A stretch of 64,000 nucleotides of DNA, taken from an uncultured Bacteroidales bacterium (GTDB taxonomy: Bacteria > Bacteroidota > Bacteroidia > Bacteroidales > Bacteroidaceae). Each line of letters opens with the position of its first letter. Positions within the stretch are counted from its first letter, which is position 1. A program made the position numbers and the translations under genes. The stretch covers positions 16,183 through 80,182 of the forward strand of contig CADCNQ010000006.1 of the NCBI GenBank assembly GCA_902802815.1. The letters run 5' to 3'. Under the pieces are notes generated by a model, which saw only the letters and a program-made list of their open reading frames with translations, did no database searches and was not told where the DNA came from. Of this stretch, positions 1 through 64,000 are shown piece by piece.

Positions 1-2185
1 TGGCGAAGTCGAAGCCGAGGTTCGTCTGTGTCGTTGTTTCCCATTTCAGGTCGTCGTTGCCCAGCTGGTCGCGTTTGAAGCCGCTCGGCAGGATTTTGCC
101 GCCGTTGCTTCCAGCGATGTCGTAGCTGGTGCCGTAGCTCTGACCGCCAAATCCGGCCTCACCGTAGTTGCTGACATACAAGGTGTAGCGGGCCAGGTTG
201 TTGATTTCCTGGTTACCGGTCTGGCCCCATGAAACACGCAGCTTGAGGTTTTCGAGCCATTTCACTGATTTCATGAACGACTCTTCTGTGATACGCCAAC
301 CGGCGCTGACTGAAGGGAAGGTGCCGTAGCGGTTGTTTTTGCCGAAGCGTGATGAGCCGTCGTGACGCAAAGTGACGCTTGCCAGATAGCGGTCGTTATA
401 CGTGTAGTTTGCTTTTCCGAAGAATGACACCAAGGTGTAACCGCCGGCGCTGCCGTAGGCCATGGATTCGCCGACGCCGGCGTTGGGCCACATGTAATCC
501 TTGTTATATACGCTGAAGTCGTGCTTCACAGCGCTGAACCACTTGTCGTCTTCACGGTTGAGCTCGACACCGGCCAGGAAGTCGGCGCGATGCTTGTTCT
601 TTTCCAGATTGTAGGTGGCAACGGCATTCCACATCCACTTGGTCCAATGCTCCTGCTTGGGTTCCACGGCATTGGTCGGGTTGGCAACGGTGCCTTCTGT
701 GACGGGGTAGGTGAATATGCGCTGCTCCTTTTGTGAGTAGTCAAGACCGAAGGTGCTCTTGATGTTCAGGTTCTTGATTGGGTTGACATTGATATAGGCA
801 TCACCGAACAGACGCCAGAAGGTGTAGCGGTTGTCCTTGTTGCGGTCCAGGCGTGCCAGAGGGTTCTCGCGGTCGGGATATCCTCCTTCGGGGCCGGCGT
901 ATTCGCCTGTGGTGGTATATACCGGGATTGAGGGGTTGAATTGCAGCACGTTTTCGATGAAACCGCCTGGAGCCTCCACTTCACTAGTGCGGTTGAACGT
1001 GAAATGTTCACCGACGGTGATGATGTTGCGCTCGCCGATTTTCATCAGTTTGTATTCGGTATTTATACGACCGGAGAAACGCTCGAAGTCGCTTTCTTTG
1101 ATGATACCCTTATTTTTGTAGTAGCCAGCAGAGAAGAAGGCCGAACCGCGTTCGGAGCCGCTGCTCAGCGACACATTATACTGCTGTATGATGCCGGTGC
1201 GGGTAGTTTCGTCAAACCAGTCGGTATCTCCGGCGGGTGTCATACCTGCGGCATCCAGGTACTTGCTCATTGTAATCCTGTTCAACACGGGATATCCAAG
1301 AGGGTTGTAGCCCCAGTCGTAGTGATAGCCCAGGCCGTTGGTGTTGGGGTTGAGACCGTCGTTAACGTAGCCCTGCCACAGTACCTGTCCGAATTGTTTT
1401 GCGTTTAAAACGTTAATCTTGTGGGCGTAGGTCTGTATGGCAACACTGGCGTCGAAATTCACCTTCACCTTGCCCTCTTTACCCTTCTTGGTGGTGATGA
1501 TGATGACACCGTTGGCTGCGCGCGAACCATATATAGATGCGGAGGAGGCATCCTTCAGCACCTGAATGGATTCGATGTCGTTGCCGTTAAGTTCGTGCAT
1601 TCCGCCTGTTGTCGGTACACCGTCAATGATGTAGAGCGGGTCGGCACCGGAGTTCAGGGTACCGACACCGCGGATGCGCACAGCTGCCTTACCGGAGGGA
1701 GAGCCGCCGTCCGGGTTGACATACATGCCTGGAACGCGTCCCTGCAGCGCCTTCATGGGGTTGTTTTCGTTCTGCTTCATCATGTCGTCGACAGTCACCA
1801 CCGAGACTGCGCCGGTCAGGTCGGCTTTGCGCTGTGTGGTGTAGCCGGTCACCACAAGTTCGTTCAGTGCGAGGGCGTCTTCTTTCATGACCACCTTCAT
1901 GTCGTTTTTTGCGGCCACTTCCTGCGGCTGGAAGCCGATATAGGTAATCACCAGTGTCTTTCCGGGCTCCACCTTCAGCGTGAAGTTGCCGTCGAAGTCG
2001 GTGATGGTGCCGTTCTGTGCACCTTTCTCCATGACTTTGGCGCCGATGATGGCTTCGCCGGTTGCATCTGTCACGTTACCCGTGATCTGCTGCTGTGCAA
2101 GCGACATCTGACACAGCATGAGAGACAGGAAAAACAATGCTCGTCCTTTCGAGATGCCCGTCAGGGCAAGCAAGAATCGTTTCAT
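1..2185 (-). CDS. SusC/RagA-family TonB-dependent outer membrane receptor (5' part, runs off left edge)
   Basis: Outer-membrane receptor that imports oligosaccharides with a SusD-type lipoprotein, powered by TonB. About 728 residues are present; the family usually has about 1000, so the end of the barrel and any susD lie outside the window. Visible in order: a signal peptide ending near SLAQQQ, a carboxypeptidase-regulatory-like (CarbopepD_reg_2) domain (ITGNVTDATGEAIIGA, IGFQPQEV), then a plug with the family hallmarks VRIRGVGTLNSGADPLYIID and SIYGSRAANGVIIITTKKG, then barrel strands. The start chosen opens MKRFLLAL; an ATG nine bases upstream (2194) is also possible. The gene follows a sugar-sensing regulator on the same strand, which suggests a polysaccharide utilisation locus. 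The substrate cannot be read from this fragment. Confidence 0.95.
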   Translation of the reverse strand, partial: MKRFLLALTGISKGRALFFLSLMLCQMSLAQQQITGNVTDATGEAIIGAKVMEKGAQNGTITDFDGNFTLKVEPGKTLVITYIGFQPQEVAAKNDMKVVMKEDALALNELVVTGYTTQRKADLTGAVSVVTVDDMMKQNENNPMKALQGRVPGMYVNPDGGSPSGKAAVRIRGVGTLNSGADPLYIIDGVPTTGGMHELNGNDIESIQVLKDASSASIYGSRAANGVIIITTKKGKEGKVKVNFDASVAIQTYAHKINVLNAKQFGQVLWQGYVNDGLNPNTNGLGYHYDWGYNPLGYPVLNRITMSKYLDAAGMTPAGDTDWFDETTRTGIIQQYNVSLSSGSERGSAFFSAGYYKNKGIIKESDFERFSGRINTEYKLMKIGERNIITVGEHFTFNRTSEVEAPGGFIENVLQFNPSIPVYTTTGEYAGPEGGYPDRENPLARLDRNKDNRYTFWRLFGDAYINVNPIKNLNIKSTFGLDYSQKEQRIFTYPVTEGTVANPTNAVEPKQEHWTKWMWNAVATYNLEKNKHRADFLAGVELNREDDKWFSAVKHDFSVYNKDYMWPNAGVGESMAYGSAGGYTLVSFFGKANYTYNDRYLASVTLRHDGSSRFGKNNRYGTFPSVSAGWRITEESFMKSVKWLENLKLRVSWGQTGNQEINNLARYTLYVSNYGEAGFGGQSYGTSYDIAGSNGGKILPSGFKRDQLGNDDLKWETTTQTNLGFDFA

Positions 2186-2250
2186 GTGTTCCATTTGTTT
2201 TTTAGGTTAGTAAAACAAAAAAATGATTAATAAATTTTAAAATTCCGCAG

Positions 2251-2258
2251 CAAAGATA
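2251..2258 (-). promoter_or_regulatory. Likely -7 box of the susC promoter
   Basis: The minus strand reads TATCTTTG, matching the Bacteroidetes -7 consensus TAnnTTTG, about 65 bases before the susC start. No clear -33 TTTG is seen at the usual 19-21 bp, which fits a promoter that needs an activator. Confidence 0.55.
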
Positions 2259-2304
2259 ATCCTATTCGCACGTGTATGATAAAAATAATGTTTCTTTGAG
2301 TGGA

Positions 2305-2350
2305 AAATATCGTTCATTGCAACAAAAATAAAAGCAAATGAACGATATTT
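2305..2350. repeat. 14-bp perfect inverted repeat upstream of susC
   Basis: Arms 2305-2318 (AAATATCGTTCATT) and 2337-2350 (AATGAACGATATTT) are perfect complements around an 18-bp AT-rich spacer. The element lies between the regulator's stop codon and the susC -7 box, centred about 70 bp upstream of that box. It could be an operator for the adjacent AraC-type regulator. It is a poor terminator, since no long T run follows in the direction of transcription. Confidence 0.6.
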
Positions 2351-2414
2351 CTCATTCATTTGCTTCTGTCTCTGTGTGCTGTCTGTTAGGGGGACAGGCT
2401 GTTTCGAGCGCTTT

Positions 2415-3965
2415 TCAGCTGTTTCTGCCTCTTACTTCTCCTGGCAATATTCCGTATTCGTCTTTAAAGCATTTTGTGAAGTAGCTTGGTGCGGTGAAAC
2501 CGACCTTATAGGCCACTTCACTGATACTCATATCCGTGGTCATAAGCATCTGATATCCCCGTTTTAATCGGGCCGTTCGCAACAGTTCCACCGGCGAGGC
2601 TCCCGTGACGGCTTTCACTTTTCTATAGAGCTGCACGCGGCTCAGGTTCATTGCCGAAGCCAGATCCTCCACACTCAGTTCGCTGTTTTCCAGCCGGGCC
2701 TCCACCACATCCTTGAAGCGTGCGAAGAAGACCGATGTCGCCGCCAGTCCTTCCTCTTCGGCTTCTTCTCCCTCGCTGTCGTTTTCGGTGCTGACGGTAT
2801 TCAATGCCGGAAGCTCCTCTTGCTTCAGCTCCCACAGACTGTTCACCATGCGCTCCCTGCGCAGCGTTGTTTTCCCCAATTTATAAAGGTAGAGCAACAC
2901 CAGGACGGCAATCAGCAGCACAAGACCTCCGAAAGCCATCCAGGTGATCATGCGCTGCGTGTCCAGCTCCTTCAGGTACGAGTCTGCCATCTCGTGCAGG
3001 CGGTCCAGATTCTTCACCTGTCTCATGGTCTCCTCGGTCTGCATCAGCAACACGCGGGCGTTGTCGTGGGTCACGATGGCTGACATCATGAGCGTCTCCT
3101 TCTTATAGGGCTTGCCTTCGAGAATATCTACGGCCAGTTGCAGCAGGCGGTCGCCGTTGGTGGGATATATGAAGGAGGCGTCCAGGATGGAATCGTTCAC
3201 CAGTGTTATGCCGCCGTTTTTTCCCGGCAGTCCGTCGATGCCGCAATACAGGGGCCTGCTGTCTCCTGCCTCCAGGAATGCCTGGCGGGCGCCGATGGCA
3301 GAGCGGTCGTTCATGCCGAAGACAAAATCCACTGCCACGTCGGGGTGCGCTTTTTTCCAGTTCCTTACGATGTCATATCCCGTTTCCTCTGTCCAGTCGC
3401 CCTGCAGCGTTGCAACCACCTCTATTTGCGGATAGTGCTTAACGGCATCGGTGAAACCATTGTGGCGCTCAATAGCGGGAGAAGAACCTTTAAGCCCCAT
3501 CACCTCCAGCACCTTTCCGCTGCCGCCGAGACGCTTGGCGATATATTCTCCCATCTGTCGTCCCATCTCGTAGTTGTCGGCACTCATGAAGGCCGTAAAT
3601 TTCCGGCTGTTGGTCTTGCGCTCAAACACGATGACGGGAATGCCGCTGTCGTAGGCACGGTCGATGGCGGGAGATATAGTGGCCACTTGGTTGGGCGCTA
3701 CGATAAGCAGGTCAATGCCGCAGGCTACGAGGCTGTCGATTTGTTCTATCTGCCGTTGGTCGCTGTCGTAGGCTGCCGCGAAGCGCAACTCCACGTTATT
3801 GTGGAAATAGTTTCCCATGCGCAGCTCGTCATTCTGCTTATCGCGCCACGTGTCTTCCGAGCATTGTGAAACTCCGATGATATAGTGTTTTTCCCTGTTG
3901 CTGCAGCCGCTGCATATCCATGCCAACGCTGCAAATAAAGTCAAGAGTAATAGCTCCTGCCGCAT
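2415..3965 (-). CDS. Membrane-spanning one-component regulator: periplasmic sugar-binding domain + TM + AraC DNA-binding domain
   Basis: Predicted sugar-responsive transcription factor of 516 residues. An N-terminal hydrophobic export segment ends at a Cys-rich WICSGCSN stretch. Residues about 25-300 form a LacI/RbsB-type periplasmic-binding domain (IIGVSQCSEDTWR, VIVFERKT, FVFGMNDRSAIGA). One membrane helix lies at about 339-363. The C-terminus is an AraC HTH domain (LSVEDLASAMNLSRVQLYRK, ISEVAYKVGFTAPSYFTKCF). No histidine kinase or receiver domain lies between them, unlike classical hybrid two-component systems. Sensing outside and DNA binding inside must therefore pass through the single helix. 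The start at 3965 is chosen because a -7 box lies just upstream; the longer frame from 4052 would start upstream of that promoter. It probably controls the neighbouring susC. Whether the N-terminal segment is cleaved is unclear. Confidence 0.88.
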   Translation of the reverse strand: MRQELLLLTLFAALAWICSGCSNREKHYIIGVSQCSEDTWRDKQNDELRMGNYFHNNVELRFAAAYDSDQRQIEQIDSLVACGIDLLIVAPNQVATISPAIDRAYDSGIPVIVFERKTNSRKFTAFMSADNYEMGRQMGEYIAKRLGGSGKVLEVMGLKGSSPAIERHNGFTDAVKHYPQIEVVATLQGDWTEETGYDIVRNWKKAHPDVAVDFVFGMNDRSAIGARQAFLEAGDSRPLYCGIDGLPGKNGGITLVNDSILDASFIYPTNGDRLLQLAVDILEGKPYKKETLMMSAIVTHDNARVLLMQTEETMRQVKNLDRLHEMADSYLKELDTQRMITWMAFGGLVLLIAVLVLLYLYKLGKTTLRRERMVNSLWELKQEELPALNTVSTENDSEGEEAEEEGLAATSVFFARFKDVVEARLENSELSVEDLASAMNLSRVQLYRKVKAVTGASPVELLRTARLKRGYQMLMTTDMSISEVAYKVGFTAPSYFTKCFKDEYGILPGEVRGRNS

Positions 3966-3996
3966 ATAGAGTGAACTGTGGTTTGTAAAATTGGTG

Positions 3997-4004
3997 CAAA
4001 AATA
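3997..4004 (-). promoter_or_regulatory. -7 box of the sugar-sensing regulator gene
   Basis: The minus strand reads TATTTTTG (TAnnTTTG), 32 bases upstream of the ATG at 3965. It supports that start. The -33 element is not clear. Confidence 0.5.
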
Positions 4005-4069
4005 CATTTTTTTTCTAACAACCAGGACAACAGCAATGATTTTTTTTCTCATGCGGTGGTCTTTTTAGT

Positions 4070-4105
4070 TGACAAGTTAACAAGTTGATAGGTTGTCAGT
4101 CTTGG
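4070..4105. repeat. Degenerate 7-8-mer repeat tract (TTGAC/AAC type)
   Basis: Successive GTTGACA, AGTTAAC, AAGTTGA and GGTTGTC words run without interruption between the regulator's promoter and the pseudogene. Similar short-word tracts occur elsewhere in this window (near 4740, 6153, 32600, 55675, 62260 and 62345), always between or at the ends of genes. Confidence 0.5.
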
Positions 4106-4203
4106 TTTTTGACTCCAGACCCCAGACTTAAAACTTTCTGGTGTAAAGAAAATTCCGACTCCTTAAAACCTATTCCTCAATTCTTGTTTCTGCGGCCGGG
4201 TGA

Positions 4204-4871
4204 CGGGGTATTTTCCCGTACACTAAGAAAAATTTTCCCGATGCCTTACCCGCAAAAATGCAAAGCTTTCGTGTTTCTTTTGCATTGGACACCGAGGGCT
4301 GGTATGACAGCGGCAACAACCGGCACACGGAGTACGAAGAAGGATGCCATCAGACCGGTTTCACCGATGACGGCACCCTGTACCTCTACTTTATCCACAC
4401 CGGCAATATTTATGCCGGAAGACCCTATCAGGTGAAGTGGAATAGCGGCAGCGACATTGTGAACCCCGTCTTCAGCGGCATTACCATAGAGAACGTACAG
4501 GATAACGTTACGAGTACCGATGAAAAGGTCGGTTTCATCGGCAATTACAGCCCCGTAATGCTCCCCGGCGGCGACAGGAGTAACTACTACCTGGGCGCTC
4601 AAAACACGCTTTATTGGCCCACTGCCGACAAGACTGTGGGTGCTTTCCGTGCTTACTTCCACGTGGATCTCAGCGACGTGCCTGCAGGCGAACGCTCATC
4701 ACCAATACGGATGAAGGAGCTGTGACGGGCATCGTCGAGAGTGAAGAACTAAGAGTGAAGAGTGAAGAATCTGATGATGTTTGGTATGATCTCTCCGGAC
4801 GTAAATACAAAAACAAGCCTGCAAAGCCGGGCCTCTATATCCGTGGCGGTAGGAAAGTTGTGGTGAATTAA
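4204..4871 (+). pseudogene. Remnant of a surface/secreted protein (3' end only, frameshifted)
   Basis: An open frame from 4204 to about 4700 encodes text typical of the C-terminal module of large Prevotella surface proteins (VGFIGNYSPVMLPGGD, YYLGAQNTLYWPTADKTVGA, FRAYFHVDLSDVPAG). The homologous text then continues in another frame (ITNTDEGAVTGI ... VWYDLSGRKYKNKP ... GLYIRGGRKVVVN) to the stop at 4869-4871. A frameshift near 4690-4700 therefore broke the gene. No N-terminal part, signal peptide or ribosome entry is seen upstream, so it is also 5'-truncated. The second frame carries an in-frame tract of short GTGAAGA-type repeats (4738-4772), possibly inserted. I treat it as a relic; a sequencing error could explain the frameshift but not the missing 5' end. 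Confidence 0.7.
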
Positions 4872-4890
4872 CTCCCTAAATTGTCAACTG

Positions 4891-4921
4891 TAAAAGCCAC
4901 CCTCGATGAAGGTGGCTTTTA
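4891..4921. terminator. Bidirectional rho-independent terminator
   Basis: AAAAGCCACC (4892-4901) pairs perfectly with GGTGGCTTTT (4911-4920) around a 9-base loop, with T runs on both strands. It sits between the end of the relic and the convergent aspC end, so it can serve both directions. Confidence 0.88.
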
Positions 4922-4943
4922 CTGACTATATATAAATAAGGTA

Positions 4944-6137
4944 TTATTTCAGACGGGCGAGGCACTCCTTGATGCGGCGCATGGCTTCGCGGATGTTGTC
5001 GTCGCTGGTGGCATAGCTCATGCGGAAGCACTCGGGGCTGCCGAAAGCATCACCTCCAACAGTGGCCACATGACCCACCTCGAGGAGATACATGGCGAGG
5101 TCGGTGCTGTTGTTTATGGTGCGGCCGTCTGCACTCTTGCCGTAGAAACTGCTGCACTTGGGGAAGAGATAGAAAGCACCCTGAGGGTCGTTCACCTCAA
5201 GACCGGGAATCTCCTTTGCCAGAGATACGATGAGATTCTTGCGGCGCTCGAAAGCCTGACGCATCTCCTCAACACATTCCTGAGGGCCGGAGAAGGCCTC
5301 CTCGGCTGCCTTCTGCGATACAGAACAGGGGCCTGAGGTGTATTGGCCCTGCAGTTTGTTGCAGCCCTTGACAATCCACTCGGGGGCGGCGATGAAACCG
5401 ATACGCCAGCCGGTCATGGCATAGGCCTTGGAGACACCGTTGATGATGACAACGCGCTCCTTGATGTCGGGGAACTGAGCCATGGAAGCGTGAGCACCCA
5501 CGTAATTGATATGTTCGTAGATTTCGTCAGCAATGACGATGACACGGGGATGGCGCAGGAGCACATCCTTGAGTGCCTCAAGTTCGGCGGCGGAATAGAC
5601 GCTGCCAGTGGGGTTGGAGGGAGAGCAGAGAATGAGGGCGCGCGTGTTGGGTGTGATGGCCTTCTCAAGCTGGTCGGGAGTCATTTTGAAGTCCTGCTCG
5701 ATGCCGCACTCCACATAGACGGGTGTGCCCTCGGCCAGAAGCACCATCTGGGGATAGCTTACCCAGTAGGGCGCAGGGATGATGACCTCGTCGCCGGCAT
5801 TCACCAGAGCCATGATGGCATTGCAGACAGACTGTTTGGCACCGTTGCTGCAGAGAATCTGCGAGGGGGCGTAGTCGAGTCCGTTCTCGTTCTTCAGTTT
5901 TGCCACGATGGCTTTCTTGAGTTCGGGATAACCGGGCACGGGGCTGTAGCGGCTCCAGTTGTCCTCGACGGCCTTGATGGCAGCGCGCTTGATGTGGTCG
6001 GGGGTGTTGAAGTCGGGTTCGCCGACACTCATGTTGATGACATCAACGCCCTGAGCTTTCAGTTCGCTGCTCTTCTGACTCATGGCCAGTGTGGCACTTG
6101 GAGCCAGGCGGTTTAATCTTTCAGAGAGATTGTTCAT
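4944..6137 (-). CDS. aspC: Pyridoxal-phosphate aspartate aminotransferase (class I/II)
   Basis: Predicted to exchange the amino group between aspartate and 2-oxoglutarate in the cytoplasm. At 397 residues it has the normal length of the thermophile-type (I-gamma) aspartate aminotransferases. Landmarks are the N-terminal INMSVGEPDFNTP, the cofactor-binding SNGAKQSVCNAI, CSPSNPTGSVY, VIADEIYEHI, and the Schiff-base lysine in GVSKAYAMTGWRIGF (K237). It lies 39 bp after ribBA on the same strand and may be the last gene of an lptF/G-ribBA-aspC transcript, ending at the terminator at 4891-4921. Substrate preference (aspartate versus prephenate or other acceptors) cannot be fixed from sequence alone. 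Confidence 0.93.
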   Translation of the reverse strand: MNNLSERLNRLAPSATLAMSQKSSELKAQGVDVINMSVGEPDFNTPDHIKRAAIKAVEDNWSRYSPVPGYPELKKAIVAKLKNENGLDYAPSQILCSNGAKQSVCNAIMALVNAGDEVIIPAPYWVSYPQMVLLAEGTPVYVECGIEQDFKMTPDQLEKAITPNTRALILCSPSNPTGSVYSAAELEALKDVLLRHPRVIVIADEIYEHINYVGAHASMAQFPDIKERVVIINGVSKAYAMTGWRIGFIAAPEWIVKGCNKLQGQYTSGPCSVSQKAAEEAFSGPQECVEEMRQAFERRKNLIVSLAKEIPGLEVNDPQGAFYLFPKCSSFYGKSADGRTINNSTDLAMYLLEVGHVATVGGDAFGSPECFRMSYATSDDNIREAMRRIKECLARLK

Positions 6138-6152
6138 TTTTATTTTGATTTT

Positions 6153-6182
6153 AAACTATAAACTTTCAACTTTCAACTACAA
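6153..6182. repeat. Degenerate heptad tract between ribBA and aspC
   Basis: AAACTATAAACTTTCAACTTTCAACTACAACCT is built of seven-base words of the form AACTTTC/AACTATA. It fills most of the 39-bp gap between the two genes and touches the ribBA stop. It is of the same kind as the tracts near 55675 and 62345. Confidence 0.45.
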
Positions 6183-7379
6183 CCTATGTCCCATGCGGAC
6201 ACGTTTTGTTTCGAGATAGCGTTTGTTGTACTGATTGGGCTCCACGACGATGGGCACATTCTCCACAATCTCCAGTCCGTAGCCCTCGAGACCCACGCGC
6301 TTGACGGGATTGTTGGTGATGAGGCGTATCTTTGAGAGTCCCAGCGAGCGCAGTATCTGGGCGCCCACGCCGTAGTCCCTCTCGTCAGCCTTGAAACCCA
6401 GATGGAGGTTGGCATCCACGGTGTCGTCACCCTGTTCCTGCAGAACGTATGCGGCAATCTTGTTCATGAGACCGATGCCGCGTCCCTCTTGCATGAGATA
6501 TATGACGGCTCCCTTGCCTGCCTCCTCGATCATCTGCATGGAGCGGTGGAGCTGTGTGCCGCAGTCGCAGCGCTGGCTGCCGAATATGTCGCCTGTGGCG
6601 CAGGAAGAGTGCATGCGCACGAGCACGGGTTCGTCTTCCTCCCACGTGCCCTTGATGATGGCTACGTGTTCGAGGCCGTTGGATATCTGGCGGAAGGGAA
6701 TGATGCGGAAGTGACCCCACTCGGTGGGGAGGTCGGCCTCGCTGCCGCGCTCCACAAGGCTCTCGCGTTGCAGGCGGTATGCGATGAGGTCGCGTATGGT
6801 GATTATCTTGAGGCTGAACTGCCGGGCCACTTCCTCCAGTTGCGGCATGCGTGCCATAGTGCCGTCAGGATTGAGTATCTCGATGAGTGCAGCGGCGGGC
6901 TGCATGCCCGAGAGGCGTGCCAAGTCGATGGCGGCCTCCGTGTGCCCTGCGCGGCGCAGGACACCCTTGTCCTGGGCGTAGAGGGGATTGATGTGTCCCG
7001 GACGACCGAAGTCGGAGGGCTTGCTGGCGGGGTCAGCGAGGGCACGGATGGTGGCTGCGCGGTCGTGGGCGGAGACACCGGTGGTGCATCCCTCGAGAAG
7101 ATCCACCGTGACGGTGAACGGAGTGCCCAGCATGGAGGTGTTTTCTTCCACCTGACGGCTGAGTTCCAGTTCGTGGGCCCGGGATATGGTGATGGGAGCG
7201 CAGAGTACGCCGCGCCCGTTTTGCAGCATGAAGTTGACCTTCTCCGGAGTAATCATCTCGGCAGCGGTGATGAAGTCGCCCTCGTTCTCGCGATCCTCAT
7301 CATCCACTACGATGACGAATTTGCCGGCCTTGAAATCTTCAAGAGCTGCCTCTATCTGACTGATTGATGTTTGTTCCAT
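6177..7379 (-). CDS. ribBA: Bifunctional 3,4-dihydroxy-2-butanone-4-phosphate synthase / GTP cyclohydrolase II
   Basis: Supplies both precursors of riboflavin: the C4 unit from ribulose 5-phosphate and the pyrimidine from GTP. The 400 residues contain the DHBP synthase domain (about 1-205, acidic metal site [11 protein letters not shown], later [14 protein letters not shown]). The GTP cyclohydrolase II domain follows (about 208-400) with the zinc-site motif [15 protein letters not shown] and [11 protein letters not shown]. The start codon overlaps the lptF/G stop by one base (TAATG), so the two are probably translationally coupled. No other riboflavin genes are nearby and no FMN riboswitch is recognisable upstream. 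Confidence 0.96.
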
Positions 7380-9334
7380 TATGATATTTTATCCGATATT
7401 TCCTGTGATAATACATGCAGTTCGATACGCTCTGCAATCATGGGCGAGAGTTTCTGTATCTGCGAGAAGTCGCGCCACAGACGTATGCGGAAGCGCCACA
7501 CTCTGAACCAGAAGAATATGCCTAGCGGCAGGAAAAGTCCTGCGGCAAGGCACAGACGGCTGGAGTGGAAGGGGCGCGTGTGGGCGTCGGGCACGAGGAT
7601 GGGGTATTCGCATAGGGCGCCGATGATGACGTTGTCGCGCGAATTGTGCAGTTCTTTGATGATCTGTTCGAGCCTCTCGGAGATGCTAATCACCTCGCGG
7701 TCCTCGCGATAGTGGAAGAAGAGGCGCCAGTAGGAGGGGAAGCGGCGCAGATGATGTATCTCCTGATAGTGCTTGCAGTCGTCGGCAAGAGTGTGCAGTT
7801 CTGCCATGAGACGCGGGTAGTCGGGCTCTTCGATGATAACCTCCTTGCGGGCAAGTTTTCTGGTGTATCGCAGACCGAGCACCGTCATGAAGAAATGGCG
7901 GTAGCCCTCGATGTTGAACACCATGGAGTCCTTGTTGGCGCGGCTGATGAGGAAAGCACCGATGGGAGCCAGTATCATGGACGACAACCAGGCACCGAAG
8001 AGCATATTCCACTCGCCCTGCTTGGCCATCTTCTCGCCGGCCACGTTGATGATATAGTAGAAAATGAATATGAGCACGGAGACGACGACAGGTACGCCGA
8101 GTCCGCCCTTGCGTATGATGGCACCGAGCGGAGCACCGATGAAGAAGAATATCAGGCAGGCCAGGGACAGCGAGAACTTGCGCTGCCACTCAAGAAGGTG
8201 GGTGCGCAGCGACATGTTCATGTTTTCTGTGAATATGCCTCGGAATTCGAACTCCGACAGCGAGGAGTGCGCCCTGTTGGTGGCGGCACGCAGTGTGCGT
8301 TGCTGGTCTTCGGTGGACTGGCTGGCGAGTGCGCTGTCTATCGGCACCGCCACGCTGAGCATGTGCTCCAGACGCTGCTGGCGTGTGAGGCTGTCTGCGC
8401 CTCCCTTCGGTATGTCCCTCATGAGATAATAGGAACGGGCATTGTCATAGAAGGCATGGCCCACGGAGTCCAGTTTCTGGGAGATGGAGTCGATGCCCTC
8501 CTGTATGGCCGTGAGGTCTTTAGTCTGGGCGTTGTTGTTGAAGAGGTTGGCATCCATCATCGAGAAATTGTTGTCGAACTGTATGATGTCCACCTCCCTG
8601 ACGAATGTTTCACGCATATAGGGTATGGAGGCACGGAGCATCTTGCCGCTCTGCGCGTCCATATTGCGGAAACGCTCTCCGCTGTAGAGCGTCATCTTCA
8701 TGTGCATGTGGTCTTCCGTGGATTGCATGCGGGCAGAGTCGGCAAGGACAATCTGCGTGTTGTCGAGCCCGCCGCCGGTGGTGTATATCATCATGCCGTA
8801 GAGCATTCCGGTCTCTTTGTTCTTGCGCTCGATGAAGATGTTGTAGCCGGGGATATCGCTGTAGAAGATACCTTCCGGAATCTCCACCTCGGGGTTCTTC
8901 TGGCGCATGCTCCACAGCAGGGTGGCCAACTGGCGTGTAGCCTCGGGTCCCACACGGTTCTGGAAGAAAAAACTGCCGAACGAGATGAATATGGCGAAAA
9001 TGAGCACCGGCAGAATGATGCGCACCAGCGGCACGCCGGCAGCTTTCATGGAGAGCAGTTCGAGTTTCTCGCCCATGTTGCCGAACGAGATAAGCGACGC
9101 AAGCAGCACGGCGAGGGGTAGGGACATGGGCACTAGGGTGAGCGAGGCATAGAAGAAAAACTTGCCCAGCACCAGCCACGAAAGGCCTTTTCCTACGAGG
9201 TCGTCAACATATCGCCAGAGGAACTGCAGCATGAAAATGAACAGGCAAACGAAAAAAGTACCGGCGAAGAGGAGCAGATAACTCCTCAGAACATACCAGT
9301 CTAAACGTCGTATTATCCTCATTCTCATACGCAT
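7379..9334 (-). CDS. LptF/LptG-family LPS-export permease
   Basis: Inner-membrane subunit of the LptBFG transporter that extracts lipopolysaccharide and passes it to LptC/A. At 651 residues it is longer than the proteobacterial proteins (about 360). Visible: three N-terminal helices ([33 protein letters not shown]), the family motif region [15 protein letters not shown], a periplasmic jellyroll segment, and three helices around residues 395-465 ([19 protein letters not shown]). A further C-terminal region of about 180 residues contains another hydrophobic hairpin. Such extended forms are common in Bacteroidetes. The first residues read MRMRMR, so the start may be at 9334, 9328 or 9322. LptF and LptG cannot be told apart here. 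Confidence 0.92.
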
Positions 9335-9362
9335 GTGTCGCGTGTACGCACAATTGACGGCG

Positions 9363-9370
9363 CAAAATTA
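9363..9370 (-). promoter_or_regulatory. -7 box of the lptF/G-ribBA-aspC unit
   Basis: The minus strand reads TAATTTTG (TAnnTTTG), about 30 bp before the start at 9334. It is back-to-back with the tRNA promoter (9411-9442) on the other strand. Confidence 0.5.
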
Positions 9371-9410
9371 CAAAAAAATGGTCATATTGATAAATTTTGT
9401 TGCTAAAAAG

Positions 9411-9442
9411 TTTGCTTGTTTAGATTATTTGTCATACCTTTG
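9411..9442 (+). promoter_or_regulatory. tRNA-Met/tcdA promoter (full -33/-7)
   Basis: TTTG at 9411-9414, a 20-bp gap, then TACCTTTG at 9435-9442: an ideal Bacteroidetes promoter ending 18 bp before the tRNA. It has the same boxes and spacing as the promoter at 63929-63960. Confidence 0.85.
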
Positions 9443-9460
9443 CACCGCTTTTGAAAAAAA

Positions 9461-9534
9461 GGCGGGATAGCTCAGCTGGTTAGAGCGTCGGATTCATAAT
9501 CCGAAGGTCAAGGGTTCAAGTCCCTTTCCCGCTA
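9461..9534 (+). tRNA. tRNA-Met (anticodon CAU), elongator type
   Basis: A full cloverleaf can be folded: acceptor GGCGGGA/TCCCGCT (with a G-U first pair), D stem GCTC/GAGC, anticodon stem TCGGA/TCCGA with loop TTCATAA (anticodon CAT at 9495-9497), variable AGGTC, T stem AAGGG/CCCTT with TTCAAGT, and discriminator A. CCA is not encoded. The initiator features (unpaired 1-72, three G-C pairs in the anticodon stem) are absent, so it is elongator Met. A tRNA-Ile2 whose C34 is lysidinylated cannot be fully excluded. U36-A37 makes it a substrate for t6A formation. Confidence 0.95.
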
Positions 9535-9538
9535 CACG

Positions 9539-10234
9539 ATGAGGGAGATAAGATCAAGATTGCTTTTAGGCGATGAGGTTATGACGCGGCTCAAAGAGAT
9601 ACGCGTCATTATTTTTGGTGTAGGCGGAGTGGGTTCCTGGTGCGCCGAAGCTCTGATTCGCACGGGTTTGCGTCATCTGACAATAGTGGACAGTGACGAT
9701 GTGGCAGAGTCAAACTGCAACAGACAGCTGATGGCCACTACCAAGACAATAGGCAGGCCGAAGGTGGAGGTGCTGGCAGAGAGGCTGAGAGAGATAAATC
9801 CGGATGCGGACATCATAGCATTGGCGCAGCGTTACACAGCGGAGACCGCAGGAAGTTTCTGTCTGGAGAACTACGACTATGTGATGGACTGTATTGATTC
9901 GCTGAGGGACAAAACGGACCTGATATGTAAGGCACTGGAAAATTCCGGCAGCAGGCTGTTCTGCAGTATGGGTGCCGCACTAAGGACAGATCCTACGCGG
10001 GTGCGGGTGACGGAGTTCTGGAAGGTGAAGGGAGATGCACTGGCACGGGCGCTGCGCACACAGTTCAAGAAACAGGAGCGCTTCCCGAAGAGAAAATTCA
10101 AATGCGTCTATAGCGAAGAGCCAGCCGGCAGGAACTGCTTTGAGGCAGACGGAAACGGCAGTCTGATGCAAGTGACCGCCGCTTTCGGTGTGACACTGGC
10201 ATCGCTGGTCGTCAACGATTTGCGGGCACTGTAA
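9539..10234 (+). CDS. tcdA: tRNA threonylcarbamoyladenosine dehydratase (CsdL/TcdA)
   Basis: E1-like enzyme that uses ATP to dehydrate t6A37 to its cyclic form ct6A in tRNAs reading ANN codons. The 231 residues show the ThiF/E1 nucleotide-binding glycine motif VIIFGVGGVGSWCAEAL (residues about 23-39), the adenylate-site text SDDVAESNCNRQ, and the C-terminal CVYSEEP typical of TcdA. The ATG lies 4 bases after the last base of tRNA-Met, so no separate promoter or Shine-Dalgarno site is possible. tRNA 3' processing would leave a nearly leaderless message. No start codon exists further upstream in frame within the tRNA. The 3' end overlaps the convergent GH2 gene by 23 bp. Confidence 0.93.
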   Translation: MREIRSRLLLGDEVMTRLKEIRVIIFGVGGVGSWCAEALIRTGLRHLTIVDSDDVAESNCNRQLMATTKTIGRPKVEVLAERLREINPDADIIALAQRYTAETAGSFCLENYDYVMDCIDSLRDKTDLICKALENSGSRLFCSMGAALRTDPTRVRVTEFWKVKGDALARALRTQFKKQERFPKRKFKCVYSEEPAGRNCFEADGNGSLMQVTAAFGVTLASLVVNDLRAL

Positions 10235-12719
10235 TACGTCCCTTTATTTTTCCGCTGGTAGCGGTGAGCGTGAATTCTCCGCTACCGTCGGTCTCCACGA
10301 TGACTGTGCACTGACCGGAGAAGAGATGCATGCGAGGTTCCTGTAACGGATCCAATGAGGTGGGGTCGCCGTTTGCTGCTGCCTTGAAACGTGCGTTGCC
10401 GTTCACGGAGAATTCCACGAGGGCATTGCCATCGGGACACAGCACACCTTTTCTGTCCACCAACGATACGGTGATGTAGCAGAGATTGTCGCCCGGAGTG
10501 TAGTAGGAGGTCTGCAAATCCAGTCGGTGGGGCTTTGAAGCCGTGTGCTTTGTCGTCGTGTGTACGACGTTGCCCCCTGCATCAAGAAACTCTACCTTAA
10601 GCTCTCCTGCCTGATACGGCACATCCGGCCAGATAAGTCTGTAGCGCTTGAGAAGCCACAGGGGATCTTTGTCTTTCAGTGCCTCGCTTTCCTCGCGGGA
10701 GAGTTTGCGGACTTCTCCGTGCAGTTTGCCGTTGACGTAGAGCCGTGCTGCGGGACACTGGCTGTAGGCTACCACAGGAATGGTGTCACCCGCATTCCAA
10801 TTCCAGTGAGGCAGCACATGGAATGTGCCGGAATCGCGCCATTGGCTCTGATAGAGATAATAGCGGTCCTTGGGGATGGAGGCCAGGTCGATAATGCCGA
10901 ATAAGGAGGAATGACTGGGCCATGAGTCGGTGTCGTAGGGGGAAGGTTCTCCGAGGTAGTCGAAACCGGTCCACACAAACTGTCCCATCGTCCAGTCGAA
11001 GTCGTCCTGCAGACGGAAATCCTCGTCGGGGACATTACTCCACGAACATGCTTCGGTGTCGTAGCCGGAGGACTGATGACCGTCGTGTTTGGCACCTTTG
11101 CGCAGGGCGAAAGGAAGGTGGTACACACCGCGTGAGGATACTGTGGAGGCTGTCTCCGAACCGAGAATGAACTTTTGGGGGAGCGTCTCGTAGGCTTTCT
11201 CATAGAGATGTGTCCGATAGTTCAGGCCGGGAACATCCAGTGCATCGGCAAATCCGCTGCGCAAGACGTTTTGCACCTGATCCATGCCGCACGTCACGGG
11301 ACGGGTGGGGTCCTGCTCGTGACAGAAGAACTGCATGGCTTTCGCCAGTTCTTTGCCGTCCTCGCTGTGCTGCTGGGGAATCTCGTTACCGATGCTCCAC
11401 ATTACCACAGAGGGATGGTTGCGGAAATTCATTATCATATTTTTGATGTCGTGCTGAGCCCACACCATCGGGTATTCGGATTTTGGTGTGTCGGTCATCT
11501 CGTTGAACCAGCAATGATAGCCGTTCTTGCATTTGGCAACAGTCCATTCGTCGAAGGATTCCACCATAACCATCAGACCGATGGAGTCGCACAGCTCAAC
11601 CTGCTGCGGGTCGGGCATATTGTGGGCGGTGCGGATAGCGTCCGCTCCCATGTCTTTCAACATGAGAAGCTGGTGGCGCAGGGCGTCGCGGTGGACGGCA
11701 GTTCCGAGGGGACCAAGGTCGTGATGAAGGCACACACCGCGGAACTTGCGCTTCTCACCGTTGAGGAAGAATCCTTCTCCCTTTCTCAGTGTCACCTCCC
11801 TGATGCCGAAACTCGTGGTGAACGTGTCGACGACAACTCCGTTTTCTATGATGCGCGAGCAGGCACGGTAGAGATGCGGTGTCTCGGGGGTCCACAATTC
11901 GGGCTGCGGGACGCTGAAACGCTGGATCATCTCTGCGTTTCCGTCTGTTGCCGGAGATGTGAAGTCGGTGTTGGAAGCAACGATGTTTCCATTCCTGTCG
12001 AGGATGTTTGTCTCCACGATGATTTTATAAGAGGATGTCCCTGCGATGGCGGTGGTGAGAAGCACATCCCACGAGGACTCGTCTTTCGGGGTGGTGACGA
12101 TGCTCGTTCCCCACACGGGCACGTGCACCTTTGCGGCTGATATGAGGTGAACCCTGCGGAAAAGTCCTGCTCCGGGATACCAGCGGCTGCTCTCGCTGGG
12201 ATTGTTCAGGCGTATGGCCAGGATGTTGGTCTCGCCGTTGTCTTTGAGGTAGGGGGTGAGGTCAAAAGTATAACTGTTGTATCCGTAAGGCCATATGCCG
12301 AGGCGTTGTCCGTTGATGAAGACAAGGGAATGGGACATGGCACCATCAACAAGCAGTGTGACGGAACCTTTTGACTTGCCTGTCCCCTGAGGGGTGAGGA
12401 AGCGGGTGCGATACCAGCCAGTTCCCATCCAAGGCAGACCGCCAGTGCGACCGGTCTTCAATGTGGCAACGGATTCTCCGTTTTGCTTGACAGCAACGTT
12501 TTGTAAGTCGTTGTCTCCGGAAAACGGCATGGTGATAGCCCAGTCGTGGGGCACCTTTACCGGTTCCCACTGACTGTCGTCCAGATTTTCCTGTTCGCCT
12601 CCTTCCACTTCCCCGAGATGGAAACGCCATTCGGAAAGCAGTGAATCACGTCGTTCAACGGCAGAAATATTAATCAGAAAAAAACAAAGAAAAGCGGAAA
12701 TAAATAGAATATTTTTCAT
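10212..12719 (-). CDS. Secreted glycoside hydrolase family 2 (beta-galactosidase-like)
   Basis: Retaining exo-glycosidase of 835 residues. A signal peptide (MKNILFISAFLCFFLINISA) is followed by the GH2 sugar-binding domain (LPWMGTGWYRTRF, NGQRLGIWPYGYNSYTFDL), the Ig-like domain, and the TIM barrel with the acid/base in VVMWSIGNEIP (E446) and the nucleophile in ILGSETAST (E522). C-terminal beta domains complete it. The start at 12719 gives a proper signal peptide; the in-frame ATG at 12740 sits almost on the -7 box. The enzyme probably acts in the periplasm or outside. Beta-galactosidase is the likeliest activity, but GH2 also includes glucuronidases and mannosidases. Confidence 0.9.
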   Translation of the reverse strand: MKNILFISAFLCFFLINISAVERRDSLLSEWRFHLGEVEGGEQENLDDSQWEPVKVPHDWAITMPFSGDNDLQNVAVKQNGESVATLKTGRTGGLPWMGTGWYRTRFLTPQGTGKSKGSVTLLVDGAMSHSLVFINGQRLGIWPYGYNSYTFDLTPYLKDNGETNILAIRLNNPSESSRWYPGAGLFRRVHLISAAKVHVPVWGTSIVTTPKDESSWDVLLTTAIAGTSSYKIIVETNILDRNGNIVASNTDFTSPATDGNAEMIQRFSVPQPELWTPETPHLYRACSRIIENGVVVDTFTTSFGIREVTLRKGEGFFLNGEKRKFRGVCLHHDLGPLGTAVHRDALRHQLLMLKDMGADAIRTAHNMPDPQQVELCDSIGLMVMVESFDEWTVAKCKNGYHCWFNEMTDTPKSEYPMVWAQHDIKNMIMNFRNHPSVVMWSIGNEIPQQHSEDGKELAKAMQFFCHEQDPTRPVTCGMDQVQNVLRSGFADALDVPGLNYRTHLYEKAYETLPQKFILGSETASTVSSRGVYHLPFALRKGAKHDGHQSSGYDTEACSWSNVPDEDFRLQDDFDWTMGQFVWTGFDYLGEPSPYDTDSWPSHSSLFGIIDLASIPKDRYYLYQSQWRDSGTFHVLPHWNWNAGDTIPVVAYSQCPAARLYVNGKLHGEVRKLSREESEALKDKDPLWLLKRYRLIWPDVPYQAGELKVEFLDAGGNVVHTTTKHTASKPHRLDLQTSYYTPGDNLCYITVSLVDRKGVLCPDGNALVEFSVNGNARFKAAANGDPTSLDPLQEPRMHLFSGQCTVIVETDGSGEFTLTATSGKIKGRITVPANR

Positions 12720-12741
12720 CTCATAACAGTCTGTTCGCATG

Positions 12742-12749
12742 CAAAAATA
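12742..12749 (-). promoter_or_regulatory. -7 box of the GH2 gene
   Basis: The minus strand reads TATTTTTG followed by CATGCGAA. The same 15-base block (TCGCATGCAAAAATA on the plus strand) also occurs at the holB promoter near 21690-21704. Confidence 0.5.
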
Positions 12750-12813
12750 TAAAAAAAACTCTTTCTGCCGTCTTTTTTGAAAACAGGATGGAGATTAACT
12801 CCTCATTTTTTTA

Positions 12814-12821
12814 TAATTTTG
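12814..12821 (+). promoter_or_regulatory. -7 box of the purH-mre operon
   Basis: TAATTTTG (TAnnTTTG) lies 42 bp before the ATG at 12864. The -33 element is not obvious at normal spacing. Confidence 0.45.
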
Positions 12822-12863
12822 CGCACGAAAAATGTGAAATAACAAATCTCAAGTATTATAAAT

Positions 12864-13457
12864 ATGGCAGAAAACAGAAAAATCAGGCGCGCTCTCGTGA
12901 GTGTTTTCCATAAGGATGGACTGGATGAAATCTTGAAGACGTTGCATGCTCAGGGAGTGGAACTGCTCTCCACCGGCGGCACGCAGTCCTTTATCGAAAG
13001 TCTGGGCATTCCCTGCACTAAGGTGGAGGACGTGACATCATATCCCAGTATTCTCGGGGGCAGAGTGAAGACATTGCATCCCAAGGTGTTCGGCGGCATA
13101 TTGGGACGTCGTGAGAACGAGGGAGACCAGCAGCAGATGGCACAGTATGAGATTCCTGCTATCGATCTGGTAATTGTGGATTTGTATCCTTTCGAGGAGA
13201 CCGTTAAGAGCGGCGCTTCCGAGGTTGATATTATAGAGAAGATAGACATCGGAGGCATTTCTCTCATCAGAGCCGGTGCAAAGAACTTCAGGGATGTCAT
13301 AATTGTTCCCTCCAAGGCGGAATACAACCCCCTGCTCGACTTACTTCATAAGAAGGGCGGCGAGAGCGATATTGACGACAGAAAGTGGTTCGCAAAGCAG
13401 GCATTCGGTGTAAGCAGTCACTATGATACTGCCATCCATTCATATTTTTGCAAGTAA
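12864..13457 (+). CDS. purH: Stand-alone IMP cyclohydrolase domain of PurH
   Basis: Closes the purine ring (FAICAR to IMP). The 197 residues match only the N-terminal MGS-like half of normal PurH: RRALVSVFHKDGLDEI, LLSTGGTQSF, TSYPSILGGRVKTLHPK, LGRRENEGDQQQM, DLVIVDLYPFEET, KIDIGGISLIRAGAKN. Normal PurH has about 500-530 residues and carries AICAR transformylase after about residue 200. Here the frame stops exactly at the linker (SSHYDTAIHSYFCK) and no transformylase sequence follows; mreB begins 20 bp later. The clean break suggests a real domain split rather than decay, so the transformylase should be encoded elsewhere. The gene heads the cell-shape operon. Confidence 0.9.
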   Translation: MAENRKIRRALVSVFHKDGLDEILKTLHAQGVELLSTGGTQSFIESLGIPCTKVEDVTSYPSILGGRVKTLHPKVFGGILGRRENEGDQQQMAQYEIPAIDLVIVDLYPFEETVKSGASEVDIIEKIDIGGISLIRAGAKNFRDVIIVPSKAEYNPLLDLLHKKGGESDIDDRKWFAKQAFGVSSHYDTAIHSYFCK

Positions 13458-13477
13458 GGAGTAACAATTAGAAATAC

Positions 13478-14497
13478 ATGGGTTTTTTCAGTTTTACTAA
13501 AGAGGTCTCGATGGACCTCGGTACAGCAAACACCGTTATCATCTGCGATAATCACATCGTGGTGGACCAGCCCAGTGTGGTGGCAATGAACCGCCAAACG
13601 GGTGCGATGGTTGCTGTTGGCGAAAAGGCCAAGATGATGTATGAGAAGACGAGCCCGGATATCCGTACGGTACGTCCTCTCAGAGACGGTGTCATAGCAG
13701 ACTTTAACGCGTGTGAACTGATGATGCGCGGACTGCTTAAGATGGTGGATACAGGCAAGCATCTCTTCACACCTTCATTGAGGATGGTTATAGGTGTTCC
13801 CAGCGGTTCTACGGAAGTGGAGCTGCGTGCCGTGCGCGACAGCGCGGAGCGAGCCGGAGCACGCGAGGTGTATCTTGTGTACGAACCGATGGCTGCCGCA
13901 ATAGGTATCGGCTTGGATGTTCTTGCTCCGGAAGGTAATATGGTAGTGGATATCGGCGGCGGTTCCACGGAAGTTGCTGTGATTTCATTGGGCGGTATCG
14001 TTTCTGACAAGAGTCTGCGAATTGCAGGCGATGAGTTCACGGAAGACATTCAGGAATATATGTCCCGTCAGCACAATGTGCGTGTCAGTGAGCGTATGGC
14101 CGAGCGTATCAAGATAAATGTGGGCAGTGCGTTGTCAGATTTGGGTGATGAGGCTCCGGAGGATTACGTTGTGTGCGGTCCCAACAAGATTACGGCCCTG
14201 CCGATGGAGGTGAGTGTCACGTATCAGGAGGTGGCACGCTGTCTGGAGAAGACAATCGCAAAGATAGAAAGCGCTATTCTGGCTGCTCTTGAGGATACAC
14301 CGCCTGAACTGTATGCTGATATCGTGCGCAACGGTATATGGCTCACCGGCGGCGGAGCTCTGCTTCGTGGTCTGAGTACTCGTTTGCAGGATAAACTCAA
14401 TATCCCGTTCCATGTGGCCGAGGACCCGCTTCATAGCGTTGTGAAGGGTACGGGTGCGGTTCTCAAGGATATAAACAACTTCCCATTCCTGATGTAG
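13478..14497 (+). CDS. mreB: Rod-shape-determining actin homologue MreB
   Basis: Filament-forming ATPase under the inner membrane that directs lateral wall synthesis. The 339 residues are of normal length. Visible are the amphipathic N-terminus (MGFFSFTKEVSMDLG), the phosphate-1 loop SMDLGTANT, the phosphate-2 region MVVDIGGGSTEVAVISLGG, EPMAAAIGIG, and the adenosine motif IWLTGGGALLRGL. It is the first gene of the mreBCD-mrdA-rodA block, 20 bp after purH. Its TAG stop abuts the next gene's TTG start with no gap. Confidence 0.97.
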   Translation: MGFFSFTKEVSMDLGTANTVIICDNHIVVDQPSVVAMNRQTGAMVAVGEKAKMMYEKTSPDIRTVRPLRDGVIADFNACELMMRGLLKMVDTGKHLFTPSLRMVIGVPSGSTEVELRAVRDSAERAGAREVYLVYEPMAAAIGIGLDVLAPEGNMVVDIGGGSTEVAVISLGGIVSDKSLRIAGDEFTEDIQEYMSRQHNVRVSERMAERIKINVGSALSDLGDEAPEDYVVCGPNKITALPMEVSVTYQEVARCLEKTIAKIESAILAALEDTPPELYADIVRNGIWLTGGGALLRGLSTRLQDKLNIPFHVAEDPLHSVVKGTGAVLKDINNFPFLM

Positions 14498-15298
14498 TTG
14501 AGAACGATATTCACTTTCCTTTGGAAAAAGATACACTGGCTTGTTTTCCTCCTTCTGGAGGGAACAAGTCTGTTTCTTGTTGTAAGACACAATAATTATC
14601 AGGGAAGTGTGTTCTTCACCCAGTCTAATATCGTGGTGTCTAAGTTGCTCAGCATGGAATCGAGTTTGTTGAGGTACAGTAACATGATAAGTGAAAATCG
14701 CAAGCTTACCCAACGCAACGTGTTGCTTCAGCAGCAGGTGGCACAATTGCGGGAGGCAGTTGCGACACTCAGTCACGACAGTACGGAGACGGAACGTATT
14801 CTTGCCGCAAGCCTGGCAGGATACGAACTGATTCCAGCTCGGGTGACAGCCTGTAGCGTATGGCTTTTGGATAATACGCTTACGATAGACCGTGGAAGCA
14901 AAGACGGTGTGGAAGAAGGTATGGGAGTGGCATGCGGAACGGGCATTGTCGGTATTGTCACTCAGGTGAGTGCACACAGTGCTCAGGTGATGAGCATTCT
15001 TAATACGAGAAGCAATATCACATGCCGTATACGCGGCACCGGTTATATCGGTTACCTTCATTGGCAAGGCGGCAATATGCTTGTGTCAACGATGGACGAT
15101 GTGCCTCACCATGCTCGTATCAAGGTGGGACAGGCTGTGGAAACAAGCGGTTATTCACAGGTGTTCCCGGCGGGTATATTTGTGGGAAGAATAAATAAAA
15201 TCGGGACTTCGCCGGACGGTTTGAGTTTCCGTCTCTCTGTGCAGTTGTCTACGGATATGGCTCGTCTGGAGAACGTGGTTGTGATAAAAAACAATTAG
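14498..15298 (+). CDS. mreC: Rod-shape-determining protein MreC
   Basis: Bitopic periplasmic scaffold that links MreB and MreD with PBP2. The 266 residues have an N-terminal membrane helix (IHWLVFLLLEGTSLFLVV), a coiled coil (about 55-90, LLQQQVAQLREAVATL) and the beta-barrel MreC domain (TIDRGSKDGVEEGMGV, GIVGIVTQVSAHSAQVM). The start is an unusual TTG at 14498, directly after the mreB stop. It is chosen because the following residues (RTIFTFLWKKIHW) align with the start of other Bacteroidetes MreC proteins, and no ATG lies before the membrane helix. Expression is probably coupled to mreB termination. Confidence 0.93.
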   Translation: MRTIFTFLWKKIHWLVFLLLEGTSLFLVVRHNNYQGSVFFTQSNIVVSKLLSMESSLLRYSNMISENRKLTQRNVLLQQQVAQLREAVATLSHDSTETERILAASLAGYELIPARVTACSVWLLDNTLTIDRGSKDGVEEGMGVACGTGIVGIVTQVSAHSAQVMSILNTRSNITCRIRGTGYIGYLHWQGGNMLVSTMDDVPHHARIKVGQAVETSGYSQVFPAGIFVGRINKIGTSPDGLSFRLSVQLSTDMARLENVVVIKNN

Positions 15299-15301
15299 GA
15301 T

Positions 15302-15811
15302 ATGCAGGGTAAAGACGTCTTACACCGGTTGATGCAACTTTCTGCATTGCTACTCTTGCAGGTTGTTGTCCTGAATCATATCCATCTGGGCATGTATGCA
15401 ATACCGCTGGTGATGGTGTTGTTTGTGGTGTGGGCTCCACTGAATACACCGCCGATAAGGCTGATGATAGCATCATTCTTCTGCGGCTTGATACTGGACA
15501 TGTTCTCAGGAACAACGGGTATGAGTGCTGCAGCCCTTACGTGTGCTGCGTTCGTACAGCGCCCGTTGCTCAGTGCTATGGTGCCGAAGGAGGCAATGGA
15601 GACGACGGAACCGTCGTATGCCACCATGGGAAAAGCCAAATACCCGATATACATATTCGTGCTGTTTTTTGTACATCATATTGTATTTTTTGTACTTGAG
15701 GATTTTAGTTTTACGGATTTCCCGGGTATGAGCATGTCGTGTCTCACTTCTCTCTTAGTGTCCTATCCCCTCGGACTTTTGCTGGATTATGTTAGAAGAA
15801 AGAGACTTTAA
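15302..15811 (+). CDS. mreD: Rod-shape-determining protein MreD
   Basis: Polytopic inner-membrane partner of MreC. The 169 residues contain about five or six hydrophobic helices (LLLLQVVVLNHIHLG, IPLVMVLFVVWAPL, LMIASFFCGLILDMF) with the family motif GLILDMFSGTTGMSAAALT. The gene starts 3 bp after mreC and its end overlaps mrdA by 23 bp, so it belongs to the same transcript. Confidence 0.93.
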   Translation: MQGKDVLHRLMQLSALLLLQVVVLNHIHLGMYAIPLVMVLFVVWAPLNTPPIRLMIASFFCGLILDMFSGTTGMSAAALTCAAFVQRPLLSAMVPKEAMETTEPSYATMGKAKYPIYIFVLFFVHHIVFFVLEDFSFTDFPGMSMSCLTSLLVSYPLGLLLDYVRRKRL

Positions 15812-17654
15812 TGCAGAAGGAAGGAAGTGGGTCATTGGAGGTATAGCTGTTGTCATCGTACTCGTCTATATCGTTCGTCTCTTTTTTCTTCAGCTTCTCA
15901 GTGAGGATTTTCGTGTCAAGGCAGACAGTAATGCATTCTACCACAGAGTGCAGTACCCGGCCCGTGGAGCGATAAGAGACCGCAAAGGGCATCTGTTGGT
16001 CTATAATCAACCGGCCTACGACATAATGGTTGTCATGAACGAGCAGAAAGGGGTTGACACGATGGGTATATGCCGTGATCTGCATATTGACAAGGCCTGG
16101 TATATCCGGCGTATGGAGGAGATTAAGGACCCGTGGAGAAATCCCGGTTACAGCAACTATACACAGCAACTTTTCATGTCGCAGCTGTCTGTGGAGGAGT
16201 TCTCGAGATTCCGTGAGAAACTGTTCCACTATCCAGGTTTCTATATTCAGAAGCGCAGTATCCGTCAATACGAGCGTCCGATAGGAGCACACATTCTGGG
16301 TGATGTGGGTGAGGTGGGACCCAAAGATATTGAGTCGGATGACTATTATAAGATGGGGGACTATATCGGCAAACTCGGTGTAGAAAGATATTACGAGAAA
16401 CAACTTCGCGGCATAAAGGGTGAGGAGATTCTTCTGCGTGATGCCCGGGGGCGCATAAAGGGACATTATCAAGGTGGAAAGTATGACAAGATGCCTGTTC
16501 CGGGAAAAAATCTCACCTTGTCAATAGATGCTGATCTGCAGGCGCTGGGCGAGAGACTGATGGAAGGCAAGAAGGGTGGCATTGTAGCGATAGAACCTCA
16601 GACCGGGGAAATCCTCTGCATGGTGTCTGCACCTTCCTACGATCCTAGTATTATGGTCGGACGCCAAAGAGGAAAGAATAATCTCAAACTCAGTCAAGAC
16701 CCAAACAAACCGCTACTGAATCGTGCTATTATGGGTACCTACCCTCCCGGTAGTACGTTTAAAACTGGGCAGGCTCTCACGTTCCTTCAGGAGGGTATTA
16801 TTACACCGTCCACGGCATTCCCCTGTTCACGCGGTTTTCATTACGGAGGTCTGACCGTAGGATGCCACTCTCACGGAGCGCCGCTTCCTCTCGAACCGGC
16901 CATCGCCACATCGTGTAATGCGTTTTTCTGTTGGGGCTTACTGAACATGTTCAGCAACAGACACAAGTATCCCACGGTGCAGGATGCTATGACAACATGG
17001 AAAGACTATATGGTGTCAATGGGATTTGGTTATGCCCTTGGAGTGGATCTCCCAGGAGAGAAGCGTGGTATGATTCCCAATGCGGCATTCTACGATAAGG
17101 TGAATCGCGGTTCGTGGAACGGACTTACCGTTATCAGTATCTCCATCGGGCAGGGCGAGGTGACTCTCACTCCTCTGCAGATAGCCAATCTCGGAGCGAC
17201 AATAGCCAATCGCGGATGGTTTATTACTCCTCATATCGTGAAACATATCCAGGACGAGCCGTTGGATTCCCTCTACCGTACGAGACGCTATACGATGGTG
17301 GAAAGGAAGAACTACGAGCTGGTAGTGGAGGGTATGCGACGGGCTGTGACTGGCGGTACATGCCGTTCGGCGGAGACGTCCATGTATGAGGTTTGCGGTA
17401 AGACAGGTACTGCGCAGAATCCTCACGGCAAGGACCATTCGGCATTTATGGGATTTGCTCCCAAGGAAGATCCGAAGATTGCTATCTGTGTCTATGTGGA
17501 GAACGGAGAGTGGGGAGCAACCTACGGAGTACCTATAGGAGCACTGATGATGGAGCAGTATATCAACGGACATCTTTCGGAGAATTCGAAAAAAAAGGCA
17601 GAGATGTTCCAGAATCGTCATATTATAACAAGTACGGCAGAAGATGAAGAGTGA
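15789..17654 (+). CDS. mrdA: Penicillin-binding protein 2 (elongasome transpeptidase)
   Basis: Class B transpeptidase that cross-links peptidoglycan during elongation. The 621 residues have one N-terminal membrane anchor (about 14-37), a PBP dimerisation domain (YPARGAIRDRKGHLLVYNQP), and the transpeptidase domain. Catalytic motifs are YPPGSTFKTG (S322 nucleophile), ATSCNAFF (SxN) and CGKTGTAQNPHG (K538 of KTG). Its start overlaps mreD by 23 bp and its end overlaps rodA by 11 bp. RodA, its glycosyltransferase partner, follows directly. Confidence 0.97.
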   Translation: MLEERDFNAEGRKWVIGGIAVVIVLVYIVRLFFLQLLSEDFRVKADSNAFYHRVQYPARGAIRDRKGHLLVYNQPAYDIMVVMNEQKGVDTMGICRDLHIDKAWYIRRMEEIKDPWRNPGYSNYTQQLFMSQLSVEEFSRFREKLFHYPGFYIQKRSIRQYERPIGAHILGDVGEVGPKDIESDDYYKMGDYIGKLGVERYYEKQLRGIKGEEILLRDARGRIKGHYQGGKYDKMPVPGKNLTLSIDADLQALGERLMEGKKGGIVAIEPQTGEILCMVSAPSYDPSIMVGRQRGKNNLKLSQDPNKPLLNRAIMGTYPPGSTFKTGQALTFLQEGIITPSTAFPCSRGFHYGGLTVGCHSHGAPLPLEPAIATSCNAFFCWGLLNMFSNRHKYPTVQDAMTTWKDYMVSMGFGYALGVDLPGEKRGMIPNAAFYDKVNRGSWNGLTVISISIGQGEVTLTPLQIANLGATIANRGWFITPHIVKHIQDEPLDSLYRTRRYTMVERKNYELVVEGMRRAVTGGTCRSAETSMYEVCGKTGTAQNPHGKDHSAFMGFAPKEDPKIAICVYVENGEWGATYGVPIGALMMEQYINGHLSENSKKKAEMFQNRHIITSTAEDEE

Positions 17655-19116
17655 GAGATTTTCCGTATGGAGTTCTGTAGACTGGATAACAATTCTCTTC
17701 TACGTAGCCCTCATGGTAATGGGGTGGATAAGTGTGTGCGGTGCCAGTTATGACTTTGATGCAGGAGGCAGTATCTTTGATTTTGCGAGCCGTAGCGGCA
17801 AGCAGTTGATGTGGATAGGCACAGCGATAGTCCTTGGCGTGGCGGTGCTCAGTGTGGATGAACGCATTGTGGAGTCGCTTTCTTACCTTCTTTATCTGGG
17901 TATGGTTGCCCTCCTTGTAGTCACGCCGTTTCTGGCGCACGACACGAAAGGCAGTCTCTCGTGGATAGATTTGGGATACGGCATAAAGTTGCAGCCAGCG
18001 GAGTTTGCCAAATTCACTACAGCCCTGTGTGCGGCCAAAGTGATAAGCGCATATAAATTGAGGTTGTCAAAGTGGTTGCATCTGATATTGGCTTCCTTGA
18101 TATTCCTGATACCGATGGTTCTCATTATTATGCAGAAGGAGACGGGAAGCGCATTGGTATATGCGTCGTTTTTCCTTATGTGCTATCGTGAAGGAATGAC
18201 GGGAAGTGTGTTGTTTACGGGTATCGCGGCAGTGATGTATTTTGTGATAGGCGCCCGTTATGCGGAAATGCCCCTCTGGGGTGTGGATCAGATAAAGCTG
18301 GGAGAATATCTCGTGTTGTCTCTGATACATATATTTACCTCTGTTCTTCTCCTGATATACGGAGAGGACAGAAGAGAATTCCTGCGAGTCTCTCTTTGGG
18401 GACTTGTTATCATCGTGTGTGCGGTGTTCTTCAGTCACTATGTGATTCCCTTCGACGCATCCTGGGTGGTATTGCTAGTGTTGGTGTTTGATATTGTGTA
18501 CCTTGTGCTCCTGGCTTTCAAGGACCATGTGATGCGTTATATTTACATTGCGCTGTTCTCCTTGGGCAGTATTGCAACGTTCTATAGTGTGGATTATCTC
18601 CTGTCTGATGTCTTGCAGCCACACCAGCAGACGCGTGTCAAGGTGCTTCTCGGTTTGGAGGACGATCCGAAGGGTGCCGGCTACAACGTGATACAGGCGC
18701 AGATAGCTATCGGCAGCGGTGGACTCAGAGGCAAGGGGTTCCTTTGCGGCACTCAGACGAAACTCAAATATGTGCCCGAACAGGATACAGACTTCATTTT
18801 CTGCACAGTGGGTGAAGAAGAAGGTTTCGTGGGATGTGCGGTGGTGCTATTGCTCTTTCTGGCTTTGATTCTCCGTCTCATCGCTTTGTCTGAGAGGCAA
18901 ATAGAAAGTTATGGACGTATCTACGGATACTGTGTCCTCAGTATATTCCTTTTCCACGTGTTTATCAACGTCGGCATGGTTCTGGGGCTCACTCCTGTGA
19001 TAGGTATTCCCCTGCCATTCTTCAGTTATGGAGGCAGCAGTCTCTGGGGCTTTACTCTTCTTCTTTTTATATTTCTTAGGATAGACGCAGGCAGGAAGCG
19101 GCTCAAACACTCGTGA
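17644..19116 (+). CDS. rodA: SEDS peptidoglycan polymerase RodA
   Basis: Membrane glycosyltransferase that polymerises lipid II with PBP2. The 490 residues are about 100 longer than E. coli RodA, because of extra hydrophobic segments in the middle (about 210-310). SEDS landmarks are GSLSWIDLGYGIKLQPAEFAK (visible around residues 100-120), QKETGSALVY, QAQIAIGSGGLRGKGF, YVPEQDTDFIFCTVGEE and IPLPFFSYGGSS. The last 270 bp of the gene are overlapped on the other strand by the gldH frame. It ends the mre operon. Confidence 0.96.
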   Translation: MKSERFSVWSSVDWITILFYVALMVMGWISVCGASYDFDAGGSIFDFASRSGKQLMWIGTAIVLGVAVLSVDERIVESLSYLLYLGMVALLVVTPFLAHDTKGSLSWIDLGYGIKLQPAEFAKFTTALCAAKVISAYKLRLSKWLHLILASLIFLIPMVLIIMQKETGSALVYASFFLMCYREGMTGSVLFTGIAAVMYFVIGARYAEMPLWGVDQIKLGEYLVLSLIHIFTSVLLLIYGEDRREFLRVSLWGLVIIVCAVFFSHYVIPFDASWVVLLVLVFDIVYLVLLAFKDHVMRYIYIALFSLGSIATFYSVDYLLSDVLQPHQQTRVKVLLGLEDDPKGAGYNVIQAQIAIGSGGLRGKGFLCGTQTKLKYVPEQDTDFIFCTVGEEEGFVGCAVVLLLFLALILRLIALSERQIESYGRIYGYCVLSIFLFHVFINVGMVLGLTPVIGIPLPFFSYGGSSLWGFTLLLFIFLRIDAGRKRLKHS

Positions 19117-19575
19117 TTCTGCTTTTGCCGCTGCTATTTCTGTTTCAATGCCCACTTCCTTGATGCCAAGTAGTTTTACTGTTCCTGCAGCGTGCCGGAG
19201 ACGTATTTCCTCGGTTGCGCTTTCTATTGCGAACGGCCCCTGACGGTACTGCAGGAGTCGCAGACCTTTTCCTGTAAGGCGTGTGCTGTCGGACGACAGT
19301 AACAGAGTGACGCTGTCTTCAATATGTTCTCCGGAGGCACGCTGCTCAACGATGAGCGGCAGAGTAGAGTAGGGGTAGTCGCACTCAATACGTGCTTCTA
19401 TCCATATCTTCCGGTATGGTGCCAAACTGTCCCGCCCCAAAGGAAACGAGAGCGTGTCGCGGTGGCTCCATCCTTCCCTCGGAATCTCCAGAAAGTGATG
19501 GTAGCATACTCCTTCATGACAACAGCTAAGCGTCAGCGCCAGAACCAGCGTCGTGGCTATTTTGAGCCTTCGCAT
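18847..19575 (-). CDS. gldH: Gliding-motility lipoprotein GldH, with long C-terminal extension antisense to rodA
   Basis: GldH is a lipoprotein needed for gliding and, in the phylum, linked to type IX secretion. The 242 residues begin with a short export segment (LKIATTLVLALTLSCC) whose lipobox is imperfect. The family text follows: HHFLEIPREGWSHRDTLSFP, a repeated beta pattern, and the closing GI-VGI motif (LLGIKEVGIETE near residue 135). GldH is usually about 160 residues. Here the frame runs 89 codons further, fully antisense to the rodA 3' end, with low-complexity Lys- and Glu-rich text. The original stop seems to have been lost. The start overlaps the end of ricT by 50 bp in another frame. 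Confidence 0.75.
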   Translation of the reverse strand: MRRLKIATTLVLALTLSCCHEGVCYHHFLEIPREGWSHRDTLSFPLGRDSLAPYRKIWIEARIECDYPYSTLPLIVEQRASGEHIEDSVTLLLSSDSTRLTGKGLRLLQYRQGPFAIESATEEIRLRHAAGTVKLLGIKEVGIETEIAAAKAESRVFEPLPACVYPKKYKKKKSKAPETAASITEEWQGNTYHRSEPQNHADVDKHVEKEYTEDTVSVDTSITFYLPLRQSDETENQSQKEQ

Positions 19576-20680
19576 GCTTTTTCTTCTTCTTTTTCTTTTT
19601 CTTGCTTTTGAGCACATCGTCAAACCTGTGCAGGTCATCCTGTGTGGCCAAATCGACAGATACCGGCGTAGCATTCTTGCGTGACACTTCTAAAGCCTGC
19701 GGCTTCTCCCCGGCTTTATTCATATTAATGATTTCCCAAGCTCTTTCCGCAGTGACTGTAGTGATGTTGGCTGCGAGACGTTTGTCGCTGGAATAGCTGA
19801 CATTACCGGATAGGATATCGGCCTTGAACCAATAGAAATCTCCGTCCTGTGTGGATAGAACGGCATCTCTCGGAGGCAGTTTCCTAGAGGCTTCCATATA
19901 CTGGTCCACTTCGTAGTTCATGCAGCACTTGAGTTTTGCACACTGTCCTGCCAGTTTCTGCGAGTTGAGAGTGAGGTCCTGGAATCGTGCAGCGGCGGTG
20001 CCTACGCTCTGGAAGTTCTTCATCCATGTGGCACAGCACAGTTCTCTGCCGCAGGGTCCGAAGCCTCCGATGCGCCCGGCCTCCTGACGTGCGCCGATCT
20101 GTTTCATCTCGATGCGTACGTGGAAAGCCTCTGCCAGCACTTTGATGAGTTGTCGGAAGTCCACTCGTCCCTCTGCGATGTAGTAGAAGATGGCCTTTCC
20201 ACCGTCGCCCTGATATTCCACATCTCCTATTTTCATTTCCAGTCCGAGGTCTTTGGCGTATTGGCGTGATTCAATCATTGTCTTGTGTTCACGTTTCTTT
20301 GCAGCCTCGTATTTTTCCATATCGGTCTCCGTAGCCAACCTGTAGAGCCTTTTCACCTCGTCTTCGCTTTTGAGGTGTGCTTTCAGCATCTGCATCTGAG
20401 CCAGGCGTCCGGTCAGTGTCACCACTCCGATGTCGTGTCCGGGTGAGGCTTCCACAGCCACAGTGTCGCCTTTCTTTATTTCCAGATGGTTGCTGTTGTG
20501 GTAGTATCCCTTTCTGGTGTTCTTGAATTGCACCTCCACCAAATCGGTCACCACTTGATTGTCCGGAAGGTCGGCAAAATAGTCGAAGACGTTGTGCTGG
20601 CAGTAGTGGCCCACGTTCCATCCACTTCCCGCGAGCCCGCGTCCGGAACCGCCTTTATATGTAATGTTATCCTGACTCAT
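19526..20680 (-). CDS. ricT: PSP1-domain protein (RicT/YaaT family)
   Basis: Homologue of RicT, which in Bacillus forms an Fe-S complex that affects RNA processing; its role in Bacteroidetes is not settled. The 384 residues contain the PSP1 core (VDFRQLIKVLAEAFHVRIEM, IGGFGPCGRELCCATW) with paired cysteines, then QCAKLKCCMNYE, all typical of the family. The tail is a run of about ten lysines followed by AKAQNSHDAG. Its codons form an A-rich tract near 19580-19615 that overlaps the gldH start and could cause slippage. It lies 18 bp after holB, an arrangement conserved in Bacteroidales as I know it. Confidence 0.9.
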   Translation of the reverse strand: MSQDNITYKGGSGRGLAGSGWNVGHYCQHNVFDYFADLPDNQVVTDLVEVQFKNTRKGYYHNSNHLEIKKGDTVAVEASPGHDIGVVTLTGRLAQMQMLKAHLKSEDEVKRLYRLATETDMEKYEAAKKREHKTMIESRQYAKDLGLEMKIGDVEYQGDGGKAIFYYIAEGRVDFRQLIKVLAEAFHVRIEMKQIGARQEAGRIGGFGPCGRELCCATWMKNFQSVGTAAARFQDLTLNSQKLAGQCAKLKCCMNYEVDQYMEASRKLPPRDAVLSTQDGDFYWFKADILSGNVSYSSDKRLAANITTVTAERAWEIINMNKAGEKPQALEVSRKNATPVSVDLATQDDLHRFDDVLKSKKKKKKKKKHAKAQNSHDAGSGADA

Positions 20681-20698
20681 ATGTGTCCCTATCTATAT

Positions 20699-21688
20699 TT
20701 ATTGTATCATTAGTATTATTATTTTCAGTGCGTAGTCGAAGAATACCATGCGGGCATTCACGTTTTGCATGATGTCTCTTTGTGCCAACTCGGTCTCCTC
20801 CATGATGGGGATGACGTTTTTCTCGTTGATGAAGCGAGCAAACTTTTGGCTGAATTCATCCTCTTCCTTCGAGAGAGACACCATTTCCGGTCTCTTCAGG
20901 TTGTAAATGAAATTTTCCCGAAGCAGGAACTGGAAATAGCTGAGCATCTGTCCCTGTTTCTCGCGTCCCATGCGGCTCACTTCTTCGCTCCATGCCCTGA
21001 GGTCTTTTATCTTACGCATATATGCCAGTCGCATGAGTTCCATGAAGAGGCGGAAGAAAAACCTTTCGTCTTCACTGCTTTTAGCCTTTTTTTTCTGTGG
21101 TACGTCAATACGCTGGCAACGGCTCTGTATCGTGCCCAGCACTTTGTCCGGCTCCTCCGATACGAGTATGAAATGTGTGCCGTGAGGCGGTTCCTCAATG
21201 AGCTTCAGCAGTTTGTTCGCAGCCTGCTCCATGAGTCTCTCCGGCAGCCATATGAACACCACTCGTCTACCTCCCATCCTGGCGTGCAGTTGTAGTTTCT
21301 GCTGCAATCTGTCACTCTCGCTGACATAGATGGTAAGCTGTTGGTTCTCACTCTTTATCCTCGCCATCCAGTCCTCCAACTTCGGACTTGGTGTATCCTC
21401 CAACATTTCGCGCCATTGGCTCATCCAGTCATCGGTAACAGGATGGTCGTTGGAATTTTTCTTGTATACTGGCAGTGAAAAGATGAGGTCGGGATGTGCC
21501 CACGTCCTTGTCATGTGGCATCCAGAGCAGTTCTCGCACACTTCTCCGTCCTGCTTCTCGCAGAGGAGTGCTCGGGCCAGACGGAGTCCCTTCATAAGGG
21601 CTCCGCTCTCTGCATCGCCTGCCAAAAGCAGTGCTTGAGGCATGCGATTATCTATTATCAAACGCTTTAGGCGGTCGTCTACTTGCAT
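20699..21688 (-). CDS. holB: DNA polymerase III delta' subunit
   Basis: Clamp-loader subunit of the replicative polymerase. The 329 residues show the N-terminal AAA+ fold with a degenerate P-loop (LLAGDAESGALMKGLRLA, lacking GKT), the zinc-binding CENCSGC, and the sensor region LLKLIEEPPHGTHFILVSEE with QSRCQRI (arginine finger). The missing Walker lysine identifies delta' rather than gamma/tau. The ATG lies only 8 bases beyond the -7 box at 21697-21704, so the message should have almost no leader. It heads the holB-ricT-gldH unit. Confidence 0.92.
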   Translation of the reverse strand: MQVDDRLKRLIIDNRMPQALLLAGDAESGALMKGLRLARALLCEKQDGEVCENCSGCHMTRTWAHPDLIFSLPVYKKNSNDHPVTDDWMSQWREMLEDTPSPKLEDWMARIKSENQQLTIYVSESDRLQQKLQLHARMGGRRVVFIWLPERLMEQAANKLLKLIEEPPHGTHFILVSEEPDKVLGTIQSRCQRIDVPQKKKAKSSEDERFFFRLFMELMRLAYMRKIKDLRAWSEEVSRMGREKQGQMLSYFQFLLRENFIYNLKRPEMVSLSKEEDEFSQKFARFINEKNVIPIMEETELAQRDIMQNVNARMVFFDYALKIIILMIQ

Positions 21689-21696
21689 TTCGCATG

Positions 21697-21704
21697 CAAA
21701 AATA
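21697..21704 (-). promoter_or_regulatory. -7 box of holB-ricT-gldH
   Basis: The minus strand reads TATTTTTG, then CATGCGAA and the ATG at 21688. The box-to-start distance implies a leader of only a few bases. Confidence 0.55.
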
Positions 21705-21768
21705 CAAAAAAAACACTTATTTTCAAAAAAAACTTTCTATGCGCTGTATACAACTCTCAACTTTTTTA

Positions 21769-21776
21769 TATATTTG
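21769..21776 (+). promoter_or_regulatory. -7 box of the GH51 gene
   Basis: TATATTTG fits TAnnTTTG, 36 bp before the ATG. No clear TTTG lies at the -33 position, so an activator may be needed. Confidence 0.5.
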
Positions 21777-21812
21777 GCACTCGTAAGTGAATAAACACAA
21801 ACTAAATATACT

Positions 21813-23798
21813 ATGAAACTCAGAAAAATCCTATTTTGTGCAGCGTTGGCAGGTGTTATGTCCCTGAACGCTCAGGACAATGTTGTCACCGTGGAAACCG
21901 CGAAGGCAGGCAGTGTCATTCAGCCTACCATGTACGGTATCTTCTTTGAGGATATCAACTACGGTGCAGACGGAGGTCTCTATGCCGAGCTGGTCAAGAA
22001 CCGTTCTTTTGAATTCGCTCCCGACCATCTTATGGGCTGGCAGGCTTTCGGTAAGGTGGAGGTGAAGAACGACGGTCCCTTTGAGAAGAATCCCCACTAC
22101 GTACGTCTTTCCTGCGCCGGTCACAACGATATGTGGACCGGTCTCCAGAACGAAGGCTTTTTCGGTATCGGTGTGAAGCGCGGTGCCTCTTACCGTTTCT
22201 CTGTATGGGCCCGTGTGCCTAATGGCAAGGCCCAGGTGCTGCGTGTACAGCTCATTGACGAGTATTCCATGGAGGAGCATCAGGAATTTGCTTCTCAGGA
22301 CATTAAGGTGACATCCAAGGAGTGGAAGAAATACACTATTATCCTTAAGTCCAACCGCACGATGCAGGATGCCAATCTGCGTGTATTCCTCTGTTCGGAA
22401 AACGGTCGCAACGGTGACGGTGTGATGGATGTGGAGCATCTGTCTCTCTTCCCTGTAGACACATGGAAGGGGCATGAGAACGGTATGCGTAAGGATTTGG
22501 CCCAGGCTCTCTACGATATGCGTCCGGGCGTGTTCCGTTTCCCCGGTGGCTGCATTGTCGAGGGTGCCAATCTGGAGACCCGCTATCAGTGGAAGAATAC
22601 CGTAGGCCCCGTTGAGAACCGTCCTCTTAATAAGAACCGTTGGGAGTCCACCTACACGCATCGCTACTATCCAGACTATTTCCAGTCTTACGGTCTCGGT
22701 TTCTATGAATTCTTCCTCCTCTCTGAGGAGCTCGGTTCAGAGCCTCTGCCCATCCTCAATGTAGGTATGGCATGCCAGTATCAGAACTGGGACAGGGAGT
22801 CTGCTCATGTGCCCGCTACAGAAGCTGACCTCAAGCCCTATATCGATGATTGCAACGACCTCATCGAGTTTGCTAACGGAGATGTCAATACCAAGTGGGG
22901 TAAGTTGCGTGCCGAGATGGGACATCCCGTTCCCTTTAACCTCAAGTTCCTGGGCATTGGTAACGAGCAGTGGGGTGATTTCTATTTCAAGCGCGTGAAG
23001 ATTGTTGGCGACGCAGTCCGCAAGGCTCATCCCGAAATCAAGATTGTGGGCACTTCCGGTCCTGATTCCGAGGGTCACAATTTTGATATAGGCTGGGAGG
23101 CTATGAAGGAGCAGAAGGTTGATCTCGTTGACGAACACTTCTATCGCAATATCGACTGGTTCAAGCGCGAGATGAACCGTTACGATGAATATGACCGTAC
23201 TGGTCCGAAGGTGTTTGCCGGCGAATATGCCTGCCACGACAGAGGCAAGAAGTACAACCACGCAGGTGCCTCCATCTATGAGGCTGCTTTTATGCTCAAT
23301 CTGGAGAAGAACGCCGACGTGGTGCACATGGCCACTTACGCTCCTCTCTTCGCTCATGTGAAGGGTTGGCAGTGGCGTCCCGATGCCATTTGGTTCGACA
23401 ACCTGCGATGCGCCCGCACAGCATCCTATTGGGTTCAGGCTCTCTTCTCCCAGAACAAGGGTACCAATGTGCTCACTACCTCTCTTTCCAATCCCACTCC
23501 TCTGGGTGAGGACGGTCTCTTCGCTCAGGCTTGCACCGACACGAAGAAGGGTGAGTATATAGTGAAACTTGTCAACACCCGCGAAGGCGACGAGACAGTG
23601 CGTATTGACCTTAAGGGCATCAAGAAGCTCGGTGAGGTGAAGGCCATCACTCTCGACCTCTCCGACTATGAACTGGAGAACACTGTGGACAATCCCAATG
23701 CCATCCAGCCCCAGGAGAGCAACGTTACAGCCTCCGGCACCAGCATTGCACTTACAGTGCCCGCAAAGAATTTTGTCATCATTGTGGCAAAGAAGTAA
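21813..23798 (+). CDS. Secreted alpha-L-arabinofuranosidase, GH51
   Basis: Removes arabinofuranosyl side chains from arabinan or arabinoxylan. The 661 residues start with a signal peptide (MKLRKILFCAALAGVMSLNA). A carbohydrate-binding-like beta domain (about 75-200, HYVRLSCAGHNDMWTGLQN) is inserted before the barrel. The catalytic barrel shows GVFRFPGGCIVEG, the acid/base in GNEQWGDFYFK (E385) and the nucleophile in VDEHFYRN (E441). A C-terminal beta sandwich closes it. The length fits the long Bacteroidetes GH51 form. No export partner genes are adjacent; glmM follows after 30 bp and may be read from the same message. Confidence 0.93.
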   Translation: MKLRKILFCAALAGVMSLNAQDNVVTVETAKAGSVIQPTMYGIFFEDINYGADGGLYAELVKNRSFEFAPDHLMGWQAFGKVEVKNDGPFEKNPHYVRLSCAGHNDMWTGLQNEGFFGIGVKRGASYRFSVWARVPNGKAQVLRVQLIDEYSMEEHQEFASQDIKVTSKEWKKYTIILKSNRTMQDANLRVFLCSENGRNGDGVMDVEHLSLFPVDTWKGHENGMRKDLAQALYDMRPGVFRFPGGCIVEGANLETRYQWKNTVGPVENRPLNKNRWESTYTHRYYPDYFQSYGLGFYEFFLLSEELGSEPLPILNVGMACQYQNWDRESAHVPATEADLKPYIDDCNDLIEFANGDVNTKWGKLRAEMGHPVPFNLKFLGIGNEQWGDFYFKRVKIVGDAVRKAHPEIKIVGTSGPDSEGHNFDIGWEAMKEQKVDLVDEHFYRNIDWFKREMNRYDEYDRTGPKVFAGEYACHDRGKKYNHAGASIYEAAFMLNLEKNADVVHMATYAPLFAHVKGWQWRPDAIWFDNLRCARTASYWVQALFSQNKGTNVLTTSLSNPTPLGEDGLFAQACTDTKKGEYIVKLVNTREGDETVRIDLKGIKKLGEVKAITLDLSDYELENTVDNPNAIQPQESNVTASGTSIALTVPAKNFVIIVAKK

Positions 23799-23828
23799 GA
23801 TACAAACCCTTTATAATAAATAACTGCA

Positions 23829-25226
23829 ATGACTTTAATTAAGTCTATTTCTGGCATTCGTGGCACCATCGGAGGCCCCGCAGGTGACACGCTCAATCCT
23901 CTTGATATTGTTAAGTTCACATCAGCCTATGCTACACTCATCCGTAAGGTGCGCCCCAATGGTTCGGGCAAGATTGTCGTAGGTCGCGATGCCCGTATCT
24001 CAGGCGAGATGGTGAAGAACGTGGTTTGCGGCAGCCTTATGGGTATGGGTTTCGATGTGGTGAACATAGGCCTTGCTTCTACTCCCACCACCGAGGTGGC
24101 AGTTACGATGGAAGGTGCCGATGGCGGTATCATCCTCACCGCTTCCCACAATCCCCGTCAGTGGAATGCCCTTAAACTTCTTGGCGCCGACGGAGAGTTT
24201 CTCAGCAAGGCGGAGGGCGAGGAAGTGTTGCGCATAGCAGAAGCGGAGGCTTTTGAATACGCTGATGTGGACCATCTGGGTTCCTACCGCGAGGACAATA
24301 GTTATGACCAGCGTCATATCGACCTTGTACTTGGTCTTGATCTCGTTGATGTGGATGCTATCCGCAAGGCCGGTTTCAGTGTGGCATTTGATGCTGTCAA
24401 CTCCGTGGGCGGCATCATTCTACCCAAACTCTTTGAGCAGTTGGGTGTGAAGCACGTTACTGGTCTCTATACAGAGCCTACTGGCGATTTTCAGCATAAT
24501 CCCGAACCCCTTGAGAAAAATCTCGGTGATATCAAGGCTCTTATGCAGAAGGGCGGCCATGACATAGGTTTTGTGGTAGATCCCGATGTGGACCGTTTGG
24601 CTCTCTTCTGCGAGGACGGCACGATGTACGGTGAGGAATATACTTTGGTTACCGTAGCCGACTACATCCTACAGCATACGCCCGGTAATACAGTCTCCAA
24701 CTTGTCTTCTACGCGTGCCCTGCGAGATGTCACCAATCGTTTCCCCGGTTGCAGTTATACCGCCGCAGCCGTGGGCGAGGTGAATGTTGTGACAGCAATG
24801 AAGGCCACGGGTGCCGTCATCGGCGGTGAGGGCAACGGTGGTGTCATTTATCCAGCTGCACACAACGGACGTGATGCCCTCGTGGGCATAGCTCTCATCC
24901 TGACATATCTTGCTAAGCGGGGTATGAAGACGAGCGAGCTGCGTGCTACCTATCCTCCCTATCAGATAGCAAAGAACCGCATCGACCTCACTCCCAGCAC
25001 GGACGTGGATGCCATACTCCGCAAGGTAAAATCCATGTACGAGCGCGAGGCTGGTGTCAGCGTGACGGATATCGACGGTGTGAAGATTGACTTCCCTGAC
25101 CGCTGGGTGCATCTTCGCAAGTCAAACACCGAACCCATCATCCGCGTCTATTCCGAGGCTGCCACGATGGAAGCTGCCGACGAAATTGGCAAGAAGGTGA
25201 TGGAGGTGGTATATTCCTTCCAGTAG
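23829..25226 (+). CDS. glmM: Phosphoglucosamine mutase-type alpha-D-phosphohexomutase
   Basis: Predicted to convert glucosamine 6-phosphate to glucosamine 1-phosphate for UDP-GlcNAc synthesis. The 465 residues have all four phosphohexomutase domains: the start SISGIRGTIGG, the phosphoserine loop ILTASHNPRQWNALK (S106), the metal loop VVDPDVDRLALF, the sugar loop GGEGNGGVIYP, and the phosphate-binding RKSNTEPIIRVYSE. The RGTIGG start and SNTEPIIR loop favour GlmM/PMM-type over PGM. It is a different subfamily from the phosphohexomutase at 52029-53765. Confidence 0.88.
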   Translation: MTLIKSISGIRGTIGGPAGDTLNPLDIVKFTSAYATLIRKVRPNGSGKIVVGRDARISGEMVKNVVCGSLMGMGFDVVNIGLASTPTTEVAVTMEGADGGIILTASHNPRQWNALKLLGADGEFLSKAEGEEVLRIAEAEAFEYADVDHLGSYREDNSYDQRHIDLVLGLDLVDVDAIRKAGFSVAFDAVNSVGGIILPKLFEQLGVKHVTGLYTEPTGDFQHNPEPLEKNLGDIKALMQKGGHDIGFVVDPDVDRLALFCEDGTMYGEEYTLVTVADYILQHTPGNTVSNLSSTRALRDVTNRFPGCSYTAAAVGEVNVVTAMKATGAVIGGEGNGGVIYPAAHNGRDALVGIALILTYLAKRGMKTSELRATYPPYQIAKNRIDLTPSTDVDAILRKVKSMYEREAGVSVTDIDGVKIDFPDRWVHLRKSNTEPIIRVYSEAATMEAADEIGKKVMEVVYSFQ

Positions 25227-25240
25227 AGCAGGAGAGAAAA

Positions 25241-26098
25241 GTGAAACGTCCTGAGACACTTGATGAAATCAAGGCGCGCGTCTATAGGATAATCTTCTAT
25301 AGCGACACTCCGGCTGGCAAGCTTTTCGATGTCCTACTCCTGTGGGCTATCGTCTTGTCCATACTCCTTGTCATTGTGGAGAGTATGCAGGGGGTGTCTC
25401 CTGTGTGGAAGAAGGTCTTCGAGGTGTTGGAGTATGTCTTCACGGCATTCTTCACCATCGAGTATGTGTGCCGCATATGGTGCTCTAAGGAGCCGCGGCA
25501 GTATATATTCTCCTTTTTCGGTATCGTCGATCTCCTCGCCACCCTGCCGCTCTATATAGGCTGGTTCTTCGGTCCGGTGAGGTATCTGATGATTGTCCGC
25601 ACGTTCCGGCTCATCCGTGTCTTCCGCGTATTCAAGCTGTTCTCCTTCCTTGAGGAGGGCGATCGTTTGATGCGTTCGCTGATGCTCTCTTCGCGTAAGA
25701 TAATGGTGTTTTTCCTATTTGTCGTCATCATGGTCATATCGCTTGGCACGCTGATGTATATGGTGGAGAGCACAGTGCCCGGGAGCCAGTTTCACGACAT
25801 CCCTTCCAGTATCTACTGGGCCGTTGTCACAATGACCACTGTGGGCTACGGGGACATTGCGCCGGTGACACACATCGGACGTATGCTCTCCATGCTTGTC
25901 ATGCTGCTGGGTTACACCATTATGGCTGTGCCCACGGGTATTGTCTCTGCGCAGTTCATCCACGACCGCCATATCTTCGATGACGAGAAGTACGGACCGA
26001 AGTGTCCGGAGTGCGGTTGCCCTATGACCGAGGAGATGAACTACTGCCCTCATTGCGGCACCGCTGTCGAACAGGATAAGATTCATCATCACTCATGA
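25241..26098 (+). CDS. Voltage-gated potassium channel with C-terminal zinc ribbon
   Basis: Six-helix ion channel of 285 residues in the inner membrane. Hydrophobic S1-S3 are followed by an arginine-rich S4 (MIVRTFRLIRVFRVFKLF), then S5, pore helix, selectivity filter TTVGYGD (about 199-205) and S6. The cytoplasmic tail ends in a two-knuckle zinc ribbon (CPECGCP ... YCPHCG). The start is GTG at 25241, preceded by AGGAG, one of the few Shine-Dalgarno-like sites here. It starts 14 bp after glmM and ends with an ATGA overlap into the next gene, so the three are probably co-transcribed. The natural ion and gating signal are not known. Confidence 0.9.
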   Translation: MKRPETLDEIKARVYRIIFYSDTPAGKLFDVLLLWAIVLSILLVIVESMQGVSPVWKKVFEVLEYVFTAFFTIEYVCRIWCSKEPRQYIFSFFGIVDLLATLPLYIGWFFGPVRYLMIVRTFRLIRVFRVFKLFSFLEEGDRLMRSLMLSSRKIMVFFLFVVIMVISLGTLMYMVESTVPGSQFHDIPSSIYWAVVTMTTVGYGDIAPVTHIGRMLSMLVMLLGYTIMAVPTGIVSAQFIHDRHIFDDEKYGPKCPECGCPMTEEMNYCPHCGTAVEQDKIHHHS

Positions 26099-26535
26099 TA
26101 CATCATCCGCTGATATGGCTCAAGCGTCTGCCTCACCGCAAAGGTTACGGTGTTCATTCGCCCTTTGCCTATAATTTCCTGCGCGATGTGGTCTATGAGA
26201 ACAACCACTACTATGCTTACGAGGACATAGAGCATCATCTTAAGGGCAATTGGTGGCAGCGGCGCTGTCAGCGTAAGCGCGAGCGTTTGCTCTTCCGTCT
26301 GCGTAACTGGTGCGGGGAGCGTCCCTTCATCCACGTCATGCAGTGGAACCCCGAGGTGGGGCGGTCTCTCTCTCCCGATGCCATGCTCGTGCTGGATGCC
26401 CTGCAGGACAATCTCCCGGCATGGGATATGATAAAGAAGGATGCTCGCACGCGTGTCACCTTCGACCTTTATGACATGGGTGTTGCGCTATTCACTCCTA
26501 CGCTCAACAAACAGAACTATATTGTCAATTGGTGA
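26095..26535 (+). CDS. Shrunken SAM-methyltransferase-like protein lacking the Rossmann core
   Basis: The 146 residues carry the two ends of a Bacteroidetes family normally about 240 long and annotated as class I SAM-dependent methyltransferase. These are an N-terminal RLPHRKGYGVHSPFAYNFL and a C-terminal WDMIKKDARTRVTFDLYDMG ... LNKQNYIVNW. The middle, which should hold the glycine-rich SAM-binding loop and acidic cofactor residue, is missing and replaced by a short basic segment (WWQRRCQRKRERLLFRLRNW). Catalysis is therefore unlikely. The reading frame is intact and coupled (ATGA) to the channel gene, which argues for a kept, perhaps binding, function. The function is unknown. Confidence 0.7.
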   Translation: MIHHPLIWLKRLPHRKGYGVHSPFAYNFLRDVVYENNHYYAYEDIEHHLKGNWWQRRCQRKRERLLFRLRNWCGERPFIHVMQWNPEVGRSLSPDAMLVLDALQDNLPAWDMIKKDARTRVTFDLYDMGVALFTPTLNKQNYIVNW

Positions 26536-26581
26536 GAAAACACAGATTAACAGAAACGAATAACACAAAAATAATAAGATT

Positions 26582-26803
26582 ATGTATTGGACACTGGAAT
26601 TGGCATCTAAACTTGAGGATGCTCCCTGGCCTGCCACCCGTGAAGAGCTTATCGACTACGCAGTTCGTAGTGGCGCTCCCCTTGAGGTGATTGAAAACCT
26701 CGAGGAGATTGAGGACGAGGGCGAAATCTACGAGAACATCGAAGACCTCTGGCCCGACTATCCTACGAAGGAAGACTTCCTCTTCAACGAGGACGAGTAC
26801 TAA
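26582..26803 (+). CDS. Small acidic DUF2795 protein
   Basis: 73-residue, strongly acidic protein with the conserved text MYWTLELASKLEDAPWPATR, ELIDYAVRSGAPLEVIENL and DLWPDYPTKEDF. It is nearly identical to proteins kept across Bacteroidetes and annotated DUF2795. The function is unknown. It lies 46 bp after the methyltransferase-like gene and converges on a GH2 gene 10 bp away. Confidence 0.9.
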   Translation: MYWTLELASKLEDAPWPATREELIDYAVRSGAPLEVIENLEEIEDEGEIYENIEDLWPDYPTKEDFLFNEDEY

Positions 26804-26813
26804 GGGAAGCTTT

Positions 26814-29243
26814 TCAACGGCTCACCGTAAGGGTCTGTCCCTCAAGGAAAGGCGATGAGGCTCTTACGGTGAACCGCTTTTCACCCTCTTCCGGCTGTAT
26901 ATATGCCACGAGACGTCCATTGTGCGTGCGCAGACGGTTGCGCTGTTGGCGTCCTGTGATGGTGGCATCGGTGATGTTGCCGTGCTCCATGCCCAGTAGG
27001 CGTGCTCCGCGTACCATGAGTGTCACCTCGTTGTCGGCAGTTGTTACAGTATTTCCGTTTTCATCCACCACTTCCACGAAGACGTGTGCCACAGAGTCTG
27101 TGGTCAGTTTCAGAGCGCTGGGCTTACCGGTGGTCACCAGTTCGTAGGAGGCTCCGTTGTCTGTCTCGCAGCGCAGTGTGCCTGGCTCGTATGCAACGCT
27201 CCACATGAGTGCTCCGGTGGCTTCGTCTCGGCGGGGTTTTCCGCCCGTTTCCTTACCGTTCAGCAGCAGCCGTGCGTCCTTGCCGTTGGTGATGCACACC
27301 ACCATCACGCTGTCGCCCAACTCCCAGTTCCATCGTCCGGGAGCATTGATGTTGGGGCGCTGGTTGCGTCGGTTATTGCCGCCTCGTCCGGGACGTGAGA
27401 AGTTGCGGTAGGTGCCGATGTAGCATACGGGCTTTGTGCTCCACAGCGTTGCCCGGTACCATCCCGAGGGCTTGCGCCAACCGGCCAGGTCCAGCAGTCC
27501 TGCCGACGACCCGCGTGCGGGCCATTGACCGCTTTCGCCCAGATAGTCGATACCGGTCCAGAGGAACTGTCCGAAAATGTGCTCGTTGTCCGTTACAGCC
27601 TTCCATGCAGGCAGGTCGTGGCGATTTTCCGAACCGTATATGATGCGCAGGGGATATGTCTTGTGGTCTATGCCATAGCGGCTCTCCGTGTAGTTGTATC
27701 CCACCACATCCACAGCGGAGGGATATGCCGTGGCATTTGACATCACGACACCTGCCAGTGCGCCTGTCGTGGGTCGTGAGGGGTCGATGGCTTTCACTAT
27801 CTTTGCCAGTCGCTGTGCGATGATGCCGATACGCTCGGCATTGGGCTGCTCGGGCTTGTAGCCTCCGTAAGCCGGTTGTGTGAACTCCTTCCCGTCACCA
27901 TTGAGCACTGGGTGAGAGTAGGGGTCGTTGGGGTAGTCCACCTCGTTGCCTATGCTCCACAGGAACACGCTGGGGTGACAGCGGTCGCGGCGTACCATGT
28001 CGGCCACGTCGCGGTCTATCCATTCCTCGAAGTAGGTGTATGTGCCTTGGAACTCGGGTTTGCCGGCATTCCATCCCTTCATCCATTTGCGCTTAGGGAA
28101 CTCCCATTCGTCCGATGCTTCGTCCATCACCAGCAGTCCCAGTTCGTCGCACAGGTCGTACACCTCGGGAGCGTGGGGATTGTGGCTAAGACGTATGGCG
28201 TTTACACCGATATCCTTGAGTTCTGCCAGACGGCGGCGCCATACTTCCTTCGGTACGGCCACGCCCAGCACACCTGCATCATCGTGCACGCACACGCCCT
28301 TCACCTTGATCCATTCACCGTTGAGGGCGAAACCCTTGTTGGGTGAGAAGTCCAGTGTGCGCAGTCCGGCACTCACTACGGACGTGTCGTTGTCCTCGGT
28401 CTTCGGGGCATTGAGCACGGTTCTGAGCGTATAGAGGTAGGGTCTTTCAAGTGTCCAGCGCTGCGGGTTCTTCACCGTTAGCGTCACCGTCTTCTTCTCC
28501 CGACTTCCGATGGCTGTCTTTGCCGCAGCTGCCACTTTGCCGTCCTTGTCGATGAGTTGCACCGTGGCACTTAACTTGCCGCTCTTTCCTTGTCTTTCGT
28601 CAGTTGTCTCCACGTCCACTTCCACCGTGGCTTTGCTTTTGTTTATGGCGGTCAGCCGGTAGGCTGTGCCCCACTGTGCCAGATGCACCTCGGGAGCGTT
28701 CACTAGCCACACGTTGCGATATATGCCCGAACCTGTGTACCAGCGCGAGTCGAACTCCTGTCCGTGGTTCACGCGGACGGCCACCACGTTACCGTCCTTC
28801 TCCAGATAGGGCGTCATGTCATATAGGAATGAGGCGAAGCCACTCGGGCGCTTGCCCAGCAGATGCCCGTTGATGTACACTTCGGAGTAGTTGTACACAC
28901 CCTCGAAGTAGATATAGTGACGTCGTCCCTCAGCCAGTTTACCGGCGGGGATGTGCAGACGGTACCATGCAACACCTCCCGGCAGATAGCCCTGACACGA
29001 ACCCTTGTCGGGCGACATGGGCAGTTCCACGCCCCAGTCGTGCGGCAGGTCAACCTTGCGCCATCGTGTATCATCGAAGGCTTTCTCCTTCATCTCAGAT
29101 TGTTCGCTGATGTTCCATGCACTGTCCACGCGAAGGAAGCTCCATCCCCTGTTGATTTTTTCGGCATGCCCGAATGACACCTGTGACTGCACTCCCGCAG
29201 CCGTTATCAGCAGTGCGAAGAGCGTAGTAAGTAGTTTTTTCAT
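26814..29243 (-). CDS. Secreted glycoside hydrolase family 2 (beta-galactosidase-like)
   Basis: Second GH2 enzyme, 809 residues. Signal peptide MKKLLTTLFALLITAAGVQS, sugar-binding domain (LPGGVAWYRLHI, YFEGVYNYSEVYINGHLLG), Ig domain, and barrel with the acid/base in FLWSIGNEVDYP (E434) and the nucleophile in IIYGSENRHDLP (E539). C-terminal domains include a DUF4982-like segment. A Gly/Arg/Asn-rich loop (SRPGRGGNNRRNQRPN) interrupts the region after the barrel. The start at 29243 is chosen for the signal peptide. It lies opposite and divergent to the isomerase-like gene. The real substrate could be a galactoside, or a galactosyl side chain of mannan given the nearby GH26. Confidence 0.9.
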   Translation of the reverse strand: MKKLLTTLFALLITAAGVQSQVSFGHAEKINRGWSFLRVDSAWNISEQSEMKEKAFDDTRWRKVDLPHDWGVELPMSPDKGSCQGYLPGGVAWYRLHIPAGKLAEGRRHYIYFEGVYNYSEVYINGHLLGKRPSGFASFLYDMTPYLEKDGNVVAVRVNHGQEFDSRWYTGSGIYRNVWLVNAPEVHLAQWGTAYRLTAINKSKATVEVDVETTDERQGKSGKLSATVQLIDKDGKVAAAAKTAIGSREKKTVTLTVKNPQRWTLERPYLYTLRTVLNAPKTEDNDTSVVSAGLRTLDFSPNKGFALNGEWIKVKGVCVHDDAGVLGVAVPKEVWRRRLAELKDIGVNAIRLSHNPHAPEVYDLCDELGLLVMDEASDEWEFPKRKWMKGWNAGKPEFQGTYTYFEEWIDRDVADMVRRDRCHPSVFLWSIGNEVDYPNDPYSHPVLNGDGKEFTQPAYGGYKPEQPNAERIGIIAQRLAKIVKAIDPSRPTTGALAGVVMSNATAYPSAVDVVGYNYTESRYGIDHKTYPLRIIYGSENRHDLPAWKAVTDNEHIFGQFLWTGIDYLGESGQWPARGSSAGLLDLAGWRKPSGWYRATLWSTKPVCYIGTYRNFSRPGRGGNNRRNQRPNINAPGRWNWELGDSVMVVCITNGKDARLLLNGKETGGKPRRDEATGALMWSVAYEPGTLRCETDNGASYELVTTGKPSALKLTTDSVAHVFVEVVDENGNTVTTADNEVTLMVRGARLLGMEHGNITDATITGRQQRNRLRTHNGRLVAYIQPEEGEKRFTVRASSPFLEGQTLTVSR

Positions 29244-29345
29244 ATCAGTAGTTATGTATTGTATTAAAAAATGTACAAAAATGCAAACTATCACGTTAAT
29301 TAGACAGAAAAAGTGCCTCGAAGGTTTATTATGCGCGTCACTTTT

Positions 29346-29376
29346 TTTGCTATATCGGAAAATATGATTAAATTTG
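29346..29376 (+). promoter_or_regulatory. Full -33/-7 promoter of the isomerase-family gene
   Basis: TTTG at 29346-29349, a 19-bp gap, then TAAATTTG at 29369-29376, 45 bp before the ATG at 29422. Confidence 0.75.
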
Positions 29377-29421
29377 TGGCATTAAACATTAAAAAAACAT
29401 CCTTAATTTATATTTAGTATT

Positions 29422-30918
29422 ATGCAAAACATTCCTGTTATCAAGATTGGTATTGTTGCGGTGAGCCGCGACTGTTTCCCCGAGTCATTGGCTGTCAACC
29501 GCCGCAAGGCTGTTATTGCAGCATATGAGAAGAAGTTCGGCAAGGATGGCATCTACGAGTGTCCCATCTGCATAGTTGAGAGTGAGATTCATGCCCAGCA
29601 AGCTCTTGAGGACATCAAGAAGGCCGGCTGTAACGCTCTGTGCGTATATTTGGGCAACTTCGGTCCCGAGATTTCTGAGACTATGATTGCCGACTGGTTT
29701 CAGGGCCCCACTATGTTCTGCGCTGCTGCAGAGGAGACTCAGAACGACCTCATTGACGGTCGCGGTGACGCCTACTGCGGTATGCTGAATGCCAGCCAGG
29801 CCCTGTCCTTGCGTAAGACGCGTGCCTACATTCCTGAGGAGCCCGTGGGCGATGCCGGACAATGTGCAGAGATGATACACGAGTTCCTGCCCATCGCCCG
29901 TGCCATCGTGGGTCTGCAGAACCTCAAGATTATCAGCTTCGGCCCTCGTCCAAACAACTTCCTGGCCTGCAACGCTCCTATCCGCGCCCTCTACGATCTC
30001 GATGTTGAGATTGAGGAGAACTCTGAACTTGACCTCCTTGAGGCGTTCCAGAAGCACGCCGGCGATCCCCGTATTGACGAGGTGGTGAAGGATATGGCTA
30101 AGGAACTTGGCACGGGCAACAAGATTCCTCAGGTGCTACCTAAGCTGGCTCAGTATGAACTCACGCTGACCGACTGGATTGAGGCTCACAAAGGCTCTCG
30201 CAAGTATGTGGCTATGGCCAACAAGTGCTGGCCTGCCTTCCAGACCATGTTCGGTTTTGTGCCTTGCTATGTCAACAGCCGTCTTACGGCCCGCGGCATT
30301 CCCGTAGCCTGCGAGGTGGACATCTACGGCGCTCTGTCCGAGTTTATCGGTACCTGTATCACTCAGGATGCTGTCACCCTGCTCGACATCAACAACTCTG
30401 TGCCTCAGGATATGTACGAGGAGAGCATCAAGGGCAAGAAGTTCGAGTGCGACAGTTACACGGAGAAGGAGATATTCATGGGCTTCCACTGTGGCAACAC
30501 AGCATCTTCCAAGGTGTGCAACTGTCAGATGTGCTTCCAGCGCATCATGGCTCGCGCTCTGCCTGTAGAGGTGACCAACGGTACCCTTGAGGGCGATTTG
30601 GTTCCCGGCAAGGCTACGGTATACCGTCTGCAGTCCACAGCCGACACCAAGTTGCGCGCCTACATCGCTCAGGGCGAGATTCTGCCCGTGGCCACCCGCT
30701 CGTTCGGCTCCATCGGTATCTTCGGCATCAAGAATATGAGCCGTTTCTATCGTCACGTGCTGATTGAGAAGCACTATCCCCACCATGCTGCCGTGATGTT
30801 CGAGCATGCCGGCAAGTATATGTGGGAGGTACTGAAGTATATGGGTATTCCTGTTGAGGAAATCGACTACAATTTCCCGAAGGGTGACTATTATCCCACG
30901 GAGAATCCTTTCTGCTAA
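29422..30918 (+). CDS. L-fucose/L-arabinose isomerase family protein
   Basis: Cytoplasmic, predicted aldose-ketose isomerase of 498 residues. The N-terminal half (IGIVAVSRDCFPESLAVNRR, CNALCVYLGNFGPEISETM) and the C-terminal half (FMGFHCGNTASSKVC, ATVYRLQSTADTKLRAYIAQ, HYPHHAAVMFEHAG) fit the FucI/AraA superfamily. Candidate metal ligands are E/D in ACEVDIYGALSEFIG and the histidines in GFHCGN and HYPHH. It is shorter than E. coli FucI (591) and matches a broad Bacteroidetes group whose sugar is not defined. A cluster CNCQMCFQR is unusual. The gene has its own strong promoter and a terminator behind it. Confidence 0.8.
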   Translation: MQNIPVIKIGIVAVSRDCFPESLAVNRRKAVIAAYEKKFGKDGIYECPICIVESEIHAQQALEDIKKAGCNALCVYLGNFGPEISETMIADWFQGPTMFCAAAEETQNDLIDGRGDAYCGMLNASQALSLRKTRAYIPEEPVGDAGQCAEMIHEFLPIARAIVGLQNLKIISFGPRPNNFLACNAPIRALYDLDVEIEENSELDLLEAFQKHAGDPRIDEVVKDMAKELGTGNKIPQVLPKLAQYELTLTDWIEAHKGSRKYVAMANKCWPAFQTMFGFVPCYVNSRLTARGIPVACEVDIYGALSEFIGTCITQDAVTLLDINNSVPQDMYEESIKGKKFECDSYTEKEIFMGFHCGNTASSKVCNCQMCFQRIMARALPVEVTNGTLEGDLVPGKATVYRLQSTADTKLRAYIAQGEILPVATRSFGSIGIFGIKNMSRFYRHVLIEKHYPHHAAVMFEHAGKYMWEVLKYMGIPVEEIDYNFPKGDYYPTENPFC

Positions 30919-30931
30919 AGTTGTGTATTAC

Positions 30932-30970
30932 AAAAAAAAGCAGGCATCCTTTTCGGGTGCCTGTTTTTTT
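30932..30970. terminator. Bidirectional rho-independent terminator
   Basis: GCAGGCATCC and GGGTGCCTGT pair (one G-T) around a TTTTC loop, with A and T runs on both sides. It lies between the convergent isomerase-like and GH26 genes. Confidence 0.88.
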
Positions 30971-30972
30971 TC

Positions 30973-32043
30973 TTACTTTACGTGCGGTATTGCCTGTTGT
31001 CGCAGGACTTTCATGTCATCGCGTGTCATGACGAAGTCGTTCGAGAAGGCCTCTTTCCACCATGCTGCGTTGCAGCTGCTGTGGCTGGTGCTGTTGAATT
31101 CGGGGCTGTTGGTGTTGTGGGTACGCCCGTGGTCATACCATGGCATGAAGAAGAGCCACTTGCAGCCGGCATTCCATTGCATGCTGATGTCAGGCACATT
31201 GCCACACTCCGTAAGTGCCGCGAATTTAGCGGGTGAGCTGTCGCGAAGGAATTTGTAGCAGGAGGTGTAGATGTCCGCTGCGCTGTTGTTGTTATAGACA
31301 TCGATGCTGACAATGTCCACATACTCGTCACCGGGATACCATCGGTAGCCGTCACTGTAAGGCTTCCCCCATGCAGCAGCCTGTGTCCACACCCAAATGA
31401 GATTGTCGAGACCCTCCTCACGGAAGCGCCGGTACATCGTGCGCCAGAGCTCGTTGCACGCCTCGGGGTCGCGGCCCCACCAGAACCACATGCCCCCAGC
31501 CTCGTGGAGCGGTCGCCAGAGCACGGGTATGTTTGCTCTTTTCAGCAGTTTCAGATAGGATGCAATCTGGTCGATGTCTTTTAACATCAGTTTGTGTTCT
31601 TTGCTCTCGGGCTCGAATATCTTGCGCACGTCGAAAGTGGTCTTGTCGGGCTCTGTGCCCCAGTAGAAGGAGTATGCTCCGCTCCTGTTGGCGGGTACGT
31701 TCCAGTGCCACATGACAGTCACCAGGCCACCCTCGTTGTTCCAGCGTATCACTTCGCTGATATCGTTATAGTCTATCCATCCTCCTTCCGTAGAGAGGTG
31801 ATGATGAATATAGTCGAAGCCGTTCAGGGCCGGCCACTTACCGGTATGCTGGTGCACCCACTTGGCTTCGTTTAGGTTCCAGTTGACGCAGGCCATCGTG
31901 CCGGAAATGGTCTTCTTGCCTTCAATAGACCTCAAACACAGCAGCAGTTGTTCTGCTTCGGCTGAGTGTCTGGGTGCATCCTGAGCAGAGATGTTGCCGA
32001 TGACGATGCAGAACAGGAAAAGGAGGGTGACAGAATGTTTCAT
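30973..32043 (-). CDS. Secreted GH26 beta-mannanase
   Basis: Predicted endo-beta-1,4-mannanase of 356 residues. A signal peptide (MKHSVTLLFLFCIVIGNISA) with no lipobox suggests a periplasmic or secreted protein. The barrel shows the GH26 pattern HPLS-like substrate text VTVMWHWNVP, the acid/base in WRPLHEAGGMWFWWG (E181) and the nucleophile in FAALTECGNVP (E279). The start at 32043 is chosen over an upstream frame because it gives the signal peptide. It stands alone with its own -7 box. A GH26 exo-mannobiohydrolase is an alternative. Confidence 0.92.
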   Translation of the reverse strand: MKHSVTLLFLFCIVIGNISAQDAPRHSAEAEQLLLCLRSIEGKKTISGTMACVNWNLNEAKWVHQHTGKWPALNGFDYIHHHLSTEGGWIDYNDISEVIRWNNEGGLVTVMWHWNVPANRSGAYSFYWGTEPDKTTFDVRKIFEPESKEHKLMLKDIDQIASYLKLLKRANIPVLWRPLHEAGGMWFWWGRDPEACNELWRTMYRRFREEGLDNLIWVWTQAAAWGKPYSDGYRWYPGDEYVDIVSIDVYNNNSAADIYTSCYKFLRDSSPAKFAALTECGNVPDISMQWNAGCKWLFFMPWYDHGRTHNTNSPEFNSTSHSSCNAAWWKEAFSNDFVMTRDDMKVLRQQAIPHVK

Positions 32044-32087
32044 CTTTTTATTATCCCGTTTACAGTTAAACATACACTATTTGCCTG

Positions 32088-32095
32088 CAAAATTA
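32088..32095 (-). promoter_or_regulatory. -7 box of the GH26 gene
   Basis: The minus strand reads TAATTTTG, 44 bp before the ATG at 32043. No good -33 box is seen. Confidence 0.45.
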
Positions 32096-32229
32096 CGGAA
32101 AATTTTGCAGACGAATGTCGTTTTCACATTATTTAGTATGTTGAATGCCTGTGCCGTTGCAGGTGCAAAGCTCGTGCAGTGACACTTTGTGCAAAAATCC
32201 GCGATGTGGCACGCCGCCAGCCCGGTTAC

Positions 32230-32280
32230 TTCGGACCGCGAGTTCGGTCGTTTCGGACTGGCAGTTAGGTCGTTTCGAGC
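32230..32280. repeat. 22-bp tandem direct repeat
   Basis: Two units, 32230-32251 and 32252-32273, share 18 of 22 bases (consensus TTCGGAC...AGTT.GGTCGT) and a third starts at 32274 (TTCGAGC). The unit contains the small palindrome GACCG...CGGTC. The region 32044-32681 contains no credible gene; it holds this repeat, the element at 32315-32506 and the ettA promoter. Confidence 0.6.
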
Positions 32281-32314
32281 TTAGAGGCAGCGTAAAGGCT
32301 GGGTGAGAGAGTGG

Positions 32315-32506
32315 AATGTTGCAAAATTGCATTGCATTTACTTTTAGTTCGGAGTGAGAAAGAGATGGAATGGTGTAATTATAGTATATATACATTATAA
32401 CTATATACATATTAGTAAATTATATAATAAATTACTATAAATTACCTGTCTTTTTATTTTCCTTCAAATTTTGCAAAAATGAAATGCAATGCAATTTTGC
32501 AATATT
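32315..32506. repeat. AT-rich element bounded by about 25-bp inverted repeats
   Basis: 32319-32339 and 32482-32502 are perfect 21-bp complements (TTGCAAAATTGC... against ...GCAATTTTGCAA), and pairing continues to 32315/32506 with one mismatch. The 140-bp interior is very AT-rich with its own TATATA palindromes near 32380-32410. No coding frame is present. The flanks read GTGG and TGGT, a possible 3-bp duplication. It may be a MITE-like insertion or an RNA structure. Confidence 0.6.
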
Positions 32507-32599
32507 TGGTAGGGCTGGACACTGTCTTTCCTCGAATAAGGTGCATTCCTTTGGATTGTAGAGTGGAAAGCATACTCTTGGCTCTTTACAAAAAGCTCC

Positions 32600-32645
32600 A
32601 ATAACCAATAAACTATAACCTCTAATCACTGAACTTTGAACTAAA
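32600..32645. repeat. Degenerate heptad tract before ettA
   Basis: Words such as ATAACCA, ATAAACT, ATAACCT and CTAATCA run into the ettA -7 box region. They are of the same type as the tracts at 55671-55726 and 62343-62372. Confidence 0.45.
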
Positions 32646-32650
32646 AATCG

Positions 32651-32658
32651 TATCTTTG
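32651..32658 (+). promoter_or_regulatory. -7 box of ettA
   Basis: TATCTTTG lies 23 bp before the ATG at 32682. A TTTG lies 12 bp upstream, closer than the usual 19-21 bp. Confidence 0.5.
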
Positions 32659-32681
32659 CTGCGAAAATAATAAAAAAATAT

Positions 32682-34379
32682 ATGGCAACAGTAGACGATA
32701 AGAAGATTATCTTCTCGATGGTGGGAGTGAGCAAGACCATCCAGCAGAATCAGAAACAGGTGCTCAAAAACATATACCTCAGCTTCTTCTACGGAGCAAA
32801 GATAGGTATCATAGGTCTCAATGGCGCGGGTAAGTCCACACTGATGAAAATCATAGCTGGACTCGATCAGCAATATCAGGGCAACGTGGTGTGGAGTCCC
32901 GGATACAGCGTTGGATACCTGCCGCAGGACCCACCCCTAAACGAGGAGAAGACCGTGAAGGAAAATGTGATGGAAGGGGTGCAGTATGTGTATGATGCGC
33001 TGGCTGAGTATGACGAGATAAATATGAAGTTCGGACAGCCGGAATACTATGAGGATGCTGACAAGATGGACAAACTGATGCAGCGGCAGGCAGAACTGCA
33101 GGACATCATCGATGCCACCGACGCATGGAATATGGACTCCAAGCTCGACCGCGCAATGGCGGCGCTGAACTGCCCGCCGGGCGACCGTAGCGTGCAGAAC
33201 CTCTCCGGAGGCGAGCGACGCCGTGTGGCACTGTGCCGGCTGCTGCTGCAGAAGCCCGACGTGCTGCTGCTGGATGAGCCCACCAACCACCTCGACGCGG
33301 AGAGCATCGACTGGCTGGAGCAGCACCTGCAGCAATATGAGGGTACCGTGATAGCCGTGACTCACGACCGCTACTTCCTTGATGATGTGGCAGAATGGAT
33401 ACTGGAACTGGACCGCGGCGAGGGTATCCCCTGGAAGGGCAACTACTCATCATGGCTGGAGCAGAAGAGCCAGCGCCTGGCACAGGAGGAGAAGACCGCA
33501 TCGAAGCGGCGCAAGACGCTGGAGCGCGAGTTGGAATGGGTGCGCATGGCTCCAAAGGCCCGGCAGGCAAAGGGCAAGGCCCGTCTGAATTCCTATGAGA
33601 TGATGCTCAACGAGGAACAGAAGCAGAAGGAGGAGAAACTGGAGATATTCATCCCCAACGGACCGCGATTGGGCAACAAGGTGATAGACGCCGAGCATGT
33701 GGCCAAGGCATATGGGGAGAAGATCCTCTTCACGGACCTCAACTTCGTGTTGCCGCCCAACGGCATCGTGGGCGTAATCGGTCCCAACGGTGCGGGAAAG
33801 ACCACGCTGTTCCGTCTCATCATGGGACTGGAGAAGGCTGATGCTGGCTCGTTTGCCGTAGGTGAGACGGTGAAACTCAGCTACGTGGACCAGCAGCACA
33901 AGGACATTGATGCCGCGAAGTCGGTGTATGAAGTGGTATCACAGGGCAATGAGACGATACGCATGGGAGGCAAGGATGTGAACGTGAGGGCCTATCTCTC
34001 TCGTTTCAATTTCAGCGGTGCCGATCAGGAAAAGAAATGCGGCGTGCTGTCGGGCGGTGAGCGCAACCGTCTGCATCTGGCCGTAGCACTGAAGCAGGAG
34101 GGTAACGTTCTGCTGTTGGACGAGCCCACCAATGACATCGATGTGAATACCTTGCGGGCGCTGGAGGAAGGTCTGGAGGCCTTCGCCGGATGTGCCGTAA
34201 TCATCAGTCACGACCGATGGTTCCTCGATCGTATATGCACACACATCCTGGCCTTCGAGGGCGAAGGCAATGTGTTCTATTTCGAAGGAAACTACTCAGA
34301 ATACGAGAGCAACAAGGCCAAACGCCTTGGACTGGAAGAGCCCAAGCGTGCCCGCTATCGCAAGCTGATGGAAGAGTAA
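32682..34379 (+). CDS. ettA: ABC-F translation factor EttA
   Basis: Ribosome-binding ATPase that gates the first peptide bond according to energy state. The 565 residues hold two ABC domains in one chain: Walker A GLNGAGKST and GPNGAGKTT, signatures NLSGGERRRVALC and VLSGGERNRLHLA, Walker B LLLDEPTNHLDAES and LLLDEPTNDIDVNT. The arm and linker text (ILELDRGEGIPWKGNYSSWL, ERELEWVRMAPKARQ) matches E. coli EttA almost word for word. There is no transmembrane domain. It is convergent with a Dabb gene, 4 bp apart. Confidence 0.95.
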   Translation: MATVDDKKIIFSMVGVSKTIQQNQKQVLKNIYLSFFYGAKIGIIGLNGAGKSTLMKIIAGLDQQYQGNVVWSPGYSVGYLPQDPPLNEEKTVKENVMEGVQYVYDALAEYDEINMKFGQPEYYEDADKMDKLMQRQAELQDIIDATDAWNMDSKLDRAMAALNCPPGDRSVQNLSGGERRRVALCRLLLQKPDVLLLDEPTNHLDAESIDWLEQHLQQYEGTVIAVTHDRYFLDDVAEWILELDRGEGIPWKGNYSSWLEQKSQRLAQEEKTASKRRKTLERELEWVRMAPKARQAKGKARLNSYEMMLNEEQKQKEEKLEIFIPNGPRLGNKVIDAEHVAKAYGEKILFTDLNFVLPPNGIVGVIGPNGAGKTTLFRLIMGLEKADAGSFAVGETVKLSYVDQQHKDIDAAKSVYEVVSQGNETIRMGGKDVNVRAYLSRFNFSGADQEKKCGVLSGGERNRLHLAVALKQEGNVLLLDEPTNDIDVNTLRALEEGLEAFAGCAVIISHDRWFLDRICTHILAFEGEGNVFYFEGNYSEYESNKAKRLGLEEPKRARYRKLMEE

Positions 34380-34383
34380 TGAC

Positions 34384-34689
34384 TCAGACCTCGAAATCGA
34401 GGCAGGAGCGCTGTACGGTGTAGGGACGCACCTTGCCGTCGGCCACGGCGACATGCTCCGGATGGACGGCATAGGCTTTGAGGGCGGCCTCCGATTCCAA
34501 AGTGCTGTCAAGCATCACATCCGCATTGGAAGAAGCCAGACGGCCGTCGATATGCACCTTTACGTCAAGAAGACCGGGCACCTTGCCCACAAGACCTTCA
34601 AGACCGGACTTTATACCGGACTTGACAACGCGCTTCTCTTCCTCGGAGAGACTGGGATTTAGAGTCCAGAGAATGATGTGTTTTACCAT
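34384..34689 (-). CDS. Dabb (stress-responsive A/B barrel) domain protein
   Basis: Small cytoplasmic ferredoxin-like alpha/beta barrel protein, 101 residues, with the usual start MVKHIILWTLNPSLSEEEK and end YAVHPEHVAVADGKVRPY (HPxH motif). Family members dimerise; the biochemical role is unknown in bacteria. The start at 34689 is chosen by homology and by the promoter at 34722-34729. Confidence 0.85.
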   Translation of the reverse strand: MVKHIILWTLNPSLSEEEKRVVKSGIKSGLEGLVGKVPGLLDVKVHIDGRLASSNADVMLDSTLESEAALKAYAVHPEHVAVADGKVRPYTVQRSCLDFEV

Positions 34690-34721
34690 AGAAATGTGAG
34701 TTTTATTGAGTTTTTGCACCG

Positions 34722-34748
34722 CAAAGATAAGACTTTTTTATATCTTTG
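34722..34748. promoter_or_regulatory. Back-to-back divergent -7 boxes (Dabb gene / hydroxyacid dehydrogenase)
   Basis: The minus strand reads TATCTTTG at 34729-34722 and the plus strand reads TATCTTTG at 34741-34748. The two identical boxes point outward and are 11 bp apart, so the block is a near-palindrome. Each promoter's -33 region lies on the other promoter. Confidence 0.6.
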
Positions 34749-34770
34749 CACACAAATAACGGAAAAAACG

Positions 34771-35733
34771 ATGATGAAAGAGCGTATAAATATCGTGGAA
34801 CTGGACTCGTATGCAGCCAATCCGGGGGATCTCTCATGGGAGGAGTTTGAAAAGATAGAGGATTGCCGCTTCACACGCTACCTTCGCACACCGGCGGAGC
34901 TCACCGTGGAGAGAGCGCGCGAGGCTGACATCGTGCTAACCAACAAGGTGGTGATGAGCGCGGAGGTGATGGAGCAGTTGCCGCGGCTGAAATACATAGG
35001 AGTGATGGCTACGGGCTACAACGTGGTGGATTTGGAAGCTGCACGTCGCAGGGGTGTCATAGTGACTAACATACCGGCTTACAGCACCATGTCGGTGGCA
35101 CAGATGGTGTGGGCACACCTGCTCAACGTGACGCAGCAGGTGGCTTTGCACGATGCAGCCGTCAAGGCAGGGGGATGGGAGCGTAGCGAGGACTTCTGCT
35201 TCTACAGGGCATCGCTCCACGAACTGGACGGCAAGACGATGGGTATCGTAGGGCTCGGCAACATAGGCATGGCCGTAGCACGTATAGCAAAGGCCTTCGG
35301 AATGAAGGTGCTGGCCTACACGAGCAAGACGGAGACAGAGGAAGGCATCACGCCGACGCGGAGCTACGAGAGGTTGTTCAGCGAGTCAGACGTGGTGAGT
35401 CTGCATTGCCCGCTGACGGACGGGACACATCATCTGGTGAACCGTGAACGCCTGCGCCTGATGCGCCCTACTGCCATACTCATCAATACGGGACGCGGTC
35501 CGCTGGTGGACGAGGAAGCGCTGTGCGAGGCGTTGCGCGAGGGACGGCTTGGAGCCGCCTGTCTGGATGTGCTGACGCAGGAGCCGCCAGTGAGTCTCCC
35601 GCAGGCCCCCAATCTCTACTTTACACCGCACCTGGCATGGGGCACATGCGAGGCAAGGGCCCGTCTGCTGGATATTGCGGCGGAAAACATTAGGGCTTTC
35701 CTGCGCGGAAAGCCCCAGAATGTTGTATCGTAA
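34771..35733 (+). CDS. D-2-hydroxyacid dehydrogenase (glycerate dehydrogenase-like)
   Basis: NAD(P)-dependent reductase of 2-keto acids such as hydroxypyruvate or glyoxylate. The 320 residues have the Rossmann motif MGIVGLGNIGMAVARIAKAF, the substrate-binding GVMATGYNVVD, the catalytic region INTGRGPLVDEEALCEAL and the family histidine region YFTPHLAWGTCEAR. The start at 34771 (MMKERINIVELD) follows the -7 box at 34741-34748. The longer upstream frame would overlap the divergent Dabb gene. It lies 14 bp from the convergent efflux gene. The true substrate is uncertain. Confidence 0.9.
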   Translation: MMKERINIVELDSYAANPGDLSWEEFEKIEDCRFTRYLRTPAELTVERAREADIVLTNKVVMSAEVMEQLPRLKYIGVMATGYNVVDLEAARRRGVIVTNIPAYSTMSVAQMVWAHLLNVTQQVALHDAAVKAGGWERSEDFCFYRASLHELDGKTMGIVGLGNIGMAVARIAKAFGMKVLAYTSKTETEEGITPTRSYERLFSESDVVSLHCPLTDGTHHLVNRERLRLMRPTAILINTGRGPLVDEEALCEALREGRLGAACLDVLTQEPPVSLPQAPNLYFTPHLAWGTCEARARLLDIAAENIRAFLRGKPQNVVS

Positions 35734-35747
35734 GTATAGAAGGAAAA

Positions 35748-37163
35748 TCACTTCGTACCGCCGCCGAGAGCAAGATAGAGCTCGACGGTGGCATCAATGG
35801 CATCCATACGGTTGCCTATCTGTGACATCCTGGAACTGATGAGCGCGTTGTGCGCGGTAATCACATTCAGATAGTTGATGGAAGAGTTCTCGTAGAGTTT
35901 GCGCGTAGCCTCGTAGGCGATGGCATTGGCATCAACCTCGTGACCGTAGAAGATGCGGTGCTCCTCGGCGCAGTGCACTTCCAACATGGCGGTGTTTACC
36001 TCATTGCCGGCTGCAACCACCTGCTGTACGAAATTGTTCTTGGCTATCTCGATGTCCTTCTTTGCTATCTTATAGCGGGCACGCAGGGCACCATTCTGGA
36101 AGATGGGCTGTGCGAGCGATGCTATGGCGTTGCCTATCATCACACCGGGATTGACGATGCCGATACCTGCACTGTTGGTGAAAGTGCCAGTTGCGCTCAA
36201 AGTGAGGCTGGGGTAGAAAGCAGAAGCCGCTTCCTGTTTGTCGTAGAAAGCAGCCTGGAGTTTCAGTTCTGCCTCCTTCACGTCGGGACGGCGCGAAAGG
36301 ATTGAGATGGGAGCGCCGGTAGTGATGAGTGACGGAGCCTGGAATGAGGCCAGAGTGGTGTGCTCGATGAAGTGTGAGGGCTCGCCCAGAAGCGTGCAGA
36401 GCGAAGTCTGTGTGATGGTGCGGTTGTCCTTGAGTTCGTCAAGAGCGCCCACCATCGACCAGTAAGTGGCCTCAATGCTGCTTACTGCAGCGCGGTTGGC
36501 CTGACCTGCCTCCATCAGACGGGCCTGCATGTCCCAATATATCTTCCAGTTGGCAACAGTCTGCTCCATAAGCTCAATCTGCTCGTCGAGCATGCATATG
36601 TTGTAGTAGAGCTTGGCGACGTTAGCCACGAGACCTGCCTGCACGGCTTGACGTGCGTTTTTGATTTGCTCAACTGTCACCTTGGCGCCCTTCAACTGGT
36701 TGCGCAAGGCGAAGAAGTTGACATTCTGCCAGCCCATCGTCAGCGATGCACCGTAGGTCTTGGTGTTGCCATCGAAGTTTCCGCGCAAACTGTTGCGGTT
36801 GTATGGATCGTAGGTTTTGCTGATGGAACCGTTGGCAGAGAAGGTGATGCTGGGGATGAATGCCAGGCGGGAGGCCTTCAGGGCATACTCCACCTGCTGT
36901 ATCTGGAGATCGGTGTTGCGCACGTCGGTATTCTGCGCGAGAGCCTTCTCGATAAGCGTCTGCAAGGTGGGGTCGGTGAAAAGTTCACGCCAGGAGAGGT
37001 CGCCCAGTCCCAAGGAGTCTCCGCTCTGTGCGTTACCATAGATGCCGTCAGTACGTACTTCGCCCACCACTTTGTCGCGGTCGTAACTCTTGAAGACGGC
37101 GCACGAGGTCATCGCGGCGCCGACAAGGACGCACACGAGGACGTTATATAGTGTCTTTTTCAT
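35748..37163 (-). CDS. Outer-membrane efflux lipoprotein (TolC/OprM family)
   Basis: Trimeric outer-membrane channel of an RND pump. The 471 residues open with a lipoprotein signal (VLVCVLVGAAMTSCAVFK, lipobox cysteine near residue 21) and hold the two OEP repeats (ALKASRLAFIPSITFSANGS ... FYPSLTLSATGTFTNSAG). Conserved motifs include SILSRRPDVKEAEL and ALIDSR-like YELA text near the end. The start at 37163 (MKKTLYN) is preferred to 37172. It is third in the acrA-acrB-tolC order, 13-22 bp after the pump gene. Confidence 0.93.
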   Translation of the reverse strand: MKKTLYNVLVCVLVGAAMTSCAVFKSYDRDKVVGEVRTDGIYGNAQSGDSLGLGDLSWRELFTDPTLQTLIEKALAQNTDVRNTDLQIQQVEYALKASRLAFIPSITFSANGSISKTYDPYNRNSLRGNFDGNTKTYGASLTMGWQNVNFFALRNQLKGAKVTVEQIKNARQAVQAGLVANVAKLYYNICMLDEQIELMEQTVANWKIYWDMQARLMEAGQANRAAVSSIEATYWSMVGALDELKDNRTITQTSLCTLLGEPSHFIEHTTLASFQAPSLITTGAPISILSRRPDVKEAELKLQAAFYDKQEAASAFYPSLTLSATGTFTNSAGIGIVNPGVMIGNAIASLAQPIFQNGALRARYKIAKKDIEIAKNNFVQQVVAAGNEVNTAMLEVHCAEEHRIFYGHEVDANAIAYEATRKLYENSSINYLNVITAHNALISSRMSQIGNRMDAIDATVELYLALGGGTK

Positions 37164-37184
37164 TGTTGACATGTTGGTGTTTAC

Positions 37185-40100
37185 TTATTCGTGATTCTTT
37201 TCTGCCTCCTCCTTAGCCTTGCGGGTAAACTCAAGCTCTTTGAGGAACTGTTGGTCAGCCTCTTCTGCCATCACGGGACGTATCTTCTCTTGAAGCCATT
37301 CGGTGATGATGAAGAAGACGGGTACGGTGAAGATGATGGCGAGGGTGCCGATAAACATACCGCCGATGACAGTGACACCGATGGTGCGATTGGAGTGGCT
37401 GCCGGCACCGGTGGATACCATGAGGGGCACCATACCGATAATCATCGTGAGCACGGTCATCAGAATGGGACGCAGACGTGCTTCGCATGCTGCGTAGGCG
37501 GCCTCTACAATGCCCATTCCCTTGCGGCGACGCTCTAGAGCGAACTCAGTGATGAGGATGGCAGTCTTGGAGAGTAGACCGATAAGCATGATGATACCCG
37601 TCTGGAGGTAGATGTTGTTGTCTATTTTACAGCCGAATACGAAGGGAAGGACGGCATAGCCCTGATTCCACAGCCAGGCAAAGCCTACGGAACCGAGCAC
37701 ACCGGCAGGTACCGACAGAATGACGGACCAGGGCACAAGGAACGATTCGTAGAGGCAGGCCAGAATGAGGAAAATAAGGAAAGCACAGACACAGTAGATG
37801 ATGATAGTGGCGTAGGAGCCGCGCATCTGGTCTTCTTCGCGGGAAATGCCACCGTATTCGTAGCCGTAGCCGGATGGGAATACGTTGGCGAACTCCTCGT
37901 CAACCACCTTCATGACATCCGTTGCGGAATAACCGGCATTGGCCATGAGGTTACAGGTGATGGATGAGAAAAGGTTGAAACGGGTGTCAATCTCGGCACC
38001 GAGAACGGGAGTAAGCTTCACAAACTCGGAGATAGGGGCCATGTCATCGCCGTTGCGCACGTACATATTAGAGAGGTCTTCCTGAGTGAGACGACTCTTC
38101 TCTGTGGCCTGCAGCATTACGCGATACACGTGTCCGAAGAGGTTCATGTTGCTGACATAGGCACCGCCGCAGTAGGCACCGAGGGTGCTCAGTACAACGC
38201 TTGGCGAGATGCCGGCGCGCTTGCAGTGGGCAGCATCTACTTCTACCAATATCTGCGGGAAGTTGCGGGCGTATGACGTCATGGCGCGCATTACTTCGGG
38301 ATGCTGGCTGATACGGGCTAGAAGTTCCTCTGTGTATTCCAGGAAACGGGCTTTGTCGCCGCCGGTCTTGTCCTGAAGGTTTAGCTCGATGGCACCCATA
38401 CCGTAGCCGGGAATCATACCGGGCTCGAACACCAGACACTGGGCATCGGGAATCTCCTCCATGAGTCTCTTCGTGAGTTTGCCGGAAATCACGGCAGAGG
38501 TGGACGTGAAGTTGTCAATCCAGTTCCAAATACCGAAAGAGCGGCGGTCGGTCCAGTTCTTGAGCTTCATGATACACATACCGTAGGACGTACCCTGGCC
38601 GGCCATAAAAGAGTAACCGGTCACACGGTTGTAACCCTCCACGTCGGGAATGTCTCTGACGATTGCTTCCACGCGGTTGAGCACGTCGTCGGTGGTGGCG
38701 AGGTTGGAGCCCGGTACACCGTTGACAACCATCATCAGCGTACCCTGGTCCTCCGAAGGTACAAGGCCGGAGGAAATGTTCTTGAAGGCAAAATAAACGC
38801 CTGTCAATGCAACAATGACCGTACCGAAGGCGTAGATGCGTGCCTTGCGGGATACGATATGCTTTAGCACGCCGAGATACTTACCGAGCATGGCACCATA
38901 GGTGGCTTCGTAGGCAAGGCGGGTGCGATAGTTTATCTGGCCGAAGAAACCCTTACGGCGCTCCTCGGATGCGGGACGCATCATCAGGGCGCAGAGTGCA
39001 GGACACAGTATGAGCGCACTTATGCAGGAGAGACCTACGGAAGTGGCGAGCGTCAGACCGAACTGTGTATAGAAAACACCCGAGGTGCCCGGCATAAAGC
39101 TCACGGGGATGAACACGGCCATAAAGACAAACGTACAGGAGATGACCGCCATCGTTACATCGCTCATGGCATCCTTGGTGGCCAGATAGGGGGAAGTGTA
39201 TCCGGCATCGAACTTAGCCTGCACGGCCTCTACCACCACGATTGCATCGTCCACCACCGTACCGATAGCCAGCACGAGGGCGAAGAGCGTGAGGAGGTTG
39301 AGTGAGAAACCCGCAATGGCCAGACATGCAAAGGTACCTACTAGAGACACTACAATCGATATGGACGGAATGATGGTGGCCCGGAAATCCTGTAGGAAGA
39401 AATACACCACAAGGATAACCAGTATGATGGCCACAATAAGAGTCTCCTCTACATTGGCAATAGATGCCATGAGGAAGTCGTTGGAGCACTGGAGGGTGGT
39501 GAATTTGAGACCGTTGGGGAGGTCCTTGGAAAGCTCGTCGAGTTTTGCAATGATGAGGTCGTTGGTCTCCTTGGCATTGGCACCTGCCACCTGGAATGAG
39601 ATGAAGCAGACCGCATTGTGGTTGTTGGCTCCGCCGTGGAAGCTGTAGCTCACAGCGCCGAGTTCGGATTTAGCCACGTCGCGCAGACGGAGGATATTGC
39701 CGTCGGGCAGAGCTTTGATGACGATATTGTCAAACTCCTCGATTTTCGTCAGACGGCCCGTGTACTTCATCGTGTAGGCGAGGACATTGTCAATGCCTTC
39801 ACCATGAGTGCCGTTCACGGGGTTCTCGCCCAAAAGTCCCGTGGGCGACTCCAGGTTCTGTTCGGCAAGAACGGCAGTGATGTCGCTTGGCATGAGATTG
39901 TATTGGGCCATTTTGGCGGGGTCCATCCATATACGCAGGGAGTATGTGCCGCCTAGCTCCATCACGTCGCCGACACCCTTGATTCGCTTAATCTGGGGGA
40001 CAACGTTGATGTCGAGATAGTTAGAAATGAAGTCCTCGTCGTATTCTCCGTTAGTGCATTCGAGGGCATCAATCTGGAGGAATGAGGTCTGTCGCTTCTG

Positions 40101-40490
40101 TGTGGCGACACCGATGCGGGTTACCTCTTGCGGAAGAAGTCCCTGAGCCTTTGATACACGGTTCTGTACATTGACAGCACACATGTCGGCATTAGTGCCT
40201 TGCTTGAAATAGATGGTGATGGTGGCACTACCGGAGTTGGTGGCTGTGGAGGTCATGTATGTCATATTTTCCACGCCATTGATGCTTTCTTCAAGCGGCT
40301 GAATAACAGCGTGAGAGATAGCATCGGCTGATGCGCCGGTATAAGTGGCGCTCACCGTAACTGTCGGAGGCGCGATATCGGGATAACTCTCAAGTGGCAG
40401 GGTGAAGTAACTGATCATACCCACCATGAGAATCATGATGGCGATGGACATTGCCATCACCGGTCGTTTGATAAAGATATTTCCTTTCAT
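37185..40490 (-). CDS. RND multidrug efflux pump (AcrB/HAE1 family)
   Basis: Proton-driven trimeric inner-membrane pump. At 1101 residues it is slightly longer than AcrB (1049). It shows 12 helices in two halves, two large periplasmic loops, the N-terminal FIKRPVMAMSIAIMILMVGM, the proton-relay region LALVLAIGTVVDDAIVVVEA (Asp pair in TM4) and the conserved C-half GLLSKTAILITEFALE, PLMVSTGAGSHSNRTIG. A charged tail of about 40 residues follows the last helix. It probably exports hydrophobic toxins or bile-like compounds; the substrate is not predictable from sequence. Confidence 0.96.
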   Translation of the reverse strand: MKGNIFIKRPVMAMSIAIMILMVGMISYFTLPLESYPDIAPPTVTVSATYTGASADAISHAVIQPLEESINGVENMTYMTSTATNSGSATITIYFKQGTNADMCAVNVQNRVSKAQGLLPQEVTRIGVATQKRQTSFLQIDALECTNGEYDEDFISNYLDINVVPQIKRIKGVGDVMELGGTYSLRIWMDPAKMAQYNLMPSDITAVLAEQNLESPTGLLGENPVNGTHGEGIDNVLAYTMKYTGRLTKIEEFDNIVIKALPDGNILRLRDVAKSELGAVSYSFHGGANNHNAVCFISFQVAGANAKETNDLIIAKLDELSKDLPNGLKFTTLQCSNDFLMASIANVEETLIVAIILVILVVYFFLQDFRATIIPSISIVVSLVGTFACLAIAGFSLNLLTLFALVLAIGTVVDDAIVVVEAVQAKFDAGYTSPYLATKDAMSDVTMAVISCTFVFMAVFIPVSFMPGTSGVFYTQFGLTLATSVGLSCISALILCPALCALMMRPASEERRKGFFGQINYRTRLAYEATYGAMLGKYLGVLKHIVSRKARIYAFGTVIVALTGVYFAFKNISSGLVPSEDQGTLMMVVNGVPGSNLATTDDVLNRVEAIVRDIPDVEGYNRVTGYSFMAGQGTSYGMCIMKLKNWTDRRSFGIWNWIDNFTSTSAVISGKLTKRLMEEIPDAQCLVFEPGMIPGYGMGAIELNLQDKTGGDKARFLEYTEELLARISQHPEVMRAMTSYARNFPQILVEVDAAHCKRAGISPSVVLSTLGAYCGGAYVSNMNLFGHVYRVMLQATEKSRLTQEDLSNMYVRNGDDMAPISEFVKLTPVLGAEIDTRFNLFSSITCNLMANAGYSATDVMKVVDEEFANVFPSGYGYEYGGISREEDQMRGSYATIIIYCVCAFLIFLILACLYESFLVPWSVILSVPAGVLGSVGFAWLWNQGYAVLPFVFGCKIDNNIYLQTGIIMLIGLLSKTAILITEFALERRRKGMGIVEAAYAACEARLRPILMTVLTMIIGMVPLMVSTGAGSHSNRTIGVTVIGGMFIGTLAIIFTVPVFFIITEWLQEKIRPVMAEEADQQFLKELEFTRKAKEEAEKNHE

Positions 40491-40521
40491 GTTGAAATGC
40501 TATATCTGCTGTGAGTATATC

Positions 40522-41640
40522 TTACTTGCTTTCGCCTTTGTGGAGAACGTCCTGTCCCTCTTTTACCATACCGGCACCCTCGGCCACGATTTCCTGACCT
40601 ACGGTGAGGCCCTCGGAGACGATGACCTTATCGCCCAGACGTTCGGGACGGAGGCTTATGAGATGGCCGTGTGCAATGCCGTTCTCGTCAACATCCCATA
40701 CGCGGAAACGGTCCTGCAACTGCACGGTGGCCTTGATGGGAATGATGATTTGATCCTTGAGTTCCAAGGGGAGAAGAATAACACCAGTGGAACCGCTATG
40801 CAGCACATAGTTGGGATTGTCGAAGACTGCGCGGAGTTGGATGCTGCCCGTGGAGGGATCAATCACGGCACTTGCACTCTCCACCTTACCTGTCAGGTCA
40901 TATAAACTGCCGTCCACCAGCTGGAGCTTGAGAGGGGGCATGGCAGCAATCGCCTTGTCGAGACTGCCGCTCTCACGCACCATGGAAAGAAGCTGACTTT
41001 CTGTCATGGAGAAATAGACATGCATCTGGTTGATGTCACTTACGGTGGTGAGTGGAGTGACGATGGATGCGCTGACGAGAGCACCCTTCTTGTAGGGAAG
41101 TTCGCCAACGACACCGTTGGACGGAGATTTCACTACGGTGTAGGAAAGATTGTTGCGGGCGTTCAGCACGTTGGCGTTGGCCTGGCTCACCTGAGCCTTG
41201 GCAGAAAGCAGACTGTTGTAGGCTGTCTGCAAATCGAAATCAGAGATTACGTTTTCGGCTTTGAGTGTCTTCTTTGCCTCGTAGTTGAGAGCCGCAGTGG
41301 CCTCGGCTGCTTTTGCTGATTCAAGAGAAGCCTCTGCTGTGTTGAGGGCAGCCTGGAAGGGCACTTGGTCGATGATGAAGAGAGTCTGGCCGACAGACAC
41401 TCTCTGACCTTCTGTAACACAAATCTGCTGGATGGTACCTCCCACTTGGGGGTAGATGTTCACATCCTGACGACCACGTATTGTGGCGCTGTACTTACTA
41501 TCAAGAGTAATGTCCTGCTTCTCGACTTTCAGGGTCTTGTAAACGGCACTTGGGGTTTGTCTCTTTTGTTGTTGACCACAGCTCGACAAGAGAGTTGCTG
41601 CCACCAGCCCGATGGCGAGCATGTTGAATTTGATTCGCAT
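40522..41640 (-). CDS. RND efflux periplasmic adaptor (AcrA family)
   Basis: Lipoprotein adaptor that joins the pump to the outer-membrane channel. The 372 residues start with a lipoprotein signal (MLAIGLVAATLLSSCGQQQK). Lipoyl/barrel-sandwich text follows (VNIYPQVGGTIQQICVTEGQ, KGALVSASIVTPLTTVS), then an alpha hairpin (about 95-165) and a membrane-proximal domain. The start at 41640 is chosen because a -7 box (TACCTTTG, minus strand) lies at 41681-41688. It is first in the pump operon. No regulator is adjacent. Confidence 0.94.
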   Translation of the reverse strand: MRIKFNMLAIGLVAATLLSSCGQQQKRQTPSAVYKTLKVEKQDITLDSKYSATIRGRQDVNIYPQVGGTIQQICVTEGQRVSVGQTLFIIDQVPFQAALNTAEASLESAKAAEATAALNYEAKKTLKAENVISDFDLQTAYNSLLSAKAQVSQANANVLNARNNLSYTVVKSPSNGVVGELPYKKGALVSASIVTPLTTVSDINQMHVYFSMTESQLLSMVRESGSLDKAIAAMPPLKLQLVDGSLYDLTGKVESASAVIDPSTGSIQLRAVFDNPNYVLHSGSTGVILLPLELKDQIIIPIKATVQLQDRFRVWDVDENGIAHGHLISLRPERLGDKVIVSEGLTVGQEIVAEGAGMVKEGQDVLHKGESK

Positions 41641-41680
41641 AAAAATATATGTTATTGCTGTTATGTATAAAAATCGCGTG

Positions 41681-41739
41681 CAAAGGTACAACTTTTTTTG
41701 CAAAAAGAGTTTCTATAAGAAAAAAAAACCTTACCTTTG
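41681..41739. promoter_or_regulatory. Divergent promoters: acrA-type (minus) and rfbA (plus)
   Basis: The minus strand reads TACCTTTG at 41688-41681 for the efflux operon. The plus strand reads TACCTTTG at 41732-41739 for rfbA, 35 bp before its ATG. Both match TAnnTTTG; -33 boxes are weak. Confidence 0.55.
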
Positions 41740-41774
41740 GGCTTGGAATTTAAGTTTTATTACGATTTGACAAT

Positions 41775-42680
41775 ATGAAAGGAATAGTTTTAGCAGGTGG
41801 TTCCGGCACGCGTTTGTATCCCATAACGAAGGGTATTTCAAAGCAGTTGATGCCCATCTACGACAAACCAATGATATATTATCCCGTGTCGGTGCTGATG
41901 TTGGCTGGCATAAGGGATATACTCATCATTTCCACCCCGTTTGACCTTCCCGGATTTAAGCGTCTTCTTGGCGACGGAAGTGACTACGGTGTGCATTTTG
42001 AATACGCAGAGCAGCCCTCTCCAGACGGACTGGCGCAGGCTTTTACCATCGGTGCGGACTTCATCGGAGATGACTGTGCTTGTCTCGTGTTGGGCGACAA
42101 TATCTTCCAGGGGAACGGTTTCAGCGCAATGCTACGTGAGGCCGTGCGTACAGCTGAAGAAGAGAAAAAAGCCACGGTGTTCGGCTACTGGGTGAATGAC
42201 CCGGAACGCTACGGCGTGGCGGAATTCGACAAAAACGGCAACTGCCTCTCCATCGAGGAGAAACCGGCGAATCCGAAATCCAACTACGCAGTGGTGGGCC
42301 TCTATTTCTATCCCAACAAGGTTGTGGAAGTGGCTAAAAATATAAAGCCTTCGGCCCGTGGGGAGTATGAAATAACAACAGTGAACCAGAAATTCCTGGA
42401 AGACGGTGAACTTAAGGTGCAGACTCTAGGACGCGGTTTCGCGTGGCTTGATACCGGTACGCATGACTCTCTCTCAGAGGCATCTACGTATATTGAAGTA
42501 CTGGAGAAGCGACAGGGACTTAAAGTGGCCTGTCTGGAGGGAATCGCATACAGAAAAGGATGGATTAGTGAAGAGAGAATGAGAGAACTGGCTCAGCCGA
42601 TGCTCAAGAATCAGTATGGACAGTATCTGCTCAAGGTGATTGATGAGGTAAAGCGCTACGGCAAGGGTAATTTGGAATAA
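41775..42680 (+). CDS. rfbA: Glucose-1-phosphate thymidylyltransferase
   Basis: First step of dTDP-L-rhamnose synthesis: dTTP + glucose 1-phosphate to dTDP-glucose. The 301 residues show the nucleotidyltransferase signature [20 protein letters not shown], the conserved [15 protein letters not shown], the metal-binding VLGDNIF, and [18 protein letters not shown]. Length and text are typical of RmlA. It opens the rfbA-rfbD-rfbB unit, with 28 bp to rfbD. Confidence 0.97.
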
Positions 42681-42708
42681 GAGGCAGTAAGAAAGTTAAA
42701 AGAGACAG

Positions 42709-43602
42709 ATGAACATACTTGTAACGGGAGCAAATGGTCAGCTGGGACGTGAGATGAGAATTGTCTCGGCCCAGACATCTGACAGATATATATTCACCGA
42801 CGTGAGTGAGGCAGAGGGTCTTGAAACAACTTATCTTGACATCACAGATATGGAAGCCGTCAGGGCAATGGTGAGAGAAAATAACATCGGGGCCATTGTG
42901 AATTGTGCGGCATGGACCAATGTCGATGCCTGCGAGACGGACGAAAAGCTCGCAGCTCTGGCTGAGAAACTGAATGCTTACGCTCCCCGCAATCTGGCTG
43001 AGGCTATGAAGGAAACGGGTGGGTTGCTTATTCAGATTTCTACGGACTACGTATTCGGCAGGGAGCCGTACAATACACCTTGTCGCGAAGATCAGAAAGG
43101 TACACCTACGGGAGTCTACGGCACAACAAAACTGCATGGTGAGCAGTATATACAGAATTCCGGATGCCGCTACGTCATTATACGCACGGCGTGGCTTTAT
43201 TCTGAATTCGGTAAAAATTTCTGCAAGACAATGATGACGCTCACCAGTACAAAGCCGGCTTTGAAAGTGGTGTTCGACCAGTGCGGCACTCCGACCTACG
43301 CACTTGATTTGGCGAAGGCGATAGTCGCAATACTTCAGAAACCTGTGGAGGGAGTATATCACTATTCCAATGAGGGTGTTTGCAGTTGGTTTGACTTCAC
43401 CAAGATGATAGCGGAGTATTGCGGGAACAAGGATTGTGACATACAGCCATGTTATTCATCAGAATATCCGTCCCCAGTGCAGCGGCCATCGTACAGCGTG
43501 CTGGATAAAAGGAAGATACGTGAAACATTCGGGCTAAAGATTCCATATTGGACGGAGAGCCTTAAGACATGTATCGCAAATATACAGGCTCAGGAAAAAT
43601 AA
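42709..43602 (+). CDS. rfbD: dTDP-4-dehydrorhamnose reductase
   Basis: Last step of dTDP-L-rhamnose synthesis (NAD(P)H-dependent). The 297 residues are an extended SDR fold: NILVTGANGQLGREMR at the N-terminus, INCAAWTNVDACE-like text (VNCAAWTNVDACETDEKLA), STDYVFG, and the catalytic YGTTKLHGEQ. It sits between rfbA and rfbB. The epimerase gene rfbC, which must act before it, is not in the cluster. Confidence 0.95.
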   Translation: MNILVTGANGQLGREMRIVSAQTSDRYIFTDVSEAEGLETTYLDITDMEAVRAMVRENNIGAIVNCAAWTNVDACETDEKLAALAEKLNAYAPRNLAEAMKETGGLLIQISTDYVFGREPYNTPCREDQKGTPTGVYGTTKLHGEQYIQNSGCRYVIIRTAWLYSEFGKNFCKTMMTLTSTKPALKVVFDQCGTPTYALDLAKAIVAILQKPVEGVYHYSNEGVCSWFDFTKMIAEYCGNKDCDIQPCYSSEYPSPVQRPSYSVLDKRKIRETFGLKIPYWTESLKTCIANIQAQEK

Positions 43603-43639
43603 AAGGGAATTATAAAAAAAGAAAACAATAATAAGGGAA

Positions 43640-44773
43640 ATGAAGAATATCGTTATCACAGGTGGCGCAGGGTTTATAGGGAGTCACGTAGTACGTCTGT
43701 TTGTGAATAAGTATCCGGACTACAATATCATCAATCTGGATAAACTCACTTATGCCGGTAATTTGGCAAACCTGAAGGACATTGAGGATAAGCCAAACTA
43801 CAAGTTCGTGAAAATGGATATCTGCGATTTTGATGCGTTCTATCAGCTGATGCAGGATGAGAAGATAGACGGTATCATCCATTTGGCTGCTGAGAGTCAT
43901 GTGGACCGTTCCATCAAAGACCCGTTCACTTTTGCCCGTACAAATGTAATGGGTACGTTGTCGCTGCTGCAGGCTGCCAAACTTTATTGGGAGTCATTGC
44001 CGGAGAAGTACGATGGAAAGCGTTTCTATCATATCTCAACCGATGAGGTGTATGGAGCATTGGAGATGACAAACCCGGAGGGTATAGAGCCTCCTTTCAC
44101 CACGACGGCATCGTCTTCTGAGCATCATCTGGCATATGGTAAGGATTTCTTCTACGAGACAACGAAGTATAATCCTCATTCTCCTTATAGTGCCTCAAAG
44201 GCTTCTTCCGACCATTTCGTGCGTGCCTTCCACGATACATACGGTATGCCGACGATTGTGACCAACTGTTCTAACAATTACGGACCTTACCAATTCCCAG
44301 AAAAGTTGATACCTCTCTTCATCAACAATATACGTCATCGTAAACCTCTTCCTGTTTACGGAAAGGGAGAGAACGTACGCGACTGGCTGTATGTCGTTGA
44401 TCATGCCCGTGCTATCGATACTATTTTCCATAATGGAAAGATTGCCGAGACGTATAACATCGGAGGCTTCAACGAGTGGAAGAACATTGATATCATACAT
44501 TGTGTCATCAAGACTGTGGACAGACTGCTGGGTCGTAAAGAAGGCGAAGACCTTGATCTTATCACCTATGTAACAGACCGTCTGGGTCACGATGCTCGCT
44601 ATGCCATTGACTCCACGAAGCTTCAGAAGGAACTCGGATGGGAGCCGTCTCTGCAGTTTGAGGAAGGTATCGAGAAGACGGTAAAGTGGTATCTGGAGAA
44701 CGAAGCCTGGATGGACAATATCACCTCGGGAGAGTACGAGAAGTATTACGAGGATATGTACAAGGGCCGTTAA
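43640..44773 (+). CDS. rfbB: dTDP-glucose 4,6-dehydratase
   Basis: Second step of the dTDP-rhamnose pathway: dTDP-glucose to dTDP-4-keto-6-deoxyglucose. The 377 residues contain the NAD motif VITGGAGFIGSHVVRLF, the catalytic STDEVYGALE (Asp-Glu pair), YSASKASSDHFVRAF (Tyr-x3-Lys) and NNYGPYQFPEKLIPL. It ends directly at the mutS2 stop on the other strand, with no bases between them. Confidence 0.97.
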   Translation: MKNIVITGGAGFIGSHVVRLFVNKYPDYNIINLDKLTYAGNLANLKDIEDKPNYKFVKMDICDFDAFYQLMQDEKIDGIIHLAAESHVDRSIKDPFTFARTNVMGTLSLLQAAKLYWESLPEKYDGKRFYHISTDEVYGALEMTNPEGIEPPFTTTASSSEHHLAYGKDFFYETTKYNPHSPYSASKASSDHFVRAFHDTYGMPTIVTNCSNNYGPYQFPEKLIPLFINNIRHRKPLPVYGKGENVRDWLYVVDHARAIDTIFHNGKIAETYNIGGFNEWKNIDIIHCVIKTVDRLLGRKEGEDLDLITYVTDRLGHDARYAIDSTKLQKELGWEPSLQFEEGIEKTVKWYLENEAWMDNITSGEYEKYYEDMYKGR

Positions 44774-47191
44774 TCACTTCATCTCCACTACCGTTATTCC
44801 TGCACCGCCGAAGCGCACGTCTTCATCTCGTACGGAGATGACGCGCGGCACGGTTTGCATATAATGGCGGCATAGTTCACGGAGCGCACCCGTGCCTGTA
44901 CCATGCAGGATTCTTACACGTGAAACTCCAGTCATGAGTGCGTCATCCATATAGTGCATCAGAGTGTTGAGTGCTTCGTCTGCACGCTGTCCGCGTATGT
45001 CCAGATCCGGGGAGAATTCAATGTTATGCTGGTGCACAAGATGGGTGGTCGCCGTTGCCGGTGATTGAGTGGGAGACGGTTTTGGTGCTTTAGCTGCTTC
45101 GATGCGGTCCAATGTCGTCACTGTGTGAATGTGACCGAAGGTGAGTGTCACTTTCTTGCCGTCAATACGGTCGATACGTCCTACGGTGGTTGCCCCCTTT
45201 ATCCTTGCGTACTTGCCCACAGCGATTACAAGATGCTCTGCGGCATGGGGTTGAGGCTGTTGACGCTTAATGTGTTCGGATACGACTTTTGCGGGCGCTG
45301 CCAGCGACTCCATAACGCCGGCGAGGGTTTCCCTGGCTTCTTTTGTGCGCTGTTTGTCGGCCTGTGCTTCGCGTATCTCCTTTATGGTGCGTTCCACGGC
45401 GGCGTTGGCGCTGGAGACAATCTCCTTGGCCTCTTCCCTGGCAGAATGCAGAATGTCTTTCTTCTCCTGGCGCAGTCCTTCGATTTTCTCCTCGTAGCGC
45501 TGGATTGTGGCCTCCATGCGTTTTTCCTTCTCATGGATATTCTGGCGTTTGTCCTCCCAATAGCGTTTGTCGCGCACGATATCCAAAAGATATTTGTCGG
45601 CGGAGACATAGTCTTGTCCGACAATAGAGGTGGCACGCTGTATCACGTCGTTGGGGATACCTATTTTGCGGGCGATTTCTATGGCGAAGGAACTTCCGGG
45701 GTTCCCGATTTGCAGTTGGAAGAGTGCCTCCATCTTTTGTCTGTCGTAAAGCATAGCACCGTTGCGTACGCCTTTGTGACTGTCTGCAAAATGTTTGAGG
45801 TTTTGGTAGTGTGTTGTAATAACTGCCCATGCCCCCTGTTCGTGGAAACGTTCCAGAATGGCCTCTGCCATAGCTCCTCCGATAGTAGGCTCTGTGCCGC
45901 TTCCCATCTCATCGACCAGAAGCAGGGTGGTGGCATTGGCCGCTTTCATCATACGCTTCATCGTTACCAGGTGGGAAGAGTATGTGGATAGGTCGTTCTC
46001 AATACTCTGGTCGTCTCCTATATCGATGAGCATTTCAGAGAATATGCCGCATTTGGAGTTTTCACCGATGGGAACAGGCAGACCGCACTGCAACATGTAT
46101 TGTATCAGTCCCACTGTCTTGAGGCAAACACTCTTTCCGCCTGCATTCGGTCCGGAGATGATGAGTATCTTGCCGTCTTTGTCGAGAAGGATGTCGAGAG
46201 GGACGATGTGTCGTTCCTGTTTCTTCAGGGAACGTTCCAGAAGAGGATGTCTGGCAAGTGTCCAGTCGATGACAGGACGGGATGAGGGAATGGGGCAGAT
46301 GCCGCCAATCTCTTTTGCGAAGAAAACTCTTGCCATGACAAACTCTAACTGTCCGAGGAAGTTGAATGCGTTCAGCAGTTCTTTTACGTTCGGACGGATG
46401 AGTGTGGTGAAGTGTTGCAGGATACGTATGACCTCTCTCTTCTCTTCTGCTTCGAGTTCCCTGATTCTGTTGTTTGCCTCTACCACTTCCTGTGGTTCCA
46501 CGAAAACAGTCTTTCCTGTGGCAGACTCATCGTGCACGATACCGCCCAGACGTTTCTTCACGGAGGGAGAAACAGGAATCACCAGTCGTCCGTCTCTGAG
46601 CGTGGGATTTGTGTCTGCCTCCACGAGTCCGTCTTCCTTAATGCTTCGCAGTATGCTCTGGAGCGTACGTGATACGCTTCCTTCTGCTTTTCTCAGTTCG
46701 TTTCTCACGCGTGCCAGAGCAGGGGAGGCCTCGTCTTTTATATGTCCGTGTTTATCCAGTATCTTGGCGGCGCATTGCTCTACGGCATGGAATGTGAACA
46801 CACCGTTGGCCATTCGCTCCAATGCAGGGAATGTTGATTCCGGAGTTTCCGTACCGGAGGGTTCGCTGCTTTCCTCATGGCGTATGAGCCGGAGCCATCC
46901 GTGCATGGTGACGAGGGTGAGGTACAGGTGGTGCAGGTCTTCTTCCTGTATGTATGTGCCCTCGATACGTATGCGCTGCACCACTTCCCTCAAATCGTAG
47001 AACGCCATTTCCGGTGTTTCCGTCAGAGAGGAAATCAGTGTCTGCATCTCTTGCGTTTCCTCTTGTCTCTGCCGAATTGTGTCCACATCATTCATCCACG
47101 TGAGCGCATCAATGTGTTCACGTCCCAAATTCGACTGACAGTTGTCAGCAAGCATGAGTTTTATCTGGTCGAAGCCTATCTTATTCTCCAT
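44774..47191 (-). CDS. mutS2: MutS2 ATPase/endonuclease
   Basis: Cytoplasmic MutS2 protein, involved in suppressing recombination or, in Bacillus, in rescuing collided ribosomes. The 805 residues show the MutS core and clamp, Walker A ISGPNAGGKSVCLKTVG (K353), Walker B LLLVDEMGSGTEP, a long coiled coil (about 510-640) and a C-terminal Smr nuclease domain (DIRGQRADEALNTLMHYM, RILHGTGTGALRE). The N-terminal mismatch-recognition domain of MutS is absent, as expected. The start at 47191 lies just beyond the -7 box TATCTTTG (47208-47201), giving an almost leaderless message. An apparent TTG start at 47203 falls inside that box. Confidence 0.93.
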   Translation of the reverse strand: MENKIGFDQIKLMLADNCQSNLGREHIDALTWMNDVDTIRQRQEETQEMQTLISSLTETPEMAFYDLREVVQRIRIEGTYIQEEDLHHLYLTLVTMHGWLRLIRHEESSEPSGTETPESTFPALERMANGVFTFHAVEQCAAKILDKHGHIKDEASPALARVRNELRKAEGSVSRTLQSILRSIKEDGLVEADTNPTLRDGRLVIPVSPSVKKRLGGIVHDESATGKTVFVEPQEVVEANNRIRELEAEEKREVIRILQHFTTLIRPNVKELLNAFNFLGQLEFVMARVFFAKEIGGICPIPSSRPVIDWTLARHPLLERSLKKQERHIVPLDILLDKDGKILIISGPNAGGKSVCLKTVGLIQYMLQCGLPVPIGENSKCGIFSEMLIDIGDDQSIENDLSTYSSHLVTMKRMMKAANATTLLLVDEMGSGTEPTIGGAMAEAILERFHEQGAWAVITTHYQNLKHFADSHKGVRNGAMLYDRQKMEALFQLQIGNPGSSFAIEIARKIGIPNDVIQRATSIVGQDYVSADKYLLDIVRDKRYWEDKRQNIHEKEKRMEATIQRYEEKIEGLRQEKKDILHSAREEAKEIVSSANAAVERTIKEIREAQADKQRTKEARETLAGVMESLAAPAKVVSEHIKRQQPQPHAAEHLVIAVGKYARIKGATTVGRIDRIDGKKVTLTFGHIHTVTTLDRIEAAKAPKPSPTQSPATATTHLVHQHNIEFSPDLDIRGQRADEALNTLMHYMDDALMTGVSRVRILHGTGTGALRELCRHYMQTVPRVISVRDEDVRFGGAGITVVEMK

Positions 47192-47200
47192 TTCGGGGTG

Positions 47201-47208
47201 CAAAGATA
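47201..47208 (-). promoter_or_regulatory. -7 box of mutS2
   Basis: The minus strand reads TATCTTTG followed by CACCCCGAA and then the ATG at 47191, so the 5' leader should be only about 2-5 bases. Confidence 0.55.
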
Positions 47209-47249
47209 TAAAATTAATGACAAATCAATATTCATTGTGTATATTTATT

Positions 47250-47280
47250 TTTGCAGTTTCATTTCTTTTTACTATTTTTG
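47250..47280 (+). promoter_or_regulatory. Full -33/-7 promoter of the DUF4301 gene
   Basis: TTTG at 47250-47253, a 19-bp gap, then TATTTTTG at 47273-47280, 31 bp before the ATG at 47312. Confidence 0.7.
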
Positions 47281-47311
47281 CGCTAGAATTACATTAGAAA
47301 CAAATACGATT

Positions 47312-48826
47312 ATGTTAACACAGGAAGACAAACTCTTGCTTCAGCAAAAGGGTATCAGTGAATCACAAATCGAGCTTCAGCTCAAACAGTTCCGTGAAGG
47401 TTTTCCGTTTCTTCGTCTGAAAGCTGCTGCCAGCGTGGAAAACGGTATCGTGCGTCCGTCTATAGAGGACCAGAAGCGCTATGTGCATTTATGGGAGCAG
47501 TATAAAAAAGAAGGTCACAAGATTACGAAGTTTGTGCCGGCTTCCGGAGCGGCAAGCCGTATGTTCAAGGCTATGTTCGAGTTTGTGGATGCCGATTACG
47601 ACATACCGACAACAGATTTCGAGAAGAAGTTTTTTGCACGCCTGCACGACTTCGCTTTCTTCCCTGCTTTGGACGATGCCTGTGTGGTGATGTATGGCAA
47701 GGGTGCCGACGCGCTTGTGTCGGAGGGTAGCTACAAGGATGTTGTGGTGGCAATGTTGGATGCCGACGGTCTCAATTACGGCCAACTGCCGAAGGGCCTT
47801 CTCCAGTTCCATACCTATGAGACGCAGGCGCGCACTCCTCTTGAAGAGCATTTGGTGGAAGCTGCAATGTATGCAAGCAGTAAGGGCGAGGCAGACGTCC
47901 ACTTTACGGTATCATCGGAGCACAAGGCTTTGTTCCAGCAGTTGGTGAAGGATGTGCTGGCAGATTATGAAAAGGAGTATGGCGTGCACTACAATGTGTC
48001 TTTCTCCGAACAGAAGCCTTCCACAGATACTCTTGCTGCAACGATGGACAACGAGCCTTTCCGTATCGACGGTAAACTGCTGTTCCGTCCCGGCGGTCAT
48101 GGGGCACTGATAGAGAATCTTTCCGATTTGGATTCTGAGATAGTATTCATCAAGAACATTGATAATGTGGTTCCCGACCGTTTGAAGGAAGAGACCGTTC
48201 TGTGGAAGCAGGTTCTGGCCGGTGTGCTTGTTGAGGCCCAGGAGAAAGCTTTTGCATATCTGCGTACTCTGGACAGTGGAAAGTACAGCCACTCGGACCT
48301 GGAAGAAATGATTCGTTTTGTGCGTCACACCCTTTGCTGCGACAAGGAGGGAATAAAGGATATGGAGGATACGGAACTGGTGAACTATTTACGTTCCAAG
48401 CTCAATCGTCCGATGCGCGCAACAGGTGTTGTGAAGAATGTTGGTGAACCTGGTGGCGGTCCGTTCCTGGCTTACAATCCTGACGGCAGTGTATCGATGC
48501 AGATTCTTGAGTCAAGTCAGATAGACCAGAATAATGCAGAGTATCAAAAGATGTTCACTGAAGGCACCCATTTCAATCCTGTTGACCTCGTGTGTGCCAT
48601 CAGAGACTATAAGGGGAATAAATTCGATTTGCCAAAGTATGTTGATCCTGCCACAGGTTTCATCTCGTTTAAGAGTAAGTCGGGACGTGAACTCAAGGCT
48701 CTCGAGCTGCCCGGATTGTGGAACGGAGCCATGAGCGACTGGTCTACAATCATGGTAGAAGTGCCCCTCGGGACATTCAATCCCGTGAAGACTGTCAACG
48801 ATTTGCTCAGAGACCAACATCAGTAA
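47312..48826 (+). CDS. DUF4301 family protein
   Basis: Conserved Bacteroidetes protein of unknown function, 504 residues, with no signal peptide or membrane helix. Conserved-looking blocks are KFVPASGAASRMFKAMFEF, LLQFHTYETQARTPLEEHLVE, FRPGGHGALIENLSDLDSEI, IKNIDNVVPDR and GEPGGGPFLAYNPDG. The PGGHGALIENL and NIDNVVPD text recalls nucleotidyltransferase-like folds (UDP-sugar pyrophosphorylase type), but this is only an impression. The start at 47312 is placed by the strong promoter; the frame is open further upstream but inside mutS2. The DciA-like gene follows after 3 bp. Confidence 0.9.
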   Translation: MLTQEDKLLLQQKGISESQIELQLKQFREGFPFLRLKAAASVENGIVRPSIEDQKRYVHLWEQYKKEGHKITKFVPASGAASRMFKAMFEFVDADYDIPTTDFEKKFFARLHDFAFFPALDDACVVMYGKGADALVSEGSYKDVVVAMLDADGLNYGQLPKGLLQFHTYETQARTPLEEHLVEAAMYASSKGEADVHFTVSSEHKALFQQLVKDVLADYEKEYGVHYNVSFSEQKPSTDTLAATMDNEPFRIDGKLLFRPGGHGALIENLSDLDSEIVFIKNIDNVVPDRLKEETVLWKQVLAGVLVEAQEKAFAYLRTLDSGKYSHSDLEEMIRFVRHTLCCDKEGIKDMEDTELVNYLRSKLNRPMRATGVVKNVGEPGGGPFLAYNPDGSVSMQILESSQIDQNNAEYQKMFTEGTHFNPVDLVCAIRDYKGNKFDLPKYVDPATGFISFKSKSGRELKALELPGLWNGAMSDWSTIMVEVPLGTFNPVKTVNDLLRDQHQ

Positions 48827-48829
48827 ATA

Positions 48830-49120
48830 TTGCTGTATCGTAAACCTCAGAGAATAGCCGCCCTTCTGGACACGTTTCTGCGTTCAGAAGGGTTGGTCAC
48901 TCCTTTGGCCCGTTTCCGGGCGGAGGAGGCGGTGACCCGTGTTATAGGGGAGAAGTATGCCAAATATGTGGGCGAAGTGAGTTTTCATGGAGAAAAACTG
49001 CATGTGCAGATAAAGAGTGCGCCGTTGCGTCACAATCTCCTGATGAACAGAAAAGCCTACATTCATGCTATCAACTACGAAGCCGGTGCTCAGGTGGTGC
49101 AGGATATAGTCTTCTGTTAA
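48830..49120 (+). CDS. DUF721 protein (DciA-like)
   Basis: 96-residue protein of the DUF721 family, which includes DciA, the loader of the replicative helicase in most bacteria. Family text: RIAALLDTFLRSEGLVTPL, KYVGEVSFHGEKLHVQIKSA, PLRHNLLMNRKAYIHAIN. The start is TTG at 48830, three bases after the DUF4301 stop; no ATG lies before the conserved text, so coupled re-initiation is likely. It is short compared with DciA of other groups. The replicative role is inferred. Confidence 0.75.
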   Translation: MLYRKPQRIAALLDTFLRSEGLVTPLARFRAEEAVTRVIGEKYAKYVGEVSFHGEKLHVQIKSAPLRHNLLMNRKAYIHAINYEAGAQVVQDIVFC

Positions 49121-49125
49121 GCGCT

Positions 49126-49953
49126 ATGAGTATACGGCTGGAAAAACTTGTAATAGGATATCGCACGCATCACGGTGCTGTGAGTGTCACATGCTCTCTT
49201 TCTGCTCAGATGCGGGAAGGCAGTCTCATCTGTCTTGTGGGGCGCAACGGAGTGGGGAAATCCACCTTGCTGCGTTCTATCGCCGGTTTGCAGCCGGTAT
49301 TGGAAGGAGACGTTGTTATTGACGGGCGCAGCATTCACGAGTATGGGAAAAGAGATTTGGCACAGAAGATATCCATTGTCACAACAAGGGACATGCCGTC
49401 TGCCTCGATGACGGCGAGGGAGGTCGTTGCTTTGGGCAGAAGTCCCTACACAGGTTTCTGGGGACAGCTCACACAGGAGGATGCCGATATTGTGGAGAAC
49501 AGTATCGATGCTGTCGGTGTGAGAGCCCTGTCGTCAAGACGTATGCACACTCTTTCCGACGGAGAACGCCAGAAAGTGATGATAGCGAAGGCAATAGCTC
49601 AGGAGACTCCCAATATCCTGTTGGATGAACCGACGGCTTTTCTTGACTATCCGAGTAAGGTGAACACACTCACCCTCCTCTCACGTTTGGCACATGAGAT
49701 GTCGCGCACTATCCTTGTTTCCACACATGACGTGGAGCATGCTCTGAGGCTCTCCGATGAGGTGTGGCTCCTTCAGAAGGACGGATTATATAAGGTATTG
49801 AGAAGAGATGCTCTTGTTCTCCACCACGCGGCGGATGGTCTCTGCGAGGAGGTCGGCGATGGAAAGCTGCTTGACCTTGGCACAGCGCTGGGAGTAGGGG
49901 ATGGAGTCGGTGAAGACAATCTCCTCAAGTGCACTGTTCTGCACGCGCTCTGA
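49126..49953 (+). CDS. Orphan ABC transporter ATPase (FecE/BtuD type) with altered C-terminus
   Basis: ATPase of the iron-siderophore/haem/B12 importer class. The 275 residues show Walker A LVGRNGVGKSTLLRSI, the signature LSDGERQKVMIAKAI, Walker B NILLDEPTAFLD and the H-loop VSTHDVEHAL. No permease or binding protein is in the neighbourhood, which is unusual. After LLQKDG (about residue 220) the frame enters the prs gene on the opposite strand. The last 55 residues are antisense text without family similarity, so the normal C-terminal tail is missing. It starts 5 bp after the DciA-like gene. Confidence 0.8.
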   Translation: MSIRLEKLVIGYRTHHGAVSVTCSLSAQMREGSLICLVGRNGVGKSTLLRSIAGLQPVLEGDVVIDGRSIHEYGKRDLAQKISIVTTRDMPSASMTAREVVALGRSPYTGFWGQLTQEDADIVENSIDAVGVRALSSRRMHTLSDGERQKVMIAKAIAQETPNILLDEPTAFLDYPSKVNTLTLLSRLAHEMSRTILVSTHDVEHALRLSDEVWLLQKDGLYKVLRRDALVLHHAADGLCEEVGDGKLLDLGTALGVGDGVGEDNLLKCTVLHAL

Positions 49954-50721
49954 AGCAGGACCTGACATCACGCAATGTGATGCGATTGCTCTTACGCTGT
50001 TGGCTCCGTTCTGCATCATCAGGTCTGCGGCCTTTGTGATAGTGCCGGCTGTATCCACCATGTCGTCCACGAGCACAACATCGGCACCGGTCACATCACC
50101 GATAATCTGCATGTCGGATACCTCGTTTGCTTTCTTGCGTGTCTTGTTGCAGAGCACAAGGGGACAATCCAGATATTTTGCATAGTTGCTGGCGCGTTTC
50201 GAACCGCCTACGTCAGGAGCTGCCATTACCAGGTTCTTGAGTTTGAGGCTCTTGATATACGGCATCATTACGCTGGAAGCATACAGATGATCTACGGGAC
50301 AGTTGAAAAAGCCCTGTTCCTGATCTGCGTGCAGGTCCATTGTGATGAGACGGTCTATACCGGCTACTGTCATGCAGTCGGCAACGAGTTTTGCGCCAAT
50401 CGACACGCGGGGTTTGTCCTTGCGGTCCTGTCGTGCCCATCCGAAGTAAGGCACCACGGCGTTGATGGTTCTTGCTGAGGCTCTCTTTGCGGCGTCCATC
50501 ATGAGCAGCAGCTCCATGAGGTTGTCGCTGTTGGGGAATGTGCTTTGTACGAGAAAGACATCCTTACCGCGAATGCTCTCTTCATAGCTTACGGCAAATT
50601 CTCCGTCGGAGAACTTTGTGATTATGAGGTTGCCCAGAGGACATCCCAGACTTTGGCATATTTTTTCAGCAAGATAACGGGTTGCGGTACCCGAGAACAC
50701 CAAAAAATTTTCGTTGGTCAT
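49786..50721 (-). CDS. prs: Ribose-phosphate pyrophosphokinase
   Basis: Makes PRPP from ribose 5-phosphate and ATP for nucleotides, histidine and tryptophan. The 311 residues are of usual length. Visible: FSDGEFAVSYEESIRGKDVF, the flexible-loop start YFGWARQDRKDKPRVSI, the divalent-ion site TMDLHADQEQGFF, and the PRPP-binding VVLVDDMVDTAGTITKAADL. It is the last gene of the rpsP-thiE-prs unit, 13 bp after its neighbour. Its 3' end is overlapped by 168 bp of the convergent ABC ATPase frame. Confidence 0.97.
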   Translation of the reverse strand: MTNENFLVFSGTATRYLAEKICQSLGCPLGNLIITKFSDGEFAVSYEESIRGKDVFLVQSTFPNSDNLMELLLMMDAAKRASARTINAVVPYFGWARQDRKDKPRVSIGAKLVADCMTVAGIDRLITMDLHADQEQGFFNCPVDHLYASSVMMPYIKSLKLKNLVMAAPDVGGSKRASNYAKYLDCPLVLCNKTRKKANEVSDMQIIGDVTGADVVLVDDMVDTAGTITKAADLMMQNGANSVRAIASHCVMSGPASERVQNSALEEIVFTDSIPYSQRCAKVKQLSIADLLAETIRRVVENKSISSQYLI

Positions 50722-50734
50722 AAGGTTAGTGTAC

Positions 50735-51343
50735 TTACTCGCTCGCTTTGCGCAAACGATGGAAATGTAATATTAAATCCTTGAAGTCCATACCGGAATG
50801 TATGTTGAAGCGCTTCCAGAGCTCGCCTCTGATTACGGCTCCTCCGAATCCCAGGTCGCGCACCTTGGGGATAAGTTCCAGGGAGATGCCTCCCTGTGCC
50901 ATCACGTGACGGTCGATGAGGCCGCGACGTGATGCTTCCTTCAGCTGCTCAATAGTATATCTGGACTTGTATGCCGGTTCGGAAATACTGTCGAATACGT
51001 TCTTCAGTATGACGTAGTCAAAATTCCGCTTGCATTCAGCCAGGTCGTCGAGACTGTAGCATGTGCACGACTTCTGCCCCTTGTAGCCTGCCGGCAGGTT
51101 GGGGTTGTGATGGCTGATATGTATTCCTGCAAGTCCGAATTCCTCCTTCAGGTAGAAGTGGTCGTTGGCTACGATGCGGTTGTGATAGCGGGAAGGCAAC
51201 AGGGTCAGCAACCGTTCACAATAGACCGGTTCTGACCCTGGCTTGCGCAGGTGCAGCATATCTAACCCGTCCTCAAAAAGTGTTGCGAGGATTTTGTCTT
51301 CTTCAACGAAGAACGTTGGATTAGATAGCAGCAACAGTTTCAT
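50735..51343 (-). CDS. Thiamine-phosphate synthase-like protein (ThiE/TenI fold)
   Basis: 202 residues with the TMP synthase/TenI TIM-barrel pattern: LDMLHLRKPGSEPVYCERLL, IVANDHFYLKEEFGLAGIHI, CYSLDDLAECKRNFDYVILK, VMAQGGISLELIPKVRDLGF, GGAVIRGELWK. ThiE joins HMP pyrophosphate to the thiazole phosphate; TenI-like members make the thiazole tautomer. No thiamine genes are nearby, and several ThiE diphosphate-binding residues cannot be confirmed by eye, so the exact activity is open. It sits 8 bp after rpsP and 13 bp before prs, in one operon. Confidence 0.75.
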   Translation of the reverse strand: MKLLLLSNPTFFVEEDKILATLFEDGLDMLHLRKPGSEPVYCERLLTLLPSRYHNRIVANDHFYLKEEFGLAGIHISHHNPNLPAGYKGQKSCTCYSLDDLAECKRNFDYVILKNVFDSISEPAYKSRYTIEQLKEASRRGLIDRHVMAQGGISLELIPKVRDLGFGGAVIRGELWKRFNIHSGMDFKDLILHFHRLRKASE

Positions 51344-51351
51344 GAATGCTC

Positions 51352-51903
51352 TTATTCTGCAGCGGGAGCCTCTTCAGCGGGAGCCTCTTCGGCTGCGGCA
51401 GCAGCTTCTGCCTCCGCAGCGGCCTCCTTGGCGGCAGCCTCAAGGGCAGCCATCTTCTCTGCAATCTGAGCCTTCTTGGCTTCGTCTGCCTTCTTCTCTG
51501 CGTTGAGACGCTCTGCGGCAGCCTTCTTGGCCTCTTCAGCCATCTTGTTTGCTACAGCCTGAAGACCTTTCTGACGATCAGTCTTCCATGCATCAAACTT
51601 CTGCTGTGCAGCAGCCTCGTCGAAAGCGCCCTTCTTCACACCGCCACGCAGGTGCTTCATCAGGTAAACGCCCTCACCGGAGAGAATGTTACGCACGGTG
51701 TCGGTGGGCTGTGCACCAGCCTCTACCCAATAGAGTGCGCGGTCGAATTTCAAATCTACAGTGGCAGGATTGGTGTTAGGATTGTAGGTGCCAATCTTCT
51801 CTGTAAACTTACCATCACGTGGTGCTCTTACATCAGCGATGACGATGCTGTAGAAGGCATAACCTTTACGGCCGCCGCGCTGCAATCTGATTTTTGTTGC
51901 CAT
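51352..51903 (-). CDS. rpsP: Ribosomal protein bS16 with long acidic/alanine-rich tail
   Basis: Small-subunit protein. The first 85 or so residues are the S16 core ([55 protein letters not shown]). Then come about 95 more: a Lys/Ala-rich helix predicted as coiled coil ([20 protein letters not shown]) ending in an Ala/Glu stretch ([15 protein letters not shown]). E. coli S16 has 82 residues; long tails are known in Bacteroidetes. The usual partners rimM, trmD and rplS are absent. A -7 box TACCTTTG lies on the minus strand at 51967-51960. Confidence 0.95.
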
Positions 51904-51959
51904 TACTTTTTTATGGTTTTATAGGTTTGAAATATGCTGCCATCCCGTGACAGCGGATG

Positions 51960-51967
51960 CAAAGGTA
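51960..51967 (-). promoter_or_regulatory. -7 box of rpsP-thiE-prs
   Basis: The minus strand reads TACCTTTG, 56 bp before the ATG at 51903. Confidence 0.55.
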
Positions 51968-52028
51968 CGTCTTTTCTTGCAATAAAGCCGGAAGGAGATG
52001 CTTTTTTTTTGTTTATTTGGCCTTTTTG

Positions 52029-53765
52029 TCAGAGAGATAGTGATTTCTTGATGGCTTCCACGTGCTCTTTGGCCTTATTCACCTCGCTGGGATAGCACTT
52101 CGCACAGCCGATCTGTCCCTTGATTTCGCAATAGAACTTAATCTTCGGTTCCGTACCGCTGGGACGTACGGAAATCTTGGTGCCGTCCTCGCAGAACCAC
52201 TGCAGCACGTTGCTCGTCGTGGGCATATCCAGTTTTGTGACATTGCCCTGAGCGTCTGTTGCCGTGAGTGCCTGATAGTCCTTCGTAAGAACAATCTTCG
52301 AACCGGCGATTTCCTTCGGAGCCTTCTCGCCGCGGAAGTCCGCCATCATCTGCTTTATCTCGTCAGCACCGCTCTTTCCGGGCTTCGTCACGTTGATGGT
52401 GCTCTCGTAGGAGAATCCGTATTCCTTGTATATCTCCATCAGCAGGTCGTAGAGGGTCTTGCCCTGGTCCTTTGCCCATGCTGCAATCTCACAGATGAGG
52501 CAGATAGAGGCAGGAGCATCCTTGTCGCGCACCTTGTCGTAGGGGAGGAAACCGAACGACTCCTCACCGCCGCCGATATACTTCTGCTTGCCCTCCGAGA
52601 GTGCTATCTCGCGTGCAATCCACTTGAAGCCGGTGTAGCAGTCGCGCAGTTCCACGCCGTTCTTCTTTGCCATCTCGGCAATCACCTCGGTGGTTACGAT
52701 GGTCTTCACGAGGAAGTCGGTCTTGCCTAGCGTGCCGAGAGCCTGCTTGTTCTTGATGATGTAGTAGATGAACATCATGGCCGTCTGGTTGCCGTTGATA
52801 ATCTGCCATTCGCCTTCCGGATTGCGGCACACTATGGCGAGACGGTCGGCATCGGGGTCTGTAGCCACCACGAGGTCGGCATTGAGCTTAGTGCCCAGCT
52901 TCATACCCAGAGTCATGGCTTCGGCATTCTCGGGGTTGGGGGAAACCACGGTGGGGAAGTTGCCGTCAACGACCATCTGCTCGGGCACCACGTTGATGTT
53001 CTGGAATCCCCAGGAACGCAGACACATGGGCACGATGTGGCGGCCTGTGCCGTGCATGGCGCTGTAGACGATGTTGAGGTCCTTCTGGCGCAGGATGACA
53101 TCCTGATCCACCATTGCTTCCTTCACGGCCATCATATAGTCGTAGTCCATCTCGCCGCCGATAATCTGGATGAGGTCCCAGTTGGCTGTGAACTTGACAT
53201 CCTCCAGTTTCACTTTGTTCACCTCGTCGATGATACCTGTGTCGTGCGGAGCGAGCACCTGTGCACCGTCAGCCCAGTAGGCTTTGTATCCGTTGTATTC
53301 CTTCGGATTGTGCGATGCGGTCACGTTCACACCGGCCACAGCGCCCAATTGGCGGATGGCGAAACTGATTTCGGGAGTAGGTCTCAGGCTCTCAAACAGA
53401 TATGCCTTGATGCCGTTGGCCGAGAAGATGGCGGCTACCGATTCGGCATACATGCGTCCGTTGTTGCGGCAGTCGTGACCCACCACCACGGAGCAGCCTC
53501 CCTGGGGGAATGCCTTGTTGATGTAGTTGGCAAAACCCTGTGTTGCCATGCCTACGATGTATTTGTTCATACGGTTGGTGCCGGCACCCATGATGCCGCG
53601 CAGTCCGCCCGTGCCGAATTCCAGATTCTGATAGAAGGCATCCACCAGTGCGGTCTTGTCGTCGTACATAGCCTTGACTTCGGCTTTAGTGTCAGCGTCG
53701 ATGATGGGGGAGGAAAGCCACTCCTGGGCTTTGGCCTCGCATTGTTTGATGAGTTCGTTATCCAT
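52029..53765 (-). CDS. Phosphoglucomutase/phosphomannomutase (phospho-sugar mutase)
   Basis: Cytoplasmic alpha-D-phosphohexomutase of 578 residues, a length typical of the bacterial PGM2-like group. Motifs: FGTGGLRGIMGAGTNRMN near the start, phosphoserine loop NVTASHNPKEYNGYKAYW, metal loop VVATDPDADRLAIV, sugar loop GGGEESFGFLPYD, and phosphate loop SVRPSGTEPKIKFYCEI. It probably interconverts glucose 1- and 6-phosphate and so feeds glycogen and sugar-nucleotide pathways such as rfbA's. A -7 box TATCTTTG lies on the minus strand at 53827-53820. Confidence 0.93.
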   Translation of the reverse strand: MDNELIKQCEAKAQEWLSSPIIDADTKAEVKAMYDDKTALVDAFYQNLEFGTGGLRGIMGAGTNRMNKYIVGMATQGFANYINKAFPQGGCSVVVGHDCRNNGRMYAESVAAIFSANGIKAYLFESLRPTPEISFAIRQLGAVAGVNVTASHNPKEYNGYKAYWADGAQVLAPHDTGIIDEVNKVKLEDVKFTANWDLIQIIGGEMDYDYMMAVKEAMVDQDVILRQKDLNIVYSAMHGTGRHIVPMCLRSWGFQNINVVPEQMVVDGNFPTVVSPNPENAEAMTLGMKLGTKLNADLVVATDPDADRLAIVCRNPEGEWQIINGNQTAMMFIYYIIKNKQALGTLGKTDFLVKTIVTTEVIAEMAKKNGVELRDCYTGFKWIAREIALSEGKQKYIGGGEESFGFLPYDKVRDKDAPASICLICEIAAWAKDQGKTLYDLLMEIYKEYGFSYESTINVTKPGKSGADEIKQMMADFRGEKAPKEIAGSKIVLTKDYQALTATDAQGNVTKLDMPTTSNVLQWFCEDGTKISVRPSGTEPKIKFYCEIKGQIGCAKCYPSEVNKAKEHVEAIKKSLSL

Positions 53766-53819
53766 GACGGTTAGTTTTTTATGTTATAATATTAATATGT
53801 AATGTCGCAGTTTCAGACG

Positions 53820-53898
53820 CAAAGATACGAAAAAAACGGATATATCTAAAAAACTACACTTTTTTTGACGCCTAAAACTCTTTTTTTTTATACTTTTG
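53820..53898. promoter_or_regulatory. Divergent promoters: phosphohexomutase (minus) and ssb (plus)
   Basis: The minus strand reads TATCTTTG at 53827-53820. The plus strand reads TACTTTTG at 53891-53898, with TTTG 23 bp upstream (53864-53867), 21 bp before the ssb ATG. Confidence 0.5.
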
Positions 53899-53919
53899 CA
53901 TTATAAACATGTGAATGCA

Positions 53920-54282
53920 ATGAACAAAGTGATGCTCATAGGCAACGTTGGAGTCGATCCGGATGTACGTTATGTGGATCGCGGTGTGTGTGTGGCGCAG
54001 TTGCGTCTTGCCACCAGTGAGAGAGGCTACACCCTGCCCAACGGCACTGAGGTGCCCGAGCGCACAGAGTGGCACAACGTGGTTCTCTGGCGTCAGCTTG
54101 CAGAGGTGGTGGACAAGTATGTCAAGAAGGGCGACAAACTCTACATCGAAGGCAAGATTCACACCCGTTCCTATGAAGACAATCAGGGACGCACGCGCTA
54201 TGTTACGGAAATTTGGGCGGATGCAATGGAGATGCTGACTCCCAAGCCTCAGTCACAGTCGCCTGAACCCGACGCCACCTGA
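53920..54282 (+). CDS. ssb: Single-stranded DNA-binding protein
   Basis: OB-fold protein that coats single-stranded DNA. The 120 residues begin MNKVMLIGNVGVDPDVRYV and contain the SSB text EWHNVVLWRQLAEVVDKYVK, KLYIEGKIHTRSYED. The acidic C-terminal tip that docks partner proteins is not the classical DDDIPF; the end reads PQSQSPEPDAT. The start at 53920 follows from homology. It is followed 22 bp later by gldE, an order often seen in Bacteroidetes. Confidence 0.93.
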   Translation: MNKVMLIGNVGVDPDVRYVDRGVCVAQLRLATSERGYTLPNGTEVPERTEWHNVVLWRQLAEVVDKYVKKGDKLYIEGKIHTRSYEDNQGRTRYVTEIWADAMEMLTPKPQSQSPEPDAT

Positions 54283-54304
54283 TTCACACCAAACCCTCTA
54301 AAGA

Positions 54305-55627
54305 ATGGATGACCCTGTCGCGGGACTGCAAGAGTCCCTTTCTACGATTCAGTTTTATGCTCCTGACACCTATTGTATTGTAGCTGTCGCGGGCGCATTT
54401 CTTCTGCTCTTTGTGTCTGCTTTCGTCAGTGGAAGTGAAATAGCCTTCTTCTCCCTTTCTCCCGAGGATGTCGAGGAGGTGGAGGAGGAGCGCCATCCTA
54501 GCGATTCCCGTATCAAGCAGTGGCTTGAGCGTTCCGAGCGCCTGCTCGCCACGATTCTTATCACCAACAATCTGGTCAACGTGGCCATCGTTATGTTTCT
54601 CGGCTATGCCGCCAGCCGTATGGTGGATTTCGGAGAGGCTGCGTGGCTGGAGTTCGCCATACTCACGGTGCTCCTCACCTTCCTGCTTCTGCTCTTCGGT
54701 GAGATAATGCCGAAGGTGTGGTGTGCGCAGCACGCTCTGTCTTTCGTGCGCGGAGGCAGCGGCATACTTTCCGTGCTTGAGAATCTGTTCTATCCCCTCA
54801 GCAGCCTGCTGATGCGCAGCAAGGTGTTCACGGACCGTCTCAGCCGCCACAGTGTCGAGGCCCTCACGGTGGACGACCTCGAGAAGGCCATGCAGCTCAC
54901 CGACACGCAGGACATTGCTGCGGAGTCCAAGATGCTCAAGAGTATCATACGCTTCGGCGGCGAGATGTGCAAGGAGGTGATGACGCCGCGTGTTGATATG
55001 GTGGACATCGAGTTCAAGACGCCATTCCCCAAGGTGCTGGAGTGTATCGTGGAGAACAACTATTCCCGCATACCCGTCTATCAGGGCACTGAGGACCATA
55101 TCAAGGGCGTGCTCTACATCAAGGATCTCCTGCCGCATCTCACCAAGCCTGCCAACTTCCGCTGGCAGTCGCTCATCCGTTCGGCTTTCTTTGTGCCCGA
55201 GACGAAGATGATAGACGATCTTCTGCGCGATTTCCAGGAGAACAAGGTGCACATCGCCATCGTTGTGGACGAGTTTGGCGGTACGAGCGGACTTGTCACC
55301 ATGGAGGATATCATCGAGGAGATAGTGGGCGAGATACACGACGAGACCGACGACGAGGACGACGGCTGGCACCGTCTCAACAAGAACACGTGGCTCTTCG
55401 AGGGTCGCACGCTGCTTATTGATTTCTACAAGGTGATGCAGCTGGAGGAGGATTTCTTCGAGGAGGTGGAGGGCGATGCCGACACGCTGGCGGGTCTTAT
55501 CCTCGAACTCAAGGGTGACTTCCCCGAACTTCACGAGCGTCTCACCTACAAGCAGTTCACCTTCGAGGTGATGGAGATGGACCAGCGGCGCATCGTCAGC
55601 GTGAAGGTCATCCGCGGTAAGAAATAA
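54305..55627 (+). CDS. gldE: Gliding-motility-associated membrane protein GldE (CorC/HlyC family)
   Basis: 440-residue protein with a DUF21/CNNM membrane domain (about 20-190; AFVSGSEIAFFSLSPEDVEE, LLLLFGEIMPKVWCAQ), two CBS domains (about 205-325; MCKEVMTPRVDMVDIEF, KVHIAIVVDEFGGTSGLVT) and a CorC-HlyC C-terminal domain (FEVMEMDQRRIVSVKVIR). The ssb-gldE order and text fit GldE rather than a general CorC. gldD, often next, is not seen here. The role in gliding/T9SS is known only from Flavobacterium; in non-gliding relatives it may serve cation transport. Confidence 0.88.
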   Translation: MDDPVAGLQESLSTIQFYAPDTYCIVAVAGAFLLLFVSAFVSGSEIAFFSLSPEDVEEVEEERHPSDSRIKQWLERSERLLATILITNNLVNVAIVMFLGYAASRMVDFGEAAWLEFAILTVLLTFLLLLFGEIMPKVWCAQHALSFVRGGSGILSVLENLFYPLSSLLMRSKVFTDRLSRHSVEALTVDDLEKAMQLTDTQDIAAESKMLKSIIRFGGEMCKEVMTPRVDMVDIEFKTPFPKVLECIVENNYSRIPVYQGTEDHIKGVLYIKDLLPHLTKPANFRWQSLIRSAFFVPETKMIDDLLRDFQENKVHIAIVVDEFGGTSGLVTMEDIIEEIVGEIHDETDDEDDGWHRLNKNTWLFEGRTLLIDFYKVMQLEEDFFEEVEGDADTLAGLILELKGDFPELHERLTYKQFTFEVMEMDQRRIVSVKVIRGKK

Positions 55628-55632
55628 ATAAA

Positions 55633-55662
55633 AATCCCGAGTCTCGTGCGAGACCCGGGATT
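55633..55662. terminator. Rho-independent terminator after gldE
   Basis: A 14-bp stem (AATCCCGAGTCTCG with CGAGACCCGGGATT, one mismatch) with a 2-base loop, flanked by an A run on the left and ATTATT on the right. It lies 5 bp after the gldE stop and may also serve the convergent Skp-like gene. Confidence 0.8.
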
Positions 55663-55670
55663 ATTATTCT

Positions 55671-55726
55671 CTAACCTCCAACCCCTAACCTTTAACCGTT
55701 AACCTTTAACCTTTACTCTTTACTCC
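55671..55726. repeat. Heptad repeat tract (TAACCTT type)
   Basis: At least seven consecutive seven-base words of the form CTAACCT/TTAACCT/TTTACTC fill the space between the gldE terminator and the end of the Skp-like gene, and the tract runs into that gene's stop codon. It is the clearest example of this repeat type in the window. Confidence 0.7.
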
Positions 55727-56313
55727 TCCGTTGTTTTGTGCGCCTTCTTGTAGCGCTTGTTCAGGCCCTTGATGACGTCGCGTGTGATGTCCATCTTGGG
55801 ATTGGCTACCAGCATGTTGTCGCCAGCCTTCACCAGCACGTAGTCATACTTTTTTGTTTTATTGTACGCGCGCAAGAAAGCCTGTATGCTGTCGCGGGCC
55901 TCCTGATTCACTCGTGCCTGCTCCTGTGCGAAGTCGCCCTGCAGGCGGTTAGCCAGTTCCTGCAGCTGCTGCTGCTCCATCTGTATGCTGTTCTGGGCGC
56001 GCTCCAGTTCGTCGCGCGTGGTGAATCCGTTGCTCTCGTATTTCTTCTGCAGAGCTGCTGCGTGCTGTTCCAGCGCGCGCTGCTTCTGGGCGAGGGTGTT
56101 CTGGATGTTGGTACCCTTGCGGTTGAGCTCCTCTTCGTAGTCCTTGTATAGCTCATACTGTGTGATGAGGCTGTCCATCTCCACGTAGGCGATTTTCAGT
56201 CCTGTGGTCTCCTCGGCTTCGGAGGAGGCTCCGTTTTCTGCCTCTTCGGCGGATTTCTGACAGGCGGTGAGGCTCAAGAGCAGAGCTGCCGCGATAAACA
56301 TAGTGTGTTTCAT
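55720..56313 (-). CDS. OmpH/Skp-like periplasmic lipoprotein
   Basis: 197 residues. Lipoprotein signal MKHTMFIAAALLLSLTACQK with lipobox LTAC. Then an OmpH/Skp-type chain: KIAYVEMDSLITQYELYKDY, a long alpha-helical coiled coil (about 60-150), and a C-terminal beta part YDYVLVKAGDNMLVANPKMD. Skp-like proteins chaperone outer-membrane proteins; the lipid anchor is common in Bacteroidetes forms. The ATG overlaps the stop of the small membrane protein upstream (ATGA), so the two are coupled. Confidence 0.88.
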   Translation of the reverse strand: MKHTMFIAAALLLSLTACQKSAEEAENGASSEAEETTGLKIAYVEMDSLITQYELYKDYEEELNRKGTNIQNTLAQKQRALEQHAAALQKKYESNGFTTRDELERAQNSIQMEQQQLQELANRLQGDFAQEQARVNQEARDSIQAFLRAYNKTKKYDYVLVKAGDNMLVANPKMDITRDVIKGLNKRYKKAHKTTEE

Positions 56314-56480
56314 ATCTCGAATTGTTTGTGTACGCAGTGTATTCCCTTCTTCCTCATCGCCTTGCTGTGGCCGATGTGCTCGCTGCCGAAGCGTCCGTTC
56401 TTCTCCAAAATGATGCGGATGCACAAAAGTAGCATGCTTAATCCAACAAAAAGAGCGATGAGCAGGAACAGTTTCAACAT
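56310..56480 (-). CDS. 56-residue single-span membrane protein, conserved in Bacteroidetes
   Basis: Short gene reading MLKLFLLIALFVGLSMLLLC (membrane helix), then RIILEKNGRFGSEHIGHSKA and a basic tail MRKKGIHCVHKQFEI. The pattern NGRF-HIG-N/K-MRKKGI-C recurs in small Bacteroidetes membrane proteins of unknown function that I recognise only as hypothetical. Its TGA overlaps the start codon of the Skp-like lipoprotein (ATGA). A -7 box TACTTTTG (minus strand, 56509-56502) lies 22 bp before its ATG. Confidence 0.75.
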   Translation of the reverse strand: MLKLFLLIALFVGLSMLLLCIRIILEKNGRFGSEHIGHSKAMRKKGIHCVHKQFEI

Positions 56481-56487
56481 ATTTTGT

Positions 56488-56509
56488 TACATTTGCAGCC
56501 GCAAAAGTA
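56488..56509. promoter_or_regulatory. Interlocked divergent -7 boxes
   Basis: The plus strand reads TACATTTG at 56488-56495 and the minus strand reads TACTTTTG at 56509-56502, forming a near-palindrome of 22 bp. They serve the 69-residue gene (plus) and the 56-residue membrane protein (minus). The two transcription starts would fall within a few bases of each other. Confidence 0.5.
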
Positions 56510-56538
56510 ATAAAAAACATCGAAACAACGTTCTTCTA

Positions 56539-56748
56539 ATGAATAAAATCAACATTAATATCTCAATTCTCGCCCGAAGAGGCTATGATTTACGCCGCAA
56601 GGGCACCACAGAGGAGCATCTGCTTATGGATTTTGTACATCGTATGCGCATCGCCTGGAATCTCTATCAGGCAGAGGTGGAGGAGCAGTACGGCATAGAA
56701 CCCTGCTCTGTGGATTTCGACCTTGAAACAAATGTGGATGCCGAATGA
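56539..56748 (+). CDS. Small hypothetical protein (69 residues)
   Basis: Reads MNKININISILARRGYDLRR, then KGTTEEHLLMDFVHRMRIAW and NLYQAEVEEQYGIEPCSVDF and an acidic end. I do not recognise a family. It has no signal peptide or membrane helix. Support for coding: its own -7 box 43 bp upstream, an ATGA overlap with the following lipoprotein gene, and protein-like composition. An open frame continues upstream to 56305 but antisense to the membrane-protein gene, so that part is rejected. Confidence 0.65.
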   Translation: MNKININISILARRGYDLRRKGTTEEHLLMDFVHRMRIAWNLYQAEVEEQYGIEPCSVDFDLETNVDAE

Positions 56749-58124
56749 AGCGTATTCTTCCCTTCTTTCTCCTTATGTGTGTTCTCGTTGGGGCGTGCGA
56801 CTCCTACGATGATTTCACCTCCGCCCCCTCGTCGCTCCTTACCTTCTCGCAGGAAACCGTGGAGTTCGACACCGTCATCACGGCAGAGGGCTCTTCCACG
56901 CGTACTCTCATGGTGAGCAACAAGGGCGACAACGGTCTCCGCATCGTTGCCGTGGAGTTTGAGAAGGGTGCCGGGTCGCCGTTCCGTGCCAATGTGGACG
57001 GCGTGTTTCTGGACGGCGGCAGAGCCACCGATTTCGAGGTGCGCACCCATGACAGGATCTTCGTGCGCTTGGAATGCACGCTGCCAGAGACTGACAAGGA
57101 CGAGACGACCACCTACGAGGACCGCCTGCTCTTCCATCTTGAGAGCGGTGTCACCCAGAGTGTCTCCCTGAAGGCTATCGGTATGGATGTCTATCGCTGG
57201 ACCGATGTGACGTTGACGGAGGACAGAACGCTGGAATCCGGGCGCCCTGTGCTTGTCGAGGGCCCGCTCACGGTGTCGGAGGATGTCACCTTCACCGTCA
57301 AGGCCGGCACGCGCCTCTTCTTCCGCGACAACGGTTCGCTCATCGTGCGCGGCACACTGAAGGTGGAGGGCGAGGAGGACAGACCCGTCGTCATGCGCGG
57401 CGACCGCACCGACCGTCTTCTGTGGTATATGCCCTACGACAACATGCCCGACCGCTGGAACGGCATCGTTCTCGCCGACGGGAGCAAGGGCCACGAGATA
57501 AAGTGGATGGACCTTCATAGTTCGCGCTGGGGCATACGTGCCGAGAACACCGATCTCGCTATGGAGTCGTCCAGGCTGCACAACATATCGGGCATCACAG
57601 AGGAAACCAGTTGCGGCATCTACCTCAAGAACTGCGACTTCACGGCCAACAACGTGTGCATCTCCAATGCCATGGGTCACGCTCTCTATCTGCTCGGCGG
57701 CAAGGCTTCTCTCACGCATTGCACCATGGCGCAGTATCTTCTCATCGGCAGCGGTTCGAAGGGCATGGCCCTCTTCCTTGCCAACAAGGATGGCGACACC
57801 GACTACGATATCGACAGCTACACCTTCTCCCGCTGTCTCGTGATGGGCTATGGCGACGATGTCATCAGTGCTTCGTTCCAGCATCCGGGCACCATGGAGG
57901 AACCGCTTTCCTTCAGCGAGTGCTATCTCAATACTGTACGCGACCCTTCCGATGAGCGTTTTGTGGATTGTCTCTACGACAGCGAGGAGGCTGAGAAGCG
58001 TGGCAACAAGGGATTGAGTCCGGACAAGAGGGGTTTGTACCGTCTTTTCAACACCACGCTCTATCTCTACGATTTCACTCCCGCTCCCGGAAGTCCCTGT
58101 GAGGGCTACGGCGCAGCGTTTTAA
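56745..58124 (+). CDS. Lipoprotein with right-handed beta-helix domain
   Basis: 459 residues. Lipoprotein signal MKRILPFFLLMCVLVGACDS (lipobox VGAC, Cys18). An N-terminal Ig-like region (FDTVITAEGSSTRTLMVSNK) is followed by a beta-helix built of short repeats (TVKAGTRLFFRDNGSLIVRG, WNGIVLADGSKGHEIKWMDL, CGIYLKNCDFTANNVCIS). The fold is common in surface or periplasmic carbohydrate-acting or structural proteins, but no catalytic signature is evident. It overlaps the 69-residue gene by 4 bp and is followed 13 bp later by the response regulator. Confidence 0.85.
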   Translation: MKRILPFFLLMCVLVGACDSYDDFTSAPSSLLTFSQETVEFDTVITAEGSSTRTLMVSNKGDNGLRIVAVEFEKGAGSPFRANVDGVFLDGGRATDFEVRTHDRIFVRLECTLPETDKDETTTYEDRLLFHLESGVTQSVSLKAIGMDVYRWTDVTLTEDRTLESGRPVLVEGPLTVSEDVTFTVKAGTRLFFRDNGSLIVRGTLKVEGEEDRPVVMRGDRTDRLLWYMPYDNMPDRWNGIVLADGSKGHEIKWMDLHSSRWGIRAENTDLAMESSRLHNISGITEETSCGIYLKNCDFTANNVCISNAMGHALYLLGGKASLTHCTMAQYLLIGSGSKGMALFLANKDGDTDYDIDSYTFSRCLVMGYGDDVISASFQHPGTMEEPLSFSECYLNTVRDPSDERFVDCLYDSEEAEKRGNKGLSPDKRGLYRLFNTTLYLYDFTPAPGSPCEGYGAAF

Positions 58125-58137
58125 TGGAACCCGCCGA

Positions 58138-58824
58138 ATGAAAATCCTTGTAGTTGATGACGAGCAGGATATCTGCGAGATACTGCAGTATAACCTGGAA
58201 ACAGAAGGATATGAGGTTTTGACGGCAAACTCTGCAGAGGAGGCTATGGAGATTCCTGTCAAGGAGTATGGACTTATCCTTCTTGATGTGATGATGGGCG
58301 AAATGTCCGGGTTTCAATTGGCGAGACGGTTAAAAGAGAACCCGGAAACGGCTCAGATTCCCATTATCTTTATCACTGCTTTGGACGACGAGGACAACAC
58401 CGTCAAGGGACTCAACATCGGTGCAGATGACTATATCGCCAAGCCACTGTCAATAAAAGAGGTGAAAGCAAGAGTGAAGGCGGTTTTACGTCGCGCTGAG
58501 CCGCGCGGGAGGACAGTGGCCTCATCTGTTCCCCAAACACTTCGCTACGAGGGCATCACATTGAACCTTGATGCTAAAACGGCCACACTTGATGGCACGG
58601 AACTCTTGCTCACAAAATTGGAGTTTGAGTTGTTGACCATCTTCCTGCAGAATCCCGGAAGGCTGTTCAGTCGTGATGATCTCCTGGAGCGTTGCTGGCC
58701 GCACGGAGTCTATGTGCTTGACCGTACGGTAGATGTCAATATCACGCGGCTGCGCAAGAAAATCGGTAGTTATGGCAAGCAAATAAAAACCCGCGTGGGA
58801 TATGGCTACTGTTTTGAGAAGTAG
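58138..58824 (+). CDS. OmpR/PhoB-family response regulator
   Basis: 228 residues. Receiver domain MKILVVDDEQDICEILQYNL with phospho-acceptor D50 (LILLDVMMG), Thr/Lys switch residues in FITALDD and YIAKPLSIKEVKARVKAVLR. A winged-helix effector follows (LLTKLEFELLTIFLQNPGRL, RTVDVNITRLRKKIG, RVGYGYCFEK). It overlaps the kinase gene by 23 bp. A Na/Pi cotransporter lies next to the pair and carries a Pho-box-like array in its promoter, so a PhoB role is the best guess, though RprY-like regulators also look like this. Confidence 0.9.
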   Translation: MKILVVDDEQDICEILQYNLETEGYEVLTANSAEEAMEIPVKEYGLILLDVMMGEMSGFQLARRLKENPETAQIPIIFITALDDEDNTVKGLNIGADDYIAKPLSIKEVKARVKAVLRRAEPRGRTVASSVPQTLRYEGITLNLDAKTATLDGTELLLTKLEFELLTIFLQNPGRLFSRDDLLERCWPHGVYVLDRTVDVNITRLRKKIGSYGKQIKTRVGYGYCFEK

Positions 58825-60238
58825 GTCGTTCCGGAAGAATCTGCTCTTCCGCATAGGCGGCGTGTTCCTGTTGTTCGCCATTTGTTTCAGTGTGTACCAG
58901 TATCAGCGTGAGAAGAAGTTTAAGATTGACATCCTCCATTCGCGCTTGCAGATGTACAACTATGAGATGCTGCAGACGCTGACAAAAGACAGCCTCGCTA
59001 ATCCGCATCTGTTTTATGACTATGTACGCCGTCATAACGTGGAGGGCCTTCGCGTATCGGTAATAAATAAGGATGGACGAGTGATTCTTGACAGTTACGA
59101 CACAAAGCTTGATTCCTTGGACAACCATCTTCAGCGAGCGGAGATCCTGCAGGCGTTACGTGCAGGAAACGGCTACGACATCAAACGTACTTCACAATCT
59201 ACGCACGAGACGTATTTCTACTCCGCTACACGTTTTGGGGACCTCATTGTGCGTGCTGCCGTGCCTTATTCTGCCGAACTTACCCAATCTCTGCAAGCAG
59301 ACAACACGTACATCTGGTTTGCCGTCGTCCTCACGTTTCTGCTCGGAGTTGTTCTCTACCTCAGCACCAGTCGCATCAGCCGTCACATCGGTTATCTGCG
59401 AGAGTTTGCAGTCAGGGCCGAAGAGGGGAAGGAGCCCGACCGAGAACTGGAACGGCGTCTGCCTGATGATGAGTTGAGCGACATCAGCCACACCATCATC
59501 CATTTGTATTGGAAACTGCGTCACTCTGAGGAGGAGAAAGTGCGTATCAAACGGCAGCTGACGCAGAATGCCGCTCATGAGCTTAAGACTCCGGCTGCCA
59601 GCATTCACGGCTACTTGGAGAGCATTCTCGACAATCCCGGTATGCCGGCCGACAAGCGTCAGCACTTCCTGGAGCGTTGTTATGCGCAAAGTGAGCGTAT
59701 GAACAAGCTGCTGCTCGACATGAGTGTTTTAACGAAGCTGGACGAGCCGGATGAATCCAAGCGTCAGGAGCATCGTCGGGTCAATGTTCTCTCCGTCATT
59801 CAAAGCGTTCTTGACGATACTGCTTTACAGATGCAGGTCAAAGGTCTGGCGACATCGCTCAATGTGCCTGAGAGTGTGGAGGTGACAGGAGATCAAAGTC
59901 TCATCTACAGCGTCTTCCGAAACATTATTGATAACGCTATTGCATATGCTGCAGGTGCCACATGTCTGAAGATTGTGTGTCTCGAGGTGCAGGACGAAGG
60001 CCGCCACTATTATGAATTCGATGTGAGCGACAACGGTCAGGGTGTGGCCCCAGAGCACCTTGAGCATCTTTTTGAGCGTTTCTACCGTGTTGACAAGGGA
60101 CGTTCGCGCAAGTTTGGGGGAACAGGTCTTGGTCTTGCCATCGTGAAAAACGCTGTTGCCGCCCACGGAGGAACTGCAACTGCATTCAACACCTCCGGCG
60201 GAGGCCTGACCGTCAGGTTTACACTGGCGAGGTATTAA
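58802..60238 (+). CDS. Membrane sensor histidine kinase (PhoR-like)
   Basis: 478 residues. Two membrane helices (about 18-36 and 175-195) flank a periplasmic region of about 140 residues with PAS-like text VSVINKDGRVILDSYD. Then come a HAMP-like linker, HisKA with NAAHELKTPAASIHGYLESI (H259), and HATPase_c with FRNIIDNAIAYA (N box), DVSDNGQGVAPEH (G1) and FGGTGLGLAIVKNAV (G2). It pairs with the regulator in front of it. Its last 4 bases overlap the convergent Na/Pi cotransporter gene. The sensed signal is inferred, not shown. Confidence 0.92.
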   Translation: MATVLRSRSFRKNLLFRIGGVFLLFAICFSVYQYQREKKFKIDILHSRLQMYNYEMLQTLTKDSLANPHLFYDYVRRHNVEGLRVSVINKDGRVILDSYDTKLDSLDNHLQRAEILQALRAGNGYDIKRTSQSTHETYFYSATRFGDLIVRAAVPYSAELTQSLQADNTYIWFAVVLTFLLGVVLYLSTSRISRHIGYLREFAVRAEEGKEPDRELERRLPDDELSDISHTIIHLYWKLRHSEEEKVRIKRQLTQNAAHELKTPAASIHGYLESILDNPGMPADKRQHFLERCYAQSERMNKLLLDMSVLTKLDEPDESKRQEHRRVNVLSVIQSVLDDTALQMQVKGLATSLNVPESVEVTGDQSLIYSVFRNIIDNAIAYAAGATCLKIVCLEVQDEGRHYYEFDVSDNGQGVAPEHLEHLFERFYRVDKGRSRKFGGTGLGLAIVKNAVAAHGGTATAFNTSGGGLTVRFTLARY

Positions 60239-61944
60239 TGCCGCCCGTAATAGGCTCTGTCCTCGTAGTCGTTATTCATCCCTTTCCCTGCCTGAACGAC
60301 GTTCATGACATAATCTCCCAGTTTTTCGCATTCGGAGATGAAGTCAACGTAGAAGACACCGAGCTGGTAGCTGTACAGGCCGGAGTTGACATCTTGCAGA
60401 TTCTGGTTTTTCAGCTGCGTGCGGTAGTTGTTGATTTCGTGCTCAATGTTGATGCTGGTGGTGATGCTGTTTTTCGCTGCCGAACCGTCCATACGCTTCA
60501 ACATGGTTCTGAGAGCGTTTTCCACCAGTTGCATCATCGACTCCATGTGCTGCGTCTGTTTGGCGGTGAACGCCTCCGGACAATGCTGACGATGGCGGTT
60601 GAGTGTACGGCCGAGATTATACACCGAGTCGCCGATGCTCTCCAGTTCCGTTATCTGCTTCAACATCTTCTGTATCTGACCCTTTGATGTATCCGACAGG
60701 CGGCCTTCGCTCACTTTTTTCAGATATGAGGCTATCTCCATCTCCATCGAGTCGGTGATGTGCTCATACTTCTCGACGCGTGTGAAGAGTTTGTTGAATT
60801 CTGTCTCGTCGTCCGTCTTCATCAGGGCGGGAATGAATCCGAACATCCGCTGACAGCGTTCCGCGAAATGCTGTACCTCCTTCTGTGCCTCAATGATGCA
60901 GAGTTCGGCAGTAGAGAGCAAACCGCCGCTGATATACTTCAGACGGTAATCTTCCTCCTTCTCCTTTGCAGGCAACACCTTGCAGACGAAGCGCTCAATC
61001 TGTCTTACAAAACCGATGAGCAGCAGCGTGTTGATGATGTTGAAGGCCGTGTGGAAGGCTGAAAGTTTGTAGAGTTCGTTACCGTCTCCCGTCAATGTGT
61101 CTACAAACCAGTTGACGGCGTTGCATGCCGGATAAAACGCGATGAGGAACACCACGACGCCAAATACGTTGAAAAACATGTGGGCAAGAGCTGCACGGCG
61201 TGCCTGTATGTTGGCTGTGAGCGAGGCCATGAAAGCTGTGACGGTCGTACCGATGTTCTGACCCATCGCTAGGGCGGCGGCCTGTTCGAATCCGAAGCCC
61301 GCAATGTTCATGCCGAAAAGCATCAGTGTGATGGCCATTGCGGCAGATGAAGACTGTACGATCATCGTGACCAATGCGCCTACAATAATAAACAATATGA
61401 TGGTGAAGAACGAACTCTGAGGCACATGAGCCAGCAGGTTGGCAACCATATCGCCTATGTGCATCGTCGTTGCCGTCTCCTGCAGGAACGACAGCCCCAT
61501 GAACAGGAGCGAGAAGCCGAAGACAAACTCACCGACACTTTTCCGATTGCCCTTACTGCTGAAAATCAACGGCATGCCAACGGCAAGCAATGGAATGGAA
61601 AAGGCGGCGATATTGACTTTGAAACCCACGGCAGAGATGATCCACGCCGTTACCGTCGTGCCGATGTTGGCACCCATGATGACACCGATGCTCTGTGCAA
61701 GCGTCATCAGTCCGGCATTCACAAAACTCACCACCATCACCGTCGTGGCGCTGGACGACTGGATGAGTGCCGTAATCAGAATACCCGTCAGCACGCCCAT
61801 CACCCGATTCTTTGTCATCGCCGCAAGGATGCTGCGCAGACGCTCGCCGGCAAATTTCTCAAGGCCCTCCGACATCGTTTTCATGCCATAAAGGAACAAT
61901 GCCAATGAACCGACGAGTGAAAAGATGTTGATCATGAATTCCAT
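60235..61944 (-). CDS. Na+/phosphate cotransporter family protein with C-terminal PhoU-like domain
   Basis: 569 residues. The N-terminal half has two inverted Na/Pi-cotransporter repeats with the signature QSSSATTVMVVSFVNAG and IVQSSSAAMAITLMLFG, and about eight to nine helices. The C-terminal half (about 345-560) is cytoplasmic and helical, with PhoU-like text (MKTDDETEFNKLFTRVEKYE, ITELESIGDSVYNLGRTL). Such fusions (NptA/YjbB type) move phosphate in or out. The promoter region holds a -7 box (61968-61961) and an 11-bp repeat array that fits PhoB control. The start MEFMINIF at 61944 is 17 bp beyond the -7 box. Confidence 0.92.
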   Translation of the reverse strand: MEFMINIFSLVGSLALFLYGMKTMSEGLEKFAGERLRSILAAMTKNRVMGVLTGILITALIQSSSATTVMVVSFVNAGLMTLAQSIGVIMGANIGTTVTAWIISAVGFKVNIAAFSIPLLAVGMPLIFSSKGNRKSVGEFVFGFSLLFMGLSFLQETATTMHIGDMVANLLAHVPQSSFFTIILFIIVGALVTMIVQSSSAAMAITLMLFGMNIAGFGFEQAAALAMGQNIGTTVTAFMASLTANIQARRAALAHMFFNVFGVVVFLIAFYPACNAVNWFVDTLTGDGNELYKLSAFHTAFNIINTLLLIGFVRQIERFVCKVLPAKEKEEDYRLKYISGGLLSTAELCIIEAQKEVQHFAERCQRMFGFIPALMKTDDETEFNKLFTRVEKYEHITDSMEMEIASYLKKVSEGRLSDTSKGQIQKMLKQITELESIGDSVYNLGRTLNRHRQHCPEAFTAKQTQHMESMMQLVENALRTMLKRMDGSAAKNSITTSINIEHEINNYRTQLKNQNLQDVNSGLYSYQLGVFYVDFISECEKLGDYVMNVVQAGKGMNNDYEDRAYYGRH

Positions 61945-61960
61945 ATTCTTCTTTTTGCTG

Positions 61961-61968
61961 CAAAGGTA
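61961..61968 (-). promoter_or_regulatory. -7 box of the Na/Pi cotransporter gene
   Basis: The minus strand reads TACCTTTG (TAnnTTTG), 17 bp before the ATG. The usual -33 position is occupied by the 11-bp repeat array. Confidence 0.7.
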
Positions 61969-62017
61969 TGACCTTCCTGTTACATCCCCGTTACGCCGAT
62001 GTTACAATCCTGTGACA
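61968..62017 (-). promoter_or_regulatory. Pho-box-like array: four to five direct repeats, exact 11-bp period
   Basis: On the minus strand TGTCAC (62017-62012), TGTAAC (62006-62001), CGTAAC (61995-61990) and TGTAAC (61984-61979) are spaced exactly 11 bp. A degenerate fifth unit GGTCAT (61973-61968) touches the -7 box. The E. coli PhoB box is a pair of CTGTCAT/CTGTMAY units with an 11-bp period that replaces the -35 box; position and text agree here. Confidence 0.7.
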
Positions 62018-62029
62018 ATCGCCGCCGGA

Positions 62030-62103
62030 GCTGCCATGCGTGGCAGCAGTAGCAGGCGGACGGAGTGAAATGATTCTTTTCAGAGGTCGCGATTTACGAC
62101 CTC
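62030..62103. repeat. Two perfect short hairpins
   Basis: GCTGCCA (62030-62036) pairs with TGGCAGC (62041-62047) over TGCG. GAGGTCG (62083-62089) pairs with CGACCTC (62097-62103) over 7 bases and is followed on the plus strand by a T/C-rich run (AGTTTATCTTTTCTTTT). No gene covers them. They may be a weak terminator or part of a small RNA. Confidence 0.5.
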
Positions 62104-62138
62104 AGTTTATCTTTTCTTTTCTCACATTTCCACCTTTC

Positions 62139-62204
62139 ATCTATCGGGCATCTATCGGGCATCTATCGGGCATCTATCGGAAATCTATCGGGAATCTATC
62201 GGAA
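62139..62204. repeat. Six tandem 11-bp repeats (ATCTATCGGNN)
   Basis: Units at 62139, 62150, 62161, 62172, 62183 and 62194: the first nine bases ATCTATCGG are identical in all six, followed by GC, GC, GC, AA, GA, AA. There are no spacers, so this is not a CRISPR. The period of one helical turn suggests protein binding on one face of DNA. The gene-free region 61945-62411 also holds the Pho-like array, the hairpins, a pair of 13-bp TACCTTGTCTACT repeats (about 62260-62300), a weak terminator-like hairpin (about 62298-62330) and a heptad tract (62343-62372). Confidence 0.85.
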
Positions 62205-62381
62205 AATCCCGACAGATGATCGATATGTAATAGAGACATGATACTACGCACCTGGAGATTTACCTTGTCTACTCGTCCACTTGTTACCTTGTCTACTAAA
62301 AATGCCATCCTTGAGGGTGACTTTTTTTGCTTTTAACATAATTCTCTAACCTCTAACCACTAAACTCTAATCTGTTTCTCG

Positions 62382-62389
62382 TATCTTTG
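62382..62389 (+). promoter_or_regulatory. -7 box of the exported flavin-reductase-like gene
   Basis: TATCTTTG lies 22 bp before the ATG at 62412. No TTTG is seen at the -33 distance; the heptad tract 62343-62372 covers that position. Confidence 0.5.
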
Positions 62390-62411
62390 CGCCAGCAAAA
62401 TCCAATGTACT

Positions 62412-62999
62412 ATGAAGAAAATGTGTGTTTTACCGGTATTGGCAGCATTTCTCGTTACCTTTGCCTTACCTTCTGCAGCACAGGAGGAGTACGGATTCCA
62501 GAAGTTCAACGTCACGGACGGATTCACGAGCAACGGTTTCAGATGGTTTCACGATGCAAAGCTTTTGGCTGCCGGTGACAAAAAGAAGAGCAATGCCATG
62601 ACTATCGGTTGGGGTGGCATCGGCACGCTGTGGGGACGTCCTGCACTGACGGTATATGTGGCGGAGAAACGCTACACGAAACAGTTTATGGACGCTTCGC
62701 AGTATTTCACGGTGATGGCCTTCGATGCCAAGGACGCCAAGGTGCTCAACTACATGGGCAGCAAGAGCGGTCGCAACGGCGACAAAGCCAAGGCACTGGG
62801 ACTTCACACGGCATATACGGAGAACGGCACGCCTTACTACAGCGAAGCATATCTCGTGATAGAGTGCAAGACGATGTATGTTGCTCCCTTCGACCGCAAG
62901 GGATTCAAGGGCGATGTGCCCCAGCAGATGTATCGCAACTTCCCGGCCGGCATACACACGATGTATATCGGTGAGGTAGTCAACGCATGGAGAAGGTGA
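62412..62999 (+). CDS. Flavin-reductase-like (FMN-binding split barrel) protein with signal peptide
   Basis: 195 residues. The N-terminus (MKKMCVLPVLAAFLVTFALP, SAAQEE) is a clear export signal. The rest fits the flavin-reductase domain: NAMTIGWGGIGTLWGRPALT, VYVAEKRYTKQFMDASQYF, FDAKDAKVLNYMGSKSGRNG, YLVIECKTMYVAPFD, and MYIGEVVNAW at the end. Family members are normally cytoplasmic, so an exported copy suggests a periplasmic flavoprotein, or an FMN/haem-binding protein without reductase activity. The 3' end overlaps gluQ by 20 bp, tail to tail. Confidence 0.85.
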   Translation: MKKMCVLPVLAAFLVTFALPSAAQEEYGFQKFNVTDGFTSNGFRWFHDAKLLAAGDKKKSNAMTIGWGGIGTLWGRPALTVYVAEKRYTKQFMDASQYFTVMAFDAKDAKVLNYMGSKSGRNGDKAKALGLHTAYTENGTPYYSEAYLVIECKTMYVAPFDRKGFKGDVPQQMYRNFPAGIHTMYIGEVVNAWRR

Positions 63000-63876
63000 G
63001 GTGATCCTCCGTCGGTACCTTGTCCCAGCGGAACAGGGGAATCAGTTCCTCCGGACTGACGGGGCGGGGGAGCGATAGGATGCCGGCCATCCACGCCAGA
63101 CGGCCGATAATCTCCCCGGCACTGTATGTGGCCCGCAGATATTCCATGTCTATGCCGTGATCGCGCTTGGAGAGACGCTGACCCGCGGCATTGCACAGCA
63201 GAGGCAGATGGGTGAACGAAGGAGGCTCGCAGCCCAGCAGGCGCGCCACATATATCTGCTGGGGCGAAGAGAGCAGCAGATCCCTGCCGCGCACCACCTC
63301 CGTGATGCCCATCGACGTGTCGTCCACCACCACAGCAAGTTGGTAACCCCACGCACCGTCCTTGCGACGGATGATGAAGTCGCCGCAGTGGCGCGACAGA
63401 TTCACCGACTGGGGACCGTAGTGGCCGTCTGTGAAACGTATCTCTTCGTCGGGCACACGCAGACGCACAGCAGCCCGCTCCAAATCCTTTTCTATAAACG
63501 GGCGCGCGCGACACGTGCCCGCGTACACAATGCGCCCGTCGCTCTCGTGAGGGGCCTGTGTGGCCATGATGTCGGCACGCGTGCAGAAGCAGGGATAGAC
63601 AAGACCGGCCGCCTTGAGCTTCTCCAGAGCCTCGGCATAGAGGGAGTGACGCTCGCTCTGATAATAGGGGCCTTCATCCCACGTAAGACCGAGCCACTCG
63701 AGGTCGCGCATGATATGGTCGGCATACTCGCGTCGCGAACGGTCGGGGTCGAGATCCTCGATGCGCAGCAACCAGCTGCCCTGCCGGCTCTTGATGGAGA
63801 GCCATGAGAGAAGAGCGCAAAAAACGTTCCCAAGATGCATTCTGGCCGTCGGTGAGGGGGCAAATCGTGCTTTCAT
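62980..63876 (-). CDS. gluQ: Glutamyl-Q tRNA(Asp) synthetase
   Basis: Truncated GluRS paralogue that attaches glutamate to the queuosine base of tRNA-Asp. The 298 residues contain only the catalytic half: RFAPSPTARMHLGNVFCALL (HxGN in place of HIGH), the zinc site CFCTR ... YAGTCR typical of GluQ-RS, DTSMGITEVVRGRDLL, and LSKRDHG in place of KMSKS. There is no anticodon-binding domain. The start at 63876 begins MKARFAPSPT; the longer frame upstream would overlap the rRNA-type promoter. Upstream, TACCTTTA is a near -7 box 8 bp before the ATG. Confidence 0.92.
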   Translation of the reverse strand: MKARFAPSPTARMHLGNVFCALLSWLSIKSRQGSWLLRIEDLDPDRSRREYADHIMRDLEWLGLTWDEGPYYQSERHSLYAEALEKLKAAGLVYPCFCTRADIMATQAPHESDGRIVYAGTCRARPFIEKDLERAAVRLRVPDEEIRFTDGHYGPQSVNLSRHCGDFIIRRKDGAWGYQLAVVVDDTSMGITEVVRGRDLLLSSPQQIYVARLLGCEPPSFTHLPLLCNAAGQRLSKRDHGIDMEYLRATYSAGEIIGRLAWMAGILSLPRPVSPEELIPLFRWDKVPTEDHLTFSMR

Positions 63877-63928
63877 GGGGGTAAAGGTACGGAATTTTTC
63901 ACTTTTTTGCAAAAAACTTGTGATATTA

Positions 63929-63960
63929 TTTGGTGGGTTAGAAAAAAAGCCATACCTTTG
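63929..63960 (+). promoter_or_regulatory. Strong -33/-7 promoter, probably of an rRNA operon
   Basis: TTTG at 63929-63932, a 20-bp gap, then TACCTTTG at 63953-63960. The boxes, spacing and following CACC are the same as in the tRNA-Met promoter. Confidence 0.85.
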
Positions 63961-64000
63961 CACCCGCATTTGAGAAAGTGCGACGTTCTTTGACAGAATT
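63961..64000 (+). other. Leader of a probable 16S rRNA operon (continues past the right edge)
   Basis: The text after the promoter ends in GTTCTTTGACAGAATT, which resembles the leader just upstream of 16S rRNA genes in Bacteroidales (GTTCTTTGACAT type). The mature rRNA begins outside the window, so the identity is inferred. Confidence 0.65.

Follow-up and report, generated by a model that had tools for sequence, protein, structure and literature searches.

Genes and promoter elements at the nptA2 locus

The window, by which we mean the whole stretch of 64,000 nucleotides that was analysed, encodes a PhoB-type response regulator (phoB, 228 aa; 58138..58824, plus strand) and a PhoR-type sensor histidine kinase (phoR, 478 aa; 58802..60238, plus strand). 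The phoR gene overlaps phoB and is convergent with a gene on the minus strand (60235..61944) for an NptA-type Na/Pi symporter of 569 aa with a C-terminal PhoU domain, which we have named NptA2. The regulator passes NF053854, the NCBIfam model for Bacteroides PhoB, at 334.7 bits (cut-off 270) and does not reach the cut-off of TIGR02154, a PhoB model (215.8 against 296.2 bits); the kinase, in which HisKA and HATPase_c domains were found, passes the NCBIfam model for Bacteroides PhoR, NF053855, at 535.6 bits (cut-off 500). By sequence, the nearest PDB chains to the DNA-binding domain of PhoB are those of Escherichia coli PhoB (3t72, 1qqi and 1gxp), and the stretch VYVLDRTVDVNITRLRKKI, which we take to be the recognition helix, is identical to the E. 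coli residues that align opposite it, VYVEDRTVDVHIRRLRKAL, at 14 of 19 positions. NptA2 scores 234.7 bits against TIGR00704 (cut-off 210.1) and 205 against NF037997 (cut-off 50), with whole-protein scores of 199.7 bits for PF02690 (Na_Pi_cotrans; cut-off 29.1) and 29.7 for PF01895 (PhoU; cut-off 23.5). A preliminary description of this DNA had placed a regulator at 58138-58824 as part of a PhoBR-like pair beside a Na/Pi cotransporter; the coordinates proved correct, and the model scores bear out both the pair and the transporter.

Upstream of nptA2, and on the same strand, lies a direct-repeat array of five units (61968..62017, minus strand), which we designate a predicted Pho box from its sequence, its score relative to simulated windows and its layout in relatives. 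On the minus strand it has the form TGTCAC-N5-TGTAAC-N5-CGTAAC-N5-TGTAAC-N5-GGTCAT with exact 11-nt steps, the units occupying 62017-62012 (TGTCAC), 62006-62001 (TGTAAC), 61995-61990 (CGTAAC), 61984-61979 (TGTAAC) and 61973-61968 (GGTCAT). The minus-strand letters from the array to the -7 box are TGTCACaggat TGTAACatcgg CGTAACgggga TGTAACaggaa GGTCATACCTTTG. The -7 box itself, TACCTTTG (61961..61968, minus strand), was typed by its agreement with TAnnTTTG, which we take to be the Bacteroidota -7 consensus; it shares one base with unit 5, is separated from unit 4 by 10 nt, and is followed after 16 nt by the ATG of nptA2 at 61944. No ORF of at least 80 aa was found in 61945-62411. At approximately 62141-62205, between the nptA2 promoter and a flavin-reductase-like gene, there is a run of short, nearly identical units of the catctatcggg type.

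Scored over four units against TGTMAC, the array reaches 23 out of 24. The further high scores in the window (21, two of 19, one of 18 and one of 17) come from the same array in other registers or on the opposite strand, and the best score elsewhere is 18 (plus strand, position 403). Among 150 simulated windows of the same length, generated with an order-1 Markov model, none exceeded 19. The five units at exact 11-bp steps, with the fifth touching the -7 box, are thus as the preliminary description had given them, and none of the simulated windows reached their score.

Conservation of the array upstream of related transporter genes

At least 20 of the 149 genomes of a neighbouring genus, here called g5, contain an NptA2 ortholog that is 80% or more identical. 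Nineteen of those given a locus are near full length and one is of 493 aa; a 301-aa fragment in genome G386 was given no locus. The array was present at all 20 scored loci, with scores of 19-23 out of 24, and stands 74-84 nt before the gene start, while seven g5 loci at which identity to NptA2 is 63-71% scored 13-17. NptA2 is 81-84% identical to its g5 counterparts and at most 70% identical to the full-length copies in 17 searched genomes of its own genus; this may reflect lateral transfer of the phoBR-nptA2 block or misbinning of the contig.

A wider scan of named genomes, from which the best 80 of 486 loci were taken, gave loci that are mostly titled Prevotella or Prevotellaceae, many of them from ruminant gut by title. 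Xylanibacter brevis ATCC 19188 (L266), Prevotella communis E15-14 (L283), and Prevotella sp. tf2-5 (L254) and MA2016 (L262) are among them. Sixty of these best 80 loci have at least 79% identity to NptA2; 59 could be scored, and 55 of the 59 scored at least 19. Of the four lower scorers, L298 lacks a gene start and L301 has the array, which was lost through a misestimated start; at L268 and L299 no array was seen within the 200 nt upstream that were examined.

To derive a footprint, promoters were anchored on the -7 box only and the array was not used for alignment. The set comprised the 59 loci and the window, minus L268 and L299 (no array), L298 and L301 (start missing or misplaced), L264 (array 161 nt from the estimated start) and nine duplicates with identical last 100 nt, leaving 46 promoters; because L268 and L299 were left out, the footprint describes array-bearing promoters and not the frequency of the array. 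Relative to the initial T of the -7 box, the units are TGTAAC at -49, TGTAAY at -38, YGTAAC at -27, YGTAAC at -16 and TGTAAT at -5. With a unit scored as present at four or more of six matches, the first four occur together in 42 of the 46 promoters and all five in 32; the -16 unit is present in 45 and unit 5 in 35. Position 4 of the unit is nearly always A in the relatives, and the clade unit is therefore YGTAAC rather than the TGTMAC of the preliminary description. Autocorrelation of conservation is weak (0.22 at a lag of 11 nt, 0.25 at a lag of 12), since conserved bases in the spacers blur the signal, and it is the register that carries the argument. A further element, GGTTAC at -64 to -59, is conserved in many relatives; it is outside the 11-nt register and absent from the window.

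We also looked for TTTG in the -33 position, 19-27 nt upstream of the -7 box, and found it in none of the 46 promoters, that of the window included. As judged from these alignments, the array takes the place of the -33 element, as the preliminary description had proposed, and this layout is conserved; the missing TTTG makes the promoter look activator-dependent.

A reading in which the array arose by chance or as a selfish repeat, with no regulatory use, would fit some exact TGTCAC triples found elsewhere, which by eye lie in repetitive intergenic DNA (L030, L031, L038 and L050-L054). It is opposed by the simulated windows, and by the fact that across the 46 promoters the units are conserved but the third spacer is free to vary (spacers 1 and 4 show partial conservation). 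We consider this reading to have next to no chance of being correct.

Linkage of the array with phoBR

Of 20 g5 regions fetched, 19 have phoB and phoR tail to tail with nptA2, the gap ranging from a few nt to approximately 2 kb (L211); at L194 neither gene is beside nptA2. Five other genes of the window had no match as neighbours in the 20 regions, and in the 4 kb on the side of nptA2 away from phoBR even the commonest ORF family was seen at only 3 of 18 loci (L194 and L200 being left out). The block of phoBR and nptA2 is thus conserved while its surroundings change. At 3 of 18 loci within L192-L211 an ORF that appears Pit-like by eye lies near nptA2, beyond its promoter.

We then scored co-occurrence in the 72 informative loci of the best 80 of 486 from named genomes, taking an array as a score of at least 19 and phoB as a match of more than 55% identity in the fetched flank, some flanks being shortened by contig ends. 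The loci L244, L252, L257, L260, L264, L272, L295 and L298 were uninformative on account of contig ends, a missing start or short upstream DNA. Array and phoB were both present at 50 loci and both absent at 16; phoB alone was found at four (L268, L301, L316 and L322) and the array alone at two (L271 and L318), giving a Fisher p of 1.6e-10, a value that overstates the evidence because related species are counted as independent. On closer inspection L301 belongs with the loci that have both. L268 is a case of phoBR beside nptA2 without an array, and L271 and L318 are arrays without a nearby phoB. The loci L314 and L315, Paludibacteraceae by title, have a phoB of 61-62% identity in the order nptA-phoB-phoR and the same array in both, and are a more independent case of the linkage. 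Copies of NptA with approximately 50% identity lie directly beside phoB in two further genomes, neither of which has a close NptA2 (G194:C1:2470533-2472940 and G382:C1:137210-139659); linkage between PhoB and NptA therefore recurs with different paralogs.

Use of the array by some other OmpR-family regulator, and not by the neighbouring PhoB, has to be weighed here. Direct repeats of 11 nt are usual for this family, and g5 genomes contain from 3 to at least 18 matches to the PhoB model (E 0.001), which would give room for such a regulator. The fact that array and phoB adjacency go together speaks against it, as do the genes that follow arrays elsewhere in the family (below), and we regard it as quite improbable.

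Arrays recovered without reference to nptA2

Searching for exact triples of TGTMAC at 11-nt steps, with no use of nptA, gave 25 places in 21 of 298 family genomes; a reversed control pattern gave 6 matches in 6 of the 298. Ten of the 25 triples precede a recognisable phosphate gene: nptA2 in four cases (L045-L048), PHO4/Pit in three (L032, L040 and L042), a PstC-like permease of the BPD type that has a PBP-like part in two (L033 and L039), and phoU, 315 nt away, in one (L036). None of the six reversed matches has a phosphate-like gene downstream, as judged from ORFs. It is the triples before pit, pstC-type and phoU genes that bear on the choice of regulator, pointing to PhoB and away from another member of the family.

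Three triples (L034, L035 and L037, all in Bacteroides-like genomes) precede TonB-dependent receptors, which are possible phosphate-linked outer-membrane uptake systems. For the other 12 of the 25 no phosphate or TonB gene was recognised downstream, and several are in stretches that are repetitive by eye; these 12 include one array counted in two registers (L050 and L053), L041, which has no Pfam match, and L031, which was judged without Pfam. Three places in g5 genomes (L043, L044 and L049, at approximately 1501-1528) have a TGTAAC triple followed by a run of the atttcgttt type with no clear ORF close downstream; these stretches might represent a small RNA under regulation, or a family of repeats.

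A class-wide box was also considered and dropped, as exact triples were found in 1 of 396 genomes of a class-level sample, in which the reversed control gave 3 matches; the 12 family members in that sample had no exact triple.

In the genome from which the window comes (2.46 Mb, 96.8% complete), a whole-genome search with a three-unit pattern and up to two mismatches matched only two overlapping registers of the nptA2 array, and the reversed control gave one match. With no second array at this threshold a wider Pho regulon is not demonstrated there, and we dropped the idea of one. The scan for further arrays that the preliminary description had suggested was therefore empty in the window's own genome and productive in the family, before pit, pstC-type and phoU genes. 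The same genome gave no match above cut-off for PstB, the Pst ATPase, for which 13 of 14 control genomes pass, and no PHO4/Pit match of any kind, a test that 10 of 14 pass. The genome has two genes of NptA type: NptA2 lies in the window and NptA1, 51% identical to it, on contig C33. Upstream of NptA1 no array was found (best three-unit score 12 out of 18); likewise, the regions upstream of NptA-type genes of approximately 50% identity in 19 g5 genomes scored 10-13, the higher of these scores falling inside a divergent coding gene.

Comparison with Bacteroides fragilis

Work on B. fragilis YCH46 demonstrated binding of PhoB to a 512-bp fragment of the pstC promoter and a requirement for phoB in the expression of pstC (PMC3547664); the portion of that paper dealing with the pst promoter gives no box. 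We scanned 400 kb, on both strands, of chromosome G246, presumably that of B. fragilis NCTC 9343, for three-unit arrays. The best array, TGTAACAGAAACGTAACAGGTTTGAAAC, scores 16 out of 18, with the next elsewhere at 14, and its first base is 86 nt before the start of a pstC match (82% identical to L033), downstream of which, on the same strand, is a phoU match (85% to L036). We infer that this array is the site bound by B. fragilis PhoB, which would lend indirect support to the predicted binding of phosphorylated PhoB at the nptA2 array. An inverted TGTAAC-type pair was also noticed by eye on the opposite strand of a B. fragilis-type pst intergenic region (L340, approximately 10370-10395).

The same study offers a reason to ask whether PhoB might bind the array and yet repress nptA2, a full array shutting out RNA polymerase at low phosphate. 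Expression of BF4351, a Na+-dependent Pi transporter, is 101-fold lower at low Pi in the wild type but does not change in the phoB mutant (PMC3547664, Table 2), so that the fall occurs only with phoB; in addition, unit 5 shares a base with the -7 box and is kept, at four or more of six matches, in the 35 promoters noted above. The evidence on the other side is of several kinds. The strongest units precede the -7 box, unit 4 ending 10 nt short of it, and the missing -33 TTTG gives the promoter its activator-dependent look. The array in G246 stands before pstC, a gene whose expression needs phoB in B. fragilis (PMC3547664). Finally, G246 has one NptA match, 59% identical, that is likely to be the BF4351 homolog and a different copy from NptA2, and the only array-like run upstream of it (14 out of 18) forms the 5' end of a divergent gene's coding region. 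Repression of nptA2 by PhoB is on this basis unlikely, though less so than the other alternatives considered here, and PhoB may lower one NptA and, on the reading proposed below, raise another.

A separate repressor geometry was examined and rejected. A run of the form TGCAAC-N5-TGTAAC-N5-TTTCAT just after a -7-like box, TATTTTTG, is found in Bacteroides-like genomes and at many NptA1 copies, and it would have fitted the published fall in BF4351. Translation of L173 and L164 showed that a divergent gene's coding sequence begins with this run (MKQMLQIYCKNNNISKEFPIGSS and the like); coding explains its conservation, and the idea was dropped.

Discussion

We propose, in agreement with the preliminary description, that the array before nptA2 is a Pho box used by the neighbouring PhoB to activate the gene at low phosphate, a reading to which we assign a probability of roughly 0.83. 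The proposal draws on features of the DNA itself, namely the repeats, their constant register relative to the -7 box, the lack of a -33 element, the conserved layout, the linkage with phoBR and the repeats before pit, pstC-type and phoU genes in the family; from these we infer PhoB as the binder, activation as the effect and low phosphate as the signal. In mechanistic terms, PhoB~P produced by the adjoining phoBR pair would bind the 11-nt direct repeats head to tail, the four full units seating two PhoB dimers and the weaker fifth unit running into the -7 box. Bound PhoB would then recruit RNA polymerase to the TACCTTTG promoter, and nptA2 would be switched on under phosphate scarcity.

A more ambitious possibility is that phoB, phoR and nptA2 together with the array form a self-contained phosphate homeostat, in which PhoB drives almost only nptA2 and the PhoU tail of the transporter provides feedback to PhoR, taking over from the Pst-PhoU sensor complex in bacteria that have lost Pst and Pit. 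This suggestion arises because, according to the accessible portion of PMC13170248, the PhoU domain of Staphylococcus aureus NptA modulates PhoPR activity and loss of the PhoU tail can raise PhoPR-dependent expression. We put it forward tentatively, and consider the odds to be somewhat against it.

Control by PhoB was already known in Bacteroides; the present analysis adds a concrete predicted box, YGTAAC at 11-nt steps and 10 nt before TAnnTTTG. It illustrates how a Pho box can be fitted to the unusual promoter of the Bacteroidota, would permit prediction of regulons in related genera, and suggests a minimal phosphate circuit in Prevotella relatives of the rumen. The preliminary description had also stated that no Pho box was described for this group. 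For Bacteroidales this agrees with our search of the open-access literature, in which we found no Pho box sequence, while for the phylum a related motif is in print, the nearest being TTTAACA of Riemerella anatipestifer PhoP (available part of PMC9603813). Elsewhere, Pho boxes are predicted near plcP in marine bacteria, with no sequence given in the part of PMC4796936 that was available; the terms Pho box and motif do not occur in the corresponding part of PMC8115612, and in that of PMC3160421 the mention is limited to a reference title.

The E. coli PHO box stands in for the upstream promoter element, and the array described here resembles it in its 11-nt direct repeats, its GT-A core and its position before phosphate-uptake genes. 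It differs in its unit, YGTAAC, in having four to five units in one run, and in being set against the Bacteroidota -7 box TAnnTTTG and not the sigma70 -10 hexamer. The consensus given for E. coli in the accessible text of PMC4415409 is CTGTCAT, in two 11-nt direct repeats bound by PhoB, and the array does not match it; as the same text states that the Pho box consensus differs among species, we did not take this mismatch as excluding a Pho box.

Within the Bacteroidota, one likeness is to the PhoRB system of B. fragilis, with which the window shares a Bacteroides-type PhoB and PhoR and, in G246, a TGTAAC array before pstC. It differs in that G246 has a single NptA match and that BF4351 falls at low phosphate. 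Riemerella PhoP is likewise an OmpR-family regulator of the Bacteroidota, and its DAP-seq motif TTTAACA, present at 579 of 583 peaks, is one base from TGTAACA. The available portion of PMC9603813 describes this PhoP as ArcA-like, with its pair raised in phosphate starvation, and links it to virulence and to the Bat operon; that portion reports no 11-nt array or phosphate-gene box and does not mention pst.

Outside the phylum, S. aureus also has an NptA-type symporter with a C-terminal PhoU domain that is tied to a PhoBR-type pair. In that organism Pst, Pit, PhoU and PitR coexist, according to the part of PMC13170248 available, whereas no Pst ATPase or Pit was found in the genome of the window. 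The transporter gene of the window is also, unlike the S. aureus case as presented there, linked to phoBR.
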